Of a stretch of 64,000 nucleotides of DNA, positions 1 through 64,000 are shown in pieces. Source of the DNA: Aneurinibacillus soli (GTDB lineage Bacteria; Bacillota; Bacilli; Aneurinibacillales; Aneurinibacillaceae); assembly GCF_002355375.1 (NCBI RefSeq), contig NZ_AP017312.1:2063001-2127000 (forward strand). The letters run 5' to 3'. A program made the translations under genes and the position numbers. The notes under the pieces were generated by a model. It was not told the origin of the DNA and did not search any database. It saw only the letters and a list, made by a program, of their open reading frames with translations. Each line of letters starts with the position of its first letter. Positions within the stretch are counted from its first letter, which is position 1.

Positions 1-1
1 T

Positions 2-1030
2 GTCATTTTGTACACGTCCGGCACGACTGGAACACCGAAGGGAGCCATTCTTACGCACCGGAATATGGCATCGAACGCGGATTCGATTTCTGAATATTTA
101 GGCGTTTATACAAAAGATAAGTTTGTGGCGGTGCTGCCGATGTTTCACGTCTTCTGCATGACGGTTTGCTTGAACGCGCCGATTGCGAATGGCGCGACGA
201 TACTGATTGCGCCGCGTTTCAGTCCGAAACCGCTCATCGAGCTGATCGAGGAGCAACAGGCTACTATCTTCGCGGGAGTGCCAACGATGTATAACTTCAT
301 GATGCAGCAGTCAGATGTATCCGCATCGGCGCTATCTTCGCTTCGCATCTGCGTATCCGGCGGTGCCGCCATGCCGGTCGCGCTGCTGCACGGATTCGAG
401 AAGCGGTTCAACAAGGTCATATCGGAAGGGTACGGACTGTCGGAAGCGGCTCCGGTCACGGCATTTAATCCGGTGGAGGGTGTGCGAAAACCGGGTTCGG
501 TCGGGGTAGATATTCCAGGGGTTACGAATAAGGTGGTCGATGCGGAAGGAGGGGAGCTTGCGCGAGGGGAAGTTGGGGAATTGATCGTACAGGGGCCGAA
601 TGTAATGGAGGGGTATTTGAATCTGCCGGAAGAGACAGCACTTGCTCTGCGTAATGGGTGGCTCTACACGGGTGATATGGCGTATATGGATGAGGATGGG
701 TATGTGTTCATTGTGGATCGCAAAAAAGACATGATTCTCGTCGGCGGCTACAATGTGTACCCGCGTGAAGTGGAAGAAGTGCTGTACACGCACCCTCTTG
801 TCATGGAAGCGGCGGTCATCGGTGTGCCGGATGAGCGATTCGGGGAACGGATACAGGCGTATGTTGTACGAAAGGACGAATCTTTGACAGAAGACGAGCT
901 GCGCGAACATTGCAGCCGTGATCTGGCTCGTTATAAAGTGCCGAGGGATATTATTTTCATGGAAGAGCTTCCGAAGAACACAACGGGCAAAATTTTGCGC
1001 CGTTCCTTGAAAGACCAGATTGTAAAGTAA
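2..1030 (+). CDS. Long-chain acyl-CoA ligase, C-terminal part (partial at window start)
   Basis: The reading frame is open from base 2, so the 5' end lies outside the window. The protein begins inside the AMP-binding P-loop ([12 protein letters not shown]) and continues through the adenylation motif YGLSEAAP, the hinge region ([24 protein letters not shown]) and the C-terminal lysine motif [11 protein letters not shown]. This order is that of the ANL superfamily of fatty acyl-CoA synthetases, which activate fatty acids with ATP and CoA in the cytoplasm for beta-oxidation or lipid synthesis. About 342 residues are visible; whole enzymes are 500-560 residues. Chain-length specificity cannot be told. 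A hairpin terminator follows the stop codon. Confidence 0.93.
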
Positions 1031-1045
1031 GCGGGATACCATAAA

Positions 1046-1083
1046 AAAAGGAGGGACAGCATGAAGCTGCTCCTCCTTTTTTG
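1046..1083. terminator. Bidirectional hairpin terminator
   Basis: AGGAGG...CAGC pairs with GCTG...CCTCCT around a short loop. It is flanked by an A-run on the left and a T-run on the right, so it can serve both the acyl-CoA ligase gene and the convergent small gene at 1093-1314. Confidence 0.75.
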
Positions 1084-1092
1084 TGGGCTGGT

Positions 1093-1314
1093 TTATAATT
1101 CAGCAAAACGTGCCAGGATTTCTTCGTGTGCCGGATAGTTATCGGCAGCGAAGTGCTTCTCTGCCCACGCCATCATCTCGTGGCGGCCAACAAAGATGAA
1201 TGTATCTTCGCCCCACTCGGTCGAAATTTCACGTACAGTAATTTTAGCGCCTTCGACCTCAGCTGTAATCATGTTCCAGTTATCTTCTTTATAGATGATA
1301 TGTTTTTTTGTCAT
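1093..1314 (-). CDS. Small conserved hypothetical protein (73 aa)
   Basis: A 73-residue acidic soluble protein (pattern ITAEVEGAKITVREIS, then EDTFIFVGRHEMMAWAEKHF). I do not recognise a characterised family. The start is an ATG about 11 bases downstream of an AAAGG element. It faces the acyl-CoA ligase gene and shares the terminator between them. There is no signal peptide, membrane segment or cysteine pair. The even codon use and terminator make it a likely real gene; the function is unknown. Confidence 0.65.
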   Translation of the reverse strand: MTKKHIIYKEDNWNMITAEVEGAKITVREISTEWGEDTFIFVGRHEMMAWAEKHFAADNYPAHEEILARFAEL

Positions 1315-1430
1315 CGTATCTCAAACCTTTCCTGTCAGTTGATCCGCCTTTAAGTCTAGCGATTGACGCGCTGTTTTGCAACTGATACGCTACTGTTATC
1401 GACTATTTTGACGTGAAAAGGTGACAACAT

Positions 1431-2090
1431 ATGCTGACAAACGCTCAAATGCGCCGAATTCTTGATACATTTGCTGAGATGTTTCCTGATGCGCATTGTG
1501 AATTAACTCATTCTAATCCGTTCGAGCTAACGATTGCCGTGCTTTTGTCTGCTCAATGTACGGATGCGCTTGTAAATAAAGTAACTCCGAATTTATTCGC
1601 TAAATACAAAACCCCGCAAGATTATTTGAACGTCCCGCTTGAAGAGCTGGAGCAGGATATTCGAAGCATTGGATTATACCGCAATAAAGCGAAAAACATT
1701 CAGAAGCTTGCCCGCTTGCTGCTCGATGAATACGGCGGGGAAATTCCAGAGACGCATGTCGATCTCGTCCGCCTGCCAGGGGTAGGGCGCAAGACGGCGA
1801 ATGTCGTCGTATCAACCGCATTCGGCGTTCCGGCAATCGCTGTTGATACGCATGTAGAGCGCGTCTCGAAGCGTCTCGGTATCGCGCGTTGGAAGGATAC
1901 GCCTGTTCAAGTGGAGGAGACGCTGATGAAGCGAGTGCCACAGGAAGAGTGGAGCTTGACGCACCATCGGATGATTTTCTTCGGGCGTTATCACTGCAAG
2001 GCGCAAAATCCACAGTGTCAGGTGTGTCCGCTAGTTGACCTGTGCCGAGAAGGAAAGAAAAGAATGAAAGAGAAAGTGAAAAACAATTAA
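1431..2090 (+). CDS. nth: Endonuclease III (DNA glycosylase/AP lyase)
   Basis: A 219-residue base-excision repair enzyme that removes oxidised pyrimidines and cleaves the abasic site. The helix-hairpin-helix LPGVGRKTANVV (about residues 113-124) is followed by AVDTHVERVSKRL, which contains the catalytic Asp; the Lys at the start of the helix region is present. Near the C-terminus the 4Fe-4S cysteines follow the C-x6-C-x2-C-x5-C spacing (CKAQNPQCQVCPLVDLC). Length is normal for the family. The ATG has an AAGGTGA ribosome site. In Bacillus nth usually lies beside dnaD; here it stands alone. Confidence 0.96.
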   Translation: MLTNAQMRRILDTFAEMFPDAHCELTHSNPFELTIAVLLSAQCTDALVNKVTPNLFAKYKTPQDYLNVPLEELEQDIRSIGLYRNKAKNIQKLARLLLDEYGGEIPETHVDLVRLPGVGRKTANVVVSTAFGVPAIAVDTHVERVSKRLGIARWKDTPVQVEETLMKRVPQEEWSLTHHRMIFFGRYHCKAQNPQCQVCPLVDLCREGKKRMKEKVKNN

Positions 2091-2097
2091 AAATAGA

Positions 2098-2126
2098 TTG
2101 ACAATTTAACAGTGGTGCTATAGTAT
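2098..2126 (+). promoter_or_regulatory. Strong sigma-A-type promoter
   Basis: A consensus TTGACA at 2098-2103 is followed by TAGTAT (2121-2126, spacer 17) or the overlapping TATAGT (2119-2124). It lies just after nth and drives the structured leader and small gene downstream. Confidence 0.7.
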
Positions 2127-2134
2127 AAAAGTAT

Positions 2135-2321
2135 AAATCCGTACTGTTCCATGAAAGATCGCTCTTTCATCTCCAACATGTACGACTCTGACTGACACAT
2201 TGTAACTCATCACAGCTAACTGAGGAATCGACTGACCCGGGTATGCCAGCCGGGAGCATAAAGCGAGACCGGCCAGTTATATCGTAGCATAGTATGTGCT
2301 TCTGATATGACTGGCCTTTTT
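2135..2321 (+). ncRNA. Structured 5' leader with intrinsic terminator (candidate riboswitch or attenuator, class unknown)
   Basis: Between a strong promoter and the small gene at 2370 lies a leader of about 240 nt with stacked hairpins: ATGAAAGA/TCTTTCAT (2151-2158 with 2163-2170, perfect), CCCGG/CCGGG (2236-2240 with 2250-2254), and a terminator stem GGCCAGTTATATC/GATATGACTGGCC (2271-2283 with 2304-2316) followed by five T. The motif GACTGAC occurs on both sides of the middle region. The layout of promoter, folded leader, terminator, then ribosome site is that of an attenuation-controlled gene. I compared it by eye with the TPP, SAM, glycine, guanidine, fluoride, lysine, T-box and c-di-AMP cores and found no match. 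It could instead be a free-standing sRNA ending at 2321. Confidence 0.5.
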
Positions 2322-2369
2322 GTTGTCCATGAGTTTATATCCAGCAGGAACTTTAAGGAGGAATGGAAG

Positions 2370-2522
2370 ATGGACTACAAAGACGAATGCATTTCTTGCG
2401 GAAAAGAGTTGGCACCTTGGGAAAGAAATCGCGCGGAGTGTCTCGATTGTCGTGAGATTGCCTGTGAAACATATAGTGATGATGCTGATCATGAGAGCAT
2501 CACGGAAGATTACGCTTCGTAG
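2370..2522 (+). CDS. Small zinc-ribbon-like protein (50 aa)
   Basis: ATG at 2370 follows AAGGAGGAA with good spacing. The 50-residue product has two CxxC pairs (CISCGKELAPWERNRAECLDC), the pattern of a one-zinc ribbon, and a very acidic C-terminal tail (DDADHESITEDYAS). Similar small CxxC-x-CxxC proteins are common and mostly uncharacterised in bacilli. An upstream in-frame ATG at 2307 lies in the terminator T-run and has no ribosome site, so it was not used. Expression is probably controlled by the leader hairpins before it. Function unknown; a metal or redox role is only a guess. Confidence 0.7.
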   Translation: MDYKDECISCGKELAPWERNRAECLDCREIACETYSDDADHESITEDYAS

Positions 2523-2530
2523 TTACGAAA

Positions 2531-2580
2531 GGGGCTGTCTCAAACGCTGGAATACAGCGACTGAGGCAGCCTCTTTCTTT
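2531..2580 (+). terminator. Terminator of the small zinc-ribbon gene; also left end of composite repeat
   Basis: GGGGCTGTCTCA (2531-2542) pairs with TGAGGCAGCCTC (2562-2573), followed by a T-rich tract. The same sequence forms the degenerate left inverted terminus of the composite repeat ending near 3250. Confidence 0.7.
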
Positions 2581-2598
2581 TCTTGGGGGCAGTTTTCT

Positions 2599-2832
2599 CC
2601 AACGTGTGGTGGAGGAGCCGGGGTCGGGTGGGGCCTCGTCACTTCGGTACGCTTACGAAGAAGTTGAGACTGTCCGCTCCAGGGGCCAAGCGAACTCGCC
2701 CACAAAACATGCCCGCGATGGATTCGCATTGAAGCATTGTGGGCAAAAGCTCGTTCGCTTGGCTCCTTCCGCTGGGGAGTCGCGTACAGGCGTTCCGTTG
2801 CCCCACCCGATCCCGCCCCTAGCACAGTTTGG
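2599..2832 (-). repeat. Dispersed hairpin repeat, copy A (full length)
   Basis: Outer arms CCAA...TTGG enclose nested stems. On its own strand these include GGGATCGGGTGGGGC pairing with GCCCCACCCGACCCC, GTACGC with GCGTAC, AGCGAAC with GTTCGCT, and GCCCACAA with TTGTGGGC around a variable loop. Six other copies occur in the window. Changes between copies fall on both sides of stems, so pairing is kept while sequence drifts. Confidence 0.85.
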
Positions 2833-2959
2833 ATAAAAACCCTCAGGCATAATCAAGAGGTTGAGCTTTGCTATGCAAGTAAAAAATAAGGAAGCGGTCT
2901 TGCGAAAAGTCAGTGGCTCTCGAGCAAATCTCTTCTGGCGTCGAGTGGGTTTTAGTAAA

Positions 2960-3200
2960 CCAAAACGTTGTGCGGGGAGTGGGAGAAGGGATAAGTAAGA
3001 GAGCGCCTGTACGCGCCTGCTCAGCGCAGGGAGAACAGCGAACGGGCCTTTGCCCGCAACACCTCGGTGAATCAACATCGTGGGTCCTCTTTTGCGGGCG
3101 AGTTCGCTGGGCTCCCGAAGCGGACAGTCATTGCTTCCCCGCAAGCGTACCTGAGCGAACGGTTTATCCCTTCTCCCACTCCCTCACCATCACACGTTGG
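2960..3200 (+). repeat. Dispersed hairpin repeat, copy B (full length)
   Basis: Outer stem GGAGTGGGAGAAGGGATA pairs with TATCCCTTCTCCCACTCC. The inner tip stem reads GCCCGCAA with TTGCGGGC, a compensated variant of the GCCCACAA/TTGTGGGC stem of copies A, D and G. The ends are CCAAAACGTTGTG...CACACGTTGG. Confidence 0.85.
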
Positions 3201-3282
3201 CGATATCACGAAAAGCTGTCCTGTTCTCCATATTCCGGATTTTAGAACAATCTCTGCATGTATGATCCAATGCGCGCAACAT

Positions 3283-3311
3283 TTGGAACTTGACGCGGGA
3301 ATGTGTACAAT
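3283..3311 (+). promoter_or_regulatory. Probable sigma-A promoter of pepF
   Basis: TTGGAA (3283-3288) and TACAAT (3306-3311) are separated by 17 bases and lie 44 bases before the pepF start, just outside the repeat element. Confidence 0.5.
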
Positions 3312-3354
3312 AAAAGAGTACGCAAACTACAGGAAGCGGAAGGAGGGAGCGGCT

Positions 3355-5193
3355 TTGCGCCGCGCTCATACAATGGCTGAAACGACTCAAAAAACACTCC
3401 CGAAACGGTCAGAAGTCAAGCAGGAAAACAAGTGGAAGCTTGAAGATATGTTCCCATCGGATGCGGCATGGGAAGACGAATATAAGCAGGTACAGCAGCA
3501 CATTGAGGAGATGGGTCACTATAAGGGGAAACTAGCACAATCACCTTCAGTGCTTGCCGACTGCTTAAAAACATATGAGAAGCTGGGTCTCGCCATGGAG
3601 CGGGTATACGTATATGCCCGTATGCGTCGGGACGAAGACAATACAAATACAACATATCAGGGTATGACGGACCGTGCTGGCTCATTAAATGTCAGCGTGT
3701 CCAGTGCCACATCGTTCCTCGTTCCAGAGATCCTAGCGATGCCGGAAGAAAAACTTGAGGACTATATTGCAGATCCCGTACTTGCATCGCATACGTTCTA
3801 TTTAAAAGAAATCAAACGTCAAAAAGCACATGTCTTAAGTGCGATTGAAGAACAGATCGTCGCGCAGGCAGGTGAGCTGGCGCAGGCACCGCAGACGATT
3901 TTTGGGATGATCAACAATGCCGATATGGTATTCCCGACGATTACGGATGAACATGGGAACGATGTGCAGATCACGCACGGTCGCTACATTCAATTGATGG
4001 AAAGCCAGGACCGCCGCGTGCGTCAGGAAGCGTTCAAGGCGGTGTATGATACGTACGGCAAGCAGAAAAATACAATTGCGGCTACCCTGAATGCAAGCGT
4101 CAAAAAAGACGTATTTTACGCACGTATTCGTAAATATCCATCGGCACTGGCGGCGTCACTTGATGATGACAACATCTCAACTGATGTGTATACGAACTTG
4201 ATCCAGGCTGTACGTGATAACTTGCCAGCGATGCATCGCTACGTGTCACTTCGCAAAAAATTGCTCGGTGTCGATGAATTGCATATGTATGACTTGTATG
4301 TACCGATGGTCGGCGAAGTGAAAATGGACATTCCGTACACAGAAGCCGTCCGTCTTGTTAAAGAAGGACTTAAGCCGCTCGGTAGTGAGTACGGGCATGT
4401 GCTTGATGAAGCGTTCACATCTGGCTGGGTTGATGTATACGAGAACGAAGGGAAAACAAGTGGTGCGTATTCCTGGGGAGCATACGGTACCCATCCGTAT
4501 GTGCTGATGAACTACCATAACAATGTGAACAACTTGTTTACACTCGCTCATGAGATGGGCCATGCGATGCACAGCTATTACAGTGATAAAACACAACCAT
4601 ATATGGACGCGCAGTACAAAATTTTTGTGGCAGAAGTAGCTTCCACACTGAATGAATCGCTTCTTATGGATTACATGCTTAAAAACACGAAAGACCCGCG
4701 CCAGAAAATGTATCTGCTTAATCATTACCTCGAACAATTCCGTGGCACGGTATACCGCCAGACGATGTTTGCGGAATTCGAGAAGCTGACACATGAGAAG
4801 GTAGAAGCGGGCGAACCGCTCACACCGGAAACACTGTGCAGCATGTACTACGATTTGAATAAAGATTACTATGGTCCGGATATGGTCATCGACGAAGATA
4901 TTAAAATGGAATGGGCACGTATTCCGCATTTCTATAACGAATTTTACGTGTATCAGTACGCGACCGGATTCTCCGCGGCTACAGCCCTGTCCCAGCAAAT
5001 CCTCGGCGAAGGCGAGCCTGCGGTGAAACGCTACTTGAACTTCCTATCAAGCGGCGGCTCCGATTATCCAATCGAACTGCTGCGTAAAGCTGGAGTCGAT
5101 ATGGCATCTCCTGAGCCAGTCGTCCAAGGACTCGCGGTATTCGCTCGTCTGCTCGATGAGATGGAGAAACTCGCCGAAGAGGTTGGTAAGTAA
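3355..5193 (+). CDS. pepF: Oligoendopeptidase F (M3B metallopeptidase)
   Basis: A cytoplasmic zinc endopeptidase of 612 residues that cuts short peptides. The zinc motif HEMGH (about residue 399) lies in the helix LAHEMGHAMHSYYSDK, with the third ligand in the downstream VAEVASTLNE segment. The long helical N-terminal domain and the C-terminal YQYATGFSAATALS region are typical of PepF. I chose TTG at 3355 because AGGAGGG ends eight bases before it; ATG at 3373 is possible but has a poor ribosome site. The frame runs open to 3067, but that extension is inside repeat copy B and is not coding. A terminator and repeat copy F follow. Confidence 0.95.
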   Translation: MRRAHTMAETTQKTLPKRSEVKQENKWKLEDMFPSDAAWEDEYKQVQQHIEEMGHYKGKLAQSPSVLADCLKTYEKLGLAMERVYVYARMRRDEDNTNTTYQGMTDRAGSLNVSVSSATSFLVPEILAMPEEKLEDYIADPVLASHTFYLKEIKRQKAHVLSAIEEQIVAQAGELAQAPQTIFGMINNADMVFPTITDEHGNDVQITHGRYIQLMESQDRRVRQEAFKAVYDTYGKQKNTIAATLNASVKKDVFYARIRKYPSALAASLDDDNISTDVYTNLIQAVRDNLPAMHRYVSLRKKLLGVDELHMYDLYVPMVGEVKMDIPYTEAVRLVKEGLKPLGSEYGHVLDEAFTSGWVDVYENEGKTSGAYSWGAYGTHPYVLMNYHNNVNNLFTLAHEMGHAMHSYYSDKTQPYMDAQYKIFVAEVASTLNESLLMDYMLKNTKDPRQKMYLLNHYLEQFRGTVYRQTMFAEFEKLTHEKVEAGEPLTPETLCSMYYDLNKDYYGPDMVIDEDIKMEWARIPHFYNEFYVYQYATGFSAATALSQQILGEGEPAVKRYLNFLSSGGSDYPIELLRKAGVDMASPEPVVQGLAVFARLLDEMEKLAEEVGK

Positions 5194-5208
5194 AAAGTAT
5201 CGTGCTAT

Positions 5209-5248
5209 AAGGAGTTGTCCCGCTTGTTAGTGGGGCAGCTCTTTTTTT
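5209..5248 (+). terminator. pepF terminator
   Basis: AGGAGTTGTCCC pairs with GGGGCAGCTCTT (with G-T pairs) and is followed by a run of seven T. Confidence 0.8.
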
Positions 5249-5249
5249 G

Positions 5250-5378
5250 GAATCACGCGACTTTGGTGGTGGGAGGAAGAGAAGATGGGAGTCGTTCGCC
5301 GTTCTCCTTCCGCTAGGTAAAAAGCGTACAGACGCTCTCTTGCTTCCCTCTTCTCTCCTCCCAACAAAGTTGGGATTC
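5250..5378 (-). repeat. Dispersed hairpin repeat, copy F (short form, central arm deleted)
   Basis: Outer arms GGGAGGAAGAGAAG and CTTCCCTCTTCTCTCCTCCC enclose the conserved GTACGC/AGGAGAACGGCGAACG segment in reverse orientation, but the GCCCACAA/TTGTGGGC tip stem is missing. GAATC and GATTC mark the ends. The rest of the 5194-5593 gap (5379-5593) shows nothing else that I can identify. Confidence 0.7.
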
Positions 5379-5593
5379 AAAAAATATGGTTATGTTACCG
5401 CTTCAAATCGGATGATAAGGAACGTGTAAAAGTTGTTTACCACATACAAAACGTGATACTTGGCATGGTTTCATTTTTAGATAGCAAGGAATATGGGAAC
5501 ACCAAGGCGAATAAGAAACACATGTTGGTTACTTCATGCTTGCTTCAAAGCACAGAAATAAATTATTCACTTCGCATTAAGGGGGAATAATTA

Positions 5594-6121
5594 TTGGATA
5601 AAAGGATTCGCATTAAGGGGACTAAAATTCTTTTTCTTACCTTTTTTTTGACTTTTCTGGTTTATGCCGTATACCATTTGTATTTACTTCACGGACCACG
5701 ACAAGCTCATTATCATCAGGCTGCAAGTATCTCTCTTGAACAAGAGAAATTAGGAGGTATAAAACTATTCCAGAGTATTAAAACAATATCACCGCCTTCG
5801 ACTCCAACCAATGATAATCACTTATTTGACTACTATACATGCGGGAACGGTATAACCGTGGCAATAGAACGTGGAGACGAGAAAATCATACGTATAATCA
5901 CTTCAAATTCCGACAAGAGCATGAAAACTGCTAAAGGAATTGGAATTGGCAATGAAAAAGAAGAAGTAATTTCTGCTTACGGACCTTCCTTTTATACAAG
6001 AGAAGAGTTTGGTCTTCCAATTATAGGCTATATTGATAAGACAAACCATCGAACATTAGAATTTTGGTTGTCTGGAAACAATATCACCATGATTCGTTAT
6101 GATATAGATAGCATGGATTAA
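5594..6121 (+). CDS. Membrane-anchored or secreted hypothetical protein (175 aa)
   Basis: TTG at 5594 follows AAGGGGGAA. Residues about 10-32 (KILFLTFFLTFLVYAVYHLYLL) form one transmembrane or uncleaved signal segment after a basic N-terminus. The remaining 140 residues are predicted to be outside the cell and contain the motif KGIGIGNEKEEVISAYGPSF, which resembles the repeat found in extracellular proteins of the YjgB/SmpA type. No enzyme motif is visible. The coding region is A+T-richer than its neighbours, which may mean later acquisition. Repeat copy C follows directly. Confidence 0.7.
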   Translation: MDKRIRIKGTKILFLTFFLTFLVYAVYHLYLLHGPRQAHYHQAASISLEQEKLGGIKLFQSIKTISPPSTPTNDNHLFDYYTCGNGITVAIERGDEKIIRIITSNSDKSMKTAKGIGIGNEKEEVISAYGPSFYTREEFGLPIIGYIDKTNHRTLEFWLSGNNITMIRYDIDSMD

Positions 6122-6174
6122 TTTAAAACCTGTTGGGCGAAGCCGTACAAAACTTGCGCTTGAGCGCGGACTAC

Positions 6175-6404
6175 CCAACTGTCGGCAGGAGTGGAGAAGG
6201 AAGGCGCTATGGAACGCTTTTACGCGCTACCCAGCGAAAGGGGGCAGGCATACGGGCATTTGCCCATAACTCTTCCGCGCACAAACATCTCGTCCTTTTA
6301 TGGGCGAGTATGCCTGAACCCTGGAGCGGTCAGTCTCCACTTCCCTGCAGAGCGTACCCAAGTGACAAAGCGCCTTCCTTCTCCGCTCCTCCACCACACG
6401 TTGG
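6175..6404 (+). repeat. Dispersed hairpin repeat, copy C (full length)
   Basis: Outer stem GGAGTGGAGAAGGAAGGCGCT pairs with AGCGCCTTCC...CTCC. The tip stem GCCCATAA/TTATGGGC and the middle stem GCATAC/GTATGC are double-sided variants of GCCCACAA/TTGTGGGC and GCGAAC/GTTCGC in the other copies, which is direct evidence of compensatory change. This copy fills most of the 6122-6606 gap. No gene is seen in that gap; the tail 6405-6606 only leads into the amidase gene. Confidence 0.85.
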
Positions 6405-6606
6405 ACAGCTCCATCCGCCTCTCAAGCGCATTTTTTACAGCCCTCGCCCCCAACTTTTTTCCTCCAAAACACTAATTTAGAAAAATAGTTCTAATGTCGG
6501 AAAACTATTCTCGAACTCGTGCGTCTAAGTATAATGTTCAGCTTGTCGTTCCATTGGAAGAAGAGATCGGAAGCAACACAGACAAACAAGGGAGCGAGAT
6601 AGACAG

Positions 6607-8247
6607 ATGAAAAAACATAATTGGCTGTTCCTGGCATTGATGCTGGTCATTGGCCTGATCATGCCGGGAGCAGTAAAAGCTGAGGTGCCAATGACGCTGG
6701 TTGTCAACGGGAGCGTTGTAAAACCAGATGTACCACCACAGTTTGTTGAAGAACGTACATTTGTGCCATTATATTTTGCGGGACAAGCGTACGGAGCAGA
6801 TGTTACATGGGATGAGTCGAGTCATACGGTTACAGTTAATGACCGTAAAGGCAAGATCATTACGATGAATCCGGGTTTTCGCACGGCGTATATCAATGGT
6901 GCGAAAGTGATACTGGATCAGGCGCCGCTTGTGATTAACAACCGGACCATGATACCGCTGCGCCAAATTGGCGAATGGCTGGGAGCGACAGTCGGTTGGG
7001 ACCAGGCATCAAGCACCGTTATCGTTAACAGTAAGCAGTCGCTTGCTATTAACGGTCGTACTTTGACAGCACCTGTATACCAGCTGCCGTACGGTCGTTT
7101 CGTATCCATTAATGAAATGGCCAAGCCGCTTGGGTATACCGTAAGTACCGGGAACGGGAAAGTGGTTCTCGAACAAGGAACAGAGAAGTACACCATTGCA
7201 CAAGCTGATGCCTCAAATACGAACGGATGGCGCCTGATTGATGGACAATATGCGCTTACGCCAGAGTTTCTTTCACAAGTAATCGGAGCGAAGGCAAGCT
7301 GGAACGAAGCAGGAACGGCAGGCACATTGGACAAGCTGCAACGCATTACCGGATTTTCTGTGACAGATAACGGGGTACGGGTAGAGACAGAAGGGAAGAT
7401 GACGTTCAGTCACTTCTATCTGGATAGTCCGGATCGGATCGTTATTGATTTTAACCACGCGCGTATAGACGAGTCGATGCCTGCCCCAGCGGTGAGCGGC
7501 AAGGTGAAGGCGGTACGCTTTAGCCAGTACAGCACAGCTCCAGATCGAGTACGTGTCGTCGTTGAGATGACGAAGCATTTCGGATACGAGGTATCAGCAG
7601 CTGACGGAGCAACGAATGTACGTATTACGGATAACGTTATCGCACCGGTCGTGCCAACACCAGTACCGACACCAACACCACAGCCGACTCCGCCGACAAC
7701 AAATAATGGTACATTCACTATCGTTTTGGATGCGGGACACGGTGGAAAAGACACCGGTGCAATTGGAACGGCGAATAATACGGAGAAATCACTTGTTCTA
7801 GCTGTTACGAAGCGGATGAAGCCGCTGCTTGAGCAGAACAAAAATTTCAAAGTGATTATGACACGGGAAGGCGATACATACCCAACGCTTGACGATCGAG
7901 TTAACCTGGCAAATAGCGTGAATGCGGATCTATTCATGGCGATTCATGCGAATTCGGGCCCGGTGAGTGCTCATGGTACAGAGACGTATTATACAGCGGC
8001 CCGCAGCAAGGAGCTTGCCTCCATCGTACATCGCCACTTGATTGAGGCGACCGGCTTTACTGACCGGGGTGTGAAGACAGCTAACTACTACGTAACGAAA
8101 AACACAAACATGCCGTCAACATTGATCGAAATCGGATTTTTGACTAATACATCTGATAACAAGCAAATGCTGGACGCAGATTTCCAGCAGCGCGTCGCAG
8201 AAGCGATGGTAGCAGCGATTACCGAGTATTACAACTTGCATCACTAG
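6607..8247 (+). CDS. N-acetylmuramoyl-L-alanine amidase with stalk and AMIN domains
   Basis: A 546-residue secreted cell-wall hydrolase. Order of parts: signal peptide (1-25, ending VKAEV); copper-amine-oxidase-N-like stalk domain (about 28-140, with VEERTFVPLYF and NNRTMIPLRQIGEWLGA); a second degenerate stalk repeat; an AMIN domain (about 245-345, localising to the envelope); a Pro/Thr linker; and Amidase_3 (about 370-545). The catalytic zinc ligands are visible in VLDAGHGGKDTGA, the following Glu (NTEKSL), FMAIHANSG and the final LIEIGFLTN. It cleaves the amide bond between MurNAc and L-Ala. It is monocistronic, with its own terminator. Confidence 0.93.
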   Translation: MKKHNWLFLALMLVIGLIMPGAVKAEVPMTLVVNGSVVKPDVPPQFVEERTFVPLYFAGQAYGADVTWDESSHTVTVNDRKGKIITMNPGFRTAYINGAKVILDQAPLVINNRTMIPLRQIGEWLGATVGWDQASSTVIVNSKQSLAINGRTLTAPVYQLPYGRFVSINEMAKPLGYTVSTGNGKVVLEQGTEKYTIAQADASNTNGWRLIDGQYALTPEFLSQVIGAKASWNEAGTAGTLDKLQRITGFSVTDNGVRVETEGKMTFSHFYLDSPDRIVIDFNHARIDESMPAPAVSGKVKAVRFSQYSTAPDRVRVVVEMTKHFGYEVSAADGATNVRITDNVIAPVVPTPVPTPTPQPTPPTTNNGTFTIVLDAGHGGKDTGAIGTANNTEKSLVLAVTKRMKPLLEQNKNFKVIMTREGDTYPTLDDRVNLANSVNADLFMAIHANSGPVSAHGTETYYTAARSKELASIVHRHLIEATGFTDRGVKTANYYVTKNTNMPSTLIEIGFLTNTSDNKQMLDADFQQRVAEAMVAAITEYYNLHH

Positions 8248-8253
8248 TGTGAA

Positions 8254-8298
8254 AAAGAAAGGCTCTTCTGAAAATAAGAAGGGGCCTTTCTTTTTTTG
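8254..8298 (+). terminator. Amidase gene terminator
   Basis: AAAGAAAGGCTCTTCT pairs with AGAAGGGGCCTTTCTTT and is followed by T residues. Confidence 0.85.
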
Positions 8299-8353
8299 CA
8301 AAGTTGTCTAAGATAAGTGGAAGCAAAACCATATCATGGGGGGACCTACATAT

Positions 8354-9220
8354 ATGACTTGGCAGCGTTTGCGTCCATTTGTATTTATTACAATTGGTGG
8401 ATTTTTGTATTCGATTGCTGTGAATTTGTTTTTTGTCAGCAATAAGCTTGCGCAAGGGGGCGTCACCGGGATTTCGCTTCTGTTGCATTACATGTTTAAT
8501 ACCCCGGTTGGGTTGTTTATTATCCTGTTGAATATCCCGGTCTTTATTCTCGGATATATTATACTCGGTAAAGGATTTTTGTTGCGCAGTGCTTATGGGA
8601 TGATTGCTGTATCGGTTCTGATCGATGTGACAGCATCATGGAAAGTTCCACCGCTTGAGAACGTTATCCTCGCTCCACTATATGGCGGCATTATTGCCGG
8701 AATCGGGATGGGGCTTGTGTTCCGTGTAGGTGGTACATTAGGTGGCGGTGATATTATCGCACGAGTGTTACAACAAAAGTTTCACAACATTGATCTTGGT
8801 AAGTTTTTGTTCGGGATTGATTTTACGATCATCGCGATTTCTGCGCTTGTGGTGACGGTAGAGAAAGCGATGCTTACCATTGTGGCGGTGTACGTTGCCT
8901 CTCGTGTCGTGGATCTCATTCTGTCTGGCTCTCAGAAGCAGCGAAGTGTCATTATTATTTCTAGCAAGCCGGATGAGATTACGGCACAGATTCACCAGCA
9001 TTTGGTGCGTGGTGTGACCATGTTGCATTCGATGGGTGGCTATTCACGTCGGGAAGGAGAAGTGCTGCTTGTCGTCGTGCAGTTGTATGAAATGGATCGG
9101 TTGCGCCGCATTGTCAGTGAGGTAGATGAGCGAGCCTTTATTTTGGCGTTCGAGGCTAAGGAAGTACAGGGAGAAGGATTTAGCTTTCCATCTCCTGCTA
9201 GACAGCATCTTGAACCATAG
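8354..9220 (+). CDS. YitT family integral membrane protein (DUF161 + DUF2179)
   Basis: A 288-residue protein with five or six N-terminal membrane helices. The glycine-rich signatures AQGGVTGISLLLHY and FRVGGTLGGGDIIARVLQQ define the YitT/DUF161 fold. A C-terminal cytoplasmic DUF2179 domain of about 80 residues follows (SVIIISSKPDEI...RGVTMLHSMGGYSRREGEVLLVVV). The biochemical role of the family is not settled. ATG at 8354 is preferred because GGGGGGA lies about 11 bases before it; ATG at 8336 has no ribosome site. The terminator after it is also the left end of the second composite repeat. Confidence 0.92.
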   Translation: MTWQRLRPFVFITIGGFLYSIAVNLFFVSNKLAQGGVTGISLLLHYMFNTPVGLFIILLNIPVFILGYIILGKGFLLRSAYGMIAVSVLIDVTASWKVPPLENVILAPLYGGIIAGIGMGLVFRVGGTLGGGDIIARVLQQKFHNIDLGKFLFGIDFTIIAISALVVTVEKAMLTIVAVYVASRVVDLILSGSQKQRSVIIISSKPDEITAQIHQHLVRGVTMLHSMGGYSRREGEVLLVVVQLYEMDRLRRIVSEVDERAFILAFEAKEVQGEGFSFPSPARQHLEP

Positions 9221-9235
9221 CATTACACAAAAAAA

Positions 9236-9286
9236 CGAGGCTGTCCCGAAAGTCAGAACATGACGAACGGGGTAGCCTCGTTTTTC
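9236..9286 (+). terminator. YitT gene terminator / left terminus of composite repeat copy 2
   Basis: CGAGGCTGTCCC (9236-9247) pairs with GGGGTAGCCTCG (9269-9280) followed by TTTTT. The terminator sequence doubles as the terminal inverted repeat of the element. Confidence 0.8.
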
Positions 9287-9303
9287 TTAGTGGAGGTTTT
9301 TTT

Positions 9304-9534
9304 CAAAGTGTGGAGGAGGAGCAGGATCGGGCGGGGCCTCGTCACTTCGGTACGCTCGCTACGGAGTGGAGACTGTCCGCTCCAGGTGCCAGACGAACTC
9401 GCCCACAAAACATGCCCACGATGTATGTGCATCGAAGCATTGTGGGCAAAAGCCCGTTCGTCTGCCTCCTTTCGCTGGGGAGTCGCGTACAGGCGTTCCG
9501 TTGCCCCGCCCGATCCCGCTCCTAACACACTTTG
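9304..9534 (-). repeat. Dispersed hairpin repeat, copy D (full length)
   Basis: The outer stem is almost perfect: CAAAGTGTG...GGATCGGGCGGGGC against its complement at the other end. Relative to copy A, GTGGGG/CCCCAC has become GCGGGG/CCCCGC and AGCGAAC/GTTCGCT has become ACGAAC/GTTCGT, both compensated. The loop carries a small extra stem CGATG/CATCG. Confidence 0.85.
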
Positions 9535-9661
9535 GTTAAACATCATCAAGCAATATCAAGAGGTTGAGCCTTGCTATGCAGGTGAAAAATAAGGAAGCCG
9601 TCTTTCAAAAAGTCAGTGGCTATCGAGCAAATCCATTCTGGCGGCGAGAGTTTTTTGTAAA

Positions 9662-9810
9662 CCAAAACGTTGTGCGGGGAGTGGGAGAAGGGATAAGCAA
9701 GAGAGCGCCTGTACGCGCCTGCTCCCGGAGCGGACAGTCCTAGCTTCCCCGCAAGCGTACCGAAGCGAACGGATTATCCCTTCTCCCACTCCCTCACCAC
9801 CACACGTTGT
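9662..9810 (+). repeat. Dispersed hairpin repeat, copy E (short form)
   Basis: It has the same ends and outer stem as copy B (CCAAAACGTTGTG, GGAGTGGGAGAAGGGATAA). After GCGCCTGCTC it jumps straight to CCGGAGCGGACAGTC, so about 90 bp of the central arm is missing. This looks like a clean deletion of the inner hairpin. Confidence 0.8.
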
Positions 9811-9893
9811 CGATTCTACAAAAATAGGCTACCCCGTTCGCCATGTTCTGGCTTTTAGGATAGCCTCCTTGTGTGGAAATCTAGCTAAAACTT

Positions 9894-10550
9894 TTAATTC
9901 GTTCTTTTCTCTTCTTCCCTCTGTACCACTTTGGGGTGTCGAAGAGGTACAGAAGGGATATTGTCGGGAGTTGGAAGTATAATGAAACGCCGAACAATCG
10001 GGATATGTGGTACAATCCGGTAGGCCAGCTTACGAATCGGGAGACGCATGGTAATCATGCCGGCCATAATGCCGATCAACGCTCCCGCTACTACATCAAG
10101 CGGATAATGAACGCCTACATAGATGCGCGAATACGACATAATCAGTGCACATGGCAGTGCCCACCAGAGCGTACGCGGGAATAATCGGTATAGAACATAC
10201 ATAGAAACAAAAGAAGAGACCGCATGACCGGATGGGAAGGAATGAGAGATCGGCAACTCAACAAGCTGGCGAACTGTATCCTCCACAAGTGGTGGACGAG
10301 GTCTTGAAATGAGCGGTTTAAAAATATTTTCGAGAACGCCACCGATACCGATCCCGACAAGCAAGGTTACACCTGGACGAAGGCCCAGTCTGCGGCGCTG
10401 CCAGAGAAGAACAAACGCGACGATAAACCAGAAAATTCCTTTGTCACTAATGCGAGTAGCGAGTATCATAAGTGGATCAAGAACAGGGCTATACAGTTGT
10501 GTGTTCAGCCAGTAAAAAAGCCATCTGTCAAACGAAAGTAATGCGTCCAT
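9894..10550 (-). CDS. PAP2-family membrane phosphatase
   Basis: A 218-residue polytopic protein with the three acid-phosphatase signatures: KPLISRPRP (K-x6-RP), PSGH in SHSFPSGHAVSSF, and SRIYVGVHYPLDVVAG (SR-x5-H-x3-D). Five or six membrane helices surround them. Such enzymes dephosphorylate undecaprenyl pyrophosphate or phosphatidylglycerol phosphate at the outer face of the membrane; which one applies here is not evident. The ATG at 10550 has GAGGTGG about ten bases upstream. The C-terminus is a short basic and polar tail (VQREEEKRTN). Confidence 0.92.
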   Translation of the reverse strand: MDALLSFDRWLFYWLNTQLYSPVLDPLMILATRISDKGIFWFIVAFVLLWQRRRLGLRPGVTLLVGIGIGGVLENIFKPLISRPRPPLVEDTVRQLVELPISHSFPSGHAVSSFVSMYVLYRLFPRTLWWALPCALIMSYSRIYVGVHYPLDVVAGALIGIMAGMITMRLPIRKLAYRIVPHIPIVRRFIILPTPDNIPSVPLRHPKVVQREEEKRTN

Positions 10551-10641
10551 TTGTATATACCACCTCTAAAAATCAGAAAAAATGTGCTGGTAGATAAATA
10601 AAACGTTCTTGTTTTTCTTGATAAATGCGATAAGATAAAGG

Positions 10642-11841
10642 ATGACAGATTTTGCTCGGAAAGTAAAGAAGACTAATGGGAGAGGGAGACGTCTGGTGTT
10701 ATATCCTAATTCGAAACAATTGGAACGTGTAAGCAAGCGGCGTTCATTCTCGCCTGCGACTCTCTGGCAGAGAGCTCTTGCAAAGCGTTGGATTCGTTCC
10801 ATGGTATTTGTCACATATGGCTTTGTTGTACTGTTGATGTGTGCGCTTGGCTGGTTTTACTTTACCAAGCAAGGGACACATGTGCGCGGGATCGTAGCAG
10901 AGGCGGTCTATACATCGAAACAAACAAAATACACCTGGCTCCTTGTTGGACAAAGCGGGGTAGAAAAAATTAAAGAGAGCTTCCTTCGCCAGGCAGAAGA
11001 AAACTACCTTGCCAAACAGAATATGAGCTTGGTAAAGGTGGCGACGCCTCCAAGCTCTGAACTTGTGCCATCGCAGCTTGTACGCGTAGAAGATATTAAA
11101 GGGGAAAACTACGTCGGCAAGATTATGTACGTCAAAGATCCACGCTACATTCATGTAGTGGCAAGTAATAACCCGGGCGGTGAGAAGCTAAGCAACATGG
11201 CGATACGCCACAATTCGCTCGCTGCGATTAATGGCGGGGGGTTCTTCCTGGCGGATAAGCAAGCGAGCATGAGTGGACCGGAATATGAGAACATCGACTA
11301 TATCATGGAGCCACTAGGCATTGTGATGAGTGAAGGGAAGCTAGTTGAAGGTACGAACCAGCCAACGAATGATATTGTTGGTTTTACTAATCGCGGTGTG
11401 CTAATCAGCGGTCGTTACACATCTGAAGAGATGAATAAGCTCGGTGTGCGAGAAGCGGTTAGTTTCTTGCCGCGTTTAATTGTGAATGGCAAACGGATGA
11501 TTACGGAGAATGACGGAGGATGGGGAGTAGGACCGCGTACGGCAATTGCCCAGAAGGCTGATGGAACCGTGATGTTTCTCGTGATTGATGGTCGTGCAAT
11601 TCACAGCTTTGGTGCCACCTTGCGCGATGTGCAGGAAGAACTGCTTGCGCGTGGTGCGGTGAATGCTGTAAATCTAGATGGCGGATCTTCATCTGGTATG
11701 TATTACAAGGGCAAGCTCATTACTACACCATCCGGCATACATGGAGAGAAACCGCTGCCGAATGCATTCGTGGTATATAATCCAGAAGCAGAACCAGACG
11801 GCGTAGCCGCTGCGATGGAACAGGGCAAGCCGCGTTCATAA
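10642..11841 (+). CDS. Phosphodiester glycosidase (NAGPA-domain) family protein
   Basis: A 399-residue, single-pass membrane protein. A basic N-terminus is followed by a transmembrane helix (about 52-75, MVFVTYGFVVLLMCALGWFYF), a linker, and a NAGPA-type domain (about 170-385) with the hallmark NGGGFF, GVGPRTAIAQKADGTVMFLVIDGR and AVNLDGGSSSGMYYKGKLI. The family hydrolyses phosphodiester-linked sugars, probably in exopolysaccharide or wall turnover. The start is uncertain: ATG 10642 has an overlapping AAAGG, while in-frame GTG 10696 has GAGGGAGA six bases upstream and would remove 18 residues. Confidence 0.88.
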   Translation: MTDFARKVKKTNGRGRRLVLYPNSKQLERVSKRRSFSPATLWQRALAKRWIRSMVFVTYGFVVLLMCALGWFYFTKQGTHVRGIVAEAVYTSKQTKYTWLLVGQSGVEKIKESFLRQAEENYLAKQNMSLVKVATPPSSELVPSQLVRVEDIKGENYVGKIMYVKDPRYIHVVASNNPGGEKLSNMAIRHNSLAAINGGGFFLADKQASMSGPEYENIDYIMEPLGIVMSEGKLVEGTNQPTNDIVGFTNRGVLISGRYTSEEMNKLGVREAVSFLPRLIVNGKRMITENDGGWGVGPRTAIAQKADGTVMFLVIDGRAIHSFGATLRDVQEELLARGAVNAVNLDGGSSSGMYYKGKLITTPSGIHGEKPLPNAFVVYNPEAEPDGVAAAMEQGKPRS

Positions 11842-11879
11842 AAAAACGGGTGGGCATTCGTGCTCCCACTCGTTTTTTT
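11841..11879. terminator. Bidirectional terminator
   Basis: AAAAAACGGGTGGGCAT pairs with GTGCTCCCACTCGTTTTTTT. It serves the glycosidase gene and the convergent YjfB-like gene. Confidence 0.85.
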
Positions 11880-11890
11880 GTTTCTGGCAT

Positions 11891-12067
11891 TTAAATCTTC
11901 AGGTCAAGACTTTGGCCGATATGGGGCGTAACGCTTTGCTCCATAAGCTGAATCATCTCCGTGCTCTGGGCAGTTTGTGTGTCCATCGCTTTTTTCAGAA
12001 CCGATACACCGACCTGATTGGACAGGGAAGCCGACGATAGCGAGGTAGACAGTGCAGCAATATCCAT
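11891..12067 (-). CDS. YjfB family putative motility protein (58 aa)
   Basis: The product begins MDIAALSTSLSSASLSNQVGVSVLKKAMD and ends SVTPHIGQSLDLKI, the characteristic layout of the YjfB/putative motility protein family, which is often found in flagellated bacilli with no defined mechanism. The ATG at 12067 follows AGAGGTGAT; the longer frame to 12190 has no ribosome site. It is divergent from rarD. Confidence 0.85.
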   Translation of the reverse strand: MDIAALSTSLSSASLSNQVGVSVLKKAMDTQTAQSTEMIQLMEQSVTPHIGQSLDLKI

Positions 12068-12157
12068 ATGATCACCTCTTTTCGCTGAAATGGTTGGATA
12101 CGTGCGTACACTATACATATCGTCAGAAAATCGGACAAACCAAAGGGGAAAATAAAA

Positions 12158-13108
12158 ATGAATACAGTAGGAGAGAAAAAAAGTACACATTCTGTCCGGA
12201 CTGGTATCGCATATGCAGCCGCAGCATATGTTACGTGGGGGCTTCTCCCCCTGTACTGGAAGCTGCTAAAAAGCGTTCCACCTGGTCAGATTCTGGCACA
12301 CCGGATTATCTGGTCATTTTTGTTTACGCTTATTCTACTTGTTATCTGGAAACGGGGCGCTGCATTGAGGCAGGCGCTGACAAGTTGGAAGACGCTATTT
12401 GTGATGCTTTTGTGCGGTGTGCTTATTAGTGGCAACTGGTTTATTTATATATGGGCAATCAATCATGATCATATTGTCGAAACGAGTCTTGGATATTATA
12501 TCAATCCGTTGTTCAGTGTATTACTGGGAATGCTTGTCTTAAAAGAGCGGATGAATATCTGGCAGCAAGCCGCGCTGCTTTTAGCTGCCTGCGGTGTGAC
12601 GATTCTTGCTGTACAGTATGGCAAAATCCCATGGGTTGCGCTGGCACTCACTTTTTCATTCGGTCTGTATGGACTGGCCAAAAAGCTGCTCGCATCGATT
12701 GATTCTACTGTCGGCTTAGCACTTGAGACACTGTCGGTTATGCCGGTAGCACTCGGATACGTTCTGCTGACTGAAGCAAGGGGAGACGGTGTATTTGGGC
12801 AGGCTTCGCCTGTTGAGACGCTTCTTTTGATCGGGGGTGGAGTTGTTACAGCGTTCCCGCTGCTCTGGTTTGCCCAGGGGTCAAAGACGGTGCCATTGTC
12901 CACGATGGGATTTGTGCAGTATATATCTCCGACGATCACACTTGCGTTGGGCGTATTTTTGTTCCATGAACCGTTTACGACTGTGCATTTGGTTAGCTTC
13001 TCTTTTATCTGGAGTGGGCTCGCGTTATATTCATTGTCCTATACGCCGTGGCTTACGCGTTTAGCTGCCTCACATTCGGTAAAAGAAGAGAAAAATGTCT
13101 CGAGATAG
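12158..13108 (+). CDS. rarD: RarD-type EamA family transporter
   Basis: A 316-residue protein with about ten membrane helices. The start AYAAAAYVTWGLLPLYWKLLKSVPPGQILAHRIIWSFLF is diagnostic of RarD, the chloramphenicol-sensitive-protein branch of the drug/metabolite exporter superfamily. The mid-protein INHDHIVETSLGYYINPLFSVLLG and the late VPLSTMGFVQYISPTITLALGVFLF agree. The natural substrate is unknown. ATG at 12158 has AAAGGGGAA upstream. A strong terminator shared with the following convergent gene closes it. Confidence 0.93.
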   Translation: MNTVGEKKSTHSVRTGIAYAAAAYVTWGLLPLYWKLLKSVPPGQILAHRIIWSFLFTLILLVIWKRGAALRQALTSWKTLFVMLLCGVLISGNWFIYIWAINHDHIVETSLGYYINPLFSVLLGMLVLKERMNIWQQAALLLAACGVTILAVQYGKIPWVALALTFSFGLYGLAKKLLASIDSTVGLALETLSVMPVALGYVLLTEARGDGVFGQASPVETLLLIGGGVVTAFPLLWFAQGSKTVPLSTMGFVQYISPTITLALGVFLFHEPFTTVHLVSFSFIWSGLALYSLSYTPWLTRLAASHSVKEEKNVSR

Positions 13109-13116
13109 GTGTAAAG

Positions 13117-13162
13117 AAAGCAGCGGATTTTGGGCAGATGCTCTGAAATCCGCTGCTTTTTT
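13117..13162. terminator. Bidirectional terminator
   Basis: AAAGCAGCGGATTT pairs with AAATCCGCTGCTTTTTT. It lies between rarD and the convergent C-terminal part of the cortex hydrolase gene. Confidence 0.85.
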
Positions 13163-13170
13163 GAAGAGGG

Positions 13171-13611
13171 CTACAATTTTTTGACGGTAAACATATCTTG
13201 CAGTACAAGCCAGTTCTGAGGAAATTCGTTGCCAAGGACCCAGTAGCTAAATCCGCGCAGGCCAAGGCGTGCTCCGAGTAAATAGCGAGCACGGATACTG
13301 CGTGCGTCCTCGAACCAGACGACGTGCTCTGCACCGTCTTTATCATAATAGTGGAAGTAGGGTGCTTGGTCTTTCTGGTCATAGGAAATGGCTGCGTTAT
13401 TCGTAAGTGCGATTTCAAGCGCCTGCTGTGGGCTTACACTGCGTGCCCAGCGGCCTGGCTGATAGGGGAGCGTCCAGTCATAGCCATACAAGTTTATGCC
13501 CATCATGATTTTATGCGGTGGGATTTGTGAGACAGCGAAGCGGAGAACTTTCTCGACTTCACCGATAGGGGAGACAGCACGTGGTGGGCCTCCATACCTT
13601 ATAACAGGCAC
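13171..13611 (-). pseudogene. 3' part of interrupted spore cortex hydrolase gene (YaaH/SleL-like GH18)
   Basis: The real gene segment runs from about 13584 to the stop at 13171. It encodes the C-terminal third of a glycoside hydrolase 18 domain (PRAVSPIGEVEKVL, KIMMGINLYGYDWTLPY, HVVWFEDARSI, GLRGFSYWVLGNEFPQNW). This is the family that contains the spore cortex-lytic N-acetylglucosaminidases YaaH and SleL. The first nine residues (MPVIRYGGP) are from the inserted DNA. The missing N-terminal part is at 18557-19423 on the same strand. Joining the parts at the shared GTGGT core restores an ORF of about 425 codons, the length of B. subtilis YaaH. The gene is therefore better seen as split than as dead. 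Confidence 0.88.
13576..13590. other. Left attachment junction of the intervening element
   Basis: The plus strand reads AGCACGTGGTGGGCC. The GTGGT core (13581-13585) is shared with the right junction. The bases to the left continue the hydrolase coding frame; those to the right are element DNA. Confidence 0.7.
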
Positions 13612-13642
13612 TCCTAAAAATAAATTTATTCTTGCCTGTTAT
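13601..13642. promoter_or_regulatory. Perfect 10-bp inverted repeat beside the left junction
   Basis: ATAACAGGCA (13601-13610) and TGCCTGTTAT (13633-13642) are exact complements 22 bases apart. They sit about 20 bp inside the element and overlap the -35 box of the csp promoter. This could be a recombinase or directionality-factor arm site, or an operator for csp. Confidence 0.5.
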
Positions 13643-13660
13643 TCTGGAACAAGATATGCT
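13632..13660 (+). promoter_or_regulatory. Probable promoter of the cold-shock gene
   Basis: TTGCCT (13632-13637) and TATGCT (13655-13660) have a 17-base spacer. Transcription would start about 150 bases before the csp start codon, leaving a long leader as is usual for cold-shock genes. Confidence 0.5.
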
Positions 13661-13697
13661 ATACTGCATATAGAAGTTAATTATATAAGCGTAGAAT

Positions 13698-13765
13698 AAT
13701 TCACGTGTTATCAGGGACTATGTTTCTCAGTGTATATGTGGTTCCTGATAATATGTGAATTTTTA
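13698..13765 (+). promoter_or_regulatory. Long hairpin with T-tract in the csp leader
   Basis: Bases 13698-13718 (AATTCACGTGTTATCAGGGAC) pair with 13741-13761 (ending ATGTGAATT) through 21 positions including G-T pairs, followed by five T. It resembles an intrinsic terminator placed inside the leader, so it may act as an attenuator or temperature-responsive structure. Confidence 0.6.
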
Positions 13766-13820
13766 TTTTCTACGGTAAATATAAGAAGCATATTATATTA
13801 TAATTTTTGGAGGTTCTATC

Positions 13821-14021
13821 ATGAACACAGGTACAGTAAAATGGTTTAATGCAGACAAAGGTTTCGGTTTCATCGAACGCGAAGGTGGAGATGACGTATT
13901 CGTTCATTTCTCAGCGATCACTGGAGAAGGCTTTAAATCTCTTGAAGAAGGCCAACGCGTAAGCTTTGACATCGTTCAAGGCAACCGTGGCGACCAAGCT
14001 GCAAACGTTACAAAATTATAA
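13821..14021 (+). CDS. Cold-shock domain protein (66 aa)
   Basis: A single cold-shock OB fold: [17 protein letters not shown] contains RNP1 (KGFGFIE), and VFVHFS is RNP2; the chain ends ANVTKL. It has the full family length of 66 residues. CspA-type proteins bind single-stranded RNA and DNA and melt mRNA structure. ATG has TTTTGGAGG upstream. Its place inside the intervening element is unusual. A CarD-type gene lies in convergent orientation next to it. Confidence 0.95.
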
Positions 14022-14051
14022 GATCAGACTTCTATTGCAAAATAGATACAG

Positions 14052-14085
14052 AAGCTGCTGGCACATGATGTCAGCAGCTTTTTTA
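14052..14085 (+). terminator. csp terminator
   Basis: AAGCTGCTG pairs with CAGCAGCTT and is followed by TTTTTT. Confidence 0.88.
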
Positions 14086-14090
14086 TTCAT

Positions 14091-14114
14091 AAAAAAATAG
14101 CCTATAGGCTATTT
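14091..14114 (-). terminator. Terminator of the CarD-family gene
   Basis: AAATAGCCTATAGGCTATTT is a perfect palindrome, followed on the minus strand by a run of T. Confidence 0.7.
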
Positions 14115-14127
14115 GGTTCATGCTTCG

Positions 14128-14604
14128 TTATTCTGTTTCATCGTCTAACAAATGTTTGGCCTCGGCTTCTGTTACTCCGTTCACCAGCACAAGCTCGCTA
14201 ATTAAAATTTTTTTTGCGCTGTCGAGCATTTTCTTCTCACTTGAATTCAGCGCTTTTTCCTGCCTTCTTCGCATTAAATCCCGAACGACTTCAGCGCATT
14301 CGCACGTAGTTCCTGTACGCATTTTATCCATGTTTAAGCGGTAGCGCTGACTCCAAGGAAGCGATGTGTCGGGCTGTCCGTTATGAAAAGTATCGAGCAC
14401 ATTTTCCATCGTACTTTGGTCTACAACCAGGCGAATGCCAAGAGCGGATACTTTGCCTACAGGCACAAGTAGCTGCATACTGCCAATCGACATGTGTATC
14501 ACATAGTAGTTCTCTTTCTCCCCAAGGATTTCTTTTTCTTCTATTGCTTCGATTATGCCAGCACCATGCATCGGGTACACAACCTTATCACCAACCTGAA
14601 ACAA
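14128..14604 (-). CDS. CarD-family transcription regulator (YdeB-like)
   Basis: A 158-residue protein. The N-terminal FQVGDKVVYPMHGAGIIEAIEEKEILGEKENYYVI is the CarD/CdnL-TRCF RNA polymerase-interaction domain that binds the beta subunit. The C-terminal helical part carries WSQRYRLNMDKMRTG and NSSEKKMLDSAKKILISEL, as in B. subtilis YdeB. The family stabilises open promoter complexes. I chose the TTG at 14604 (MFQVGD) because GGGAGGTGG lies five bases before it. It is cargo of the intervening element, convergent with csp. Confidence 0.92.
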   Translation of the reverse strand: MFQVGDKVVYPMHGAGIIEAIEEKEILGEKENYYVIHMSIGSMQLLVPVGKVSALGIRLVVDQSTMENVLDTFHNGQPDTSLPWSQRYRLNMDKMRTGTTCECAEVVRDLMRRRQEKALNSSEKKMLDSAKKILISELVLVNGVTEAEAKHLLDDETE

Positions 14605-14725
14605 CAAATCCACCTCCCAATAGACTATCCAATTTAAGAATAACATAGATAGTGAGTATTAGCAAAAATAAAATAATATCATAAATAAATAAATTGAGTC
14701 AATAATTTTATGAAAATAAGTGGAA

Positions 14726-16195
14726 TCAGTTAAAGGTGAGTTCGATAATCTCTACCTGCTTATTTTTGCGGTTTTTGCGCTGCTCATCAGGTAAGTTCAC
14801 GATCATTCGTTTCACTAATAAGTATACGATATGCTTCTTCTCTTCCGGGGTGGCATACGGCCATATGCGCCGTGTGTTCGTAATAATCTCGATTAACTCT
14901 TCTTGAGACAGTGACATCTCCTGTACACCGTAGGATTTGAGCTTTTGCTTGATGCTGGCTTCTTGTTCTTGCAGTTTTCCAACCCCCTCACGCAATTCCT
15001 CAAGTTCGATCAACCCTTCCGAGAAGGCGATTTGCAGTCGCTTGCGCCGATTATTCATTTTCTTTACCTCGGCTTCTAAACGATCTTGCTCAGAGCGTTC
15101 TTTTTTGTGCGATGACTTTTGTGTTGTTTTAGCAACAGTCGAATACGAATCTGTGATCTGATCCAATCTCTCTGTAAATGCTTCCTCAACGAAGTAGTCG
15201 GTTAGAGCAGGACAATTGCATTTTTTGAACTTTACATTCTGACATAAATATTGCCGAATGACGTATCCACTTTTTTTGCTAACGGTATGACCTACCATAC
15301 TGCCCCCGCATCGAGCGCAGCGAAGAAGGCCGGAGAAAACATACGTGGATGAAACCTGACGGGGATGCATGGATCGTTTGCGCTGCATAATAAGCTGCAC
15401 CTGTTCAAACGTTTCTTTCTCGATGATAGCTGGGTAGACACCTTCAAGCAAAATCCAGTCTTTAGAGGCATTTAGCTTGGTCCCGTCTCCATAGTCTTTA
15501 TAATTCCATCGTAGAGCGCCATAATAAGCAGGGTTGTTGAGAATATCAAAAATCGCGGTGCGTTTAAACTCATTGCCTTTTTTAGTGCGGTAGCCCAGTT
15601 GGTTGCATTCTACAGCGATTGAGACCATGCCAGTACCTTGTAGATAGCGGTCATATATAAAGCGGACAACAACGGCTTCTTTTTCATTTATGACAAGTTT
15701 TTGATTGACTAGCTCAAAGCCAAATGGAGGAGGGCCGCCAGGGCGTCGTTCTTGACGTGCCATTTGCTCCATACCGAAGCGAACACGTTCTGCTAGGTTC
15801 TCCCTTTCCCATTGCGCTAACGCGGCTACAAGGGTCAAAAACAGGCGTCCAATCGCACTTGTCGTGTCGTATACTTCGGTTGCGGATTTGAACTTTACTC
15901 CGTGTTTCTCGAAGTCTTGCAGCAACTGGTACAAGTCCAATACAGAACGGGTGAGGCGATCGAGGCGGTATACGAGTACGATGTCAACTTTTCGATGGCT
16001 AATATCGTGCATCATGCGTTGTAACTCCGGGCGGTTCGTATCCTTGGCTGATACACCTTCTTCGATGTAGTAGTCGAATATATCCCAGTCCTGCGATTGA
16101 ACGTACTGAGTCAGCCGTGCCTTCTGGGCGGGTATCGAGAAGCCTTCTTTCGCTTGTTCATCTGTGGAAACGCGGACGTAAATTGCTACACGCAT
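14726..16195 (-). CDS. Large serine recombinase (site-specific integrase/excisionase)
   Basis: A 489-residue recombinase. Its N-terminal resolvase domain (1-150) has the catalytic Ser in YVRVSTDEQ (Ser10) and the LVYRLDRLTRS motif. It is followed by a recombinase domain (about 170-290, FGFELVNQKL...GYRTKKGNEFKRTAIFDILNNPAYYG), a zinc ribbon (RCARCGGSM...YLCQNVKFKKC), a coiled coil (about 370-430) and a C-terminal tail. Size and order match SpoIVCA-like and phage integrases, which cut and rejoin short att sites. It is the only recombinase in the element and is the likely excision enzyme. A sigma-E-like promoter lies upstream. The ribosome site is a run of seven G. Confidence 0.96.
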   Translation of the reverse strand: MRVAIYVRVSTDEQAKEGFSIPAQKARLTQYVQSQDWDIFDYYIEEGVSAKDTNRPELQRMMHDISHRKVDIVLVYRLDRLTRSVLDLYQLLQDFEKHGVKFKSATEVYDTTSAIGRLFLTLVAALAQWERENLAERVRFGMEQMARQERRPGGPPPFGFELVNQKLVINEKEAVVVRFIYDRYLQGTGMVSIAVECNQLGYRTKKGNEFKRTAIFDILNNPAYYGALRWNYKDYGDGTKLNASKDWILLEGVYPAIIEKETFEQVQLIMQRKRSMHPRQVSSTYVFSGLLRCARCGGSMVGHTVSKKSGYVIRQYLCQNVKFKKCNCPALTDYFVEEAFTERLDQITDSYSTVAKTTQKSSHKKERSEQDRLEAEVKKMNNRRKRLQIAFSEGLIELEELREGVGKLQEQEASIKQKLKSYGVQEMSLSQEELIEIITNTRRIWPYATPEEKKHIVYLLVKRMIVNLPDEQRKNRKNKQVEIIELTFN

Positions 16196-16199
16196 GATA

Positions 16200-16208
16200 G
16201 CCCCCCCG
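16200..16208 (-). promoter_or_regulatory. Poly-G ribosome binding site of the recombinase gene
   Basis: The Shine-Dalgarno element is GGGGGGG, five bases before the ATG. A homopolymer here could change length by slippage and alter translation. This is an observation, not proof of phase variation. Confidence 0.55.
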
Positions 16209-16232
16209 TTTCTTATTTTGTTATTTCAATCT

Positions 16233-16261
16233 TTTGTATTTTTGTCAGTAGTTAAATATTA
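16233..16261 (-). promoter_or_regulatory. Candidate mother-cell (sigma-E-like) promoter of the recombinase gene
   Basis: On the minus strand TAATATT (16261 to 16255) and AATACAAA (16240 to 16233) are 14 bases apart. The sigma-E consensus as I recall it is an ATATT-type -35 and CATACA-T -10 with about 14 bases between. No good sigma-A promoter is seen in the same stretch. The match is partial. Confidence 0.4.
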
Positions 16262-16282
16262 CTTTTTACCAAAGATTAATAG

Positions 16283-16316
16283 AAAAAGGACATCGTTTGA
16301 AGTAAACAATGTCCTT
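16283..16316 (-). terminator. Terminator of the DinB-fold gene
   Basis: AAGGACAT.GTTT pairs with AAAC.ATGTCCTT and is followed by TTTTT on the minus strand. It separates this gene from the recombinase transcription unit. Confidence 0.75.
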
Positions 16317-16331
16317 GGAGGTGTATGATTG

Positions 16332-16799
16332 TTATTTTGTGCTGAGTTTTTTTAGTACCTTAATTGTTTCGGTATGAGCACTCTCGTGGTATAAGCTCAG
16401 AGTAAGAATTTCGCCAACCGTATTCATCGCTAAGCCAGGAAACGCAAAAGGGGTAGTAAGAGTCTCGGTTAACCGATTTTCGAGTTTTTCTTTAATTCGG
16501 ACTGGTTGCTCTTGTAATAGCTCGATGATCTCAGATAACGTTGGGGACTGGATTGTCCAATCAGCTGGCTTGGTTCCTAATCCGAATAATTCTTTAAATC
16601 CATCCGGGATTAGCTTTGGCTCGTCAATAAAATGAAAAGCGAATTGTTCCTGAGCCAAGTAAATGTGGCCGAGATTCCAGCGAATGTTGTTATTGAATCC
16701 TTCCGGTATGATATCTGCTTGTTCTTCTATTACGTCTTGTGTGATGCGTAATGTAACATTCCGTGCAAAGTTCAAGTGGTCAAATAAAAAGTTTTCCAT
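16332..16799 (-). CDS. DinB/YfiT-fold metal-dependent hydrolase-like protein (155 aa)
   Basis: A four-helix DinB-like protein, not the DNA polymerase of the same name. The likely metal-binding histidines are in IRWNLGHIYLAQEQF and SLYHESAHTETIKVL, the usual first and third sites; a DHLNFAR helix starts the chain. Relatives act as thiol transferases (bacillithiol or mycothiol S-transferases), but many are uncharacterised. ATG at 16799 (MENFLFDHL) follows GAGGTGA by five bases. Cargo of the intervening element. Confidence 0.85.
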   Translation of the reverse strand: MENFLFDHLNFARNVTLRITQDVIEEQADIIPEGFNNNIRWNLGHIYLAQEQFAFHFIDEPKLIPDGFKELFGLGTKPADWTIQSPTLSEIIELLQEQPVRIKEKLENRLTETLTTPFAFPGLAMNTVGEILTLSLYHESAHTETIKVLKKLSTK

Positions 16800-16955
16800 T
16801 CTTCTCACCTCGGGATTGGATTAAGGATAGTATCTATAAAGTATTGTAAACTAGATGGCTTTACACAGCTACAGAAAGCCGATATACATTATAAAATCAT
16901 AGGGCAGTCCTTATTGTCCTACCCCATATCTTTAAGTAAGAAGGGGGAGGAGGAT

Positions 16956-17135
16956 ATGCAACCTATTCATACGACGATTGTTTCTGGAACGCGTGTTATT
17001 TTCAACTCGCCACCGGAGGAAACCTTCAGGCAGTACTTCGATTACCTTGCAAACTCAGGCATCCCGGAGCGTGTTAAAACTGCGGAAGAAAAAGAAAGAG
17101 CCGAACAAGAGGGTGCTAAGTCCATTACCGGGTAA
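16956..17135 (+). CDS. Small hypothetical protein (59 aa)
   Basis: ATG at 16956 has a very strong GGGGGAGGAGG site. The product starts MQPIHTTIVSGTRVIFNSPPEETFRQYFDYLA and ends in a charged Lys/Glu helix. No family is recognised. The upstream in-frame ATG at 16914 has no ribosome site. Cargo of the intervening element; function unknown. Confidence 0.6.
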   Translation: MQPIHTTIVSGTRVIFNSPPEETFRQYFDYLANSGIPERVKTAEEKERAEQEGAKSITG

Positions 17136-17149
17136 ATCCCGGACTTTTT
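17128..17149 (+). terminator. Terminator overlapping the stop codon of the 59-aa ORF
   Basis: CCGGG and CCCGG form a short stem around the stop codon, followed by TTTTT. A second small stem CAGCGG/CCGCTG follows at about 17176-17196. Confidence 0.55.
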
Positions 17150-17213
17150 CTCCGGTACAAGCCTATAAAAAAGACAGCGGAAAAAGATAACCGCTGCTTT
17201 CGATTAATACGCT

Positions 17214-17742
17214 TATTTTCCAGAGTGTTTGCTAATTTCGTTAATTAAGAAAACGCCTTTAGAGTCTTTTACGACAACAAAATTTTCATCGATACCAGAA
17301 CTTCCTACTGAACGATTTTCTTTTTTACTGTGATAGGTGATGACAGCTTTCCCTTCTACTGTGTACAGATCTTTTTGCTGTGATACGAATTTTGCTTCAA
17401 TCGAATCGACACTTGCTTTTACTTGATTTTCCTTAAATGCTTTTTGCTTTGTCCCTTCATTTTTTGAATCGCTTTTGCAAACGATGGGGTTAAATATTTT
17501 TCAGGTGTTTTATAAGCAGATGGATCGGTGTAATCAATACTTCCTTGTGCTTTCAGGTATTGTTTGACTGCCTCAGTAGCAGCTTGCTTTTCACTCTCTG
17601 GAGTGCTTGTTGATACTTGATTTTGTAACTGTTCCTTTTGAGGTGTAGACTTTGAGGAGTCAGCCGCCTTTTCTCCACAACCTGCAACTAGTGAACCAAG
17701 CAGCAGCAGGGCGATGGAGGAAGTAATAATATTTTTTTTCAC
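17214..17742 (-). pseudogene. Frameshifted lipoprotein gene
   Basis: The N-terminal 107-residue frame has a lipoprotein signal (MKKNIITSSIALLLLGSLVAGCG, lipobox LVAGC), a Ser/Thr/Gln-rich linker and a YLTPSFAKAI segment, then stops at 17419. The next 200 bases stay open in the -1 frame and encode a continuous end (AFKENQVKASVDSIEAKF...VVVKDSKGVFLINEISKHSGK) to a TAA at 17214. One missing A in the run before GGGACAAAG explains the break. The full product would be about 176 residues, a surface lipoprotein of unknown role. The indel may be a real mutation or a homopolymer sequencing error. Confidence 0.8.
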
Positions 17743-17970
17743 AGTAATCTCTCCCTATTATGTGTATTTGACATCGTAATAATCTTAATACTTTTAGCAA
17801 AAAAATAAATGAATAAATTTACCAATAAAAAACCCCCTACATATTCCAGATGTCGAGGAGATTATCTGTTCTGATTTATTAGGTGTATTTTACCTATTTA
17901 TAATGGGGTTAGGAAGTGGTTGCAGGTAAATAATCCTGCATGATAAATTGTTTATCGGAGGTGTTTTACT

Positions 17971-18198
17971 ATGATAAAGATAATTTTTCATATTCATGAT
18001 AGAGGTGAAGATAACTGGCGCCATGAATCTCTAGAATTTGCTACACTACCCTCAGTAGGTGAGTATGTAACAACCGGTCTACGTTCGCCATGGTATAGAG
18101 TTGAACTCGTAGTACATACCCCTTTTCCATGTGAAAGCGATGCTGAAGTATATGCTGTAAAAGTGGATTATAATGAAATACAAAAGAACCTATCATAG
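17971..18198 (+). CDS. Hypothetical protein (75 aa)
   Basis: ATG has GGAGGTG eleven bases upstream. The product is a small soluble beta-rich chain starting MIKIIFHIHDRGEDNWRHESLEF, with EYVTTGLRSPWYRVELVVHTPF in the middle. I do not recognise it. The coding region is A+T-rich like other cargo of the element. The bases before it (17743-17970) hold only the lipoprotein gene's upstream region and no clear gene. Confidence 0.65.
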   Translation: MIKIIFHIHDRGEDNWRHESLEFATLPSVGEYVTTGLRSPWYRVELVVHTPFPCESDAEVYAVKVDYNEIQKNLS

Positions 18199-18294
18199 AT
18201 CAAATTTTCCAAACGGAGCGATGTTTTCATACTCTTGAAGAGAGGGATAAATGCCTAATAATAGCACATCCTATCCAGACGGAGGTGGATAGTG

Positions 18295-18441
18295 ATGTGG
18301 ATACTATTGGGGATCATAGCTGCGATTATTTTGTGGAAATTATTTAAACTGACGGTTATGGGCCTATTTTTACTCCTTGTTATTGGTGTAATCGTAGGAG
18401 CGATGCCGATGTTCCGAAAAAAACAAAGAATCGATAAGTAA
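18295..18441 (+). CDS. Small hydrophobic membrane protein (48 aa)
   Basis: ATG at 18295 lies six bases after GGAGGTGG (a GTG directly before it is too close). The 48-residue product is almost entirely two hydrophobic helices (MWILLGIIAAIILWKLF and VMGLFLLLVIGVIVGAM) with a basic tail FRKKQRIDK. It may be a phage-type small membrane protein; function unknown. It is the last ORF before the right junction, and a hairpin follows. Confidence 0.6.
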   Translation: MWILLGIIAAIILWKLFKLTVMGLFLLLVIGVIVGAMPMFRKKQRIDK

Positions 18442-18458
18442 AGACAAAACAACGATTC

Positions 18459-18482
18459 GGGGGCTACTACAGCTCCCTTTTA
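18459..18482. terminator. Hairpin terminator near the right end of the element
   Basis: GGGGGCT and AGCTCCC form a stem followed by TTTT. Outer GACAAAA/TTTTGTC extend it. It ends the 48-aa ORF and faces the truncated hydrolase frame, whose stop codon lies inside it. Confidence 0.55.
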
Positions 18483-19423
18483 TTTTGTCCTGGAAAGCTC
18501 GGTGCTAAGCGGGCTTTTTGTTCTTGATACGAAATAAGAATACTTATGATACAGTGTGGTCCACCGCTCCATCCCCATTCATATGTCATAATGATCACAA
18601 AATCGACGATCCGCCCATGTGCTGCATAATCATGTGCCCCGTGCCATGCTCCGGTTTTAATATCAAACGACTTCGGTGCAAGGGCAGTTGAAATTAACAG
18701 CCCATGATCATGCATCACCTTCGTCATGCGTGTAAGAAACGCATTATACAACTGGCGTTGCTGCGGATAAATGCGCTCAAAATCAACATTCACAGCACGG
18801 TATCCTTTGTCTTGAGCGATATCCAGTACGTTGGTGAATAGCTTATCCTGTAGCTCTTTGCTGGTGAGAATCGCGCTTGCTGTGTCTGGATTGAAGTTTC
18901 CGCCCTCAAAATTTGTAATGACCATCATCGGAGCAATCTGGTTGGCGTTTGCCTCCTTAATGGCAGGCTCATCATTGATTGGAACAAGCGAGGCATTTGG
19001 CTGTACGTGATAGCTAAATACGGATAAATACGTAAGGTCTGGTCCTACACTACGGACGATAGGGACATCGCGGTCTGCACCGTGTGGCTCGAGGTATCCG
19101 TTCGTTTCTACAACACCGAATTGTTTTGTTGCCGCCGGAACAAGCAGAACCTGCCCAATTGTTAGCACATACGGTGCCGGTAGCGGGTTCATCGTCAGGA
19201 TTGCTTCTACCGTTGTACCAAAGCGGCGGGCAATCGTATACAGGGAATCCCCCGGTTTTACGACATAGCGACGCACCGCAGTCGGAATGACGAGCGCCTG
19301 CCCGACAATAAGACGGTCCGGGGTTTTCCATTTGTTAACCGTAGCGATTTCTTCCGGGTTTACACCATATTGCTGGCCGATTGACCATAGTGAATCCCCC
19401 GGCTTTACAACATAAATATCCAC
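18467..19423 (-). pseudogene. 5' part of interrupted spore cortex hydrolase gene (two LysM + GH18 N-part)
   Basis: GTG at 19423 follows GGAGGAAT. Two LysM domains (1-48 YVVKPGDSLWSIGQQYGV; 52-98 YVVKPGDSLYTIARRFG) bind peptidoglycan. A GH18 barrel follows, with the catalytic DxxDxE-like strand NVDFERI (about residue 206) and ending VDFVIIMTYEWGWSGGP at codon 289. After that the frame leaves the family (HCIISILISYQEQKARL) and stops in element DNA. The missing end is at 13171-13584. The rejoined product of about 425 residues would hydrolyse spore cortex muropeptides. As it stands, the protein lacks the last barrel strands and is probably inactive. Confidence 0.9.
18551..18565. other. Right attachment junction of the intervening element
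   Basis: The plus strand reads ACAGTGTGGTCCACC with the GTGGT core at 18556-18560. Crossing over in this core with 13581-13585 restores the codons GGT GGA CCA CGT (Gly-Gly-Pro-Arg). A GTGG alignment shifted by one codon gives Gly-Gly-Pro-Pro-Arg and is also in frame. Confidence 0.7.
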
Positions 19424-19609
19424 CAGGCATTCCTCCTATATAAGAATCAGGATAGTGTATTCAGCATACGCCTATTCGGAAACATGACAGAAAATAATGA
19501 GTAATACGAAAATAAAAGGTGAGAGAAAAAATGTGTAAATAATAAAGCATCTAGGTAAATACTAAGCACATTACGACAAATACTACACAGAATAAAGGAG
19601 GCATTACAC

Positions 19610-19870
19610 ATGTCATTTTTATGGTCTTTGATTGTAGGTGGTGTAATTGGGTGGGCGGCAGGAGCAATGCTTGGCCGTGATGTTCCAGGTGGCGTCATTG
19701 GAAATATTATTGCTGGTTTTATCGGGGCGTGGATTGGGACCGCTCTGCTCGGCAGCTGGGGTCCTGTAATCGGTGGCTTTGCGATCATTCCAGCTATTAT
19801 CGGGGCAGTTGTTCTCGTGCTTATAGTGAGTATGGTTATGCGCAGTATGGGGCGTAGCCGTAACTCATAA
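19610..19870 (+). CDS. GlsB/YeaQ/YmgE family stress membrane protein
   Basis: An 86-residue protein with three glycine-rich membrane helices: MSFLWSLIVGGVIGWAAGAMLG, GGVIGNIIAGFIGAWIG and GFAIIPAIIGAVVLVLIVSMV. This is the transglycosylase-associated (GlsB) family, linked to general stress in many bacteria with no proven activity. The ATG has AAAGGAGG upstream. A strong terminator follows. Confidence 0.92.
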   Translation: MSFLWSLIVGGVIGWAAGAMLGRDVPGGVIGNIIAGFIGAWIGTALLGSWGPVIGGFAIIPAIIGAVVLVLIVSMVMRSMGRSRNS

Positions 19871-19891
19871 ATCATAACACCTGCACAGCAT

Positions 19892-19935
19892 AAGGAGCTG
19901 TCCCGTTACGATTTGGGACAGCTCCTTGTTTTTTG
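19892..19935 (+). terminator. GlsB-family gene terminator
   Basis: AAGGAGCTGTCCC pairs perfectly with GGGACAGCTCCTT and is followed by GTTTTTT. Confidence 0.92.
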
Positions 19936-19939
19936 TGCC

Positions 19940-20899
19940 TTATGCTTTTGTTTTTGTCTGCATGTAATGATACATCCCTTTGGCGTTCATTTCGATATCG
20001 AACTCAAATGCTTCCAGCACCGGATCTCCAGCTTCTATGCCGAGCGCGGCCAATTCCTCGTAGAAGTAAGTACGTAACGCTTCGATCATCTCCTCAAGTG
20101 CTCCGCCGTCACGATACGTTTGCTCTGCTACGCGTGCGTATCCTTCCGTGCGGCGAAGGTTATCGGCAATGACCTGCCGGGCATTGCTGTGATGACCGTA
20201 GTGCGTTAAATAAATGTACTCAAGGTCAAGCTCTGCGAATCGACGTAAGGTTGTGCTCATTGCATCTGGGTCGAACTGGGTCGGAGAGGAGGTCGGTGCA
20301 TAAAACTCCATGCCTTTCACGTCGGTGAAGCGCGGGAATGTAATGCCAATCGCATCCCCGCTGAAAATCCCCCGGCTTGCTGCATCATACACCGCATAAT
20401 GATGGTATGCATGACCCGGACTATCATAAAACACAAGCGTTCGGTTCTCCCCAATCGATAGTTCCATGCCGTCGTCAGCAACGATAATCCGCTCCTCAGC
20501 AATTGGCAGAATCGGGGCAAATAGACGGTCAAATGAGTCACCGTACACCGCGCGGGCACCCGCAATTAATTTGGTTGGATCAATCATATGGCGCACACCG
20601 CGCGGGTGGACGATTAGCTTCGCATTCGGGAGTTTTTCCAACAGAAGCCCGGCTCCTCCGGCATGGTCAAGGTGAATATGGGTAACAATGACATACGAGA
20701 TGTCTTCCGGCTGTACATCGAGTTGCTCTAGGGCAGCAAGTACACGCGGTACAGATACGCTTGCTCCCATTTCGACAATTGTTTTCTGTTCGGCATTAAT
20801 AAAATAGCCTGTTGAGCGACCGTTCAGTTCGCGGTCAACAAGTTCAATCTGGAAAATATCGTGACCAAGGTCTACAATAGGAGTGGCAGTCACAAACAT
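19940..20899 (-). CDS. Metallo-beta-lactamase-fold hydrolase
   Basis: A 319-residue MBL-fold enzyme. The metal motif THIHLDHAGGAG (about residues 74-85) is followed by the later ligands in DSPGHAYHHYAVYD and SGDAIGITF, and LTHYGHHS near residue 230. Enzymes of this kind cleave thioester, lactone or phosphodiester substrates with two metal ions; the substrate is not evident. The ATG at 20899 has GAGGGATG upstream. It is divergent from the RNA methyltransferase gene. Confidence 0.9.
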   Translation of the reverse strand: MFVTATPIVDLGHDIFQIELVDRELNGRSTGYFINAEQKTIVEMGASVSVPRVLAALEQLDVQPEDISYVIVTHIHLDHAGGAGLLLEKLPNAKLIVHPRGVRHMIDPTKLIAGARAVYGDSFDRLFAPILPIAEERIIVADDGMELSIGENRTLVFYDSPGHAYHHYAVYDAASRGIFSGDAIGITFPRFTDVKGMEFYAPTSSPTQFDPDAMSTTLRRFAELDLEYIYLTHYGHHSNARQVIADNLRRTEGYARVAEQTYRDGGALEEMIEALRTYFYEELAALGIEAGDPVLEAFEFDIEMNAKGMYHYMQTKTKA

Positions 20900-20978
20900 C
20901 CCTCACTTTTTGGAGTAGTTAAAGAACTGTGAATTTTAAGAAATCGTTTTCATTATATCATACATAAGGAGTTAGTAG

Positions 20979-22121
20979 ATGAATAAGGTGGAAATTATCG
21001 CGACCTCAACATTCGGCTTAGAAGCGGTGGTCGCCCGTGAAGTAAAAAATCTTGGCTATGAAAATGCAACTGTCGAGAACGGAAAAGTTACATTTGTGGC
21101 GGACAAGCTTGCGATCTGCCGCGCGAATCTCTGGCTGCGTACCGCTGAGCGCATTCGTCTCAAAATTGGCGAGTTCAAGGCGGTTACATTCGACGAATTG
21201 TTCGAAAAAACAAAAGCGCTTCCGTGGTCGGAGTGGCTGCCAGTTGATGCTGAATTCCCGGTTGAGGGCAAATCCGTTAAGTCGACGCTGTTCAGTGTCT
21301 CGGATTGCCAGGCCATCGTAAAGAAAGCGGTTGTGGAAAGCATGAAAAAAAGCTACAACCGCCAGTGGTTCGATGAAACCGGCCCGCTGTTCAAAATCGA
21401 AGTAGCACTTCATAAAGATATTGCCACGATCACGATTGACACGTCCGGTGTGGCGCTGCACAAACGGGGCTATCGCCGTCTGATTAGTGAGGCACCGCTT
21501 AAAGAAACGATGGCAGCTGCCATGATTCAGTTGTCGTACTGGAATCCGGACCGTCCGCTGCATGACCCGTTCTGCGGCTCAGGTACGATTCCGATCGAAG
21601 CGGCACTCATCGGTCGCAACATCGCGCCGGGGATGAACCGCGAGTTCGCGTCTGAAGAATGGCCATCGATTCCGAAAAAGCTGTGGCAGGAAGCGCGTCG
21701 GGAAACGCATGATCTGGCGAAATATGACCGCCCGCTTGAAATTACAGGTTCGGATCTGAATGGGGATATTATTGAAGTGGCGCGTGAGAATGCGGAAGAA
21801 GCGATGGTAGACGATGCAGTGCGATTTAAGCGTCTGCCGCTCGGCTCGTATCAGACCGATGCGAAATACGGCTGCATCATCACGAATCCGCCATACGGGG
21901 AGCGGATCGGTCAGGAGAAAGAAGTTATTCAGCTGTATAAAACGATGGGCAAAGTATTCAAAAGTCTCGATACGTGGTCGTTATACGCGATTACGTCGCA
22001 TCCGGAGTTCGAAGCATTGTTCGGGAAGAAAGCGGATCGGAATCGGAAGCTGTATAACGGGAATTTGAAGACGTACTATTATCAGTACTTTGGGCCGCGC
22101 CCACCGCGTAAGGAAGAGTAG
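20979..22121 (+). CDS. THUMP-domain class I RNA methyltransferase (RlmL/YpsC-like)
   Basis: A 380-residue protein. The N-terminal ferredoxin-like and THUMP RNA-binding region (about 1-160) is followed by a UPF0020 methyltransferase domain. The SAM motif HDPFCGSGTIPIEAALIG is at about 194, GSDLNGDIIEVAREN lies further on, and the catalytic NPPYGERIG is characteristic of N-methyltransferases that modify guanine in 23S rRNA. B. subtilis YpsC has the same arrangement. ATG follows AAGGAG. A terminator closes the gene. Confidence 0.93.
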   Translation: MNKVEIIATSTFGLEAVVAREVKNLGYENATVENGKVTFVADKLAICRANLWLRTAERIRLKIGEFKAVTFDELFEKTKALPWSEWLPVDAEFPVEGKSVKSTLFSVSDCQAIVKKAVVESMKKSYNRQWFDETGPLFKIEVALHKDIATITIDTSGVALHKRGYRRLISEAPLKETMAAAMIQLSYWNPDRPLHDPFCGSGTIPIEAALIGRNIAPGMNREFASEEWPSIPKKLWQEARRETHDLAKYDRPLEITGSDLNGDIIEVARENAEEAMVDDAVRFKRLPLGSYQTDAKYGCIITNPPYGERIGQEKEVIQLYKTMGKVFKSLDTWSLYAITSHPEFEALFGKKADRNRKLYNGNLKTYYYQYFGPRPPRKEE

Positions 22122-22136
22122 ATAACGAGAATAATA

Positions 22137-22175
22137 AAAGGCTGTACTCCCATATACAGGAGTGCAGCCTTTTTG
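22137..22175 (+). terminator. RNA methyltransferase gene terminator
   Basis: AAAAGGCTGTACTCC pairs with GGAGTGCAGCCTTTTT around a short loop. Confidence 0.9.
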
Positions 22176-22218
22176 TTTGTAGAAGATCATGATCAATGAG
22201 GTCAGGTATAATGTTAAG

Positions 22219-22419
22219 CTAGCCAGCCGTTACGAGTTGTCGCCCATTACTACCATGCGTACATTCTTGAATTTCTTTGGAAGCCACTTTTTTCTCTTCC
22301 AAAAGGTAAGCAGGGAAGGAAGGATACCCGAATTCGATGATATCACCGCATGTTTTGCAAACCCCGTTACCTTCTACTGTCTGTACGTTTTGTGCAGCAT
22401 GACATAATGGACATTTCAT
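22219..22419 (-). CDS. Small zinc-ribbon protein (66 aa)
   Basis: Starting at ATG 22419 the product has two CxxC pairs (MKCPLCHAAQ...GVCKTCGDIIEFG), as in TFIIB/TraR-like zinc ribbons. A short hydrophilic tail follows. GGAGG lies about 12 bases before the ATG, which is rather far; the in-frame GTG four codons earlier is too close to it. Function unknown. The gap 22420-22725 upstream contains no gene and no convincing promoter by eye. Confidence 0.6.
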   Translation of the reverse strand: MKCPLCHAAQNVQTVEGNGVCKTCGDIIEFGYPSFPAYLLEEKKVASKEIQECTHGSNGRQLVTAG

Positions 22420-22725
22420 TGTTATACACAACCTCCGTTTATTCTTATGATTTGATAATTGGAACTACACTTTCTATTATCACATTACCATGAAGAAAAT
22501 TTTGTCAAACGATAGTAGTGTATTTAGGGAAAGCGCCTTCTATTTTTGTCGATTGTGACAAAATTGTGAACAAAAACTAAAACCACCTGGTACTACTACT
22601 ATGTGTGTGCCAGCTGCGCTCACATATCCGACCGATTTTGGGTTACAGTACATTAGGAATATAGATTCTTGTTTTTATTCTGAAATGGGGAAGTATACAA
22701 TGGAAATAGTAGAGGAGATGATTGT

Positions 22726-23037
22726 GTGAACGAACAACTACAGAAGCCATTTCAGCACGTGTTGCAGCAGTGGCAACGAAATCAGCAGGCTCATATTTTA
22801 GAGGGGGCGGAAGACGAGGCGACGCTTCTGGAGCATCATTTCTATAAGTTTATTGAAGCATTCAGTGCATGGTTCAAGACGATTGACAGGCCGACTAGCC
22901 TGGAAGAAGCGCTTGAGCTGCCTGATGTTCAGGAGATTGCCCGGGAGTTACCTGCTCCGCTCTACATCCCGTTCGAGAATGAACTCGATCTTTTAGTGGA
23001 CGGGATTGAGCAGGAAAACGATGAGAAATATGACTGA
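22726..23037 (+). CDS. Hypothetical acidic protein (103 aa)
   Basis: GTG at 22726 follows AGAGGAGAT. The product is a soluble, Glu-rich helical protein (WQRNQQAHILEGAEDEATLLEHHFYKFIEAF, then TSLEEALELPDVQEIARELP). No family is recognised. It lies 51 bases before the GGDEF/EAL gene and may be cotranscribed with it. Confidence 0.65.
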   Translation: MNEQLQKPFQHVLQQWQRNQQAHILEGAEDEATLLEHHFYKFIEAFSAWFKTIDRPTSLEEALELPDVQEIARELPAPLYIPFENELDLLVDGIEQENDEKYD

Positions 23038-23088
23038 TGATAAGCTAAAAAAGCTACAAGCGTATCTAATTTTGTATGGGGTGTAAGT

Positions 23089-25227
23089 ATGATAGAAAGA
23101 CTAGAAAGGAAGCAGCGAAAATCAGAATTCATTTCTTTCCTTGCGATTCTGGTTTTTGTCATTGTTCGTTTTTTTCACGAACAATTTTATAGGGTATACG
23201 ATGCAGCGAATTATCTAGGAATCCACACGCTGCTTGAGCTTTTTAGTATTATCGTCGGTTTTTCGATTTCCTTGCAAGGTTGGGTTGCCTTTCCGTATGC
23301 TTCATCTAAACGACGTTTATTATTCGGTGGTGCTTTTTTTGCTGTAGCAACAATCGATTTGTTTCACACGTTATTTTACAAAGACATGCCTGTTCTTGTT
23401 ACCGAAAGCTCTATGCAAAAAGCGGCCTGGTTCTGGATTATCGCTCGCATAACTGAATCGATTTCTTTTCTTTGTATATTGATGATAAAAGATGGAAAAG
23501 AAAATACATATTGGCGAAAGTGGATCTATCTTTTTTCCTTTGTATATACGAGTCTCATTATTTTTGTAGTTATTAAGTATGGGAATTACTTGCCCATGCT
23601 GGTTAATGAGGAGACAGGGACAACCCTACTAAAGAGCTATCTTGAATATTTTGTAATCTTCCTTCATTTGACTACGTTAGTATTTATTCTTTTGGAATAT
23701 AAGAAAACGAGAAATGTAGCCGTTCTTTCGATGTCATCAGCGATAATCTTTTTATTGCTAAGCGAATGGAACTTCACGTTTTATAAAAGTGTCTATGATT
23801 TTGATAATGTGTTCGGGCATATTTACAAGTTTTTGGGATACTATTTTTTGTTGGAAGCCATTTATGTCACCTCGGTGAAAGAGCCGTATTTACGTCAAGT
23901 AGAAACAGAAAAAATGGTGAATCATTTAGCTTACCATGATTCACTGACTGACTTGCCGAATCGTCTTTTATTTAATGAGCGGATTCGTACGGCTCTGATG
24001 GAATATGAACAGCAAAATAAAAACTTCGCGGTTTTCTTTTTCGATTTGGATCGTTTTAAACATGTGAATGATTCATTAGGACATAGTATTGGTGATTTGT
24101 TGCTGCAAACAGTAGCGAAACGTTTAAAGGAGTGCATAAAGGAACCTGATATCGCGTCTCGACTCGGTGGCGACGAATTTACGATTTTACTGGTAGATAT
24201 GGAAAGCATGGAAGACCTTGAGAAGAAAGCGCAAGCAATTGTTGATCGACTTTCGGAACCGTATCAATTAAATGGTCATGAAATTTATATGACGATCAGC
24301 ATGGGGATTAGCTTATATCCAGAACATGGGCAGACGTACCACGATTTAATTATGAATGCTGATACAGCTTTGTATTATACAAAACAAACAGGGCGGAACG
24401 GATATACGTTTTATAACAATGAGATGAACGAGAAGTCGCGAGAGAAACTGTCATTAGGAAACGACCTGCATAAAGCGCTACTACATGATAATTTTTTGTT
24501 GTATTACCAGCCGCAGGTTGATGTACAAAGTGGCCAGATCATTGGAGCAGAAGCATTAATTCGCTGGAAGCATCCCGAAAAGGGATTTATTTCTCCGGCA
24601 GAATTTATTCCATTAGCAGAAGAAAATGGGCTGATTTTACAGATGGGGGAGTGGGTACTACGAACAGCTTGTCAGCAGAATAAAGCATGGCAAGATGCAG
24701 GATATGAACCGATTCGAATGTCTGTTAATTTGTCGATGCATCAATTTCAGCAAAAAAATTTTATTGAGAGTATTTTACGTACACTTGAAGAAACCGGACT
24801 CCAGGCTAACTATCTTGAGTTAGAGGTAACGGAAAGTATTGCGATGTATGATATTGAAAATGTGATTAAAAAGCTAGATATATTAGATAAAGCCGGAATT
24901 CATGTGTCGGTGGATGACTTTGGTACAGGGTACTCATCCTTAAATTATTTAAGGCGTTTACCCGTGCACACCTTAAAAATTGATCAGTCTTTTGTACGGG
25001 ATATTAATATAGACTGGGATGATACAGCAATTGTTAATTCGATTATTACGCTAGCTCATACATTACGTATGAATGTAGTTGCGGAGGGAGTAGAGACACA
25101 GGAGCAATTTGCCTTTCTTAAAGAGCATGGGTGCGATCGGATTCAAGGTTATTTGGTTAGTCCGCCTGTTCCTGCAGGGCAGTTTGAACAATTAGTAAAG
25201 AAGACAGTAGAGGGAGTGACGCTTTAG
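23089..25227 (+). CDS. MASE3-GGDEF-EAL cyclic-di-GMP signalling protein
   Basis: A 712-residue protein. Its N-terminal MASE3-type sensor domain has about seven membrane helices (1-265; ANYLGIHTLLELFSIIVGFSISLQGW is characteristic). A GGDEF domain follows (about 280-440), with an intact RLGGDEF active site and SLTDLPNRLLFNERI. The EAL domain (about 455-710) has GAEALIRWKHPEKG, EVTES and DDFGTGYSSLNYL. Both the diguanylate cyclase and the phosphodiesterase site look intact, so it may make or degrade c-di-GMP in response to a membrane signal. The stop codon lies inside its terminator hairpin. Confidence 0.95.
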   Translation: MIERLERKQRKSEFISFLAILVFVIVRFFHEQFYRVYDAANYLGIHTLLELFSIIVGFSISLQGWVAFPYASSKRRLLFGGAFFAVATIDLFHTLFYKDMPVLVTESSMQKAAWFWIIARITESISFLCILMIKDGKENTYWRKWIYLFSFVYTSLIIFVVIKYGNYLPMLVNEETGTTLLKSYLEYFVIFLHLTTLVFILLEYKKTRNVAVLSMSSAIIFLLLSEWNFTFYKSVYDFDNVFGHIYKFLGYYFLLEAIYVTSVKEPYLRQVETEKMVNHLAYHDSLTDLPNRLLFNERIRTALMEYEQQNKNFAVFFFDLDRFKHVNDSLGHSIGDLLLQTVAKRLKECIKEPDIASRLGGDEFTILLVDMESMEDLEKKAQAIVDRLSEPYQLNGHEIYMTISMGISLYPEHGQTYHDLIMNADTALYYTKQTGRNGYTFYNNEMNEKSREKLSLGNDLHKALLHDNFLLYYQPQVDVQSGQIIGAEALIRWKHPEKGFISPAEFIPLAEENGLILQMGEWVLRTACQQNKAWQDAGYEPIRMSVNLSMHQFQQKNFIESILRTLEETGLQANYLELEVTESIAMYDIENVIKKLDILDKAGIHVSVDDFGTGYSSLNYLRRLPVHTLKIDQSFVRDINIDWDDTAIVNSIITLAHTLRMNVVAEGVETQEQFAFLKEHGCDRIQGYLVSPPVPAGQFEQLVKKTVEGVTL

Positions 25228-25240
25228 TCACTCCCTGTTT
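25213..25240. terminator. Terminator overlapping the end of the GGDEF/EAL gene
   Basis: GGGAGTGAC and GTCACTCCC form a perfect stem that includes the last codons, followed by TGTTT. Confidence 0.75.
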
Positions 25241-25262
25241 GTAACTAGATCCAGCTGTACAG

Positions 25263-25454
25263 CTAAAAAACTACTCCATCTTTAATGGTTTTCATAATGG
25301 CTTGATCGATGCAGTCTTCTGTGGAAAGAGAAGGGTCTGTTTCTTGAATGCGCTGCGCATGGCGGACAGCGATGTCAATGACTTTATCTTTGACTTTTCG
25401 TCCGGCGAACTCTTCAAAAGCGGCCTTTACTTGTTTAGTAAATGCTTTGTCCAT
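25263..25454 (-). CDS. Small hypothetical protein (63 aa)
   Basis: A basic helical protein (MDKAFTKQVKAAFEEFAGRKVKDKVIDIAVRHAQ) ending SLSTEDCIDQAIMKTIKDGVVF. ATG at 25454 has AAAAGGAGT upstream. No family is recognised. It is convergent with the GGDEF/EAL gene. The following gap up to 25676 shows no gene. Confidence 0.65.
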   Translation of the reverse strand: MDKAFTKQVKAAFEEFAGRKVKDKVIDIAVRHAQRIQETDPSLSTEDCIDQAIMKTIKDGVVF

Positions 25455-25675
25455 ATGTATGACTCCTTTTGCATGAAGTAAAGTGAGTAACTCGATTCAT
25501 TTTATATTCGGTATGATCGTGCCTGTTCCTTCTTTCTTATCTGATCATGAGAAGTTGCGGCTGATTGGTATGCAGCTATGTTTATTTTCTGTCTAGTATT
25601 GACAGAAAGTTCTACTATGATTGATTATAAACAGTAGTTAATTTTTGGTATTTTTAGGAAGAGGGGAATAGGAGA

Positions 25676-26155
25676 TTGAACCGATTTGTCTATTTGGCGC
25701 TTACTTTATGTATTTCACTTTTTTCTTGCTATGCGTATGTACAGCTTACTTCTACACTTATGCTCGATCCAGCGTATGTCGAATCTTTGCAGCTTCCAAG
25801 TAATGGAGATAGTATGAGTATCCCATTACTTGGGGCGTTTTTATCTGGTATTATACAGGCTTTCGTACACTTATTTTTTCATGGACTATTTTTGTCGGCC
25901 TGTTTCCTTCGTCTAAATAAGAAAAAGATTTCACTTCGCGCTATCATCATTCAAAAAGACGGCTGGCTTGCTGTCAGTATTCGTATAGTAGGGTACATAC
26001 TCATTGCGATTCTTACACTGTTGTTTGCGCTGGATGCACCACTGTACAGATGGTATGAATGGCAATGGTATATCTCGACCGTACTGACGCTGGCTGCGTA
26101 CTTGATCTGGTTTGTGATGATTTTTCGAAAGAACAGTGAGCGTATATATGAATAG
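25676..26155 (+). CDS. Hypothetical four-helix membrane protein (159 aa)
   Basis: TTG at 25676 lies nine bases after GAGGGG. Four hydrophobic segments are visible: FVYLALTLCISLFSCYAYV, PLLGAFLSGIIQAFVHLFFHGLF, IVGYILIAILTLLFALDAPL and WYISTVLTLAAYLIWFVMIF. The layout suggests a small integral membrane protein; no motif points to a function. A 36-base gap separates it from the DUF6884 gene, so the two may be cotranscribed. Confidence 0.65.
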   Translation: MNRFVYLALTLCISLFSCYAYVQLTSTLMLDPAYVESLQLPSNGDSMSIPLLGAFLSGIIQAFVHLFFHGLFLSACFLRLNKKKISLRAIIIQKDGWLAVSIRIVGYILIAILTLLFALDAPLYRWYEWQWYISTVLTLAAYLIWFVMIFRKNSERIYE

Positions 26156-26191
26156 ATTTACGATCCATACTTTGAGAGAGGAGAGACACTC

Positions 26192-26677
26192 ATGAAACGC
26201 TTGTGTATCATTCCATGCGGAGCCAAAAAAATTTGGGACAAATACCCGGAAACCGGAGCTGTAGAAGCAAAGAATGCTTACATAAGTCCGTTCGGGAAAG
26301 CATGCCAGGCATACGCAACCCGTTTTTTTACAAACTGGGTGTTTCTGTCCGCCAAACACGGCTTTTTGGGTCCGACTGATCGTATACCGCAAAACTATGA
26401 TCTCGCGTTCGATCATAAAAGCCCGCATATTATCACGCTTGAAGTCTTGCAGCAGCAGATCGAGAAAAAGGCACTTCATCATTTTGATGAAATTATTGTG
26501 CTCGGTGGCAAAAAGCATCGCCGCGTTGTCGAACAGTTGTTTGAGAAAGAGAAGTTACAGTATCCCCTTGAAGGATGCCGGGGCATCGGGTACATGTTGC
26601 AGCGACTTCAGCATGCTGTGCAAGAGGGTCAGGAGCTAGAAGAGAATTGGTACGCAGTCAAACTATTAAATGATTGA
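26192..26677 (+). CDS. DUF6884-like protein (161 aa)
   Basis: The start KRLCIIPCGAKKIWDKYPETGAVEAKNAY, the segment VFLSAKHGFLGPTDRIPQNYD and the later IIVLGGKKHR match the DUF6884/YaaA-like fold, whose members resemble nucleotide or base-modifying enzymes; function is unproven. The Cys-Gly-x-Lys-Lys loop looks like an active site. ATG has GAGAGGAGAG upstream. Its last 12 bases overlap the 3' end of the convergent SUMF1-type gene. Confidence 0.75.
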   Translation: MKRLCIIPCGAKKIWDKYPETGAVEAKNAYISPFGKACQAYATRFFTNWVFLSAKHGFLGPTDRIPQNYDLAFDHKSPHIITLEVLQQQIEKKALHHFDEIIVLGGKKHRRVVEQLFEKEKLQYPLEGCRGIGYMLQRLQHAVQEGQELEENWYAVKLLND

Positions 26678-27412
26678 TCTAGCAATTCTAAATCCGATAT
26701 CATCTATATAAAAATCAGGCATACTCTTACGGCGACAAGTAGCTCCACATCCACGTTCTTCTTCCGCCCAACTTCCTCCGCGAATTATTCTGTAAGTACC
26801 AAAGGTCTCTGCATCGTATAAGTCCCAGCACCACTCCCAAACATTACCGATCATATCATACAGGCCCCATTCATTAGGCATTTTCTCACTAACTTCGTGT
26901 ACTCGTTCGTTAGAATTATCTTTATACCAAGCAATTTCATCAATTTCACCATACCGATATCCTTTTGATTTTGCCTTACATGCATATTGCCATTCAGCAT
27001 CTGTCGGTAAACGAAAACCATTAGTACCATAATTGCAAACAACTTCTTTACTTTCATTATCAAAATCATAAAACTTGTCATAACCCAGCGCATCAGACAG
27101 TAAATTACAAAAATTCACTGCATCTATCCATGAAACATTAACAACTGGTTTTCGAGCCTCACTCGTTGTTACAAATTCCTTTCCCATAATAATCGCATAA
27201 AGTTCTTCTGTCACCGTATATTTGGCAAGATAAAATGGCTCTATCTCAACATTCCAAATAACTTCCTTTAAATTTTTTCTAATACCTGGCATTCCAAATT
27301 TATAGTTTGAACTAATCCATTTTTGCTCGTTTCGAAAATCTCGTAGGCGGGTTTCTCCTTCAGGAATATACACCATTAAATCTTTTAAGTAGTCATTTAA
27401 GTTAGCTAACAT
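26666..27412 (-). CDS. SUMF1/formylglycine-generating-enzyme-fold protein
   Basis: A 248-residue protein with the C-type-lectin-like FGE-sulfatase fold: FYLAKYTVTEELYAIIMG, PVVNVSWIDAVNFCNLLSDALGY, FRLPTDAEWQYACKA, NEWGLYDMIGNVWEWCWDLY and IIRGGSWAEEERGCGATCRR. Members include sulfatase-activating enzymes and ergothioneine/hercynine sulfoxide synthases. Of the two copper-binding cysteines after GGS in FGE, the first position is Glu and only the second is Cys. It may therefore be a divergent or non-catalytic member. The gene is clearly A+T-richer than its neighbours and probably acquired. Confidence 0.88.
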   Translation of the reverse strand: MLANLNDYLKDLMVYIPEGETRLRDFRNEQKWISSNYKFGMPGIRKNLKEVIWNVEIEPFYLAKYTVTEELYAIIMGKEFVTTSEARKPVVNVSWIDAVNFCNLLSDALGYDKFYDFDNESKEVVCNYGTNGFRLPTDAEWQYACKAKSKGYRYGEIDEIAWYKDNSNERVHEVSEKMPNEWGLYDMIGNVWEWCWDLYDAETFGTYRIIRGGSWAEEERGCGATCRRKSMPDFYIDDIGFRIARSII

Positions 27413-27544
27413 TGCCCTCTCCTAGTCTTGAATTAATGTTTTTAGACACTTCTTTCATAGCAAAATCTCTTTCAAGAATTATTATGGTGTTTTATTCTGA
27501 TTCATCTTGAATAAAGTTGCCCGATTCCACAAAATCACATTTCT

Positions 27545-28144
27545 TCACATAGCTGCCCGCAAAATCTGCGCAAACAGCCGCTGCACGTCCTCCTGGTTCG
27601 GCACCGGTGTGTCCGGCGCAATCATATGCTGCACGAGCTGCCCATATGTCCACGCTAGCAGCTGGCGAGAGATGGCTTCTGCATCGATCTCCGCAGGAAT
27701 TGCTTCATACTTCTGACCAATTCGAATCCATTCCGTCCCGACGGCCAATGAGCGATCATAAATCTGGCGCAACAGCAGCGCAACATCCGGGTTATCTTGC
27801 TGGCTGAGTAAGTACAAAAAAATGTTGTTTACGACATGGTCACGATCAACAAGCTGCGGCAGCAGCCCAGCGGTAATAGCACCGAGCGGCCCATCTAATT
27901 CTCCCAGTTTCGCACGGGATACCGCCTCGTCAAATGCTTGCCCAATGCCTTGCATTTTCGTTACGAGTAGTAGACCGAACAATTCATCTTTGCTTTTTAC
28001 ATAATGATAGATGGCCCCTTTGGAAAGACCAGAGCGCTTCATGATTTCTTGCAGGGTTGTTTTTTTGCAGCCTAATTCTTGAATTAGGATTGTAGTTGTC
28101 GCAAGCAGGCGCTGAAACGTAGGAGTAGCGGGTATTTCAATCAT
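27545..28144 (-). CDS. TetR/AcrR family repressor
   Basis: A 199-residue regulator. The N-terminal helix-turn-helix is TTLQEIMKRSGLSKGAIYHYVKSKDELFGLLL (about 28-60). The remaining helical domain (AITAGLLPQLVDRDHVVNN, LLAWTYGQLVQHMI) would bind an effector. It is divergent from the membrane FAD oxidoreductase, and a long palindrome lies between them, so it probably represses itself and that gene. The effector is unknown; a lipid or carotenoid-like compound is a guess from the neighbour. Confidence 0.92.
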   Translation of the reverse strand: MIEIPATPTFQRLLATTTILIQELGCKKTTLQEIMKRSGLSKGAIYHYVKSKDELFGLLLVTKMQGIGQAFDEAVSRAKLGELDGPLGAITAGLLPQLVDRDHVVNNIFLYLLSQQDNPDVALLLRQIYDRSLAVGTEWIRIGQKYEAIPAEIDAEAISRQLLAWTYGQLVQHMIAPDTPVPNQEDVQRLFAQILRAAM

Positions 28145-28192
28145 TGTCTATCATCCTTTCTATCCCATAGCGATGCAAGATTCATCTTACAA

Positions 28193-28237
28193 TCCGACTG
28201 TCGGTTTGTCAAACCCATTTACAAACCGTCAGTCGGT
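28193..28237. promoter_or_regulatory. TetR operator: interrupted palindrome between divergent genes
   Basis: CCGACTGTCGGTTTGT (28194-28209) and ACAAACCGTCAGTCGG (28221-28236) are inverted repeats with one mismatch. Each half itself holds a CCGAC/GTCGG-type palindrome. A plus-strand promoter TTTACA (28218-28223) with TAAAGT (28242-28247) overlaps the right half, as expected for repression. Confidence 0.75.
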
Positions 28238-28281
28238 ATGGTAAAGTCTTGCTATGGATACATGTGGAAGGGGATAGCACG

Positions 28282-30402
28282 ATGAAAACAATCGGATTAC
28301 TTGCACGAGATTTTATTCCACTTTTGTTGGCGCTGTTTGTACAACCGCAACAGTTGGGCTTGTTGCTCGCTGTATTAGCGGCACTCGGTCTTCTGATCAT
28401 GCAAATACGTGTGAAAAAAGTGAAGACACTAACGGCTGTTAACGCCTTATTTCTGACGCTGGCAATTATAATCTCTTCGATCATGCCTAACGTTAACATC
28501 CTGGCCTATAGCCAGCTAGCTGTATATGCGATTCTGGCATGTACAACACTTCTTTCTCTCGGGATCGGGGAGCTGTTTACGATGCAGTATGCAAAAGATA
28601 CGACACCGGAAGCCATATGGACACATCCGCTATTTTATCGGATTAACCGAATTTTGACCGGGATGTGGGCGGGAGTTTTTACGTTATGTGCCATATTTGC
28701 TGCCCTTACAACGTTCGGTGTGCTGGACCGTACAATCGGAATTTTATTGGCAAACGCCTGGTGTGTGCCTGGTTTTATTGCCAATATGATGCTGCCACCG
28801 TATATGCAGCGCCGTTATGCAGAAAGCATGCGCGGTACGAAGCGTCCTGAATTGGATTGGGAACCTGTCGTATCGCTTGAAGCTTCCGTGCAGGCAGGAC
28901 AGTATGATGTCATCATTGTTGGTTCGGGTATCGGTGGACTGACAGCAGGGGCTGAACTTGCGGCGGCAGGAGCACGTGTGCTTGTGCTCGAACAGCATAT
29001 GCTGGCTGGAGGAGCTTGCACGACGTATACACGCAGGGGCGGATTCCGGCTGGAGGCAGGGGTTGAATCGGTGAGTGGGTTGGATGAAGGCGGCCCGCTG
29101 CGGCACCTGCTTGCCCGTCATGGCCTTCTCGACCGGATTGAATGGCTGAAAAATACGTATGAATTCCGGGATGGAGAGGAGCACACGATTATTCCAGAGA
29201 CGTTTGAAGCATGGCGTGATCGTCTTGCTGAGCGATTCCCCAAGGAAAAAGAGCATATACACGCCTTGTTTACAGAACTTGCGATTTGCTTTACACAGAT
29301 GCGTACGGTATTTGGGCCAGACCGGCTTGCGCCGCGTATTCCGAATACAATAGAAGAGATGAATCGCTTTGCCGAACAAAATCCGAATTATTTGCGGTGG
29401 CAGGGTCGAACATGGAAAGAGTTGCTTAGTACGTATACGTCTAACCAGGCGATTCACCGGGAACTGTCGTTTTTAGCTGGTTATGTCGGAGATGCGGGCG
29501 AAGAAACATCAGCGGATGCGATGATTCCGCTCATGGGTTATTTCATCTACGGTGGATTCCGCCCGCGCGGCGGTTCACAAGTGCTGGCCGATGCGCTTGT
29601 GGCACGCATTCGTGAATGCGGCGGGGATGTACTCGTGTCAACGGATGTACAGAAGATTATCATTGAGAACAATCAGGTGCAGGGTGTACAGACGAAAAAA
29701 CAGACATATCATGCATCAACCGTCATTTCGAATGCGGACCCACGCCTTACGTACGAAACACTCGTTGGACTGGAGAAGCTGCCTTCTGCATACGGTGGTG
29801 AAGTGAAGAAGTTAATTCCATCGATGTCACTGTTCGTTTGGAGTGCGGCGCTTAGTAAGCCATTTGCCACGAAGAATCTTATTCATTACAAGCTTCCTGA
29901 ACCGATCACGCTGCCGGGAACGAGCCAGACCATTACGGGAATTGGCATACACTCGCCATCCGCATGTGATGCTTCGCTTGCGCCAGACGGACAGGGAACA
30001 TTGACAGTTAACATTATCACAGACGCTTCTGCTAGCCGATATAAGGCGATGACACCTGAAGAATATAGCACCGTGAAGCAGGAAGTGGACCGCATGTGCC
30101 GGGCGGCGATATGCGAGATTGATCCGGCTATGGCCGATGCGATTTTGTGGACAGAAGTGGCGACACCGAAAACGATGGCGCGTTACTTGCGGACATACGA
30201 AGGATCTGTTTATAGCAGCCGACGCTCTGGTGGGAATGCGCCGGACTTCCCGCATCATAAAGCACCGGTGCAAGGATTGTATCTCGCAGGTGCAGGCGTT
30301 GGATACGGGCCGGGCATTGAGGCAGTTGTCATCAGCGGCGGGGTTGTGGCGGAAGAACTTGTACCGTATTTTGCGAATCGCTCGCACATCCACACGGCAT
30401 AA
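28282..30402 (+). CDS. Membrane-fused FAD-dependent oxidoreductase (CrtI/phytoene-desaturase-like)
   Basis: A 706-residue protein. An N-terminal membrane part of about 190 residues holds several helices (LLARDFIPLLLALFVQPQQLGLLLAVLAALGLL, NVNILAYSQLAVYAILACTTLLSLG). A full FAD amine-oxidase/CrtI-type domain follows, with the dinucleotide motif VIIVGSGIGGLTAGAELAAAGARVLVLEQ (about 215), NADPRLTYETLVGL and the C-terminal GLYLAGAGVGYGPGIEAVVISG. Such enzymes desaturate or isomerise isoprenoids, or reduce retinol-like compounds. Fusion to a hydrophobic domain is unusual. ATG at 28282 has GGAAGGGGA upstream. The TetR operator lies just before it. Confidence 0.88.
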   Translation: MKTIGLLARDFIPLLLALFVQPQQLGLLLAVLAALGLLIMQIRVKKVKTLTAVNALFLTLAIIISSIMPNVNILAYSQLAVYAILACTTLLSLGIGELFTMQYAKDTTPEAIWTHPLFYRINRILTGMWAGVFTLCAIFAALTTFGVLDRTIGILLANAWCVPGFIANMMLPPYMQRRYAESMRGTKRPELDWEPVVSLEASVQAGQYDVIIVGSGIGGLTAGAELAAAGARVLVLEQHMLAGGACTTYTRRGGFRLEAGVESVSGLDEGGPLRHLLARHGLLDRIEWLKNTYEFRDGEEHTIIPETFEAWRDRLAERFPKEKEHIHALFTELAICFTQMRTVFGPDRLAPRIPNTIEEMNRFAEQNPNYLRWQGRTWKELLSTYTSNQAIHRELSFLAGYVGDAGEETSADAMIPLMGYFIYGGFRPRGGSQVLADALVARIRECGGDVLVSTDVQKIIIENNQVQGVQTKKQTYHASTVISNADPRLTYETLVGLEKLPSAYGGEVKKLIPSMSLFVWSAALSKPFATKNLIHYKLPEPITLPGTSQTITGIGIHSPSACDASLAPDGQGTLTVNIITDASASRYKAMTPEEYSTVKQEVDRMCRAAICEIDPAMADAILWTEVATPKTMARYLRTYEGSVYSSRRSGGNAPDFPHHKAPVQGLYLAGAGVGYGPGIEAVVISGGVVAEELVPYFANRSHIHTA

Positions 30403-30429
30403 AAAAGACGGCAGATCGCTGCCGCCTTA
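30401..30429. terminator. Bidirectional terminator
   Basis: AAGACGGCAG and CTGCCGCCTT form the stem with an A-run on the left. It separates the oxidoreductase gene from the convergent response-regulator gene. Confidence 0.75.
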
Positions 30430-31878
30430 CTTCTCATGTAGTAAGTATCGAAGCGTTCGAACGCTGATATTCAGCTGTTCGGACGCTTTTTTGCGATTGC
30501 CGAGCGTTTCGCGGAGTGCTTTTTTCACGAAGGCTTCCCCAACGATGCGCTCTAGCTCTTTCACGTGCGTAAGCACTTCCGGCAGGCTGACTGTACCGTC
30601 TTGATTCCAGGCAGTGAGAATCATATGCTTCCATGTATCAAGTTCTCGGTCGAGCTGGGGCACAGGAGAGCTGACAGTCGGTAGAGAAGGAGAACGATCT
30701 GAGTATGTAGCGGCTGTTTCAGCTACGGGAAACAGTGCCTGTGGTAAGTACTCGGATGTTAGAACAAACGTATCGCCATCCGCTAGCGCGAGTGCGCGTT
30801 TTACAACATTCGCCAGCTCTCGGATGTTGCCGGGCCAGTCATATGCATGCATAAGTGTCAGGGCATCGGCAGAGAATGAGAAGTTTTTACCGTCATTCTG
30901 GTCGAGCAGATGGCGTGCAAGCAGCGGGATATCAGCTCGTCTCTCGCGCAGTGGTGGGATGGATAGCTTGACAACATCAAGCCGATACAGCAGGTCTTCC
31001 CGGAATGTACCGGTTGCGACTGCATGCGGCAGATTTACATGAGAGGCAGCGATAATCCGGGCATCGGTGCGCAGCGTGTGTTCGCCGCCGACTCGTAGAA
31101 ACGATTTCGTCTCGAGTACCCGCAACAGCTTGACCTGGATGGATGGGGTAGCATCGCCAATCTCATCAAGAAACAGCGTGCCCCGACTGGCGACTTCGAA
31201 CAGTCCGCGCTTGAGCGATAAGGCACCGGTGAAGGAGCCTTTTTCGTGGCCAAATAATTCTGACTCAAGCAGTGTTTCAGTTAGAGCACCGCAGTTGACC
31301 TCGATAAACGGCTCATCTCGTCTCATGCTGGCCAGATGGAGAAAGCGGGCGAGCACCTCTTTGCCGCATCCGGTTTCCCCTTCAATCAGTACGGTCACAT
31401 TTTTGCGCGCGATTTTCCAGGCGAGTGAGACAAGTTCATTCATCGCATGGCTCGTGCCGATGACAAGTCCGGCTTCCTTCGCAATCCGCAGTCGATCATC
31501 ATGGCCGCCAAGCGGTTGTGGAACAAGCAGGCTGTCGATCAGTCGTTCTAGCTCGTCTATATCAGAAAACGGTTTTTCGATGTAATCATCTGCTCCCAGT
31601 CGAATCGCTTCCAGTGCCGATTTAACGGTACTGTAGCCGGTCATCAGTACAACGCGGCAGGTGGGATGAACCTTTTTGAGCAAACGCAAAATATCCAGTC
31701 CGGTTCCATCCGGCAGCTTCAGATCGAGTAGGGCTGCATCGTATGTGCCAACCTGAATCAAGCGATTCGCTTCGGCAGCGTTGCTCGCAACCGTTAGATG
31801 AATCGGTTTATTCCGGAGCAGATAAGCAAAAAAATTCCGGACCTCCTGCTCATCATCAACAATCAGTAATCGACTCAT
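30427..31878 (-). CDS. NtrC-family sigma-54-dependent response regulator
   Basis: A 483-residue activator. It has a receiver domain (1-120) with IVDDE, the phosphoacceptor Asp52 in ALLDLKLPDG, and DDYIEKPF. The AAA+ domain (about 140-375) has Walker A GETGCGKE, the sigma-54 contact loop GSFTGA (an accepted GAFTGA variant), Walker B GTLFLDEIGD and WPGNIRELANVV. A Fis-type helix-turn-helix closes the chain (NRKKASEQLNISVRTLRYLL). It overlaps the kinase gene by 23 bases and is its obvious partner. The sigma-54 promoter and two palindromes at 34751-34888 are its likely targets. Confidence 0.95.
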   Translation of the reverse strand: MSRLLIVDDEQEVRNFFAYLLRNKPIHLTVASNAAEANRLIQVGTYDAALLDLKLPDGTGLDILRLLKKVHPTCRVVLMTGYSTVKSALEAIRLGADDYIEKPFSDIDELERLIDSLLVPQPLGGHDDRLRIAKEAGLVIGTSHAMNELVSLAWKIARKNVTVLIEGETGCGKEVLARFLHLASMRRDEPFIEVNCGALTETLLESELFGHEKGSFTGALSLKRGLFEVASRGTLFLDEIGDATPSIQVKLLRVLETKSFLRVGGEHTLRTDARIIAASHVNLPHAVATGTFREDLLYRLDVVKLSIPPLRERRADIPLLARHLLDQNDGKNFSFSADALTLMHAYDWPGNIRELANVVKRALALADGDTFVLTSEYLPQALFPVAETAATYSDRSPSLPTVSSPVPQLDRELDTWKHMILTAWNQDGTVSLPEVLTHVKELERIVGEAFVKKALRETLGNRKKASEQLNISVRTLRYLLHEK

Positions 31879-33553
31879 ACGTCTCTCCCTTTTCCATCGG
31901 TAGCGGGGCAGCAGGCAGCAGCAGGGTAAAGCGGCTGCCTGCGCCCGGGTTGCTTGTCACTTCAATTCTTCCGTTATGCGCCCGAGCGATGCCAAGGCTG
32001 ACCGATAGCCCGAGTCCGGTTCCCCGGCGTGCTTCTTTCGTTGTAAAAAAGGGATGGAAAATTTCCTCTAACCGATCCGGCGCGATACCGCAGCCTGTAT
32101 CTTCGATATGAAGACAGACAATAGTCTGTCCGTCGTGTTGCGCAGCTTCGGTGCGTAGCACGATGCGTCGTATGCTGTCGATGGTATCAAGTACGGCATC
32201 TTTGGCATTAAGCAGCAGGTTCAGTACGATTTGCTCGATCTGTTGCAGGCTGCCTTCAAAAAGTGGCAGGTCGTCTGCGAGCTTGATATGCAGCTCGATG
32301 TCGCTTTGTTCAATCTGGTAGCGAATCAGGCTTAGTACTTGTTCAACCGCTTCGTTTAAGGAGCATGGTTCGAATGTGTATGCATCCTGACGGGAGAATG
32401 TGAGCAGGTTCTGAATGATGTTCCGGCATCGCTTGCCACATCCGAGAATGTCGTGTAGGAGTTTCCCTTCCGGTGTATCGGTTGTGAATTCACGCAGCAA
32501 AAGCTGCGTGTTGCCAAGAATGGCAGTAAGCGGGTTGTTCAATTCATGCGCCACGCCGGCTGCCATCTCTCCGATGGCGGCTAGTTTGCCAGACTGGATG
32601 AGCTGGGCTTCGATATGGACTTTCTTCGTAATATCTTTCATATAAAGAATCGCGCCGTACATCTGTCCGATGTCATCGAGCACTGGATAGGCGAAAGAAT
32701 CACACAGCCGCCCGTCCGAAAATGTCATTCGTGCGTATGCGGTATGTCCGGTTGCAAAACATTCCGTAACCGGACATGGATCTGTATGTAGCGCCTCGAA
32801 CAGTTCGGTGCATGTCCGGCCCTGTATCTGGTCTGAATTTAGTTCTAAGAAAGCGATTACAGATGGGTTGAAGCGGGTAATACGCTGGGAACTATCAAAA
32901 TAGAACAGCATATCTGTGACAGCACTGAACGTATTTTCCCAGTCATTTTTACTGCGCAGCACCTCATTATACAGGCGGGAATTCTCGATACAGACCGCGA
33001 GCTGGTCCGCGAGCTGCTGCAGAAAAGCAAGATCAGCCCCTGTATAGGAAGCAGTAGATGTACTGCAGAGGCTGAGTACACCGAGCGGGCGGTGACGACT
33101 GATAAGTGGCAGCAGAAACATTTGGGTCATGCCAAGTTGCTGTAGCATGTCATCTTCGATGTAAACCGAAGGACTGGCGATATGATACAGCACCGTTTCC
33201 CGGCGGCGTAAGGCATCTGTATAGAGAGAACGGTCCGGATCAAGCACAGTTCCTAGCGTTAGTACCGCCAGTTCAGATGGATAACTGCCGCTTACGACAA
33301 GGGAGTTGTTTTCAACCGTACACAGGGAGAGATGGTCAAATGGAAACATCTGTCGCAGGCGGTTTAAGACATGTTGCAGCATATCGTCAAACGGCATGTC
33401 GATGTTGAAGCTTTTGACGACTTGATTAATCAGATCAAGCTGCATGTTTTGCTTTTCGATTTTGCGGACATTTTTTTTTAATTCATGGTAGTAGTTACGT
33501 TTAGAAGATTTGACGCCGGTCAGGCGCTGGATCATGTCTTCTTTTTCTTGCAT
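31856..33553 (-). CDS. Cytoplasmic sensor histidine kinase (GAF-PAS-HisKA-HATPase)
   Basis: A 565-residue kinase without membrane helices. An N-terminal coiled coil (1-45) is followed by a GAF domain (about 55-195), a PAS domain (about 205-320, FYFDSSQRITRFNPSVIAFLEL), a HisKA helix with the phosphorylated His in GVAHELNNPLTAILGN, and HATPase motifs NLLLNAKDAV, DTGCGIAPD and GTGLGLSVSLG. It senses a cytoplasmic signal, possibly an alcohol, aldehyde or redox cue given its neighbours, and phosphorylates the overlapping NtrC-type regulator. ATG at 33553 follows AAAGGAG. It lies 30 bases after an alcohol dehydrogenase gene in one operon. Confidence 0.94.
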   Translation of the reverse strand: MQEKEDMIQRLTGVKSSKRNYYHELKKNVRKIEKQNMQLDLINQVVKSFNIDMPFDDMLQHVLNRLRQMFPFDHLSLCTVENNSLVVSGSYPSELAVLTLGTVLDPDRSLYTDALRRRETVLYHIASPSVYIEDDMLQQLGMTQMFLLPLISRHRPLGVLSLCSTSTASYTGADLAFLQQLADQLAVCIENSRLYNEVLRSKNDWENTFSAVTDMLFYFDSSQRITRFNPSVIAFLELNSDQIQGRTCTELFEALHTDPCPVTECFATGHTAYARMTFSDGRLCDSFAYPVLDDIGQMYGAILYMKDITKKVHIEAQLIQSGKLAAIGEMAAGVAHELNNPLTAILGNTQLLLREFTTDTPEGKLLHDILGCGKRCRNIIQNLLTFSRQDAYTFEPCSLNEAVEQVLSLIRYQIEQSDIELHIKLADDLPLFEGSLQQIEQIVLNLLLNAKDAVLDTIDSIRRIVLRTEAAQHDGQTIVCLHIEDTGCGIAPDRLEEIFHPFFTTKEARRGTGLGLSVSLGIARAHNGRIEVTSNPGAGSRFTLLLPAAPLPMEKGETYESITDC

Positions 33554-33583
33554 GGCGCAACTCCTTTTCTATCAAACGTGCAA

Positions 33584-34732
33584 CTAGAGTGCCCGATAAA
33601 ATAGCGTTTCTAAATCTCGAACTGACATGTCGCGTGGGTTTGTAATGAGACAGGCATCTTCTCGGGCGGCCCGACTTAACTCTGGAATGCGTGCATCATC
33701 GAGACCAATATCTGAGAGACGTGCCGGAATATCGATATCAGTGGCTAACATTCGGACATGATGAATCGCTCGCTTGCCCGCTTCCGCTACTGTCATGCCG
33801 CTTACATTCTGGCCCATCAGCTCAGCGATATGCATGAATTTCTCGGGGGCGGCGAGATAATTGTATTCCATTACATACGGGAGTAAAATCGCATTTAGCT
33901 TGCCGTGCGGCATGTCGAGGCGACCACCAACTGCATGGGACATGGCGTGTACCGCGCCAAGAATCGCGTTCGAGAACGCCAGACCTGCCTGCAGACTTGC
34001 CATTGCCATCGCTGTTTTGGCTTCTTCATTCGTTCGAGATGCTGTAGAAGCACGTAGATGTTTGGAGACGAGTGAGATTGCATTTTTAGCTTGCACGTCA
34101 GTCAGGGGGGTAGCGGCGACACTGACGAATGCTTCAATACCGTGAGTGAGTACATCCATGCCGGTCTCAGCTGTCAGTTCTGTATCTTTAGTTGCGAGTG
34201 TGCGCGGATCGATGATAGCGATATCCGGAACAAGTGATTTTGAGATGATTGTCATTTTGACCTGACGGGTTGAGTCCACAATTACAGAGAACTGGGAGAC
34301 TTCCGAGCCAGAGCCGGCGGTTGTCGCAATCATGACCATAGGAGGAAGCGGTGTGTGAATGTTATCGATGCCTTCATAATCATGAATAACGCCTTCGTTC
34401 GTCGCAAGAATCGCGATCGCTTTGGCGGCATCAATCGCGCTGCCGCCCCCTACACCAATGACAGCATCGCAATCGGTTTGTCTGTAGTGGAGAGCACCTG
34501 CCGTGACTTCATAATCTTTTGGATTCGATGTGATTGAATAGAACAGTTCGTACTCAAGTCCGCTGTTTCGACAGAAAGTAATGATATGCTCGACCCAGCC
34601 TGCTTCTAGCACACCTGCATCACTCACAATAAGCGCTTTGCGGGCTCCTAGTCTTCGGCAGCTTTCGCCTGCTTGTTCAAGTCCTCCGATGCCGAAAATA
34701 ATCTCTGGCGCGACGAATTTTGAGATGTTCAT
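33584..34732 (-). CDS. Iron-containing alcohol dehydrogenase (first copy)
   Basis: A 382-residue group III dehydrogenase. The NAD-binding signature GGGSAIDAAKAIAI (GGGSxxDxxK) and the metal site region GMDVLTHGIEAFVS (Asp and His ligands), AMSHAVGGRLDMPHGKLNAILLP (two further His) are intact. It oxidises primary alcohols or diols, or reduces aldehydes, with NAD(P). ATG at 34732 is chosen because GGAGG lies six bases upstream; an adjacent ATG at 34735 is too close. First gene of an operon with the kinase and regulator. Confidence 0.95.
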   Translation of the reverse strand: MNISKFVAPEIIFGIGGLEQAGESCRRLGARKALIVSDAGVLEAGWVEHIITFCRNSGLEYELFYSITSNPKDYEVTAGALHYRQTDCDAVIGVGGGSAIDAAKAIAILATNEGVIHDYEGIDNIHTPLPPMVMIATTAGSGSEVSQFSVIVDSTRQVKMTIISKSLVPDIAIIDPRTLATKDTELTAETGMDVLTHGIEAFVSVAATPLTDVQAKNAISLVSKHLRASTASRTNEEAKTAMAMASLQAGLAFSNAILGAVHAMSHAVGGRLDMPHGKLNAILLPYVMEYNYLAAPEKFMHIAELMGQNVSGMTVAEAGKRAIHHVRMLATDIDIPARLSDIGLDDARIPELSRAAREDACLITNPRDMSVRDLETLFYRAL

Positions 34733-34750
34733 CATGATCCTCCATACAGA

Positions 34751-34786
34751 CGGCACAATGTGCCGGATTTTCGGCCGAATGTGCCG
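34751..34786. promoter_or_regulatory. Two phased palindromes, likely NtrC-type upstream activator sites
   Basis: CGGCACAATGTGCCG (34751-34765) is a perfect 7+1+7 palindrome. CGGCCGAATGTGCCG (34772-34786) is a partial copy of it. Their centres (34758 and 34779) are 21 bp apart, two helical turns, and lie about 120-140 bp before the start predicted from the sigma-54 promoter. This is the usual arrangement for a dimeric bacterial enhancer-binding protein. Confidence 0.75.
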
Positions 34787-34872
34787 ATAATTTGGTTGTT
34801 AGCTACGTACGAATACGAGAATTACGTAGAGAGAAGGCTGTAAAACAAGTGATTCGGAATAGTTAAATAATT

Positions 34873-34888
34873 TGGCATGTGTATTGCA
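34873..34888 (+). promoter_or_regulatory. Sigma-54 (-24/-12) promoter
   Basis: TGGCATGTGTATTGCA has GG at 34874-34875 and GC at 34886-34887 with exactly ten bases between. It matches the TGGCAC-N5-TTGCA consensus except at one position. Transcription would start near 34899 and read the second alcohol dehydrogenase gene. Confidence 0.88.
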
Positions 34889-34947
34889 GTAAGAAAATAC
34901 TGAACGTATGGTGTACTAGCTTTAGTGTACCTGCGTACATAGCAAAA

Positions 34948-34961
34948 AGAAAGCGCTTTAT
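34948..34961. promoter_or_regulatory. Catabolite-responsive element (CcpA site) candidate
   Basis: AGAAAGCGCTTTAT has the perfect AAAGCGCTTT core of a cre box. It lies downstream of the sigma-54 start and upstream of the ribosome site, so bound CcpA could block elongation when preferred sugars are present. Confidence 0.6.
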
Positions 34962-34989
34962 TATTGATTGCGAAAAGGAGAGGGATACG

Positions 34990-36147
34990 ATGGCGGAGCA
35001 AGTATTCGGGTTTTACATGCCGACAGTGAATCTGATGGGGATTGGAGCAGCAAGAGAAATTGGGGGGCGCATGAAGTCATACGGCAAGAAGAAAGCGTTA
35101 ATCGTAACAGATGCTGGCCTGCACCAGCTCGGTGTGGCAGATCAGATCGCAGCATATGTCGAGGAAGCAGGTCTGTCAGCCGCGATCTTCCCGGGTGCGG
35201 AGCCGAATCCAACCGATCATAATGTAGAAGCGGGACTTGCTGTATACGAGCAGGAACAGTGTGACTGTATCATCTCACTTGGCGGAGGCAGTTCGCATGA
35301 CTGTGCCAAAGGCATTGGACTGGTAGCAGCGAATGGGGGACGTATTCATGATTATGAAGGTGTCGATCGTTCGGACAAGCCGATGGTGACATTGCTTGCG
35401 ATCAATACAACATCCGGTACGGCGAGTGAGATGACACGCTTCTGTATCATTACGGATTCTTCTCGCCATGTGAAGATGGCCATTGTTGATAAGCATGTAA
35501 CCCCGACTGTGTCGATTAACGATCCGCTTCTGACAGTGAAGAAACCGGCTGGCCTGACTGCCGCAACGGGCATGGACGCGCTGACACATGCCGTTGAAGC
35601 GTATGTCTCCACAGGAGCAACTCCGATCACCGATGCATGTGCGCTGCAGGCCATTCGCCTGATTAGCCGCAACTTGCGTCAAGCGGTGGCGAATGGGGAG
35701 GACTTGGTGGCACGAGAGAATATGTCCTACGCCCAATTCCTTGCTGGCATGGCGTTCAACAATGCGTCACTCGGCTATGTACATGCGATCGCCCATCAAT
35801 TTGGCGGCATTTACAATCTGCCGCACGGTGTATGTAACGCGATTCTGCTCCCGCACGTTGAGCGCTTCAACCTGATCGCAAAAGCGGATCGTTTTGCCGA
35901 TATCGCAGAAGCACTCGGTGAAAACATCGAAGGACTGCCGCTTCGTGAAGCAGCGGAAAAAGCGCTCGACGCCATCGTCGCCCTCTCCGCAGATGTCGGC
36001 ATCCCATCTGGATTCCGTGAACTCGGTGCGAAGGAAGAAGATATCGAGCTTCTCGCTGTAAATGCAATGAACGATGCATGCGCGTTGACCAACCCGCGTA
36101 AGGCATCGCTCGAAGAAATCAAAGATATCATTCGTGCTGCGTACTAG
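34990..36147 (+). CDS. Iron-containing alcohol dehydrogenase (second copy, sigma-54 driven)
   Basis: A 385-residue group III enzyme with GGGSSHDCAKGIGL, GMDALTHAVEAYVS and AIAHQFGGIYNLPHGVCNAILLPH carrying the metal ligands. It is closest in layout to ethanol, 1,3-propanediol or methanol dehydrogenases of bacilli. ATG at 34990 has AAAAGGAGAGG upstream; the longer frame from 34879 starts inside the sigma-54 promoter and is not coding. It is followed after nine bases by the AhpD-like gene. It is divergent from the first copy, from which it differs clearly in sequence, so it is not a recent duplicate. Confidence 0.95.
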   Translation: MAEQVFGFYMPTVNLMGIGAAREIGGRMKSYGKKKALIVTDAGLHQLGVADQIAAYVEEAGLSAAIFPGAEPNPTDHNVEAGLAVYEQEQCDCIISLGGGSSHDCAKGIGLVAANGGRIHDYEGVDRSDKPMVTLLAINTTSGTASEMTRFCIITDSSRHVKMAIVDKHVTPTVSINDPLLTVKKPAGLTAATGMDALTHAVEAYVSTGATPITDACALQAIRLISRNLRQAVANGEDLVARENMSYAQFLAGMAFNNASLGYVHAIAHQFGGIYNLPHGVCNAILLPHVERFNLIAKADRFADIAEALGENIEGLPLREAAEKALDAIVALSADVGIPSGFRELGAKEEDIELLAVNAMNDACALTNPRKASLEEIKDIIRAAY

Positions 36148-36156
36148 GAGGATCAG

Positions 36157-36807
36157 ATGACGAGAGACGATAGCTTGTACAAGCGCTCCTATTTTTCTAA
36201 CATTGTACAGATGGGCGAACTTGTTCCAGATGCATTTCGTAGTTTTATGGCTTTTGACCGAGCGGCGTTGGCACCAGGAAGACTGTCTGCCAAAACAAAA
36301 GAGTTGATTGCGATTGCGATTGCACATATTACGGGCTGCCCATATTGCATTGAAGTACATGTGGAAGGCGGACGCGAGAAGGGCGTAACGAAAGAAGAAA
36401 TGGGCGAAGCCATTGTTGTCGCGACTGCCTTGAAAGCCGGTGCTGCACTGGCTCACGGTGTTAATGCTTTGAATGCGTATGAAGGGGACGGGGATGACGA
36501 GCTGTACCGCAGTTCTTATTTCAAACGTCTTGCTGAATTCGGCATCATTGCTCCAGATGAGTTTACGGCATTTGTAGCCTTTGACAAAGCAGCACTGGAT
36601 GCAGGTGTTATCGGACGGCGGGAGAAGGAATTAATTGCGGTAGCATGTGCACATGCTACCGGCTGTCCATACTGCATTGAGTTACACACCAAGGCAGCTA
36701 AGCGAGAAGGCATTGATGCGGCGGAGCTTGCAGAAGCGATCATGGTCGCAGCCGCACTGAAAGCGGGATCGGCACTGGCACATAGTGTCAATGCGCTTCG
36801 AGTCTAG
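36157..36807 (+). CDS. Tandem carboxymuconolactone-decarboxylase/AhpD-like protein
   Basis: A 216-residue protein made of two repeats of about 105 residues. Each has the AhpD redox motif in the same helix: GCPYCIEVHVEGGREKGV and GCPYCIELHTKAAKREGI. The C-x-x-C pair followed by a His is the catalytic site of peroxidase-linked disulfide reductases in this family. It starts nine bases after the alcohol dehydrogenase with GGAGG, in the same operon. It may protect against reactive aldehydes or peroxides during alcohol oxidation; that role is inferred from context. Confidence 0.92.
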   Translation: MTRDDSLYKRSYFSNIVQMGELVPDAFRSFMAFDRAALAPGRLSAKTKELIAIAIAHITGCPYCIEVHVEGGREKGVTKEEMGEAIVVATALKAGAALAHGVNALNAYEGDGDDELYRSSYFKRLAEFGIIAPDEFTAFVAFDKAALDAGVIGRREKELIAVACAHATGCPYCIELHTKAAKREGIDAAELAEAIMVAAALKAGSALAHSVNALRV

Positions 36808-36816
36808 TAGAAGGAA

Positions 36817-36848
36817 AAAAGTCCGGGAAGTTTTCCGGACTTTTTTTC
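36817..36848 (+). terminator. Terminator of the sigma-54 operon
   Basis: AAAGTCCGG pairs with CCGGACTTT and is followed by seven T. Confidence 0.9.
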
Positions 36849-36949
36849 ATGCGACCCGGAAGTTATAGAAAGAAACGTCCATATTTTTTCGTTCGCCGTC
36901 ATACATATAAGGATTCACAACCTAGCAAACGAGAAAGGATGGGTGCAGC

Positions 36950-37864
36950 ATGGTGGGAGCCGGACTGAAAAGCTTTTTCTTATTCTTGTCACAAAGCCGA
37001 GCACTGAACCGGGCCGCAAAAAAATGGGGCCTGCGCTTTGGGGCGAGTCGGTTTGTCGCGGGGAAAACGATTGCGGAAGCCGTAGCAAAAGTGAAGCAGT
37101 TAAATGAAGCCGGGCTCATCTGTACGCTTGATCACCTCGGAGAATTCGTTACAAGCCGCGCCGAAGCGGAAGAGGCAACCGATTATTGTATCAAGACGCT
37201 TGAAGCGATTGCAAAAGCTGGTGTTACAAGCAACTTGTCGTTAAAGCTTACCCAACTGGGGCTTGATCTCGATGAATCACTTTGTGAAACGAACATGCGG
37301 CGCATTCTGAATACGGCCAGGCGGCACCGGAACTTTGTTCGGATTGATATGGAAGATTACAGTCGCTGTAAGAAAACGCTTGATCTGCTTCGCAAACTGC
37401 GGCGGGACTATTCGAATGTCGGAACGGTTATTCAGGCATACTTGCATCGTTCCGAACAAGATGTAGCGAACTTAAAAGGCGTTCCGCTTCGACTTGTGAA
37501 AGGGGCGTATAAAGAATCTCCTGACGTGGCCTATTCACAAAAAGCAGAGGTGGATCATAATTTCAAGCGTCTCATTGAAGCGCATCTGCAAACCGGGACA
37601 TATACGGCGATTGCAACGCACGATGACGCGATTATTGCATTTGTGAAGCAGCTTGTCGCAGAGAAAGGCATTTCGCATGACCGTTTCGAGTTTCAGATGT
37701 TGTATGGCATCCGGTCGGATACACAGCGTGCGCTTGCAGCGGAAGGGTATACGATGCGGGTGTATGTTCCATATGGAAGTGATTGGTATGGGTATTTTAT
37801 GCGACGGCTGGCCGAGCGTCCGGCGAATGTCGCATTTGTCGTGAAAGGAATGTTTTCGCGCTAA
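36950..37864 (+). CDS. Proline dehydrogenase
   Basis: A 304-residue FAD-dependent TIM-barrel enzyme that oxidises proline to pyrroline-5-carboxylate. Motifs are LICTLDHLGEFV, SLKLTQLGLDLDE, RIDMEDYSR, VIQAYLHRSEQD, RLVKGAYKES and RVYVPYGSDWYGYFMRRLAERP. The last contains the conserved arginines that bind the substrate carboxylate. The ATG has GAAAGGATGGG upstream. The partner P5C dehydrogenase is not next to it. A terminator shared with the convergent CBS gene follows. Confidence 0.94.
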   Translation: MVGAGLKSFFLFLSQSRALNRAAKKWGLRFGASRFVAGKTIAEAVAKVKQLNEAGLICTLDHLGEFVTSRAEAEEATDYCIKTLEAIAKAGVTSNLSLKLTQLGLDLDESLCETNMRRILNTARRHRNFVRIDMEDYSRCKKTLDLLRKLRRDYSNVGTVIQAYLHRSEQDVANLKGVPLRLVKGAYKESPDVAYSQKAEVDHNFKRLIEAHLQTGTYTAIATHDDAIIAFVKQLVAEKGISHDRFEFQMLYGIRSDTQRALAAEGYTMRVYVPYGSDWYGYFMRRLAERPANVAFVVKGMFSR

Positions 37865-37873
37865 GAGACAGAC

Positions 37874-37906
37874 AAAAGGCAGCCCAACATAGGCTGCCTT
37901 CATATG
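37874..37906. terminator. Terminator between proline dehydrogenase and CBS genes
   Basis: AAAAGGCAGCC pairs with GGCTGCCTT around a seven-base loop. The A-run favours termination of the leftward CBS gene. Confidence 0.75.
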
Positions 37907-37935
37907 TGTATATGTATTTTGGATACGACAGGGTA

Positions 37936-38325
37936 TTAATTTGGATCGTTCTCCAGACGGCGGGTTAATTCATGGAGCAGATCCACAACGGTAATAATTC
38001 CAACGAGTTTATCCCCGTCGATGACAGGAAGCGCGTTGATTTTGTGGCGTCGCAGCACATGGATTGCCTCTATTACGTTCGTATCGGGTGAGGTAGTGAC
38101 TAGCTTGCGCGTCATCACCCACTCAATCGGCGTTTCTTTCAAAATAGTAGGAGAATTCAGCGCGCCAATCATGTCGCGGTACACAATAATCCCGACTGGC
38201 TTACTATTCTCAACAACAAGCAGGCGGCGGATATTTTTCTCCTGCATAATTTTTTCCGCGTCCTGGATCGGCGTGGACGGAGAGATGGTAATAACATCCC
38301 GGGTCATTAATTGTTCAACTATCAT
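37936..38325 (-). CDS. Two-CBS-domain protein (AcuB-like)
   Basis: A 129-residue protein made of a pair of CBS domains: VEQLMTRDVITISPSTPIQDAEKIM...RRLLVVENSKPVGIIVYRDM, then EWVMTRKLVTTSPDTNVIEAIHVL...NALPVIDGDKLVGIITVVDLL. Such pairs bind adenine nucleotides and regulate partners. The start MIVEQLMTRDV matches B. subtilis AcuB, so I use the ATG at 38325 although its ribosome site is weak. No ACT domain follows, unlike AcuB itself. Confidence 0.88.
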   Translation of the reverse strand: MIVEQLMTRDVITISPSTPIQDAEKIMQEKNIRRLLVVENSKPVGIIVYRDMIGALNSPTILKETPIEWVMTRKLVTTSPDTNVIEAIHVLRRHKINALPVIDGDKLVGIITVVDLLHELTRRLENDPN

Positions 38326-38730
38326 GGAACGATGCACACTCGCTTTCGTGGAATGACGTACATAAAATACTAGGATCATGGGCATTATATCATAGAATGG
38401 CAGGGTCTGCCATACAATGTGATACGTTTATCCGAGATGAAGAAGGAAGATGTCTTCATTAAATATCCGATTTTGGGACACGTTTGCGAAATAAATACAT
38501 GTGAACTAGGAAATTATATCTATGGAACGAAGTTTACCTAGTTGAAATTATCCGATTCATCGCTTATAGTGAGAAGAAAGATAGAGAAACGGACGATATG
38601 ACATAGGTTATCTTGTATCATTTGTGATTTTTCTTCATAGTATAATACGTATGACCTGTTGCCGCGTTTTACCTACTTGTATAGCTTGTGTAAACATTGC
38701 GGCACGTCCTGTGAGAAGAGGTGGATGCGC
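38326..38730. other. Intergenic region with a possible promoter
   Basis: No ORF with coding character is seen. TATAAT at 38641-38646 is a perfect -10 box about 85 bases before the next gene, but no good -35 hexamer stands at the right distance. The stretch is A+T-rich with no clear hairpin. Confidence 0.3.
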
Positions 38731-39273
38731 GTGTCAATTGAACACCGTGACTCTTTACATAGCAAGAACGTAGATTCAGTCAGAAGGGAGAATACCGGAG
38801 AGGTGATTCCGGGTGGCCCCGATGAGCAGAAAGGAATCAGCAGCTCTGTGTTCAATCTCCTGTTTAAGGATTTAGTAGAGTCAGAAAAAATCAAACTCTA
38901 TATGGATGAACTTCAGCATTCTGTCTATGCAGAAGGTGTGACACAAGCGGAGTTTAGCGCGCGTATGTCCGAGCTGACGGACCGTTATATAGTGAAAGGC
39001 ATGAGCCGGAAGGATAAGGCAAGTATTATCCGTTACATCAGCGCCTGTGCCAAGATTGAAAGTCATGTAAAGGCTAATTTGTGTGCCATACAGCAGACAG
39101 CTTCCGGAGACACGGTAACGGAAGATCATGAACTCGTATGCACGTATCATGCATCTCAGGACATGGTGAATGAGTGGGGAAGAGTGTATGCGGATACACA
39201 TCACCTTCCAAAAGAGTGGACAGCGACGCCTGATCTCGCATGGGGACTTTGGCACGAACCGAAATCAGAATGA
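38731..39273 (+). CDS. Hypothetical protein (180 aa)
   Basis: GTG at 38731 lies six bases after AGAGGTGG (ATG at 38725 overlaps that site; the frame is open from 38659). The product is soluble and helical (SVFNLLFKDLVESEKIKLYMDELQHSVYAEGVTQAEFSARMSELTDRY), with two scattered cysteines and the tail WTATPDLAWGLWHEP. No family is recognised. It has a strong terminator and is monocistronic. Confidence 0.7.
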   Translation: MSIEHRDSLHSKNVDSVRRENTGEVIPGGPDEQKGISSSVFNLLFKDLVESEKIKLYMDELQHSVYAEGVTQAEFSARMSELTDRYIVKGMSRKDKASIIRYISACAKIESHVKANLCAIQQTASGDTVTEDHELVCTYHASQDMVNEWGRVYADTHHLPKEWTATPDLAWGLWHEPKSE

Positions 39274-39290
39274 TCATGAAAGATTCAGCG

Positions 39291-39342
39291 CCAAAAAAGG
39301 CGGAGACCTTTTGCATTACGCAAAGGAGCTCCGCCTTTTCTT
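39291..39342 (+). terminator. Strong terminator
   Basis: AAAAAGGCGGAG...CCTTTTGC pairs with GCAAAGG...CTCCGCCTTTT, one of the longest terminator stems in the window. Confidence 0.9.
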
Positions 39343-39345
39343 TCT

Positions 39346-39648
39346 CTAGTGATCGCCGTGATTTCCTTTAGAAGGGTTGGTAATCACAAATCCTTCTTCC
39401 GGCAAATACAGATAGTCGATTTTTACACCGTCGAGTGCATCCACGTTTTTATCGAGCAGGACGTCAATTTCTTTATCCGTATGAACGATCTCATCGTTCT
39501 CGCCTGGTGTGTCAAGATCCAGGCCGTAATGGACGTGATCGTCGTGTGCGTGAGTGACAAGTACACGGAGCGTTTGGCCTTGGGAATCTTCCTCGGCTAG
39601 AATTTCGTTAATCTTTTTAGCTGCATTGCGTGTGATTTTACATTTCAT
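39346..39648 (-). CDS. HesB/IscA-fold protein without cluster cysteines (100 aa)
   Basis: ATG at 39648 follows AAGGAGG. The chain MKCKITRNAAKKINEILAEE...TLRVLVTHAHDDHVHYGLDLDTP...VLLDKNVDALDGVKIDYLYLPEEGFVITNP has the HesB-like fold of A-type Fe-S carriers. The conserved cysteines are missing; the only Cys is residue 3. It contains a HAHDDHVH cluster instead. The family in bacilli includes such cysteine-poor members of unknown role. It probably does not carry a standard Fe-S cluster. Confidence 0.8.
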   Translation of the reverse strand: MKCKITRNAAKKINEILAEEDSQGQTLRVLVTHAHDDHVHYGLDLDTPGENDEIVHTDKEIDVLLDKNVDALDGVKIDYLYLPEEGFVITNPSKGNHGDH

Positions 39649-39731
39649 TATAGTAGCCTCCTTTATTTGCAACGATTCGTAATAGCACCCTGTCATTATA
39701 CGCCACTTTTTCCTGCATTCATACGGAAATG

Positions 39732-39765
39732 CAAAAAAAAGAGCTTCCGTGTATGGAAGCCCGAT
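39732..39765 (-). terminator. Minus-strand terminator-like hairpin without an obvious gene
   Basis: GGGCTTCC and GGAAGCTC form a stem followed on the minus strand by eight T. No minus-strand gene lies upstream of it (39770-39945), so it may end a small RNA or be chance. Confidence 0.4.
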
Positions 39766-39951
39766 TGAAAGAGGTGTGCCCGTATTCCGGTGAGGAGGAT
39801 AGGACAGGACTATGCTTGACTCTTATACTACCAGCCGATTGCAAATCCTGTATGTTCTTGTCGTAAAGATTGTGTGAAGAAACGTGGTGTTTCTCATGCA
39901 AAATCAGTATGATAGAAGCAGATACGCAAATTTGCAAAGGAGGAGTTGTAT

Positions 39952-40755
39952 ATGATGATTGAAAAACAAATCGCAGCACTTCTGCCACAACTGCGCGAGA
40001 AGAAACCGCTCGTACATAATATTACAAATGAAGTGGTGACCAACTTTACAGCCAATGGGCTGCTTGCGCTTGGTGCATCTCCTGTGATGGCGTATGCACC
40101 GGAGGAAGTTGCGGATATGGCAAAAATCGCCGGTGCTCTCGTATTGAACATGGGCACCCTGACAACGGATATGATTGCTTCTATGATTATGGCGGGTAGA
40201 TCTGCCAATGAGCACGGTGTTCCGGTTGTATTCGACCCGGTTGGTGCAGGGGCCACCCCGTTCCGTACGGAGATGGCGCGTCGAATTGTTGAGGAGCTGG
40301 AACTGGCTGTGATCCGTGGAAACGCAGCAGAGATCGCCAATGTGGTCGGAGATGCTTGGCAGATCAAAGGCGTGGATGCTGGTGAAGCGGGCGGTGATAT
40401 AGTTGAATTGGCACGTCGGGCAGCCAAAAAGTTAGGAACGGTTGTAGCCATTACTGGCAAAACGGATATTGTGACAGATGGAGAGACGACGTACGCCATC
40501 CATAACGGGGATGAGATGTTAACGCGCATTACCGGAACAGGATGTTTGTTGACATCTGTAGTCGGTGCCTACACAGCCATCGAAAAAGATTATGTCCTTG
40601 CCGCCACAGCAGGAGTCGCAAGCTACGGGGTAGCAGCAGAGATCGCGCGCCAGAGTGTGAATGCGCCAGGTGCGTATCAGATCGCGCTGCTTGATGCACT
40701 GTACAGTGTGGAGGAAGACCAGATTGCGGCAATTGCCCGTATTGAGCAAAAGTAG
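39952..40755 (+). CDS. thiM: Hydroxyethylthiazole kinase
   Basis: A 267-residue ribokinase-like enzyme that phosphorylates 4-methyl-5-(2-hydroxyethyl)thiazole in thiamine salvage. Motifs are [50 protein letters not shown], the GNAAEIANV segment, and the C-terminal anion hole [15 protein letters not shown] with the catalytic Cys. ATG at 39952 is eight bases after AAAGGAGG. thiE follows after nine bases. No TPP riboswitch was recognised upstream. Confidence 0.96.
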
Positions 40756-40764
40756 GAGGGGCAT

Positions 40765-41409
40765 ATGACCATACAAAATTGGGATAAGCGACTCGGTGTG
40801 TATCTTGTCATGGACATCGGGGATGTAAACGGACAGAGTGCGCTTGCTATTGCCCAAGCTGCGATTGCGGGTGGAGTAGATGTGATTCAGTTGCGCGAGA
40901 AAAAAGCGCCTCTGCACGATGTAATAGAAACCGGGCGAAAGCTGTGTAAGCTGTGCCGGGATCACGGGGTGCTTTTCATTGTGAATGATCGCGTCGATGT
41001 GGCACTGCTGTTGGAAGCGGATGGGGTGCACGTGGGCCAGGATGATCTTCCGGCAGATGAGGCGCGCCGCCTGGTCGGGACAGATATGTTTATTGGCGTA
41101 TCCGCTTCTTCGATGGAGGAAGCACAGCGTGCGCTTGAGCAGGGAGCAGATTATCTTGGAGTGGGCGCAATTTATGCGACGAATAGCAAATCAGACGCGG
41201 GTGATCCGGTTACACCGCAGCTCATTGCCGACATTCGTGCGATTACATCTGTACCGCTTGTCGGCATTGGTGGGATTACCGTCGATAACTGCACAGACGT
41301 AATGGAACATGGAGCAGATGGTGTGGCGGTAATCTCAGCAATTGTCGGAGCGCCTGATCCGAAAGCGGCGGCAGCCCTCCTGAAGCGTCGTATTGCGGCG
41401 TACATATAA
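40765..41409 (+). CDS. thiE: Thiamine-phosphate synthase
   Basis: A 214-residue TIM barrel that joins thiazole phosphate and HMP pyrophosphate. Motifs are VIQLREKKAPLHD, FIVNDRVDVALLLEADGVHVGQDDLPADEARRLVG, GVSASSMEEAQRALEQGADYLGVGAIYAT, VGIGGITVDN and GVAVISAIVGAPDP. It is cotranscribed with thiM; AGGAGGGG precedes the ATG. thiD was not found in the window. Confidence 0.96.
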   Translation: MTIQNWDKRLGVYLVMDIGDVNGQSALAIAQAAIAGGVDVIQLREKKAPLHDVIETGRKLCKLCRDHGVLFIVNDRVDVALLLEADGVHVGQDDLPADEARRLVGTDMFIGVSASSMEEAQRALEQGADYLGVGAIYATNSKSDAGDPVTPQLIADIRAITSVPLVGIGGITVDNCTDVMEHGADGVAVISAIVGAPDPKAAAALLKRRIAAYI

Positions 41410-41419
41410 GCACATACAC

Positions 41420-41458
41420 AAAGCGGGGGAACTACTACAGTGCCTCCCGCTTTTTTTG
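41420..41458 (+). terminator. thiME terminator
   Basis: AAAGCGGG pairs with CCCGCTTT in a stem with a long loop, followed by TTTTTTT. Confidence 0.75.
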
Positions 41459-41535
41459 CGAACAAATATTCTTATCTATTGCTTTTCATGAAGAAAACCA
41501 GTACATTGTATGAAAGAAACAGGAGGGGAAGCAAA

Positions 41536-43521
41536 GTGAGTCGGCAACCAACTCAAACGACGATCCAGCCCGCATATAGCGAAGATGATATTCGCGTACT
41601 GAAAGGGCTAACGGCGGTGCGTGTCCGTCCCGGTATGTATATTGGCTCGACCGGAAGCCGTGGACTACACCATCTGATCTGGGAGATCATCGATAACTCG
41701 AAAGACGAAGTGCTCGCAGGGTACTGCGACACCATTACCGTAACGATTCATAAAGATAAAAGCATCAGCATTGAAGACAACGGGCGCGGCATTCCAACCG
41801 GGATGAACAAGGATGAAGGGATTCCGACACCAACCGTTGTCTTTACTGTCCTTCATGCCGGTGGGAAGTTCGGCGGTGGAGACGGGTATAAGAAGTCCGG
41901 CGGCCTGCACGGTGTAGGGGCAAGCGTTGTGAATGCGCTCTCGGAATGGCTGGAAGTCGAAATCCATCGGGATGGCAACGTGTACCGCCAGCGGTTTGAA
42001 TATGTGGAAGAAGCAGATGGACAGTTCAAGGCTGGGCATCCAGTGACGGACCTTGAGATTGTCGGACAGACACGCAAAACGGGCACGAAAGTAACGTTCA
42101 TGCCGGACGCGCGTGTTTTCAGCGATATGAATGTGCAGCATAACGTGCTGCGGGAACGCTTGCGCGACAATGCGTTTCTGCTCAAAGGGGTCACGATTCG
42201 TCTGCGCGATCAGCGCCCGGATGCGCCGGAACCGGAAGTTTTCAAATTCGAAGAAGGCATTAAAGCATTCGTCGAGTTCTTAAATGACGGGAAGAACACG
42301 CTGCATGACATTGTGTATTTTGAAGGCGAGCGGGACAATGTGGAGATGGAGCTTGCGTTTCAGTACAACGACAACACAACCGAGAACATGCTGTCGTACG
42401 TGAACACGATTCCAACGATTGACGAGGGAACACACGTATCCGGGTTCCGTAATGCGTTCACCAAAGTGTGTAATGAGTACGCACGGAAAAACAATATGCT
42501 CAAGAAGAACGACAAAAATCTGACCGGGAACGATTACCGGGAAGGATTGATGGCAGTATTAAGCATCCGTATGGATGACCCGCAGTTCGAGAGCCAGACG
42601 AAAGACAAGCTAGGCAGTGAAGAAGCGCGCTCAGCAGTGGAAGGCATCGTGGCGGAGAAAATGAGCTTCTTTCTTGAGGAAAACCCATCGATTGCCAAGC
42701 AGATCATCGAGCGAGCAATTGAATCTCGTCGCATTAAAGAAGAGATTAAAAAAGCAGCAGAAGCGCTGCGCAATCCGAACAAGAAGGGCAAGAAGAAAGG
42801 GAAGCGTACGATTAGTGACAAGTACACGCCGCCAAGTAAGAAGGATGCGGATCGTAATGAGCTGTTCATCGTAGAGGGAGACTCGGCAGGAGGCTCTGCG
42901 ATTAACGGGCGTGACCGCAACTTCCAGGCGGTGTTAAGCCTGCGTGGAAAGCCGATTAACGTTGAGAAGAAAAAGATTTATGAAGTGATCGGACCGAATG
43001 GCAACGAGGAGATTAATACGATTGTCGAAGTGATCGGCACGGGAATTGGTGATGATTTCAACGCGAACAACTGCGCGTTTGACAAGATCGTCATTATGAC
43101 CGATGCGGATTATGACGGTGCACACATTCAGATTTTGCTGCTGACATTGTTTTACCGCTACTTCTCCGAGCTTATTAAGCGCGGCAAAATATTCATTGCC
43201 CAGCCGCCGCTGTACAAAGTGTACAAGCAGGGGAAGAAAGGGCAGGAAATCATCTATGCGTGGACGGAGGAAGAACGAGAAGAAGCGCAGAAGAAGCTTG
43301 GCCGTCAATCTGAGATTCAGCGTTATAAAGGATTAGGTGAGATGAACGCCGAACAGTTATGGGATACGACGATGAACCCGCAGACACGCAAGCTGATTTG
43401 CGTCGATCTCGAAGATATGGCGGAGGCGGAACGCACGGTAACCGTACTCATGGGAGACAAGGTGCCGCCGCGCCGCGAGTGGATTGAAAATACCGTGAAA
43501 TTTGTGATGGAGGAGGAGTAA
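41536..43521 (+). CDS. parE: DNA topoisomerase IV subunit B
   Basis: A 661-residue GHKL ATPase/TOPRIM subunit of topoisomerase IV, which separates daughter chromosomes. It has ATPase motifs IIDNSKDE, EDNGRGIP, GGLHGVGASVVNALS, and TOPRIM motifs FIVEGDSAGGSA and DADYDGAHI; the C-terminal RYKGLGEMNAEQLWDTTMNP interacts with ParC. GTG at 41536 has GGAGGGGAA upstream; the open frame before it back to 41440 runs into the thiE terminator. The parC start codon lies seven bases after its stop. Confidence 0.96.
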   Translation: MSRQPTQTTIQPAYSEDDIRVLKGLTAVRVRPGMYIGSTGSRGLHHLIWEIIDNSKDEVLAGYCDTITVTIHKDKSISIEDNGRGIPTGMNKDEGIPTPTVVFTVLHAGGKFGGGDGYKKSGGLHGVGASVVNALSEWLEVEIHRDGNVYRQRFEYVEEADGQFKAGHPVTDLEIVGQTRKTGTKVTFMPDARVFSDMNVQHNVLRERLRDNAFLLKGVTIRLRDQRPDAPEPEVFKFEEGIKAFVEFLNDGKNTLHDIVYFEGERDNVEMELAFQYNDNTTENMLSYVNTIPTIDEGTHVSGFRNAFTKVCNEYARKNNMLKKNDKNLTGNDYREGLMAVLSIRMDDPQFESQTKDKLGSEEARSAVEGIVAEKMSFFLEENPSIAKQIIERAIESRRIKEEIKKAAEALRNPNKKGKKKGKRTISDKYTPPSKKDADRNELFIVEGDSAGGSAINGRDRNFQAVLSLRGKPINVEKKKIYEVIGPNGNEEINTIVEVIGTGIGDDFNANNCAFDKIVIMTDADYDGAHIQILLLTLFYRYFSELIKRGKIFIAQPPLYKVYKQGKKGQEIIYAWTEEEREEAQKKLGRQSEIQRYKGLGEMNAEQLWDTTMNPQTRKLICVDLEDMAEAERTVTVLMGDKVPPRREWIENTVKFVMEEE

Positions 43522-43528
43522 CAGGCCG

Positions 43529-46012
43529 ATGGGACTGCCTCATGAAGAATATTTACAGATGAGTGTGCGGGATGTATACCGTTCCCGCTTTAGCGACTAT
43601 GCACGCTATATCATTCTGTCCCGCGCCATTCCAGATGTGCGCGATGGACTCAAGCCCGTACAGCGCCGTGTGCTGTACTCGATGTACAAAGAGAAAAATA
43701 CGCCAGACCGTACATATCGCAAGTCAGCGAAAACGGTCGGGGATGTAATGGGGAACTACCACCCGCACGGAGATTCATCGATTTATGAGACGATGGTGAA
43801 TCTCGTGCAGCGGCACAAAATGCGCGAGCCGCTCATTGACGGCCACGGGCACTGGGGAACCGTGGATGGGGACTCAGCAGCGGCGATGCGTTACACTGAG
43901 GCACGTCTAATGCCGATCGCACTTGAAATGGTGCGCGATATAGAGAAAGATACAGTCGAGTTCATTCCGAACTATGACAATACAACGAAAGAGCCTGTTG
44001 TACTTCCGGCGCGTTTTCCGAATCTGCTCGTCAATGGCGTGACCGGGATCTCGATCGGGTTTGCGACCGAGATTCCGACGCACAACCTGCGCGAAGTCAT
44101 CGATGGTACGATTGCGCTCTTGAATAACCCGGATATGACGCTTGATGACTTGATGGCGTACATTCCAGGACCGGATCTGCCGGGTGGCGGGATCATTCAG
44201 GGCAGGGACGAGATTCGGAAAGCGTACGAGACCGGGAGTGGCCGCATTATCATCCGCTCCAAAACACATGTGGAAGCAGGCAAGCAAGGACGTCAATTGC
44301 TCGTTGTGGACGAGATCCCATATACCGTGAAGAAAAAAGCGCTTGTCACGCAAATCGAAGAAGAAATTCTCGAGAAAAACGTCGACGGCTTACTAGAAGT
44401 GCGCGATGAGACTGACCGGGAAGGGATGCGCATCGTGCTGGAAGTGCGCAAAGATGCCCCTCTTGACGGCATTCTCAACTATTTGTTCAAAAAGACGGAC
44501 CTGCAGATTGCATATAGCTTCAACATGCTCGTTATTGCCGACGAGCGCCCGCAGCAGCTTGGTCTGCGAGAAATTCTTGGTGCGTACATCACGCACCAAA
44601 AAGATGTCATCACCCGACGCACGACGTATGATCTCGAACGAGCAGAGAAGCGGCTGCATATTGTAGATGGGATTATCCGGGCGATTTCGATTTTGCGTCA
44701 GGTTATTGATACGATTATGGAAGCGGAAGGCCGGGAAGATGCCCGCAATCGCCTGATGGAAAGCTTTGACTTTACATATGAACAGGCTGAAGCGATTCTT
44801 GACATTCGCCTGCATCAGCTCACCCGTCTTGATATTGTCAAATACGAGAAAGAAAAAGCAGAACTGGAGAAAAATATTACCGTGTACCGTGGCATTCTAG
44901 ACAGCCCGAAAAAGCTGAACAGCGTGCTGGAAAAAGAACTGACTACAATTCGCAACCAGTACGGTAGCGACCGTCGTACGCAGCTTGAGGATGAGATTAC
45001 AAATATTGAAGTGGATATCTCGATTATGGTGCCGTCCGAAGATGTGATTGTGACGATTACAGAAGATGCCTACATCAAGCGCTCCTCGCTTCGTTCCTTT
45101 AACAGTTCGGGCGCTTCCCTTGAGACGACGGGAATGAAGGAAGGTGACACGGTACGTTATGCCTTCCGCACGAACACGATTCACCAGCTTGTTTTGTTTA
45201 CGAGCGACGGTAATTTCTATTCCCTGCCAGTGCATGAGGTTCCGGATGGACGCTGGAAAGACGTTGGAACGAGTCTGGTGAATGTGTTTGCATTTGGCAA
45301 GGAACAAAAAATTGTCAGTGCATTCGCTGTAGAATCACTTGAATCCATCAAAGAAGATACGTTTGCGTTTGTGATGGAGAGTGGCATGGTGAAGCGCACC
45401 AAAATTGAAGAGTACAATACGAACCAGAAGCGGCGCGGTCTCGTCGCTGTGAAGGTCAAAGAGGATGATCGGGTGCAAGCCGTACATGTATGCCAGGAAG
45501 ATCGGGAACTGTTGCTGATCTCCTCTGATGGAATGGCGATTCGCTTCCCGGCGGCGGACGTGCCGGTTACCGGGCGTAATACAGCCGGGGTGCGTGGCAT
45601 GAAGGGAGAAGACGGGGAGATGGTCATTGCCTCGTTTGTTGTACAGCCGGACGATGATCGTGTGCTCCAGATTGTTACCAAGGAAGGTATCGTAAAACGA
45701 ACCGTTGTGGCCGGATTTAGTGTGCAAGGGCGGGGTGGTAAGGGACTTCTTATTATTCGTCGTCGCAAAGTACAGCCGCATGAGATTACAGAGGCTCTGC
45801 TCGAATCCTCTCATGTGTCCGGTTTGCTCGCGTATACAAGTGCAGGACGGACAGTAGTTATGGACTGGGAAGAGTATGCTCACCAGCTGTCCGTAAACGA
45901 TCAGGGCTCCATTGGCCGTGGACTTGTGCCGCTTGAGGATGGGGAGGAAATCGTACACATTCGCTCATTAGCTCGCCTGAGTGAAACAGATAAAGAGAAT
46001 CTTCAGACATAA
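43529..46012 (+). CDS. parC: DNA topoisomerase IV subunit A
   Basis: An 827-residue DNA cleavage subunit. The catalytic Tyr is in AMRYTEARL, and the quinolone-resistance region HPHGDSSIYETMV has the sensitive-type Ser and Glu residues. The C-terminal part is a beta-pinwheel with repeated blades such as TKEGIVKRTVVAGFSVQGRGGKGLL. ParC rather than GyrA is assigned from the partner parE and the spacing of the GyrA-box-like motif. Translational coupling to parE is likely. Confidence 0.95.
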   Translation: MGLPHEEYLQMSVRDVYRSRFSDYARYIILSRAIPDVRDGLKPVQRRVLYSMYKEKNTPDRTYRKSAKTVGDVMGNYHPHGDSSIYETMVNLVQRHKMREPLIDGHGHWGTVDGDSAAAMRYTEARLMPIALEMVRDIEKDTVEFIPNYDNTTKEPVVLPARFPNLLVNGVTGISIGFATEIPTHNLREVIDGTIALLNNPDMTLDDLMAYIPGPDLPGGGIIQGRDEIRKAYETGSGRIIIRSKTHVEAGKQGRQLLVVDEIPYTVKKKALVTQIEEEILEKNVDGLLEVRDETDREGMRIVLEVRKDAPLDGILNYLFKKTDLQIAYSFNMLVIADERPQQLGLREILGAYITHQKDVITRRTTYDLERAEKRLHIVDGIIRAISILRQVIDTIMEAEGREDARNRLMESFDFTYEQAEAILDIRLHQLTRLDIVKYEKEKAELEKNITVYRGILDSPKKLNSVLEKELTTIRNQYGSDRRTQLEDEITNIEVDISIMVPSEDVIVTITEDAYIKRSSLRSFNSSGASLETTGMKEGDTVRYAFRTNTIHQLVLFTSDGNFYSLPVHEVPDGRWKDVGTSLVNVFAFGKEQKIVSAFAVESLESIKEDTFAFVMESGMVKRTKIEEYNTNQKRRGLVAVKVKEDDRVQAVHVCQEDRELLLISSDGMAIRFPAADVPVTGRNTAGVRGMKGEDGEMVIASFVVQPDDDRVLQIVTKEGIVKRTVVAGFSVQGRGGKGLLIIRRRKVQPHEITEALLESSHVSGLLAYTSAGRTVVMDWEEYAHQLSVNDQGSIGRGLVPLEDGEEIVHIRSLARLSETDKENLQT

Positions 46013-46106
46013 GCAGGAGACGAGTATCTTTTTGTCGAAGAGGGAATACTACTAAAGAAAATGGGCGTATAATATGCTCTGCAAATTTCTTTATTATTTG
46101 GGTTTT

Positions 46107-46134
46107 TTGATGTATAGTAAACGTATAGTATTAT
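46107..46134 (+). promoter_or_regulatory. Probable promoter of the S1-domain gene
   Basis: TTGATG (46107-46112) and TATTAT (46129-46134) have a 16-base spacer and lie about 20 bases before the ribosome site. Confidence 0.5.
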
Positions 46135-46156
46135 ATTTTTTTAGGGGGAACATTTT

Positions 46157-46561
46157 TTGAGTAACATCGCTGTCGGCAATATTCTAGAAGGTACCGTAGT
46201 AGGAGTTCAATCTTTTGGCGCTTTCGTTAATATCGGAGAGAATAAGCAAGGTCTCGTTCACATCTCTCAGATCGCCTCTTCTTATGTCGAGGATATTAAT
46301 CAATTCGTCAAAGTAGGCGACAAAGTTACGGTGAAAGTACTGGAAATTAAAGATGACGGTAAGATTTCTCTCACCATGCGTATTCATGAAGAGAAGAAAG
46401 AAGATCGTCGCCCCTACAAAAAACGCGATGACCGCGGTAATCATCAGGGCGGGCGCGGTGGTGTTGGCGCCAAAGAAGACTTTGAATCCATGATGAAGAA
46501 ATGGATGAAGACAAGCGAAGATAAAATGGGCGATCTGGGCAAGCGCGAGAAGCGCCGCTAA
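46157..46561 (+). CDS. S1 RNA-binding domain protein (general stress protein 13, YugI-like)
   Basis: A 134-residue protein. A single S1 OB fold (1-75: VGNILEGTVVGVQSFGAFVNIGENKQGLVHISQIA, then VGDKVTVKVLEIKDDGKISLTMR) is followed by a basic, disordered tail rich in Arg, Lys and Gly. B. subtilis YugI has the same plan and associates with ribosomes. TTG start at 46157 after AGGGGGAA. A hairpin terminator follows. Confidence 0.92.
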   Translation: MSNIAVGNILEGTVVGVQSFGAFVNIGENKQGLVHISQIASSYVEDINQFVKVGDKVTVKVLEIKDDGKISLTMRIHEEKKEDRRPYKKRDDRGNHQGGRGGVGAKEDFESMMKKWMKTSEDKMGDLGKREKRR

Positions 46562-46590
46562 GATTCACGTATCCAGTAACCATGGTTATG

Positions 46591-46623
46591 AAACCACTCC
46601 AGGTCTATCCCGGAGTGGTTTTC
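46591..46623 (+). terminator. Terminator of the S1-domain gene
   Basis: AAACCACTCC pairs with GGAGTGGTTT and is followed by T residues. Confidence 0.85.
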
Positions 46624-46650
46624 TATGCATATACATAAGGAGGCACGAAC

Positions 46651-47574
46651 ATGAGCTTGTATCATGTACTGGGAGCAAAACAATTTACTCGTCCGATGTT
46701 AGATCAGATTTTTGAGGTAACCGAAGAGATGGAGCGCATTGTCGCGGATGGCGGCAGTGATACATATCGCAATAAAGTAATGACGACGCTGTTTTTTGAA
46801 CCGAGCACGCGAACACGCCTGTCCTTTGAATCCGCGATGTCTCGTCTTGGCGGTAAAGTGATCGGCACAGAGAATGCCGCACAATTCTCGTCTACAATCA
46901 AGGGAGAAACGCTTGAGGATACGATTAAGGTCGTGTCGGCGTACAGCGATGTGATCGTTATTCGTCATACTGACATTGGGGCAGCTGAGCGTGCCGCTGC
47001 TGTTGCAACGGTTCCGGTATTAAATGCAGGAGATGGCGCGGGTGAGCACCCAACCCAATCACTTCTTGACCTGTATACGATTAAAAAAGAAATCGGTCGC
47101 CTTGATGATCTGCACATCGTTATGATTGGGGACTTAGCCAACGGTCGTACGGTGCATTCCCTGTCGTATATGCTTACGAACTACAAGAACATTCGCATCT
47201 CGTTCACCGCACCGGAGAACGTACAAATTCCAAACTATGTGAAGAAGTATCTCGATGAGAAGGGAGTCGCATACGAGGAAGAATACGATCTGGAAAAAGT
47301 GGCCCGCACTGCGGACGTGCTGTACCAGACGCGCATTCAGAAGGAGCGCTTCACTTCTCTGTCAGAGTATAAAAAAGCATGCGGTCAGTATATTATTGAC
47401 AGTGAGTTGCTGAAAGTGATGAAACAAGACAGCATCATCCTCCACCCGCTGCCACGTGCAGGCGAGATCGCAGTCGAGGTTGACGAAGACCCGCGTGCTG
47501 CCTATTTCCGTCAGGCGCAGAACGGATTGTTTGTGCGCATGGCACTGTTAGACCAAGCTTTTCGGGCGAAGTAG
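46651..47574 (+). CDS. pyrB: Aspartate carbamoyltransferase catalytic subunit
   Basis: A 307-residue transcarbamylase. The carbamoyl-phosphate loop FFEPSTRTRLSFESAMSRLGG, the DGAGEHPTQSLLDLYTI segment and the HPLPRAGEIAVEVDEDPRAAYFRQ region with the aspartate-binding loop mark it as PyrB rather than ArgF. It makes carbamoyl aspartate, the first committed step of pyrimidine synthesis. It stands alone with its own terminator, outside a pyr operon, and no PyrR-type attenuator is visible. A second, operonic copy may exist elsewhere. Confidence 0.93.
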   Translation: MSLYHVLGAKQFTRPMLDQIFEVTEEMERIVADGGSDTYRNKVMTTLFFEPSTRTRLSFESAMSRLGGKVIGTENAAQFSSTIKGETLEDTIKVVSAYSDVIVIRHTDIGAAERAAAVATVPVLNAGDGAGEHPTQSLLDLYTIKKEIGRLDDLHIVMIGDLANGRTVHSLSYMLTNYKNIRISFTAPENVQIPNYVKKYLDEKGVAYEEEYDLEKVARTADVLYQTRIQKERFTSLSEYKKACGQYIIDSELLKVMKQDSIILHPLPRAGEIAVEVDEDPRAAYFRQAQNGLFVRMALLDQAFRAK

Positions 47575-47582
47575 ATCGATAA

Positions 47583-47620
47583 GAAAACCCGGCTGCACCT
47601 CTTAGGCAGCCGGGTTTTTG
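47583..47620 (+). terminator. pyrB terminator
   Basis: AAAACCCGGCTG pairs with GCAGCCGGGTTTTT. A second hairpin CCCCTTA/TAAGGGG with T-run at 47682-47706 follows. The rest of the 47575-47887 gap holds only the P450 operon promoter. Confidence 0.9.
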
Positions 47621-47681
47621 TACTTTACAGGCTGAATATATCCGTATGTGAGAGAACGCCAAAGCCATTCCAATGAGCAAG

Positions 47682-47706
47682 CCCCTTATATAGTAAGGGG
47701 TTTTTC
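47682..47706 (+). terminator. Second terminator-like hairpin
   Basis: CCCCTTA and TAAGGGG around a short loop, followed by TTTTT. Confidence 0.7.
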
Positions 47707-47811
47707 TGTGTGTACAGTTACTTCATTACTGGACCATGGCTGTAATTCAACCAGCATAAATTTATTTTGGTGATGTTGGGTAATATATACATAGGAGAAA
47801 TATTTTGCGGT

Positions 47812-47865
47812 TTGATTTTAAAATATCATGAGGTGTATAACTGAGTTAGTTAGTATTCACTAACT
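47812..47865 (+). promoter_or_regulatory. Promoter and TetR operator of the P450 operon
   Basis: TTGATT (47812-47817) and TATAAC (47836-47841) have an 18-base spacer. The perfect palindrome AGTTAGT-ATTC-ACTAACT (47848-47865) covers the predicted start site, so the TetR protein encoded next is likely to repress its own operon here. Confidence 0.72.
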
Positions 47866-47887
47866 TGATTGAAGGAGTGATGTTACG

Positions 47888-48469
47888 ATGGAATACTTAC
47901 GAGATACCAAAGAAAAAATAATAAAGGAAGCTCGTAGGTTATTTGCAGAACGCGGATATAGCGCAACCACCACCGCAGAAATTGCTCGTCGTGTCGGAGT
48001 AACGGATGCTGCTCTTTATAAGCATTTTAAAGGGAAAAAAGATATTTTCCTTGCCTGTGTAACTCCTTCCGCCACCGTCCGAGTGGATATGGATGCTGAG
48101 TTGTCTCCTGAACTGTTGAGGGATCTGATCCGAGAAAGAGTAGAATTGGTTCGAGGTAACCTGGAAAACTTTAATATTCTTTTTAGGGAATCTCCTTACC
48201 ACCCTGAGCTTGCCCGGATGTTTTGGAGTCAGCTCTATACACAAGGCAAATATATGGAAGATTTGCTAAACAAGTTTTCAAACAAAGACGTGTCCTCTGA
48301 TCGAATTCTCATGTATGAGCTTGCGATTACGAGTGCGATTTGGTTCATTCTCAACTATGAAAAGTTACAGGAGGACGTCATTCCGAAGAAAGTAGCATTC
48401 GAAGATATTGAGGAAAAAATAGCTGATTTTGTTTTATACGGTATGTTAGGGGATAAAAAGCATCGCTGA
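47888..48469 (+). CDS. TetR family repressor of the P450 operon
   Basis: A 193-residue regulator with the helix-turn-helix YSATTTAEIARRVGVTDAALYKHFKGKKDIFLACV (about residues 24-58) and a helical ligand domain. It precedes the P450 fusion gene by 37 bases in the same direction, as BM3R1 does for CYP102A1 in Priestia megaterium, though it is not closely similar to BM3R1. Fatty acids or other P450 substrates are likely inducers. GAAGGAGTG gives a good ribosome site. Confidence 0.93.
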   Translation: MEYLRDTKEKIIKEARRLFAERGYSATTTAEIARRVGVTDAALYKHFKGKKDIFLACVTPSATVRVDMDAELSPELLRDLIRERVELVRGNLENFNILFRESPYHPELARMFWSQLYTQGKYMEDLLNKFSNKDVSSDRILMYELAITSAIWFILNYEKLQEDVIPKKVAFEDIEEKIADFVLYGMLGDKKHR

Positions 48470-48506
48470 ACTGGTTTTGAAATTATCTTGAAAAGGAGCT
48501 TTATTT

Positions 48507-51500
48507 ATGGAAAACTTCATTCCTATCCCACAACCGAAAACCTTTGGTCCGCTTGGAAACTTACCTTTACTAGACAAAGATTCGCCGAATTTATCCATGG
48601 GTAAAATCTTTGATGAGTACGGTCCGATTTTTCGATTCGAAGCTTTAGGTAATTCTAGCATCATGATTTGCGGTTCTGAATTAGTAGCCGATGTTTGTGA
48701 CGAGTCACGCTTTGACAAGAATATTGGCCATCTGCGAAATGTACGTACCTTTACAGGAGATGGGTTATTCACAGCTCAGACGGAAGAGCCCAATTGGAAA
48801 AAAGCGCATAACATTCTTCTTCCTTCTTTTAGTCAACAGGCTATGAAAGGGTACCATTCCATGATGGTGGACATCGCCATGCAATTGGTTCAAAAATGGG
48901 CACGTCTGAACCCAGATGAGAGTATTGATGTACCAGATGATATGACTCGGCTTACGCTGGATACCATTGGTTTATGTGGATTTAACTATCGTTTTAATAG
49001 TTACTACAGAGAAACACCAAATCCTTTTATTGTAAGCATGGTCCGTGCTCTGGATGAAGCGATGCATAAAGCTACGCGTCTGTCGATTCAAGACCAACTC
49101 ATGGTGCTAACCAAACGTCAATTCGAACGCGACATTCAAAGTATGTATTCCTTAGTTGACAAAATTATTGCAGAACGTAAAGCAAGTAGAGAGCAAGGTG
49201 CAACCGATCTGCTCGCTCGTATGCTGAGTGCAAAAGATCCTGAGACGGGAGAACAACTTGATGATACAAATATTCGTCATCAAATCATCACGTTTTTAAT
49301 CGCTGGACATGAAACGACGAGCGGTTTATTATCCTTTGCGATGTACTTTTTAGTAAAACACCCGGATGTATTAAAAAAAGCTTACGAAGAAGTAGATAAC
49401 GTATTGACAGGTTTGGTTCCAACCTATGAACAAGTTTTGCAGCTTAAATACATTCGAATGATTTTACATGAATCGTTACGCTTATGGCCGACAGCCCCGT
49501 CATTTGCTCTTTATGCCAAGGAAGACACGACAATTGGAGGGAAATATCAGATTAAAAAGGGAGAACGTGTCGCTGTTAATCTGCCTAAACTTCATCGGGA
49601 TAAGGGGGCGTGGGGAGAGGACGCGGAACAATTCCGTCCTGAACGGTTTGCAGATCCAAGCCAAGTCCCTAATCATGCCTATAAATCATTTGGGAATGGA
49701 CAACGCGCTTGCATCGGAATGCAGTTCGCACTTCACGAGGCGACTCTAGTTCTCGGTATGATCCTGCAACATTTTCAGTTGATTGATCATATGAACTATC
49801 AATTGAAAGTAAAGCAAACACTGACGCTGAAGCCAGACGACTTTACGATGCGTGTTCAAGTACGAGATAAAAAAATAACGAATGCATTCACGATCAAATC
49901 TGAAGAAGACGTTACCTATGTTTCCAATCAGGACAAGCAAGCGCAGAAAGTTTCCATCATCGGAGCGAATGATAAGCCGCTACTCGTTCTTTATGGCTCA
50001 AATATGGGAACCGCAGAACGGATTGCAAAAGAGCTTGCGGACATTGCTCGTTTACACGGCATACGGAGTGAAGTGGCCACACTTAATGACCGGTTAGGCA
50101 GTTTGCCAAAAGAAGGTGCGGTATTGATCATCACTTCTTCTTATAATGGAAAACCACCGAGCAATGCACGACAGTTCGTTCAATGGTTGGAACAAGTTGC
50201 ACAAGGTGAGCTTGAAGGGGTTCATTATGCGGTATTTGGCTGTGGGGACCACAACTGGGCTACTACGTATCAAGAGGTACCGAGATTCATCGACGATCAG
50301 CTCGCCCAAAAAGGAGCGACAAGGTTTTCCCTGCGCGGAGAAGCTGATGCGAGCGGAGACTTCGAGAGACAACTCGAAGAATGGAAAAAACAAATGTGGA
50401 CAGATGCGATAAAGACGTTCGATTTAAAACTGAATGAAAATGCGGAGAAAGAACGGAGTACGCTCAACATTCAATTTGTCAGTGAATTGGCGGATGCTCC
50501 TCTCGCTGAATCGTACGAAGCAGTTCACGCAACGGTGATAGAAAATCGTGAACTTCAACAGTCTGGTAGTGAACGAAGCACACGACATATCGAGATCGAG
50601 TTGCCGGAAGGAGTAACGTATCAGGAAGGCGATCACCTTGGGGTTTTTCCAAGTAACAGTAAAGAAAATGTCGACCGTATTCTACGGCGGTTTGGGTTGA
50701 AGGGAACGGATCAAGTCATTTTAACAGCAAGCGGAGTTAGTGCATTCCATCTACCTTTAGATCGGCCTGTATTACTTTCTCAGCTTCTAAGCCATAGTGT
50801 AGAAGTACAGGAAGCTGCTTCTCGTGCTCAAATACGTGAAGTTGCCGCTTTTACCGCTTGTCCTCCGCATAAACGTGAACTAGAAGCTTTATTAGAGGAG
50901 GGAGTGTACGAGGAACAAGTATTGAAGAAACGGATTTCGATGCTTGACCTTGTTGAAAAGTACGAAGCCTGTGAAATGCCGTTTGAGCGATTTATGGAGC
51001 TTTTACCTCCACTAAAACCTAGATATTACTCGATATCAAGTTCCCCGCGGATGAACACAAAACGTGCCAGCATTACGGTGAGCATGGTCCGCAATCCGGC
51101 TTGGAGTGGACGAGGAGAATATCGGGGAGTGGCCTCGAATTACCTGGCGGATCGTAAGTCAGGTGAAGATATCGTGATGTTCGTTCGTACACCAGAATCC
51201 GGATTCCAACTTCCGGAGGATTCCGAAACGCCAATGATCATGGTCGGTCCGGGAACGGGTGTGGCACCGTTCATAGGTTTCCTTCAAGCACGAGCGGCAC
51301 GAAAACAGGAAGGAAAAAAGCTAGGAGAAGCACACCTGTATTTTGGTTGCCATAATGAAAAGGACTTTATATATCGTGAGGAGCTAGAGCACTATGAACA
51401 GGAAGGAATCGTCACGGTTTTTACGGCTTTTTCCCGTAAAGAAGGGGAACCAAAAACCTATGTTCAACATGTAATTCAACAGAATGCGAAGAAAGTGATT

Positions 51501-51689
51501 GATATGTTGGATCATGGAGGACGGTTATACGTATGTGGAGATGGCAATAAAATGGCTCCAGATGTGGAGATGACGTTACAAAAAGCTTATCAGTCTGTCC
51601 ATGGAGTAGGAGAAAAAGAAGCAGAAAAGTGGTTGGAAAACCTTCAGGCAAATGGGGGCTATGCAAAAGATGTCTGGGCAGGTATTTAA
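48507..51689 (+). CDS. Self-sufficient cytochrome P450/NADPH reductase fusion (CYP102A-like)
   Basis: A 1060-residue P450-BM3 homologue that hydroxylates fatty acids near the terminus using NADPH and O2. The heme domain (1-460) has the I-helix [12 protein letters not shown], and the ligand loop [10 protein letters not shown]. The flavodoxin-like FMN domain (about 490-640) starts [19 protein letters not shown]. The FAD/NADPH domain (about 660-1060) has RYYSISSSP and [13 protein letters not shown]. The Phe87 equivalent (GDGLF) is kept. The carboxylate-anchoring Arg47 and Tyr51 of BM3 correspond to Asn and Met here, so substrate binding probably differs. AAAAGGAGC precedes the ATG. Confidence 0.97.
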
Positions 51690-51715
51690 ATATCTTTTTT
51701 AATATTTTTACTGGA

Positions 51716-51752
51716 TGTCCCTGCCACAATAGTATTGGCAGGGACATTTTTT
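51716..51752 (+). terminator. P450 operon terminator
   Basis: TGTCCCTGCC pairs with GGCAGGGACA and is followed by TTTTTT. Confidence 0.9.
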
Positions 51753-51836
51753 GTAAAACAAATAAGGAAGATATTAATAAATGGAGAAATTATTTATCTA
51801 TAGAAAAAAATTACATAATGAAAAGGAGAGTTTATT

Positions 51837-52424
51837 TTGAAGTACATTATTAGTCTTATTACATCGATGACTATTGCTTGTGGTATCATCCTTTGTCCAC
51901 TTCCTGGCAATGCTGATGCAGTATTCGCAAAGAAGAGCACAGCACAGAAGAAAGGGCCTACGACGATTACAATTAAGCAAAAAGACTTTACTTATACAGG
52001 TCAAGCTGTAAAAGGTGTACCAAATGGACAGGGAAAAATAGACGGAAAAATTAATGGAGTTACGTTCCACTTCACTGGAGAGTTTAAAAATGGAGCACCT
52101 TATAACGGAAAAGGCTCTATGGCAGGTAAAATGGATGGAGCGAACATTAACTTTTCTGGTCAGATAAAAAAGGGGGAACCCTTCGCTGGTACGATTAAAT
52201 TTCAAGGTGTGATCGATGGCGATAATATGGCTTTTGAGGGAAATATGCAAAACGGACAGTTTTATGAAGGGACTTTAAGCGGAACAAAAGAAGGTCTTTC
52301 CATCAATTTTAAAGGGAAATTCAAAAATAATGAGCCATATAACGGACATATGATTATGGATGGCAAAGACGATTCCGGACAGCCATTGCATATGGAGACT
52401 GAATTTGTAAACGGAAAATCGTAA
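51837..52424 (+). CDS. Secreted MORN-like repeat protein (195 aa)
   Basis: TTG at 51837 follows AAAGGAGAG. A signal peptide (about 1-28, ending GNADA) is followed by repeated G-x-x-x-G-x-G segments of about 20-25 residues (VKGVPNGQGKIDGKINGVTFHFTGEFKNGAPYNGKGSM, and similar down to EFVNGKS). These resemble MORN repeats, which form flat beta sheets and often bind lipids or proteins. The copies are regular, so the fold is likely; function is unknown. Monocistronic. Confidence 0.75.
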   Translation: MKYIISLITSMTIACGIILCPLPGNADAVFAKKSTAQKKGPTTITIKQKDFTYTGQAVKGVPNGQGKIDGKINGVTFHFTGEFKNGAPYNGKGSMAGKMDGANINFSGQIKKGEPFAGTIKFQGVIDGDNMAFEGNMQNGQFYEGTLSGTKEGLSINFKGKFKNNEPYNGHMIMDGKDDSGQPLHMETEFVNGKS

Positions 52425-52476
52425 GACGTAGAGGGAACAGACGAAAGATAGACTTTTAGACAGTATTGGCAAAATA

Positions 52477-52524
52477 AAGGCCTGACATCGTGTCATATGA
52501 AGGACGAATGTCAGGCTTTCTTGT
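52477..52524. terminator. Bidirectional terminator
   Basis: AAAGGCCTGACA pairs with TGTCAGGCTTT. It lies between the MORN-like gene and the convergent luciferase-like gene. Confidence 0.75.
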
Positions 52525-52533
52525 GTTTATGTT

Positions 52534-53421
52534 CTATAGAAAATTTTCAGCTAGTAGTTCGTAGGAGTGCAGGCGGGCTTCGTAATCGAGTGGAATCGTT
52601 ACAACCATCCATTCGTCTGCCTGGTATACCTCCTGTAGTTCTGCTAGCTTTTCTTTTATATGCTGCGGTGTACCGACGAGGGTATGCTTGTGGTGCGAAT
52701 ACTGTGCTGCCTGCCGTTTTGCTTCGGATTCTGTCTCCGTACAGACGACAGATAGTGCAACGATAACCGCAGGATTCGCCTGCATTGCGGACGATTGAAA
52801 GCTTTCCCGATAGCTTTGCACAATGGTTGGACCGTCTTCTTCGCTCATAAAATGACCGAACGCAAAAGCAGTACCGAACTGTGCAGCGTACCGGGCACTT
52901 TTCCCGCTTGTACCAAGCATCCATACGTCCGGCGGCACAGACGGAAGCGGGCGGGCATGAATGCCTGCGAATGAGTGATCGTCTGGTAGCTTATCCTGCA
53001 AGTATCCAAGTAGGTCTGTCAGAAGAGAAGGCATCCGGTGTACATTCTCCAGAAAATTCTCCCGCAGTGCCAGCGTCTCATGAGCTGATCCACCTGGCGC
53101 CCGTCCGATGCCAAGATCAATTCGTCCGAGGTATAGGGTAGCGAGCAGATTGAAATTCTCCGCGACTTTATACGGACTGTAATGCGGCAGAAGAACCGCC
53201 CCTGAACCGATGCGAATCGTAGACGTTAAAGCTCCCAGTTGTCCGAGCAGAATCTCTGGCGATGGATTGGCAAGCTGCTTCATCCCGTGATGTTCCGCAA
53301 CCCAGTAGCGCGTGTAGCCAAGTTGCTCGGCACGCTGAACAAGCCGTGCAGTTTGTGCCAGTGCCTCCGCAGGAGTGCTTTCGGCAAGAATTGGGCACTG
53401 GTCGAGAATGCTGAGTTTCAT
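52534..53421 (-). CDS. LLM-class flavin-dependent oxidoreductase (bacterial luciferase-like)
   Basis: A 295-residue TIM-barrel flavoprotein. The start MKLSILDQCPILAESTPAEALAQTARLVQRAEQLGYTRYWVAEHHGM, IRIGSGAVLLPHYSPYKVAENF and the GRAPGGSAHETLAL segment are typical of the MsnO8/YwcH subgroup of luciferase-like monooxygenases. It probably uses reduced FMN; the substrate is unknown. ATG at 53421 follows GGAGAAG; the longer frame to 53694 lacks a ribosome site and homology. Confidence 0.92.
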   Translation of the reverse strand: MKLSILDQCPILAESTPAEALAQTARLVQRAEQLGYTRYWVAEHHGMKQLANPSPEILLGQLGALTSTIRIGSGAVLLPHYSPYKVAENFNLLATLYLGRIDLGIGRAPGGSAHETLALRENFLENVHRMPSLLTDLLGYLQDKLPDDHSFAGIHARPLPSVPPDVWMLGTSGKSARYAAQFGTAFAFGHFMSEEDGPTIVQSYRESFQSSAMQANPAVIVALSVVCTETESEAKRQAAQYSHHKHTLVGTPQHIKEKLAELQEVYQADEWMVVTIPLDYEARLHSYELLAENFL

Positions 53422-53780
53422 AGGCTTCTCCTGTGTAGTTGTTTTTATGTTGATCGTAGCAAGCCGAGCGGTAGAAAGCAATTGGGATGTTTGGAGAAGT
53501 ATATTGGATATAAAGTTACGTACTCTACACACGTTGAGTGTGTAATATTGATGGTTCGAAATGAATAGATGAGATGCGGCAGGTTCGCTTAAGATTTTTG
53601 GAGTGGTGTAATAGCATAGGGAATGTGTAGTTAGAAAATCGCCGTAAACTCTTGTGTATGGATTACCGTAATAAGCACTTGAAAAATTAACCATTTCTAT
53701 GTTAACATGATAAATATCATACTTTAAAGACGTTTACACTAATCAAGCTAGATCTGCTTAATAAACGGGAGGGATTAGCG
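53422..53780. other. Intergenic region before the peptide-export locus, with candidate promoter
   Basis: No ORF of coding character is present. TTGAAA (53680-53685) and TAACAT (53704-53709) with an 18-base spacer may form the promoter of the precursor gene. The stretch is A+T-rich compared with the luciferase-like gene, and a G+C change marks the beginning of the locus. Confidence 0.4.
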
Positions 53781-54113
53781 ATGTCCAATGACAAAGAGGC
53801 AAAAGACTTTAAGCTTGACGAACTGGAGAAGCCGTTGACGGAGCAGGAAATGAAAGAAACTACCGGAGGAGCGGCAACAGGCTTAGTCCCCGAACCCTAC
53901 GTACAAGTAATAGATGGCCAAATCAAGATAAACAATCCAGGCGGTTCAAACAATTTCAGTGCAGGCCAGTTTGGCTATACTCCCAATATTAAACAACCGC
54001 CTGTAATTATTCCAAACAACCCAGGCTTACAATTCACCCCACCACCCAAATTAGTCCCAAGTGCAACCCCAAGCTCAACCCCAAGCCAAGGTTCTGACCC
54101 AGGTTCAAGCTAA
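53781..54113 (+). CDS. Proline-rich precursor peptide with double-glycine leader
   Basis: A 110-residue protein with a strong GGGAGGG site. The acidic leader ends PLTEQEMKETTGG (Gly29-Gly30). Counting back from the cleavage point, Leu is at -12, Glu at -8, Met at -7 and Gly-Gly at -2/-1, which is the recognition pattern of C39 leader peptidases. The predicted 80-residue core (from Ala31) has no Cys and about 15 Pro, with clusters QPPVIIPNNP, FTPPPK and the tail PSATPSSTPSQGSDPG. It is not a typical two-peptide bacteriocin. Together with the isomerase and C39 exporter downstream it looks like an exported bacteriocin, signal or surface peptide. Confidence 0.8.
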   Translation: MSNDKEAKDFKLDELEKPLTEQEMKETTGGAATGLVPEPYVQVIDGQIKINNPGGSNNFSAGQFGYTPNIKQPPVIIPNNPGLQFTPPPKLVPSATPSSTPSQGSDPGSS

Positions 54114-54170
54114 AGCGCAAACGACATACTTAGAATGTAGCGATGAAATGATTCTTGTTCAAACAGGTCA

Positions 54171-54215
54171 TTGAAATGGGAAAACCTAACTGTCGTTAGG
54201 TTTTTTCCATTTCAA
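54171..54215 (+). terminator. Long hairpin between precursor and isomerase genes (partial terminator/attenuator)
   Basis: TTGAAATGG.AAAACCTAAC pairs with GTTAGGTTTT..CCATTTCAA over about 19 pairs with a four-base loop and internal T6. It should end most transcripts after the precursor gene and let a few continue, giving more precursor than exporter. Confidence 0.8.
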
Positions 54216-54234
54216 CGTGAAGAGGTGGATTATT

Positions 54235-55020
54235 ATGGATGCTATGGAACTTGTAACGTTTAGCATGAACGGTACGGAATGGCGTCTGCGCGATGTACTA
54301 AAGCTTGCGTGCATGGAGGGCGGTTTTTCCGCTATCGAGGATAGCATTCGAAGAGCCGTTACGCTGGAATTTGCCGAACAGCACAATATATCGATCGATG
54401 AGCAGGAATGGAAAGCGAAAGCCAATGAGATGCGGCTGCAATTGGGGCTCTACAGCGTGGCAGAAACTTTGGCTTGGCTTAGTATGCGAGGGTTGGCGAC
54501 GGTTGATCTGTTCGAGACGGCCAAAGCTCGGTTTCTGACGGAGAAGGTGAAGCGTATCGTATCGGAAGATCGTATTGACACTTATTTTCTGGAAAACCGA
54601 CTTTCCTTTGATAAAGCTAACGTTTCTCAATTGGTAATCGGCAGCAGGGAGCAGGCGCAAGAGCTGCTTTTTCAGCTTGAGGAGGGCGAGCCGTTCTACA
54701 AGCTGGCGCAAACCTATTGTTTGAACAGCAGCAGCAAGTATGACGGCGGGTACGTCGGGTGGGTTGGTCGAGCCGAATTGAGCGGCGAAGAGGAGTCATT
54801 TGTTTTCGGTTCGGAAGCCGGACAAACGGTAGGGCCTTTTCCGTTCGGTTCTTTCTATCGGCTGCTGCACATTTGGGAAGTGATTCCGGCTGAACTGACC
54901 GGGGAGGTTCGGCTAAAGCTTGCTGATTTGCTATTTGAAGAATGGCTGAACGAAGCCGTAAAAAAAGCGAGAGTCGATGTTAGACTGTGGCGTTATCTAG
55001 CAGGGGAGCAATTAGGCTGA
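54235..55020 (+). CDS. Cytoplasmic parvulin-type peptidyl-prolyl isomerase
   Basis: A 261-residue protein. An N-terminal helical SurA/PrsA-like region (1-115, with a TLEFAEQHNISIDEQEWKAKANEMRL segment) is followed by a parvulin domain (about 120-215: VSQLVIGSREQAQELLFQLEEGEPFYKLAQTYCLN, DGGYVGWVGRAEL, QTVGPFPFGSFYRLLHIWEV). There is no signal peptide or lipobox, unlike PrsA, so it should act inside the cell, probably on the proline-rich precursor before export. ATG at 54235 lies seven bases after GAGGTGG. The exporter gene follows after 21 bases. Confidence 0.87.
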   Translation: MDAMELVTFSMNGTEWRLRDVLKLACMEGGFSAIEDSIRRAVTLEFAEQHNISIDEQEWKAKANEMRLQLGLYSVAETLAWLSMRGLATVDLFETAKARFLTEKVKRIVSEDRIDTYFLENRLSFDKANVSQLVIGSREQAQELLFQLEEGEPFYKLAQTYCLNSSSKYDGGYVGWVGRAELSGEEESFVFGSEAGQTVGPFPFGSFYRLLHIWEVIPAELTGEVRLKLADLLFEEWLNEAVKKARVDVRLWRYLAGEQLG

Positions 55021-55041
55021 TCGTTCGGGAGGGGCGCGGGA

Positions 55042-58000
55042 ATGCTAGATTTGCATCATATCATTTTAGATACGATCCCTATTTTTCAGGTGCTGTCACC
55101 ACAGGAGAAAGAGGAGGTATTTGCCTCCTTTGAGAAGGTTTCTTTCCATATGGGAGACACGATTATTCAGGCAGGAGAACGAGGAGATTCGTTCCATCTC
55201 ATCTTGACGGGCAAAGTACGAATGATCGGTAAGGATCAGGATGGCAAGGAGCTCAATTTAGGATTAATGGAATCAGGCTCGCATTTCGGACAGGAAGCGC
55301 TGCTGAATGAAGAATTTCAAGAACATACGCTGAGGGCGTCGACGAAGCTAGAGTTGCTAAGGTTATCCAGAACAATGTTTATGCAAATTATCGACGCGCA
55401 CCCTGAATTGAGGGTGTGCTTGCTTGAACAATTGGCCGATGATGCGATGCGCAAATTTTTGAAGCGGACGGCGCTGTTTGCCCCACTGCATCATCAGGAG
55501 TTGCGCTCGCTGCTTGATATTATGGTAATGAAGGAATATGCCCCTGGCCAGGCGATCGTCAGTGAAGGGGAGGCAGGAGATGCTTTCTATCTCCTTCGTT
55601 CCGGTACGGCTTCCGTACTGAAGGAAAGCGAGGGAAGTCGGAAGCTTAATACGGTCAAGGGAGGGGAGTTTTTCGGAGAGCTAGCGCTGTTGACCGGGGA
55701 TCCTCGAAAGGCCAGTGTTGTAGCTGACGAAGCGGTTTCTGTGTTCAGTCTGGCCAAGAACGATTTTGACAAGTTAATCATGAAATTTCCGAAAGTCAGG
55801 GAAACGATTATCGGTATTGCTTCTGCTTATTTACAAAATGCGGATGTACCTCGGCATACGGAAGCGAACGTTACTGCGGAGGATAGCGCAGGTTACGCTT
55901 CCGAAAGCATTGCGGAAGATGCCGAGCAAGAGAAGCGGCGGCGATATGGCGGTCGGAGGACTTGGCGCTTAAGTAGCTGGTTCCCGGTACGCATTCAGCA
56001 AAGCGAGTTGGACTGCGGCCCAACCTGCCTCTCTATGATCGCCCAGCACTACGGCAAGCGATTGAGCATTCATCGGCTAAGAGAGCTGGCGCAAGTAGGC
56101 TTGGAAGGAAGCACGCTATTCAATCTCTGCAAAACCGCGGAATTGATCGGTTTTCAAGCGGAGGCGGTCCGCAGCAGCTTGAAGGGACTGGCCGAGCAGA
56201 CGCTGCCGGCTATTGCCCATTGGAAAGGCAATCATTATGTCGTGGTCGTAAAAGTGGACGAACGATATGTGACCGTGGCCGACCCGGGTATCGGTTTACT
56301 GACTTATTCGCATGACGATTTTCTGAAAGGATGGACGCTGAACACGGTGTTTCTGAAGCCTGTCGAAGCTTTCTTCGCGCAAGAAGAGTCGAAACCTTCA
56401 TTTGGGCGCTACTGGGCGTTTTTTGCCTCCCGCAAGCAGGCACTGTTCCATCTCGTGTGGATGACCGTGCTATTACAGGTCATTAACCTGGCGCTCCCGC
56501 TGTTTACGCAGCAGGTGATCGATCGGGTGCTTATTGGCGGGAATTATGATGACCTGAACTTTATGCTGATCGTCATGCTAGGCGTCTCGTTGCTTACCAT
56601 GCTCGTTCAATCTATCAGGGAATGGGTCATTGCGGGTACGTTTATTAAAATTGACATCGACATGATCATGAGTTTTTATCGGCATGTGTTTCGCTTGCCA
56701 ATGCGCTACTTCGCCACACGGAAAGTGGGCGACATCTTGACGCGCGCCGGGGAAAATCAGGTCATCCGTCATTTTCTCGTAACGAACAGCATGAATGCCG
56801 TGCTGAATGTGATGACGATTGTCGTATACATAGGCATTATGTTTACATATAGCGTTACGCTGGCCTGGATCGCGCTGGCGTTCATTCCATGCTTCATTGC
56901 GCTTACGCTGATCGTGACTCCGCTTATGAAACGCAACAGCAGGAAGCAATTCCAAGCCGATGTCGACTTGCAGAACGTATTAGTGGAAACCATTGGCTCC
57001 ATGCGTACCGTAAAAGCTCTCGCGGCCGAAGATGAGGTAAGGAAGAAAGTGGAGGGCAAGTTCCGTCAATCGACTATCGTACAAATGAAGGGTTGGAAAA
57101 TCGGCATCTTCTCCGGTTCTGTCGCCACGGTGCTGCAAACCTTAAGCGGTGTAACCGTGCTATATGCTGGGGCTGAATTTATTATCGGGGAGAAGCTGAC
57201 CGTAGGGGAACTGATGGCTTTTAGCGCGGTGTATGCACTCGTTACAAATGCGGCACTGGGCTTAATCGGAATGTGGGACGAGTTTCAAAGCGTGCGGATT
57301 GCCTTGGAACGGCTTGATGATGTATTCGAGACGGAGGAGGAGGAATCCGATCCGACCCGATTGACAGCGCTGCCGAAGCTGCAGGGGGCGATTGAATTCG
57401 AACGCGTATCGTTTCGCTATGATTCCGACGGGAAGAATGTGCTGCAGAACATTTCCTTCGACATGGCTCCGGGCCAGACGATTGGCATCGTCGGTCGAAG
57501 CGGGTCAGGGAAATCAACCCTGGCGAACTTACTACTTAAGCTATACGCTCCAAGCAGCGGGACGGTTCGCATCGACGGGCACGACCTGAAGCAGGTGCAG
57601 GCCGCTACGCTCCGTAAGCAAATCGGAGTCGTACAGCAGGAAGCGGGACTTTTTAGCGGAACGATTCATGAAAATATTGCTTATCAAATTCCCGATGCTT
57701 CGATGGATGAGGTGATGGCCGCTTCCATGCTTGCGGGAGCGCACGAATTCATTATGACATTTCCGAATGGCTACGATACACAGGTTGGGGAGCGGGGTGC
57801 GAGCTTATCCGGAGGGCAGCGCCAGCGTATCGCCATTGCTCGGGCGCTGATCGGCAATCCGCGCATTTTGATATTCGACGAAGCGACGAGCGCGCTAGAC
57901 AATGAATCCGAGAAGACGATTCAGCGGAATATGAGTACGATACTCAAAGATCGAACGACCCTCATCATCGCGCATCGACTGAGCACCATCCGGCATGCGG

Positions 58001-58110
58001 ACCGCATTCTCGTACTGGATCAAGGGGTTATTGCAGAGTCAGGTACTCATGAGCAGTTAATGGCCGCTAAAGGTCTTTACCACATGTTGGTCAGTCAACC
58101 GTTGGATTAA
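55042..58110 (+). CDS. Peptidase-containing ABC exporter with two cyclic-nucleotide-binding domains
   Basis: A 1022-residue fusion. It begins with two CAP-ED/cNMP-binding domains (about 10-130 and 150-265; GGEFFGELALLTGDPRKASVV is a phosphate-cassette-like loop). The C39 peptidase (about 315-445) has the catalytic Cys near 325 in QQSELDCGPTCLSMI, His near 398 in GNHYVVV, and the Asp in VADPG. A six-helix transmembrane domain (about 455-735) and an ATPase follow, with Walker A GRSGSGKST, LSGGQRQR and FDEATSALD. It should cut double-glycine leaders and export the peptide. HetC-type proteins of cyanobacteria have a similar fusion. No HlyD-type partner gene is present. GGGAGGGG precedes the ATG. 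Confidence 0.95.
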   Translation: MLDLHHIILDTIPIFQVLSPQEKEEVFASFEKVSFHMGDTIIQAGERGDSFHLILTGKVRMIGKDQDGKELNLGLMESGSHFGQEALLNEEFQEHTLRASTKLELLRLSRTMFMQIIDAHPELRVCLLEQLADDAMRKFLKRTALFAPLHHQELRSLLDIMVMKEYAPGQAIVSEGEAGDAFYLLRSGTASVLKESEGSRKLNTVKGGEFFGELALLTGDPRKASVVADEAVSVFSLAKNDFDKLIMKFPKVRETIIGIASAYLQNADVPRHTEANVTAEDSAGYASESIAEDAEQEKRRRYGGRRTWRLSSWFPVRIQQSELDCGPTCLSMIAQHYGKRLSIHRLRELAQVGLEGSTLFNLCKTAELIGFQAEAVRSSLKGLAEQTLPAIAHWKGNHYVVVVKVDERYVTVADPGIGLLTYSHDDFLKGWTLNTVFLKPVEAFFAQEESKPSFGRYWAFFASRKQALFHLVWMTVLLQVINLALPLFTQQVIDRVLIGGNYDDLNFMLIVMLGVSLLTMLVQSIREWVIAGTFIKIDIDMIMSFYRHVFRLPMRYFATRKVGDILTRAGENQVIRHFLVTNSMNAVLNVMTIVVYIGIMFTYSVTLAWIALAFIPCFIALTLIVTPLMKRNSRKQFQADVDLQNVLVETIGSMRTVKALAAEDEVRKKVEGKFRQSTIVQMKGWKIGIFSGSVATVLQTLSGVTVLYAGAEFIIGEKLTVGELMAFSAVYALVTNAALGLIGMWDEFQSVRIALERLDDVFETEEEESDPTRLTALPKLQGAIEFERVSFRYDSDGKNVLQNISFDMAPGQTIGIVGRSGSGKSTLANLLLKLYAPSSGTVRIDGHDLKQVQAATLRKQIGVVQQEAGLFSGTIHENIAYQIPDASMDEVMAASMLAGAHEFIMTFPNGYDTQVGERGASLSGGQRQRIAIARALIGNPRILIFDEATSALDNESEKTIQRNMSTILKDRTTLIIAHRLSTIRHADRILVLDQGVIAESGTHEQLMAAKGLYHMLVSQPLD

Positions 58111-58543
58111 CGCCTATATTCTTTTCACCGTCTCAACACATGTCGAGTGCGTGGTAAAGCTATATTTGAGAGAGAGAACGTAAGGAAATATAAGTAAAGA
58201 AAAAAGCATCTGCTGAGAAATTGGCAGGTGCTTTTTTTGTCTATTACCTTTAGGGAATTATTGTATAATAGTTCCAGGGGAGGAGATAGACAACGAAAGA
58301 GGCCGTTCATTTTATTGACGATGAACTTATTCCGCTATCGTCAACCACATCTCCAGAAGAAACTCGAAACAGACCAAGTATTTAAACATGTCGTCAAATT
58401 TTCCAAAACTGTTTCAGTCATTTAATGTGGTTAAGCTTTTATCATAAAATAAGTTTGAGTAAGTAAAGCACTGCTTTTTCTTTTAGTTATGAAGGCATAG
58501 TTCATGGATATGTACATGAATCCATAAAACTCCTTGTTTCTGA
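58111..58543. other. Intergenic region with terminator and no clear gene
   Basis: It holds the export operon terminator (58199-58240). A TATAAT at about 58264 precedes GGGGAGGAG and a short ORF that begins out of phase with any known family (65 codons at most). It may be a remnant; I see no supported gene. Confidence 0.35.
58199..58240 (+). terminator. Export operon terminator
   Basis: AAAAAGCA.CTGC pairs with GCAG.TGCTTTTTTT. Confidence 0.82.
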
Positions 58544-59787
58544 GTAACTATTCAGCCTGTGGATAGTTACTTTTTTTAGATTACATGTCTATACGTTCCT
58601 GTTTCCGTTAAAAATGAGGAAAACAGGAGGTGAAAACTATGAAACGGAAAGAGATCCTCGCGGTATATCATCAAGGTCCCGAAGCTGTTGTCCAACTTGT
58701 TGAATCCCTTTTCTCGCGTATTGAAAAGCTGGAAGCACGGGTTCAACAACTTGAGAACCAGGGTAAAAAAAACTCCAAAAACAGCCACAAGCCGCCATCT
58801 ACCGACGAATTTTATAAGCCGAAACCGAAAAGTCTCCGGCAAAAAACCAATCGAAAACCTGGCGGACAGCCTGGACATGTCGGTTACACCTTAGAACGTG
58901 TAGAGAATCCGGATCATATCGTGGTTCACTCCGTGACCGACTGTTCTTCTTGTGGCGGTTCGTTAAGACACGTACCCGTCCTTCATTTTGATGAAACCGG
59001 CATGCGTGTAGAAGGAAAACGACAGTGGCTTCATGTCGCCAGTACATCACAGGCTACGGCGTATCTGATTCATCCAAGCCGAGGAAAAAAAGCGATGGAA
59101 ACGATGAAGATCCTTCCTCGTTTTCAAGGAACGGCGGTCCATGATGCCTGGTCGCCTTACTTCTCCTATTCCACTAAGCATGCCCTGTGCCATGCCCATC
59201 ATTTGCGGGAATTGACGGCCATATGGGAGGAATATGGACAAGTATGGGCCAACGGCATGATCGCCTTTCTTCTTTTTGGCAAGGAAGTAAAGGAAGAAGA
59301 TGCCGCATCGTGTGCCGCCAACATAAATCACTGGAAAGCGGCATATGCCCGTATTCTTAAGCGTGCAGGAGGAGAGCTTCAACGATCAGGATTGGATGGT
59401 CCTCAGTCAGAAAAAGGCAAGCAGCATCCGGCTAAAAATCTATATGATCGGCTCAACCGATATATAGAAGAGGTATTGGCTTTTCTGACAAATCCTCTGG
59501 TTCCGTTTGACAACAATCAGGCAGAACGAGATGTGCGCATGGTCAAAATCAAACAAAAGATTTCGGGAACATTCCGAAGTGAGCATGGTCCACAAACGTT
59601 TTGTCGTCTTCGTGGATTGATTTCGACCGCCCGGAAGCAAGGACGCAACGTATTACAGACTCTGGAGTGTGCCGTTACCGGACAATCCCTTTCCTTTTTT
59701 CCAGAATAACACCGGAGGTAGTTCCGTAAGGAATTATCTCTATTTGTGCTGTCTAGCAAACAAGGTCGTAACAGGCTGAACAGTTAC
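58544..59787. mobile_element. IS66-family element, internally deleted
   Basis: The terminal inverted repeats are GTAACTATTCAGCCTGT (58544-58560) and, in reverse complement, GTAACTGTTCAGCCTGT (59771-59787), matching at 16 of 17. Between them is one transposase gene with an internal in-frame deletion. The usual IS66 accessory ORFs are absent and no 8-bp target duplication is seen, so the copy is probably immobile by itself. Confidence 0.82.
58639..59709 (+). pseudogene. IS66-family transposase with internal deletion
   Basis: A frame of about 356 residues against the usual 480-540. The N-terminal coiled coil and KNSKNSHKPPSTD, RKPGGQPGHVGYTL and the zinc motif CSSCGGSLRHVP are present. The chain then jumps directly to VLHFDETGMRVEGKRQWLHVAST, the middle of the DDE domain, so roughly 130 residues with the first catalytic region are gone. 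The C-terminal NNQAERDVRMVKIKQKISG is intact. ATG at 58639 has AGGAGGTG upstream. The protein should be inactive. Confidence 0.88.
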
Positions 59788-59871
59788 CTCTATCGCAGGG
59801 TTATGAGAAATGAATAGCTCGATAGTAGCAATTTTACAATTTTATCTTAAACTAGTAGTGGGGGAACATCT

Positions 59872-61114
59872 ATGAAAAGTATACTGAAAAAGTGGGGTCA
59901 ATTGAGTCTGGTAAAACAAATAATTGTAGGTTTGATTATTGGTACTATCCTGGCTGTAACGATCCCCGGAGCAGCAAAACCTGTTGTAATTTTAGGCTCT
60001 TTATTTGTAGGTGCTTTGAAAGCAATTGCACCTGTGTTGGTACTCTTCTTGGTTATGTCGGCCATCGCTCAACATAAGAGTGGGCACCAAACCAATATGA
60101 AATCCATTATCTTTCTATATCTTTTAGGAACCTTTTTAGCTGGATTAATCGCTGTTATTGCAAGTTTTATTTTTCCTGTAAGCTTAATACTTGCAAAGGG
60201 TGCTGAGGGTTTTGCGGCTCCTGGCAGTGTTGTAGAGGTTCTCAAAAAATTACTGCTGAACGTTGTTGATAAACCCAGTTAAGGCCATTCATAATGCGAA
60301 CTATATCGGTATTTTAGCTTGGGCGACACTTCTTGGTTTGGCTTTACGAAATGCCCCTGATACGACAAAAACAATGATTTCTAATCTTTCAGATGCTGTA
60401 TCTAAAATGGTTACATGGGTGATTAAGTTTGCACCATTAGGAATCATGGGTCTAGTATTTGAGTCTATTACTAAAAATGGAATTGAGTCGTTACTAGGCT
60501 ATGGGAGATTACTTGCCGTTTTGCTTGGTTGTATGGTCTTCGTGGCGCTTGTTGTCAATCCAATCATTGTGTTCGTAGTTATACGTCAAAACCCGTTCCC
60601 GCTTGTTTTTAAGTGCTTAAAGGAAAGCGGTGTTACAGCATTCTTTACACGTAGCTCAGCTGCAAATATTCCTGTAAATATGAGATTATGTAAAAATCTA
60701 GGTTTGGATAAGGATAGTTATTCCGTATCCATTCCATTAGGTGCAACCATTAATATGGGTGGTGCCGCTGTTACGATTTCTGTTTTGACACTTGCAGCGG
60801 TTCATACACTTGGTATTCAGGTGGACGTTCCTACAGCAATCATCCTCAGTGTACTATCAGCTGTATGTGCTTGTGGTGCTTCAGGGGTTGCTGGCGGCGG
60901 ATCCTTGTTACCGATTCCTCTAGCATGCAGCTTGTTTGGAATCCCAGCTGATGTTGCTATGCAGGTAGTTGGAGTAGGCTTTATCATCGGTGTTTTACAA
61001 GACTCTTGTGAAACAGCACTTAACTCATCTACAGACGTACTTTTCACAGCAACAGCGGAATTTAAAGAGTGGCGTAAAGAAGGAAAAGAAATAAATATCA
61101 ACAAAGCAGCATAA
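59872..61114 (+). pseudogene. sstT: Serine/threonine:sodium symporter gene with frameshift
   Basis: Two overlapping frames (59872-60282 and 60263-61114) give one SstT-like transporter of about 413 residues. The first ends [10 protein letters not shown] and the second starts [17 protein letters not shown]. Removing one A from the run in GATAAACCC restores a single frame. Sequence features are the dicarboxylate/amino acid:cation symporter helices, [17 protein letters not shown] and [20 protein letters not shown], as in E. coli SstT. The frameshift is in a homopolymer, so either a recent mutation or a sequencing error is possible. GTGGGGGAA precedes the ATG. Confidence 0.88.
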
Positions 61115-61141
61115 AGAAGAAATCTTCTTATCGGGTGATTG

Positions 61142-61195
61142 AACTGCACCCCAATTGCTAGAATCGACTAGCAATTGGAGGTGTAGTTTTTTTTT
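61142..61195. terminator. Terminator after sstT
   Basis: CTGCACCCCAATTGCTAG pairs with CTAGCAATTGGAGGTGTAG and is followed by nine T. Confidence 0.85.
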
Positions 61196-61450
61196 ATGGA
61201 AAAGTTGAACCTAGTATTTATCAAGAAAGATGGTAAAGTGAATGTGAAAGTTTCAGTAAAATATCTAGATCAAGAAACGAAAGTAACGTAAATTTCACAG
61301 TATGTCTTGAATTTACAGAAAAACGAGAATTGGATCATTATAAAATAAAAGAAGGAATCGGCATAGATGTTTGCTCAACAAATACGAAATGTGTGGCATC
61401 ATTGATGAATATAATAGTGGAGATAAAAAACAAGGCTCTTACAGATGTTG
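61196..61450 (+). pseudogene. Degenerate ORF fragments, possibly a transposon-encoded protein
   Basis: Short broken frames read MEKLNLVFIKKDGKVNVKV and, in another frame, VCLEFTEKRELDHYKIKEGIGIDV. The last part has some similarity to the start of the RuvC domain in IS605-type TnpB (GIDVG), but the match is short. No ribosome site is present. It is treated as decayed DNA; identity is uncertain. Confidence 0.25.
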
Positions 61451-61476
61451 ACCAAACAACACCGTAAGAGCCTTAT
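61432..61476. repeat. Inverted repeat with loop
   Basis: AAGGCTCTTAC and GTAAGAGCCTT are perfect complements around a 21-base loop. This may be a terminator or the end of a decayed mobile element. Confidence 0.5.
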
Positions 61477-61542
61477 TACTATGTATTAATCTAAAAAATC
61501 ATTTCTCAACGCCAAAACTTACGCTTGATGGCTGACTGGAAC

Positions 61543-61770
61543 AAAGCTTGTCGGAAGCGGAGAAGGGAGGAGTAAGGAACGTCTTTACGCGACTACCCAG
61601 CGGAAGGGGGCAGGCGAACGGGCTTTTGCCCACAACACCTCATCGAGAAACATCCCTGCTTCCTCTTTTGTGGGCGAGTTCGCAGGCCCCCTGGAGCGGC
61701 CAGTCTCTACATCTTTGCCAAGCGTAACCAAGTGACTGGCTTCTTCCTTCTCCGCTCCGCCACCAAACTT
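61543..61770 (+). repeat. Dispersed hairpin repeat, copy G (full length)
   Basis: The outer stem CGGAAGCGGAGAAGG pairs with CCTTCTCCGCTCCG, the inner TTACGC pairs with GCGTAA (GTACGC/GCGTAC in copies A and D), and the tip is GCCCACAA/TTGTGGGC. Upstream bases CAAAACTTACGCTTGATGGC also resemble those before copy C. It lies 50 kb from the other copies, which shows the family is dispersed. The 61477-61836 gap holds nothing else. Confidence 0.85.
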
Positions 61771-61836
61771 AGTAATTCCACCAACCATAAAGCCTATCTT
61801 TTGGCATTGAATCTGCATTATGATCCCACAACTAGA

Positions 61837-62670
61837 TTAGCGGCGCAACAACCCCAAATCCACTTCTGGCACAAGTCCTTCTTTGGCAGCCCGCCCAAGC
61901 AAAGCCTCTACAGCCGCATACCCATCTTCCCCTAAATCTCCAGTAAACGAATTCACATACAAATCAATATGCGCCTTGGCCACTTCAGGTGACAACTCCT
62001 GCGCATGCTGCATCACATACTCCTTCGATACCTCAGGATGTGCCCACGCATACTTCACCGAAGCACGAACCCAGTTCGTAAGTGACTCCAAATCCATCGA
62101 ACGACGAGCAATAATCGCTCCAAGCGGGATCGGCAGACCGGTATCCGCTTCCCACCAATTTCCCAAATCAACAAGCAAATTCAGCCCATATTCAGGATAC
62201 GTAAAACGGGCTTCATGAATAACCAACCCGGCATCAATCAAACCATCGCGCACAGCAGGCATAATCTCATTAAACGGCATCACAACAATCTCGCCCACAC
62301 CGCCGGGCACATTTTGCGCAGCCCACAATCGGAAAAGCAGATAGGCAGTTGACCGCTCACTCGGTACAGCAACCCGCAGACCGGAGAGAGCAGCAGGATC
62401 ATGGCTACCGTCTTTTGTCAGAACGAGTGGACCACAGCCCCGGCCAAGTGCCCCGCCGCATGGGAGCAGTGCGTACTCCGATAGCACCCACGGAAGAGCC
62501 GCGTACGAAATTTTGAGCACGTCCGGTCCGGTAGAGCTGGCAGCTAAACGGTTCGTAATATCAATATCCGCGTATGTAACGTCAAGCTCTGGCGCACCGG
62601 ACACAAGTCCGTGTACCCAGGCGTGAAACACAAAGGTGTCATTTGGACAAGGTGAAAAAGCGATATTCAT
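61837..62670 (-). CDS. mqnD: 1,4-dihydroxy-6-naphthoate synthase (futalosine pathway)
   Basis: A 277-residue periplasmic-binding-fold enzyme. Motifs are the start IAFSPCPNDTFVFHAWVHG, DVLKISYAALPWVL, CGGALGRGCGPLVL and the later GLVIHEARFTYPEYGL and LPIPLGAIIARRSM. It converts cyclic dehypoxanthine futalosine to 1,4-dihydroxy-6-naphthoate in the alternative menaquinone pathway. Its ATG overlaps the mqnB stop by four bases, so the two are translationally coupled. Confidence 0.95.
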   Translation of the reverse strand: MNIAFSPCPNDTFVFHAWVHGLVSGAPELDVTYADIDITNRLAASSTGPDVLKISYAALPWVLSEYALLPCGGALGRGCGPLVLTKDGSHDPAALSGLRVAVPSERSTAYLLFRLWAAQNVPGGVGEIVVMPFNEIMPAVRDGLIDAGLVIHEARFTYPEYGLNLLVDLGNWWEADTGLPIPLGAIIARRSMDLESLTNWVRASVKYAWAHPEVSKEYVMQHAQELSPEVAKAHIDLYVNSFTGDLGEDGYAAVEALLGRAAKEGLVPEVDLGLLRR

Positions 62671-63338
62671 GATAAAACCTCCAATAAGACTGAACTGGCT
62701 GATTCAAGCATTTGTAAAGCTTCTTTAATGCGCCAAGCATCCCGGTCACGTGGACCGACTGGATTCGAGATGGCGCGGATTTCTAAGACAGGTATACCAT
62801 GCTGGTGAGCTGCGGTCGCTACGCCGTATCCTTCCATGCCTTCGGCGGCAGCCCCGGGCACTCGTGCGGCGAGCTCCTGGGCAGTTGCTGCAGTTCCGGT
62901 CGTGGTCGATACGGTAAGGATCGGTCCGGTTGTGGTTGGGAATCCCGCAGCTTGTAGTGCTTCTACTACCTGGGCTACCATGCGGGTGTCAACTGGAACA
63001 CGGGCTGAGCCGAAGCCTAGCTCATCAATGCTTATGAAGCCGTCGGGTGTTTGTGACCCCAGATCAGCAGCGATAATCTCATTCGCTACGACGAGCGATC
63101 CGATCTCAGCCTGTCCGACGAATCCACCCGCGATGCCCATGTTTATAACTAAGCTGTAGGAAGTGGTTGCGAGCGCGGTTGCGGTACTTGCTGCGGCCGA
63201 CGCGAGACCGACGCCGCCTACTCGGACGTCGAACGTACTGTTCCCGTGAAGTCCGCGCAATATCGCATCTCTCTCTGCTGAGACAGAGGTCATAATCAGT
63301 ATGCGCTGTGCTGATTTTGTTCGTCTATCTACATTCAT
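62667..63338 (-). CDS. mqnB: Futalosine hydrolase
   Basis: A 223-residue nucleosidase of the MTA/SAH type. Motifs are NMGIAGGF near the substrate site, GSLVVANEIIAADLGSQTPDGF and AAEGMEGYGVATAAHQHGIPVLEIRAISNPVGPRDRDAW, which contains the catalytic Glu-Gly-Met-Glu and ribose-binding residues. It releases hypoxanthine from futalosine. Coupled to mqnD; the pair indicates that this organism makes menaquinone by the futalosine route, at least in part. Confidence 0.94.
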   Translation of the reverse strand: MNVDRRTKSAQRILIMTSVSAERDAILRGLHGNSTFDVRVGGVGLASAAASTATALATTSYSLVINMGIAGGFVGQAEIGSLVVANEIIAADLGSQTPDGFISIDELGFGSARVPVDTRMVAQVVEALQAAGFPTTTGPILTVSTTTGTAATAQELAARVPGAAAEGMEGYGVATAAHQHGIPVLEIRAISNPVGPRDRDAWRIKEALQMLESASSVLLEVLS

Positions 63339-63527
63339 TACGATAATCCTTTCTTATTGGCTCCGATCTGTTCGGCTATATAAAAAACGCTCTCATTCAA
63401 ACTTACCGTAATAAAGGAAGAAAGTCTATGGGAGAACCAAACATACGTATGTGCATACAACAGTTTGCTTTTGTATAAAAAAACAGGTACTCATGGAAAA
63501 TAACAAAATAACAAAGGAGGGATTAGA

Positions 63528-63899
63528 ATGAGTGAAAAAAACATACTTGCGTATTTTAAAAGTCCAGAAGAAGCAGAGAAAGCGAAGGCAGAACTACAGG
63601 CACTTGGAACGATTGATATGCAGATCGACCGTATTTCCCGATTTCCGGGAGATGGTATTGAGCGTGTAATGAACCCGATTACGGGAAACATGTCTTCTCT
63701 CGCTGATGTGACACTGGGTGCAGATGTGACGGATCGAAATGCAGGCATCCTGTTAGCGGCGGATGTTGGAGCAAGCGGGATGAGTGACGGGGGACAGGAT
63801 GATACAACAGGCCGGGATATTTTACTAACGGTCGTTGTGGAAGAAAGCAAGCATCATGCTGCATTGCAGATTGTGGGGAAAAACGGGGGCATGCAATGA
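63528..63899 (+). CDS. Hypothetical protein, YflT/GsiB-like general stress layout (123 aa)
   Basis: ATG has AAAGGAGGG upstream. The product (MSEKNILAYFKSPEEAEKAKAELQALG, then GADVTDRNAGILLAADVGASGMSDG and DILLTVVVEESKHHAALQIV) has a beta-alpha-beta start that resembles YflT/GSP17M-type stress proteins and heavy-metal-like folds. No catalytic motif is present. It lies before a UspA-like gene, which fits a stress role, but this is inference. Confidence 0.65.
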   Translation: MSEKNILAYFKSPEEAEKAKAELQALGTIDMQIDRISRFPGDGIERVMNPITGNMSSLADVTLGADVTDRNAGILLAADVGASGMSDGGQDDTTGRDILLTVVVEESKHHAALQIVGKNGGMQ

Positions 63900-63977
63900 T
63901 GTAGCATAAGCAGATACGAATTATGGTGTATAATAGAAAAGTACTGAAATATTTGACATGGCCGGGAGGAGAAACGT

Positions 63978-64000
63978 ATGTTTCAAAAAATTGTAGTAGC
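63978..64000 (+). CDS. Start of a UspA-like universal stress protein gene (partial)
   Basis: ATG at 63978 follows GGGAGGAG. Only MFQKIVVA can be read before the window ends, which is the usual start of UspA-domain proteins (MFxKILVAVDGS). A TATAAT at about 63931 may be its -10 box. Confidence 0.55.

Follow-up and report, generated by a model that had tools for sequence, protein, structure and literature searches.

A Dispersed Repeat Family Occupies Seven Sites in the Window

The window, a 64,000-nucleotide stretch of the Aneurinibacillus soli genome (NZ_AP017312.1, positions 2,063,001 to 2,127,000), contains scattered members of a repeat family. The original prediction, made from the letters alone, had listed seven copies (starting at 2599, 2960, 5250, 6175, 9304, 9662 and 61543), and we found a family member at all seven. 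Copies A, B, D, E and G are full length; in F the central arm is missing, and only a remnant is left of C.

Copy A (2599-2832, minus strand; core 2638-2795) is a full element of the alpha subfamily that matches the profile with 218.6 bits and was included in covariance model R1, described below. It lies head-to-head with copy B (2960-3200, plus strand; core 3001-3158), a full element of the beta subfamily (166.9 bits; 149.5 bits with R1). The spacer between them (2833-2959) is conserved, asymmetric and aligns with the spacers of other long-spacer units. A second unit consists of copy E (9303-9535, minus strand; core 9341-9498; 224.2 bits), a full alpha element; a spacer homologous to that of A+B (9536-9661); and copy F (9662-9815, plus strand), a beta element whose lost central arm leaves partial matches on either side of the deletion (9667-9723 and 9723-9809). 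The A+B spacer and unit E+F have an 87% identical stretch in common. Copies D (6175-6405, plus strand; core 6212-6366; 217.1 bits) and G (61542-61771, plus strand; core 61577-61736; 203.1 bits) are full single elements, and G has an ortholog in the sister species G006 (locus L366). Copy C (5250-5373, minus strand; 38.7 bits) is degenerate, with the profile match limited to ~81 bases (5293-5373).

Hairpins accompany the units. One with a T-tract (GGGGCTGTCTC..GAGGCAGCCTC; 2530-2585, plus strand) lies immediately outside copy A, and comparison of the flanks of 40 units showed that similar hairpins flank most long-spacer units. Unit E+F is bounded by outer terminator hairpins on the left (9234-9284, plus strand) and right (9820-9870, minus strand), which are inverted copies of one another (51 nt, 84%). 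Many long-spacer units have similar terminator hairpins, of the form GAGGCTGTC..GCAGCCTC, on their flanks. At approximately 51710-51755 (plus strand), a plain intrinsic terminator represents the unoccupied allele of a polymorphic site at which G006 carries a unit; with matching flanks, the site spans 135 bases in the window and 777 in the G006 locus (L368).

We considered whether the elements encode protein and rejected this, as the ORFs that lie over them follow from the repeat. Separately, the region at 2090-2520 contains a TTGACA/TATAGT-like promoter, a possible structured leader with a terminator-like hairpin at its end (~2270-2325) and a small ORF with CxxC motifs that starts at ~2371. 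This promoter and leader region had no match in Rfam.

Alpha and Beta Elements Form Head-to-Head Units

The A. soli genome comprises 4,116,770 bases (4.12 Mb). A blastn search with copy D matched 46 places. A covariance model of the 158-position core, R1, built from 31 copies in this genome, yielded at least 150 matches with E < 1e-22. The DNA around these matches contained 190 elements and fragments, 157 of which scored at least 100 bits. No copy was present in 18 background stretches of 20 kb from the same genome, a 360 kb sample; this sample and the stretches around copies, not the whole sequence, were what we read. The first 0.478 Mb of the contig is without a listed copy, and copies extend to 4.067 Mb of 4.117 Mb.

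In the R1 match list, every one of the 51 close pairs is head-to-head, with the minus-strand copy first, and the spacing falls into two modes. The DNA around the matches contained 67 head-to-head clusters and no tail-to-tail cluster. Among adjacent copies in named genomes, 23 of 25 were head-to-head, the other two tandem (one and one) and none tail-to-tail. In 25 long-spacer units, alpha elements are 82% identical to each other and beta elements 80%, while alpha and beta are 65% identical. The alpha-beta identity is no higher within one unit (64.3%) than between different units (64.7%). Thus, alpha and beta are distinct subfamilies that are inherited together as an alpha-spacer-beta unit, and A+B and E+F are two copies of one composite.

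To place the units relative to genes, we used simple ORF-based gene calls. Pairs lie mostly beyond gene ends: 26 of 63 were between convergent genes and four between divergent genes, compared with 51 and 49, respectively, of 314 background intervals. Single copies in A. soli showed no consistent orientation relative to neighboring genes, and no recurrent neighboring gene family or mobility gene was found across several genomes. Genes that lie between distant elements are ordinary host genes. At one A. soli locus (L263; 1952836-1960810), ~2.6 kb encoding a TetR regulator and an MFS transporter lie between alpha and beta, and at another (L298; 3208110-3217516) the two are ~1 kb apart; both sites carry an ordinary pair in G006.

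Covariation Supports a Conserved Branched Fold

The whole element measures ~230 bases. Its ~160-nt core forms a branched structure that stands on a long basal stem. The basal helix is interrupted by symmetric, purine-rich internal loops, such as CGGAAC facing GTGACG, and leads to a junction whose strands CCCAGCGGA and GGAGCGGACAGT are nearly invariant. The fold also has one long arm, which carries the tip stem at its end, and a short hairpin whose loop is conserved.

To measure covariation, we aligned 31 A. soli copies by sequence only. In this alignment, 96.1% of cells at paired positions can pair, compared with 90.7% after shuffling and at most 52% when partners were slid. Doubly changed cells numbered 73, compared with 21.6 in shuffled alignments, and none of 500 shuffles reached the observed value. 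The covariation score was 0.253, compared with 0.158 for shuffled alignments and at most 0.087 when partners were slid by 1-3 columns. Larger alignments fitted to a model gave scores of 0.655 (shuffled, 0.190) for 78 matches from named genomes and 0.653 (shuffled, 0.187; slid partners, at most 0.118) for 123 distinct sequences, the latter with 1407 doubly changed cells compared with 468. Because these two alignments were model-fitted, we also aligned and folded six other families separately. The same long central arm, with the same closing motifs, emerged from each, and the sequences differed. The family thus meets the expectation for a structured RNA that covariation exceed both shuffled and shifted controls, and it is very likely that the sequence of the element is free to change while one strand keeps an RNA-like fold.

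The family is absent from Rfam. A search of Rfam 15 gave no match in the window at the gathering score, and five loci searched to an E value of 5 gave only partial scores at the level of chance.

The Fold Is Kept on One Strand

In paired cells of 215 elements from two species, we counted 7877 Watson-Crick pairs, 782 G-U pairs and 119 A-C combinations (G-U to A-C, ~6:1). In the six other families, G-U exceeded A-C at paired sites by 238 to 20 (~12:1). Since these A-C cells would be wobbles on the opposite strand, the plus strand is the one kept pairable. Unpaired columns showed no excess of C-to-T over G-to-A (0.037 and 0.043) that could mimic the bias. The consensus fold in the genus of the window has a predicted energy of -43.7 kcal/mol on the plus strand and -7.3 on the minus strand. 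This gap was also clear in two Brevibacillus sets but was small or absent in four other families that were folded separately, making the wobble count the sturdier argument.

From this comparative evidence, we consider it very likely that a specific RNA-like fold is kept on the plus strand. We infer, without transcript data, that the strand which folds is an RNA under selection. The original prediction had reported double-sided changes in the tip stem, in the middle stem (GCGAAC/GTTCGC versus GCATAC/GTATGC) and in a further stem (GTACGC/GCGTAC versus TTACGC/GCGTAA), and all are present in the sequence. Its claim that the fold is what is kept is supported. It had left open whether the fold acts as RNA or as extruded DNA; of the two, a single strand that is read as RNA and folds is better supported than double-stranded DNA that extrudes. 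It had also allowed that conversion between the arms of a palindrome might explain the pattern, which is not supported, as the internal loops and the wobble pairs persist and units show no conversion of alpha and beta toward each other. Head-to-head pairing, the presence of at least 150 genomic copies, the strand specificity of the fold and its spread over 27 sampled genera had not been noticed.

Hosts Belong to Seven GTDB Families of Bacilli

With model R2 (E 1e-5), we detected the family in 65 of 399 Bacilli genomes, representing 27 of 145 genera and seven GTDB families; it was not seen in the other ~334 genomes of this sample. In a 398-genome sample of the phylum (E 1e-6), only the genome of the window matched. 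Named hosts include Aneurinibacillus tyrosinisolvens (identical in DNA to G007), six Brevibacillus species (B. panacihumi is identical to G035), two Melghirimyces species and Kroppenstedtia. In one Brevibacillaceae genus, the family is present in nearly all members sampled. The few single pattern matches in unrelated phyla are expected by chance, and plasmid collections, phage collections and viral contigs contained no match. We found no prior description in the literature that we searched; most subscription journals were not covered, so one cannot be excluded.

The Elements Are Mobile and Their Stems Are Kept after Insertion

Mobility was clearest in Melghirimyces profundicolus (Thermoactinomycetaceae), which has ~150 five-prime ends and single copies with sharp boundaries. 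These elements have terminal inverted repeats (AAGCGTTGTGATT..TTTTTCACAACGCTT). Of 31 rows, 14 had identical 4-bp flanks, compared with a mean of 3.0 in permuted data (none of 10,000 permutations was as high), with the consensus YTAR; a few elements were counted on both strands. No duplications of 3 or 5-8 bp were found in this species. The terminal inverted repeats and 4-bp target duplications show that the family consists of mobile, non-autonomous DNA elements. The duplications were shown only in M. profundicolus, not in the genus of the window. None of nine DDE_Tnp_1 hits in M. profundicolus had matching ends (other transposase families were outside this search), and we found no autonomous copy of the element.

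Some M. profundicolus elements differ in length in steps of ~54 bp (250, 305, 360, 412 and 468 bp at L129, L130, L149, L160 and L169), as the 3′ side of the basal stem carries TAGCGAGACCGGGGAGCGCAAGCGACCCAGGCGAGACTTGTGCTCTGTGAGTGCA in tandem. In genome G399, forms of 60-137 bp (such as C3:191869-191928 and C13:45067-45126) contain little beyond the terminal repeats, as if internally deleted.

In G006, elements occupy many of the sites at which A. soli carries them. At several other sites, G006 has a unit and A. soli only a short interval between genes, in most cases one that contains a plain terminator. At one site (L360/L379), we read the A. soli sequence as an apparent deletion scar. From these unit-free sites and the apparent scar, we conclude that both gain and loss occur.

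We compared 31 orthologous copies between A. soli and G006. The rate of change was 0.078 at paired sites and 0.160 at unpaired sites, and there were 29 double changes, compared with 7.8 expected. Single changes at paired sites gave 90 G-U pairs and 17 A-C combinations. Many orthologous copies were closer to a paralog than to each other, and only seven of the 31 were clearly vertical (reciprocal best matches, closer than any paralog), implying that conversion or re-insertion among copies is common. Of the 26 single changes that these seven pairs show at paired sites, 22 preserved pairing as G-U and three gave A-C. Selection on copies after insertion is therefore likely, with the reservation that the numbers are small.

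Gene context differed between hosts. Melghirimyces copies showed no convergent or divergent bias (9 of 23 were between divergent genes), and single Melghirimyces copies had no sense bias relative to neighboring genes. Copies in Brevibacillus and A. tyrosinisolvens lean toward the sense orientation, from small numbers and crude gene calls.

A Mobile Element That May Depend on a Folded RNA

We propose that the family is an old, non-autonomous, MITE-like lineage whose success depends on a ~160 nt folded RNA that it encodes. We put the probability of this reading at roughly 0.5; the transcript, the transposase and the role of the RNA are all inferred. In this model, a transposase supplied in trans would insert the element DNA, which would settle mostly beyond the ends of genes, the places where it is least harmful. 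The fold would be carried by transcripts that extend beyond a gene into the element, and selection would keep the shape of the RNA and not its sequence. A transcript entering a head-to-head unit from either side would meet an antisense copy and then a sense copy; thus, a pair would present the fold whatever the direction of read-through, and this local read-through hypothesis would explain the head-to-head layout. Turnover and conversion among paralogs would keep the copies fresh.

As for what the RNA does, the option that we favor is a local role, in which it protects read-through transcripts at their 3′ ends or processes those ends. This is the weakest step of the explanation, because a local role predicts a consistent orientation of single copies to their neighbors, which they lack. 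We rejected orientation as support for a cis-acting 3′-UTR role, as single copies have no sense bias in A. soli or Melghirimyces. A scan for internal promoters in unit A+B, the only unit scanned, found one where 0.7 were expected. A bolder reading, which we regard as improbable, is that the conserved folded RNA takes part in mobility itself, perhaps as a scaffold or guide for a transposase acting in trans, with head-to-head units giving one RNA for each direction.

The most serious competitor is that the fold works as single-stranded DNA, with a transposase or recombinase recognizing the hairpins of an exposed strand, as for REP/REPIN sequences or integron attC sites, and with no function in RNA. 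This is possible: folded single-stranded DNA also tolerates G-T wobbles, a head-to-head doublet with a spacer is the REPIN layout (PMC3116915) and the family is mobile DNA. However, each DNA strand of a head-to-head pair carries one sense and one antisense element, so a one-strand DNA signal cannot explain a sense-strand bias in both members. The 4-bp target duplications indicate double-strand insertion and not HUH chemistry, and stems are kept after insertion, when a mere transposition signal would no longer need them. Moreover, Y1 transposases do not track the element; none was detected in B. panacihumi, which carries it, while G001 and G004 have Y1 transposases and few or no elements. Still further from the data is a mere palindromic repeat whose arms are held complementary by DNA repair or gene conversion, without selection on the fold. 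Some conversion and turnover does occur among copies, many of which are nearer to a paralog than to their ortholog. Repair of a palindrome would act on both strands alike and erase loops, but the internal loops remain unpaired, G-U exceeds A-C in every set counted and the consensus fold is confined to one strand in the genus of the window. Conversion of arms within units is rejected by the equal alpha-beta identity within and between units. We consider this reading very unlikely.

Two further alternatives assign the units a function of their own, and we doubt both. The units could be stand-alone genes for trans-acting small RNAs, transcribed outward from the spacer, ended by the flanking hairpins and spread by mobility of the unit. 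Conserved spacers, the hairpins outside many units and the strand-specific fold fit this idea. Against it, the promoter signal in unit A+B is not above chance, Melghirimyces copies diverge sharply at their ends and have no evident promoter, at least 150 diverging copies would be unusual for a trans-acting RNA and the T-tracts fit neighboring genes better than outward transcripts. Alternatively, the units could serve the host as bidirectional insulators or terminators between genes, like BIME/REP sites, their mobility now incidental. Consistent with this, pairs are enriched between convergent genes and depleted between divergent ones, and unoccupied sister sites have a plain terminator where the unit brings its own hairpins. 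However, avoidance of promoters alone would yield the same gene-context bias, and over a third of the Melghirimyces copies lie between divergent genes. Many orthologous sites show gain or loss, and a terminator has no need of a conserved 160-nt junction with invariant loop sequences.

Relation to Known Bacterial Repeats

By analogy, the family sits in concept between the bcr repeats, REPINs and MITEs derived from insertion sequences. As it has no TTTAT site, no Y1 partner and no parent element that we could find, it misses a defining feature of each. The bcr1-bcr18 elements of the Bacillus cereus group are dispersed, intergenic, non-coding repeats of 100-400 bp, with up to 130 copies of bcr1; bcr1-3 are described as MITE-like and bcr10 and bcr18 as conserved in secondary structure, and the elements are restricted to that group, with mobility associated with a TTTAT motif (PMC6542083, PMC3446304). 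The likeness to bcr repeats drawn at the outset was apt in concept, as our family is also dispersed, intergenic and non-coding. Unlike bcr, it spans several Bacilli families with one fold and unrelated stem sequences, is arranged as head-to-head pairs that combine two subfamilies, and has a target duplication of 4 bp. The flanking duplication, in M. profundicolus, is YTAR and not TTTAT.

REPINs are inverted doublets that replicate together with their spacer as an extragenic unit, reach hundreds of copies and give rise to singlets (PMC3116915). The inverted doublet is likewise the replicating unit here, as seen in the uniform orientation of close pairs and the joint inheritance of alpha, spacer and beta. 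In contrast to the 20-40 bp palindrome of a REPIN, a member of our family is ~234 bp with a branched internal fold, has no associated Y1 transposase and shows target duplications in one genome. We rejected a Y1/RAYT (PF01797) partner, which is absent from the B. panacihumi genome and has 12 hits in G001, where elements are few. The PF01797 hits in A. soli and G006, at 134-150 aa, resemble ordinary IS200 transposases.

With MITEs derived from DDE elements, the family has in common terminal inverted repeats, a 4-bp target duplication, the lack of coding sequence and internal-deletion forms. Of the MITE hallmarks, terminal inverted repeats and a target duplication of fixed length are present in M. 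profundicolus, the duplication shown in that genome only; no related autonomous insertion sequence is among the nine DDE_Tnp_1 hits in this species. The YTAR target resembles that of the IS5 group. To our knowledge, ordinary MITEs do not retain an RNA-like internal fold from genus to genus. The BOX elements of Streptococcus pneumoniae are modular repeats scattered between genes, and they have stable stems and compensatory changes, features that our family also has; they are confined to streptococci and differ in architecture.

Dispersed repeats in bacteria are usually read as DNA parasites or binding sites. This family is mobile DNA, and comparison also gives strong evidence that it carries a specific branched RNA-like fold, which has persisted in 27 sampled genera while nearly all of the stem sequence has changed. 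Should the RNA be confirmed, several hosts that are open to genetic work would make it possible to study how a mobile repeat benefits from encoding a fold, and whether structured RNA aids the persistence of repeats.

Variant Arrangements

Two departures from the usual layout were seen in other hosts. In one Brevibacillaceae genome (G213:C1:1370069-1371780), four cores lie in tandem on the same strand ~520 bp apart, and the spacing is similar in two other genomes (G186 and G276). In Brevibacillus migulae (L123:3747-4029), the spacer of a unit has grown into a 7-bp tandem array in which GCTTTTA turns into GCTTTTC.
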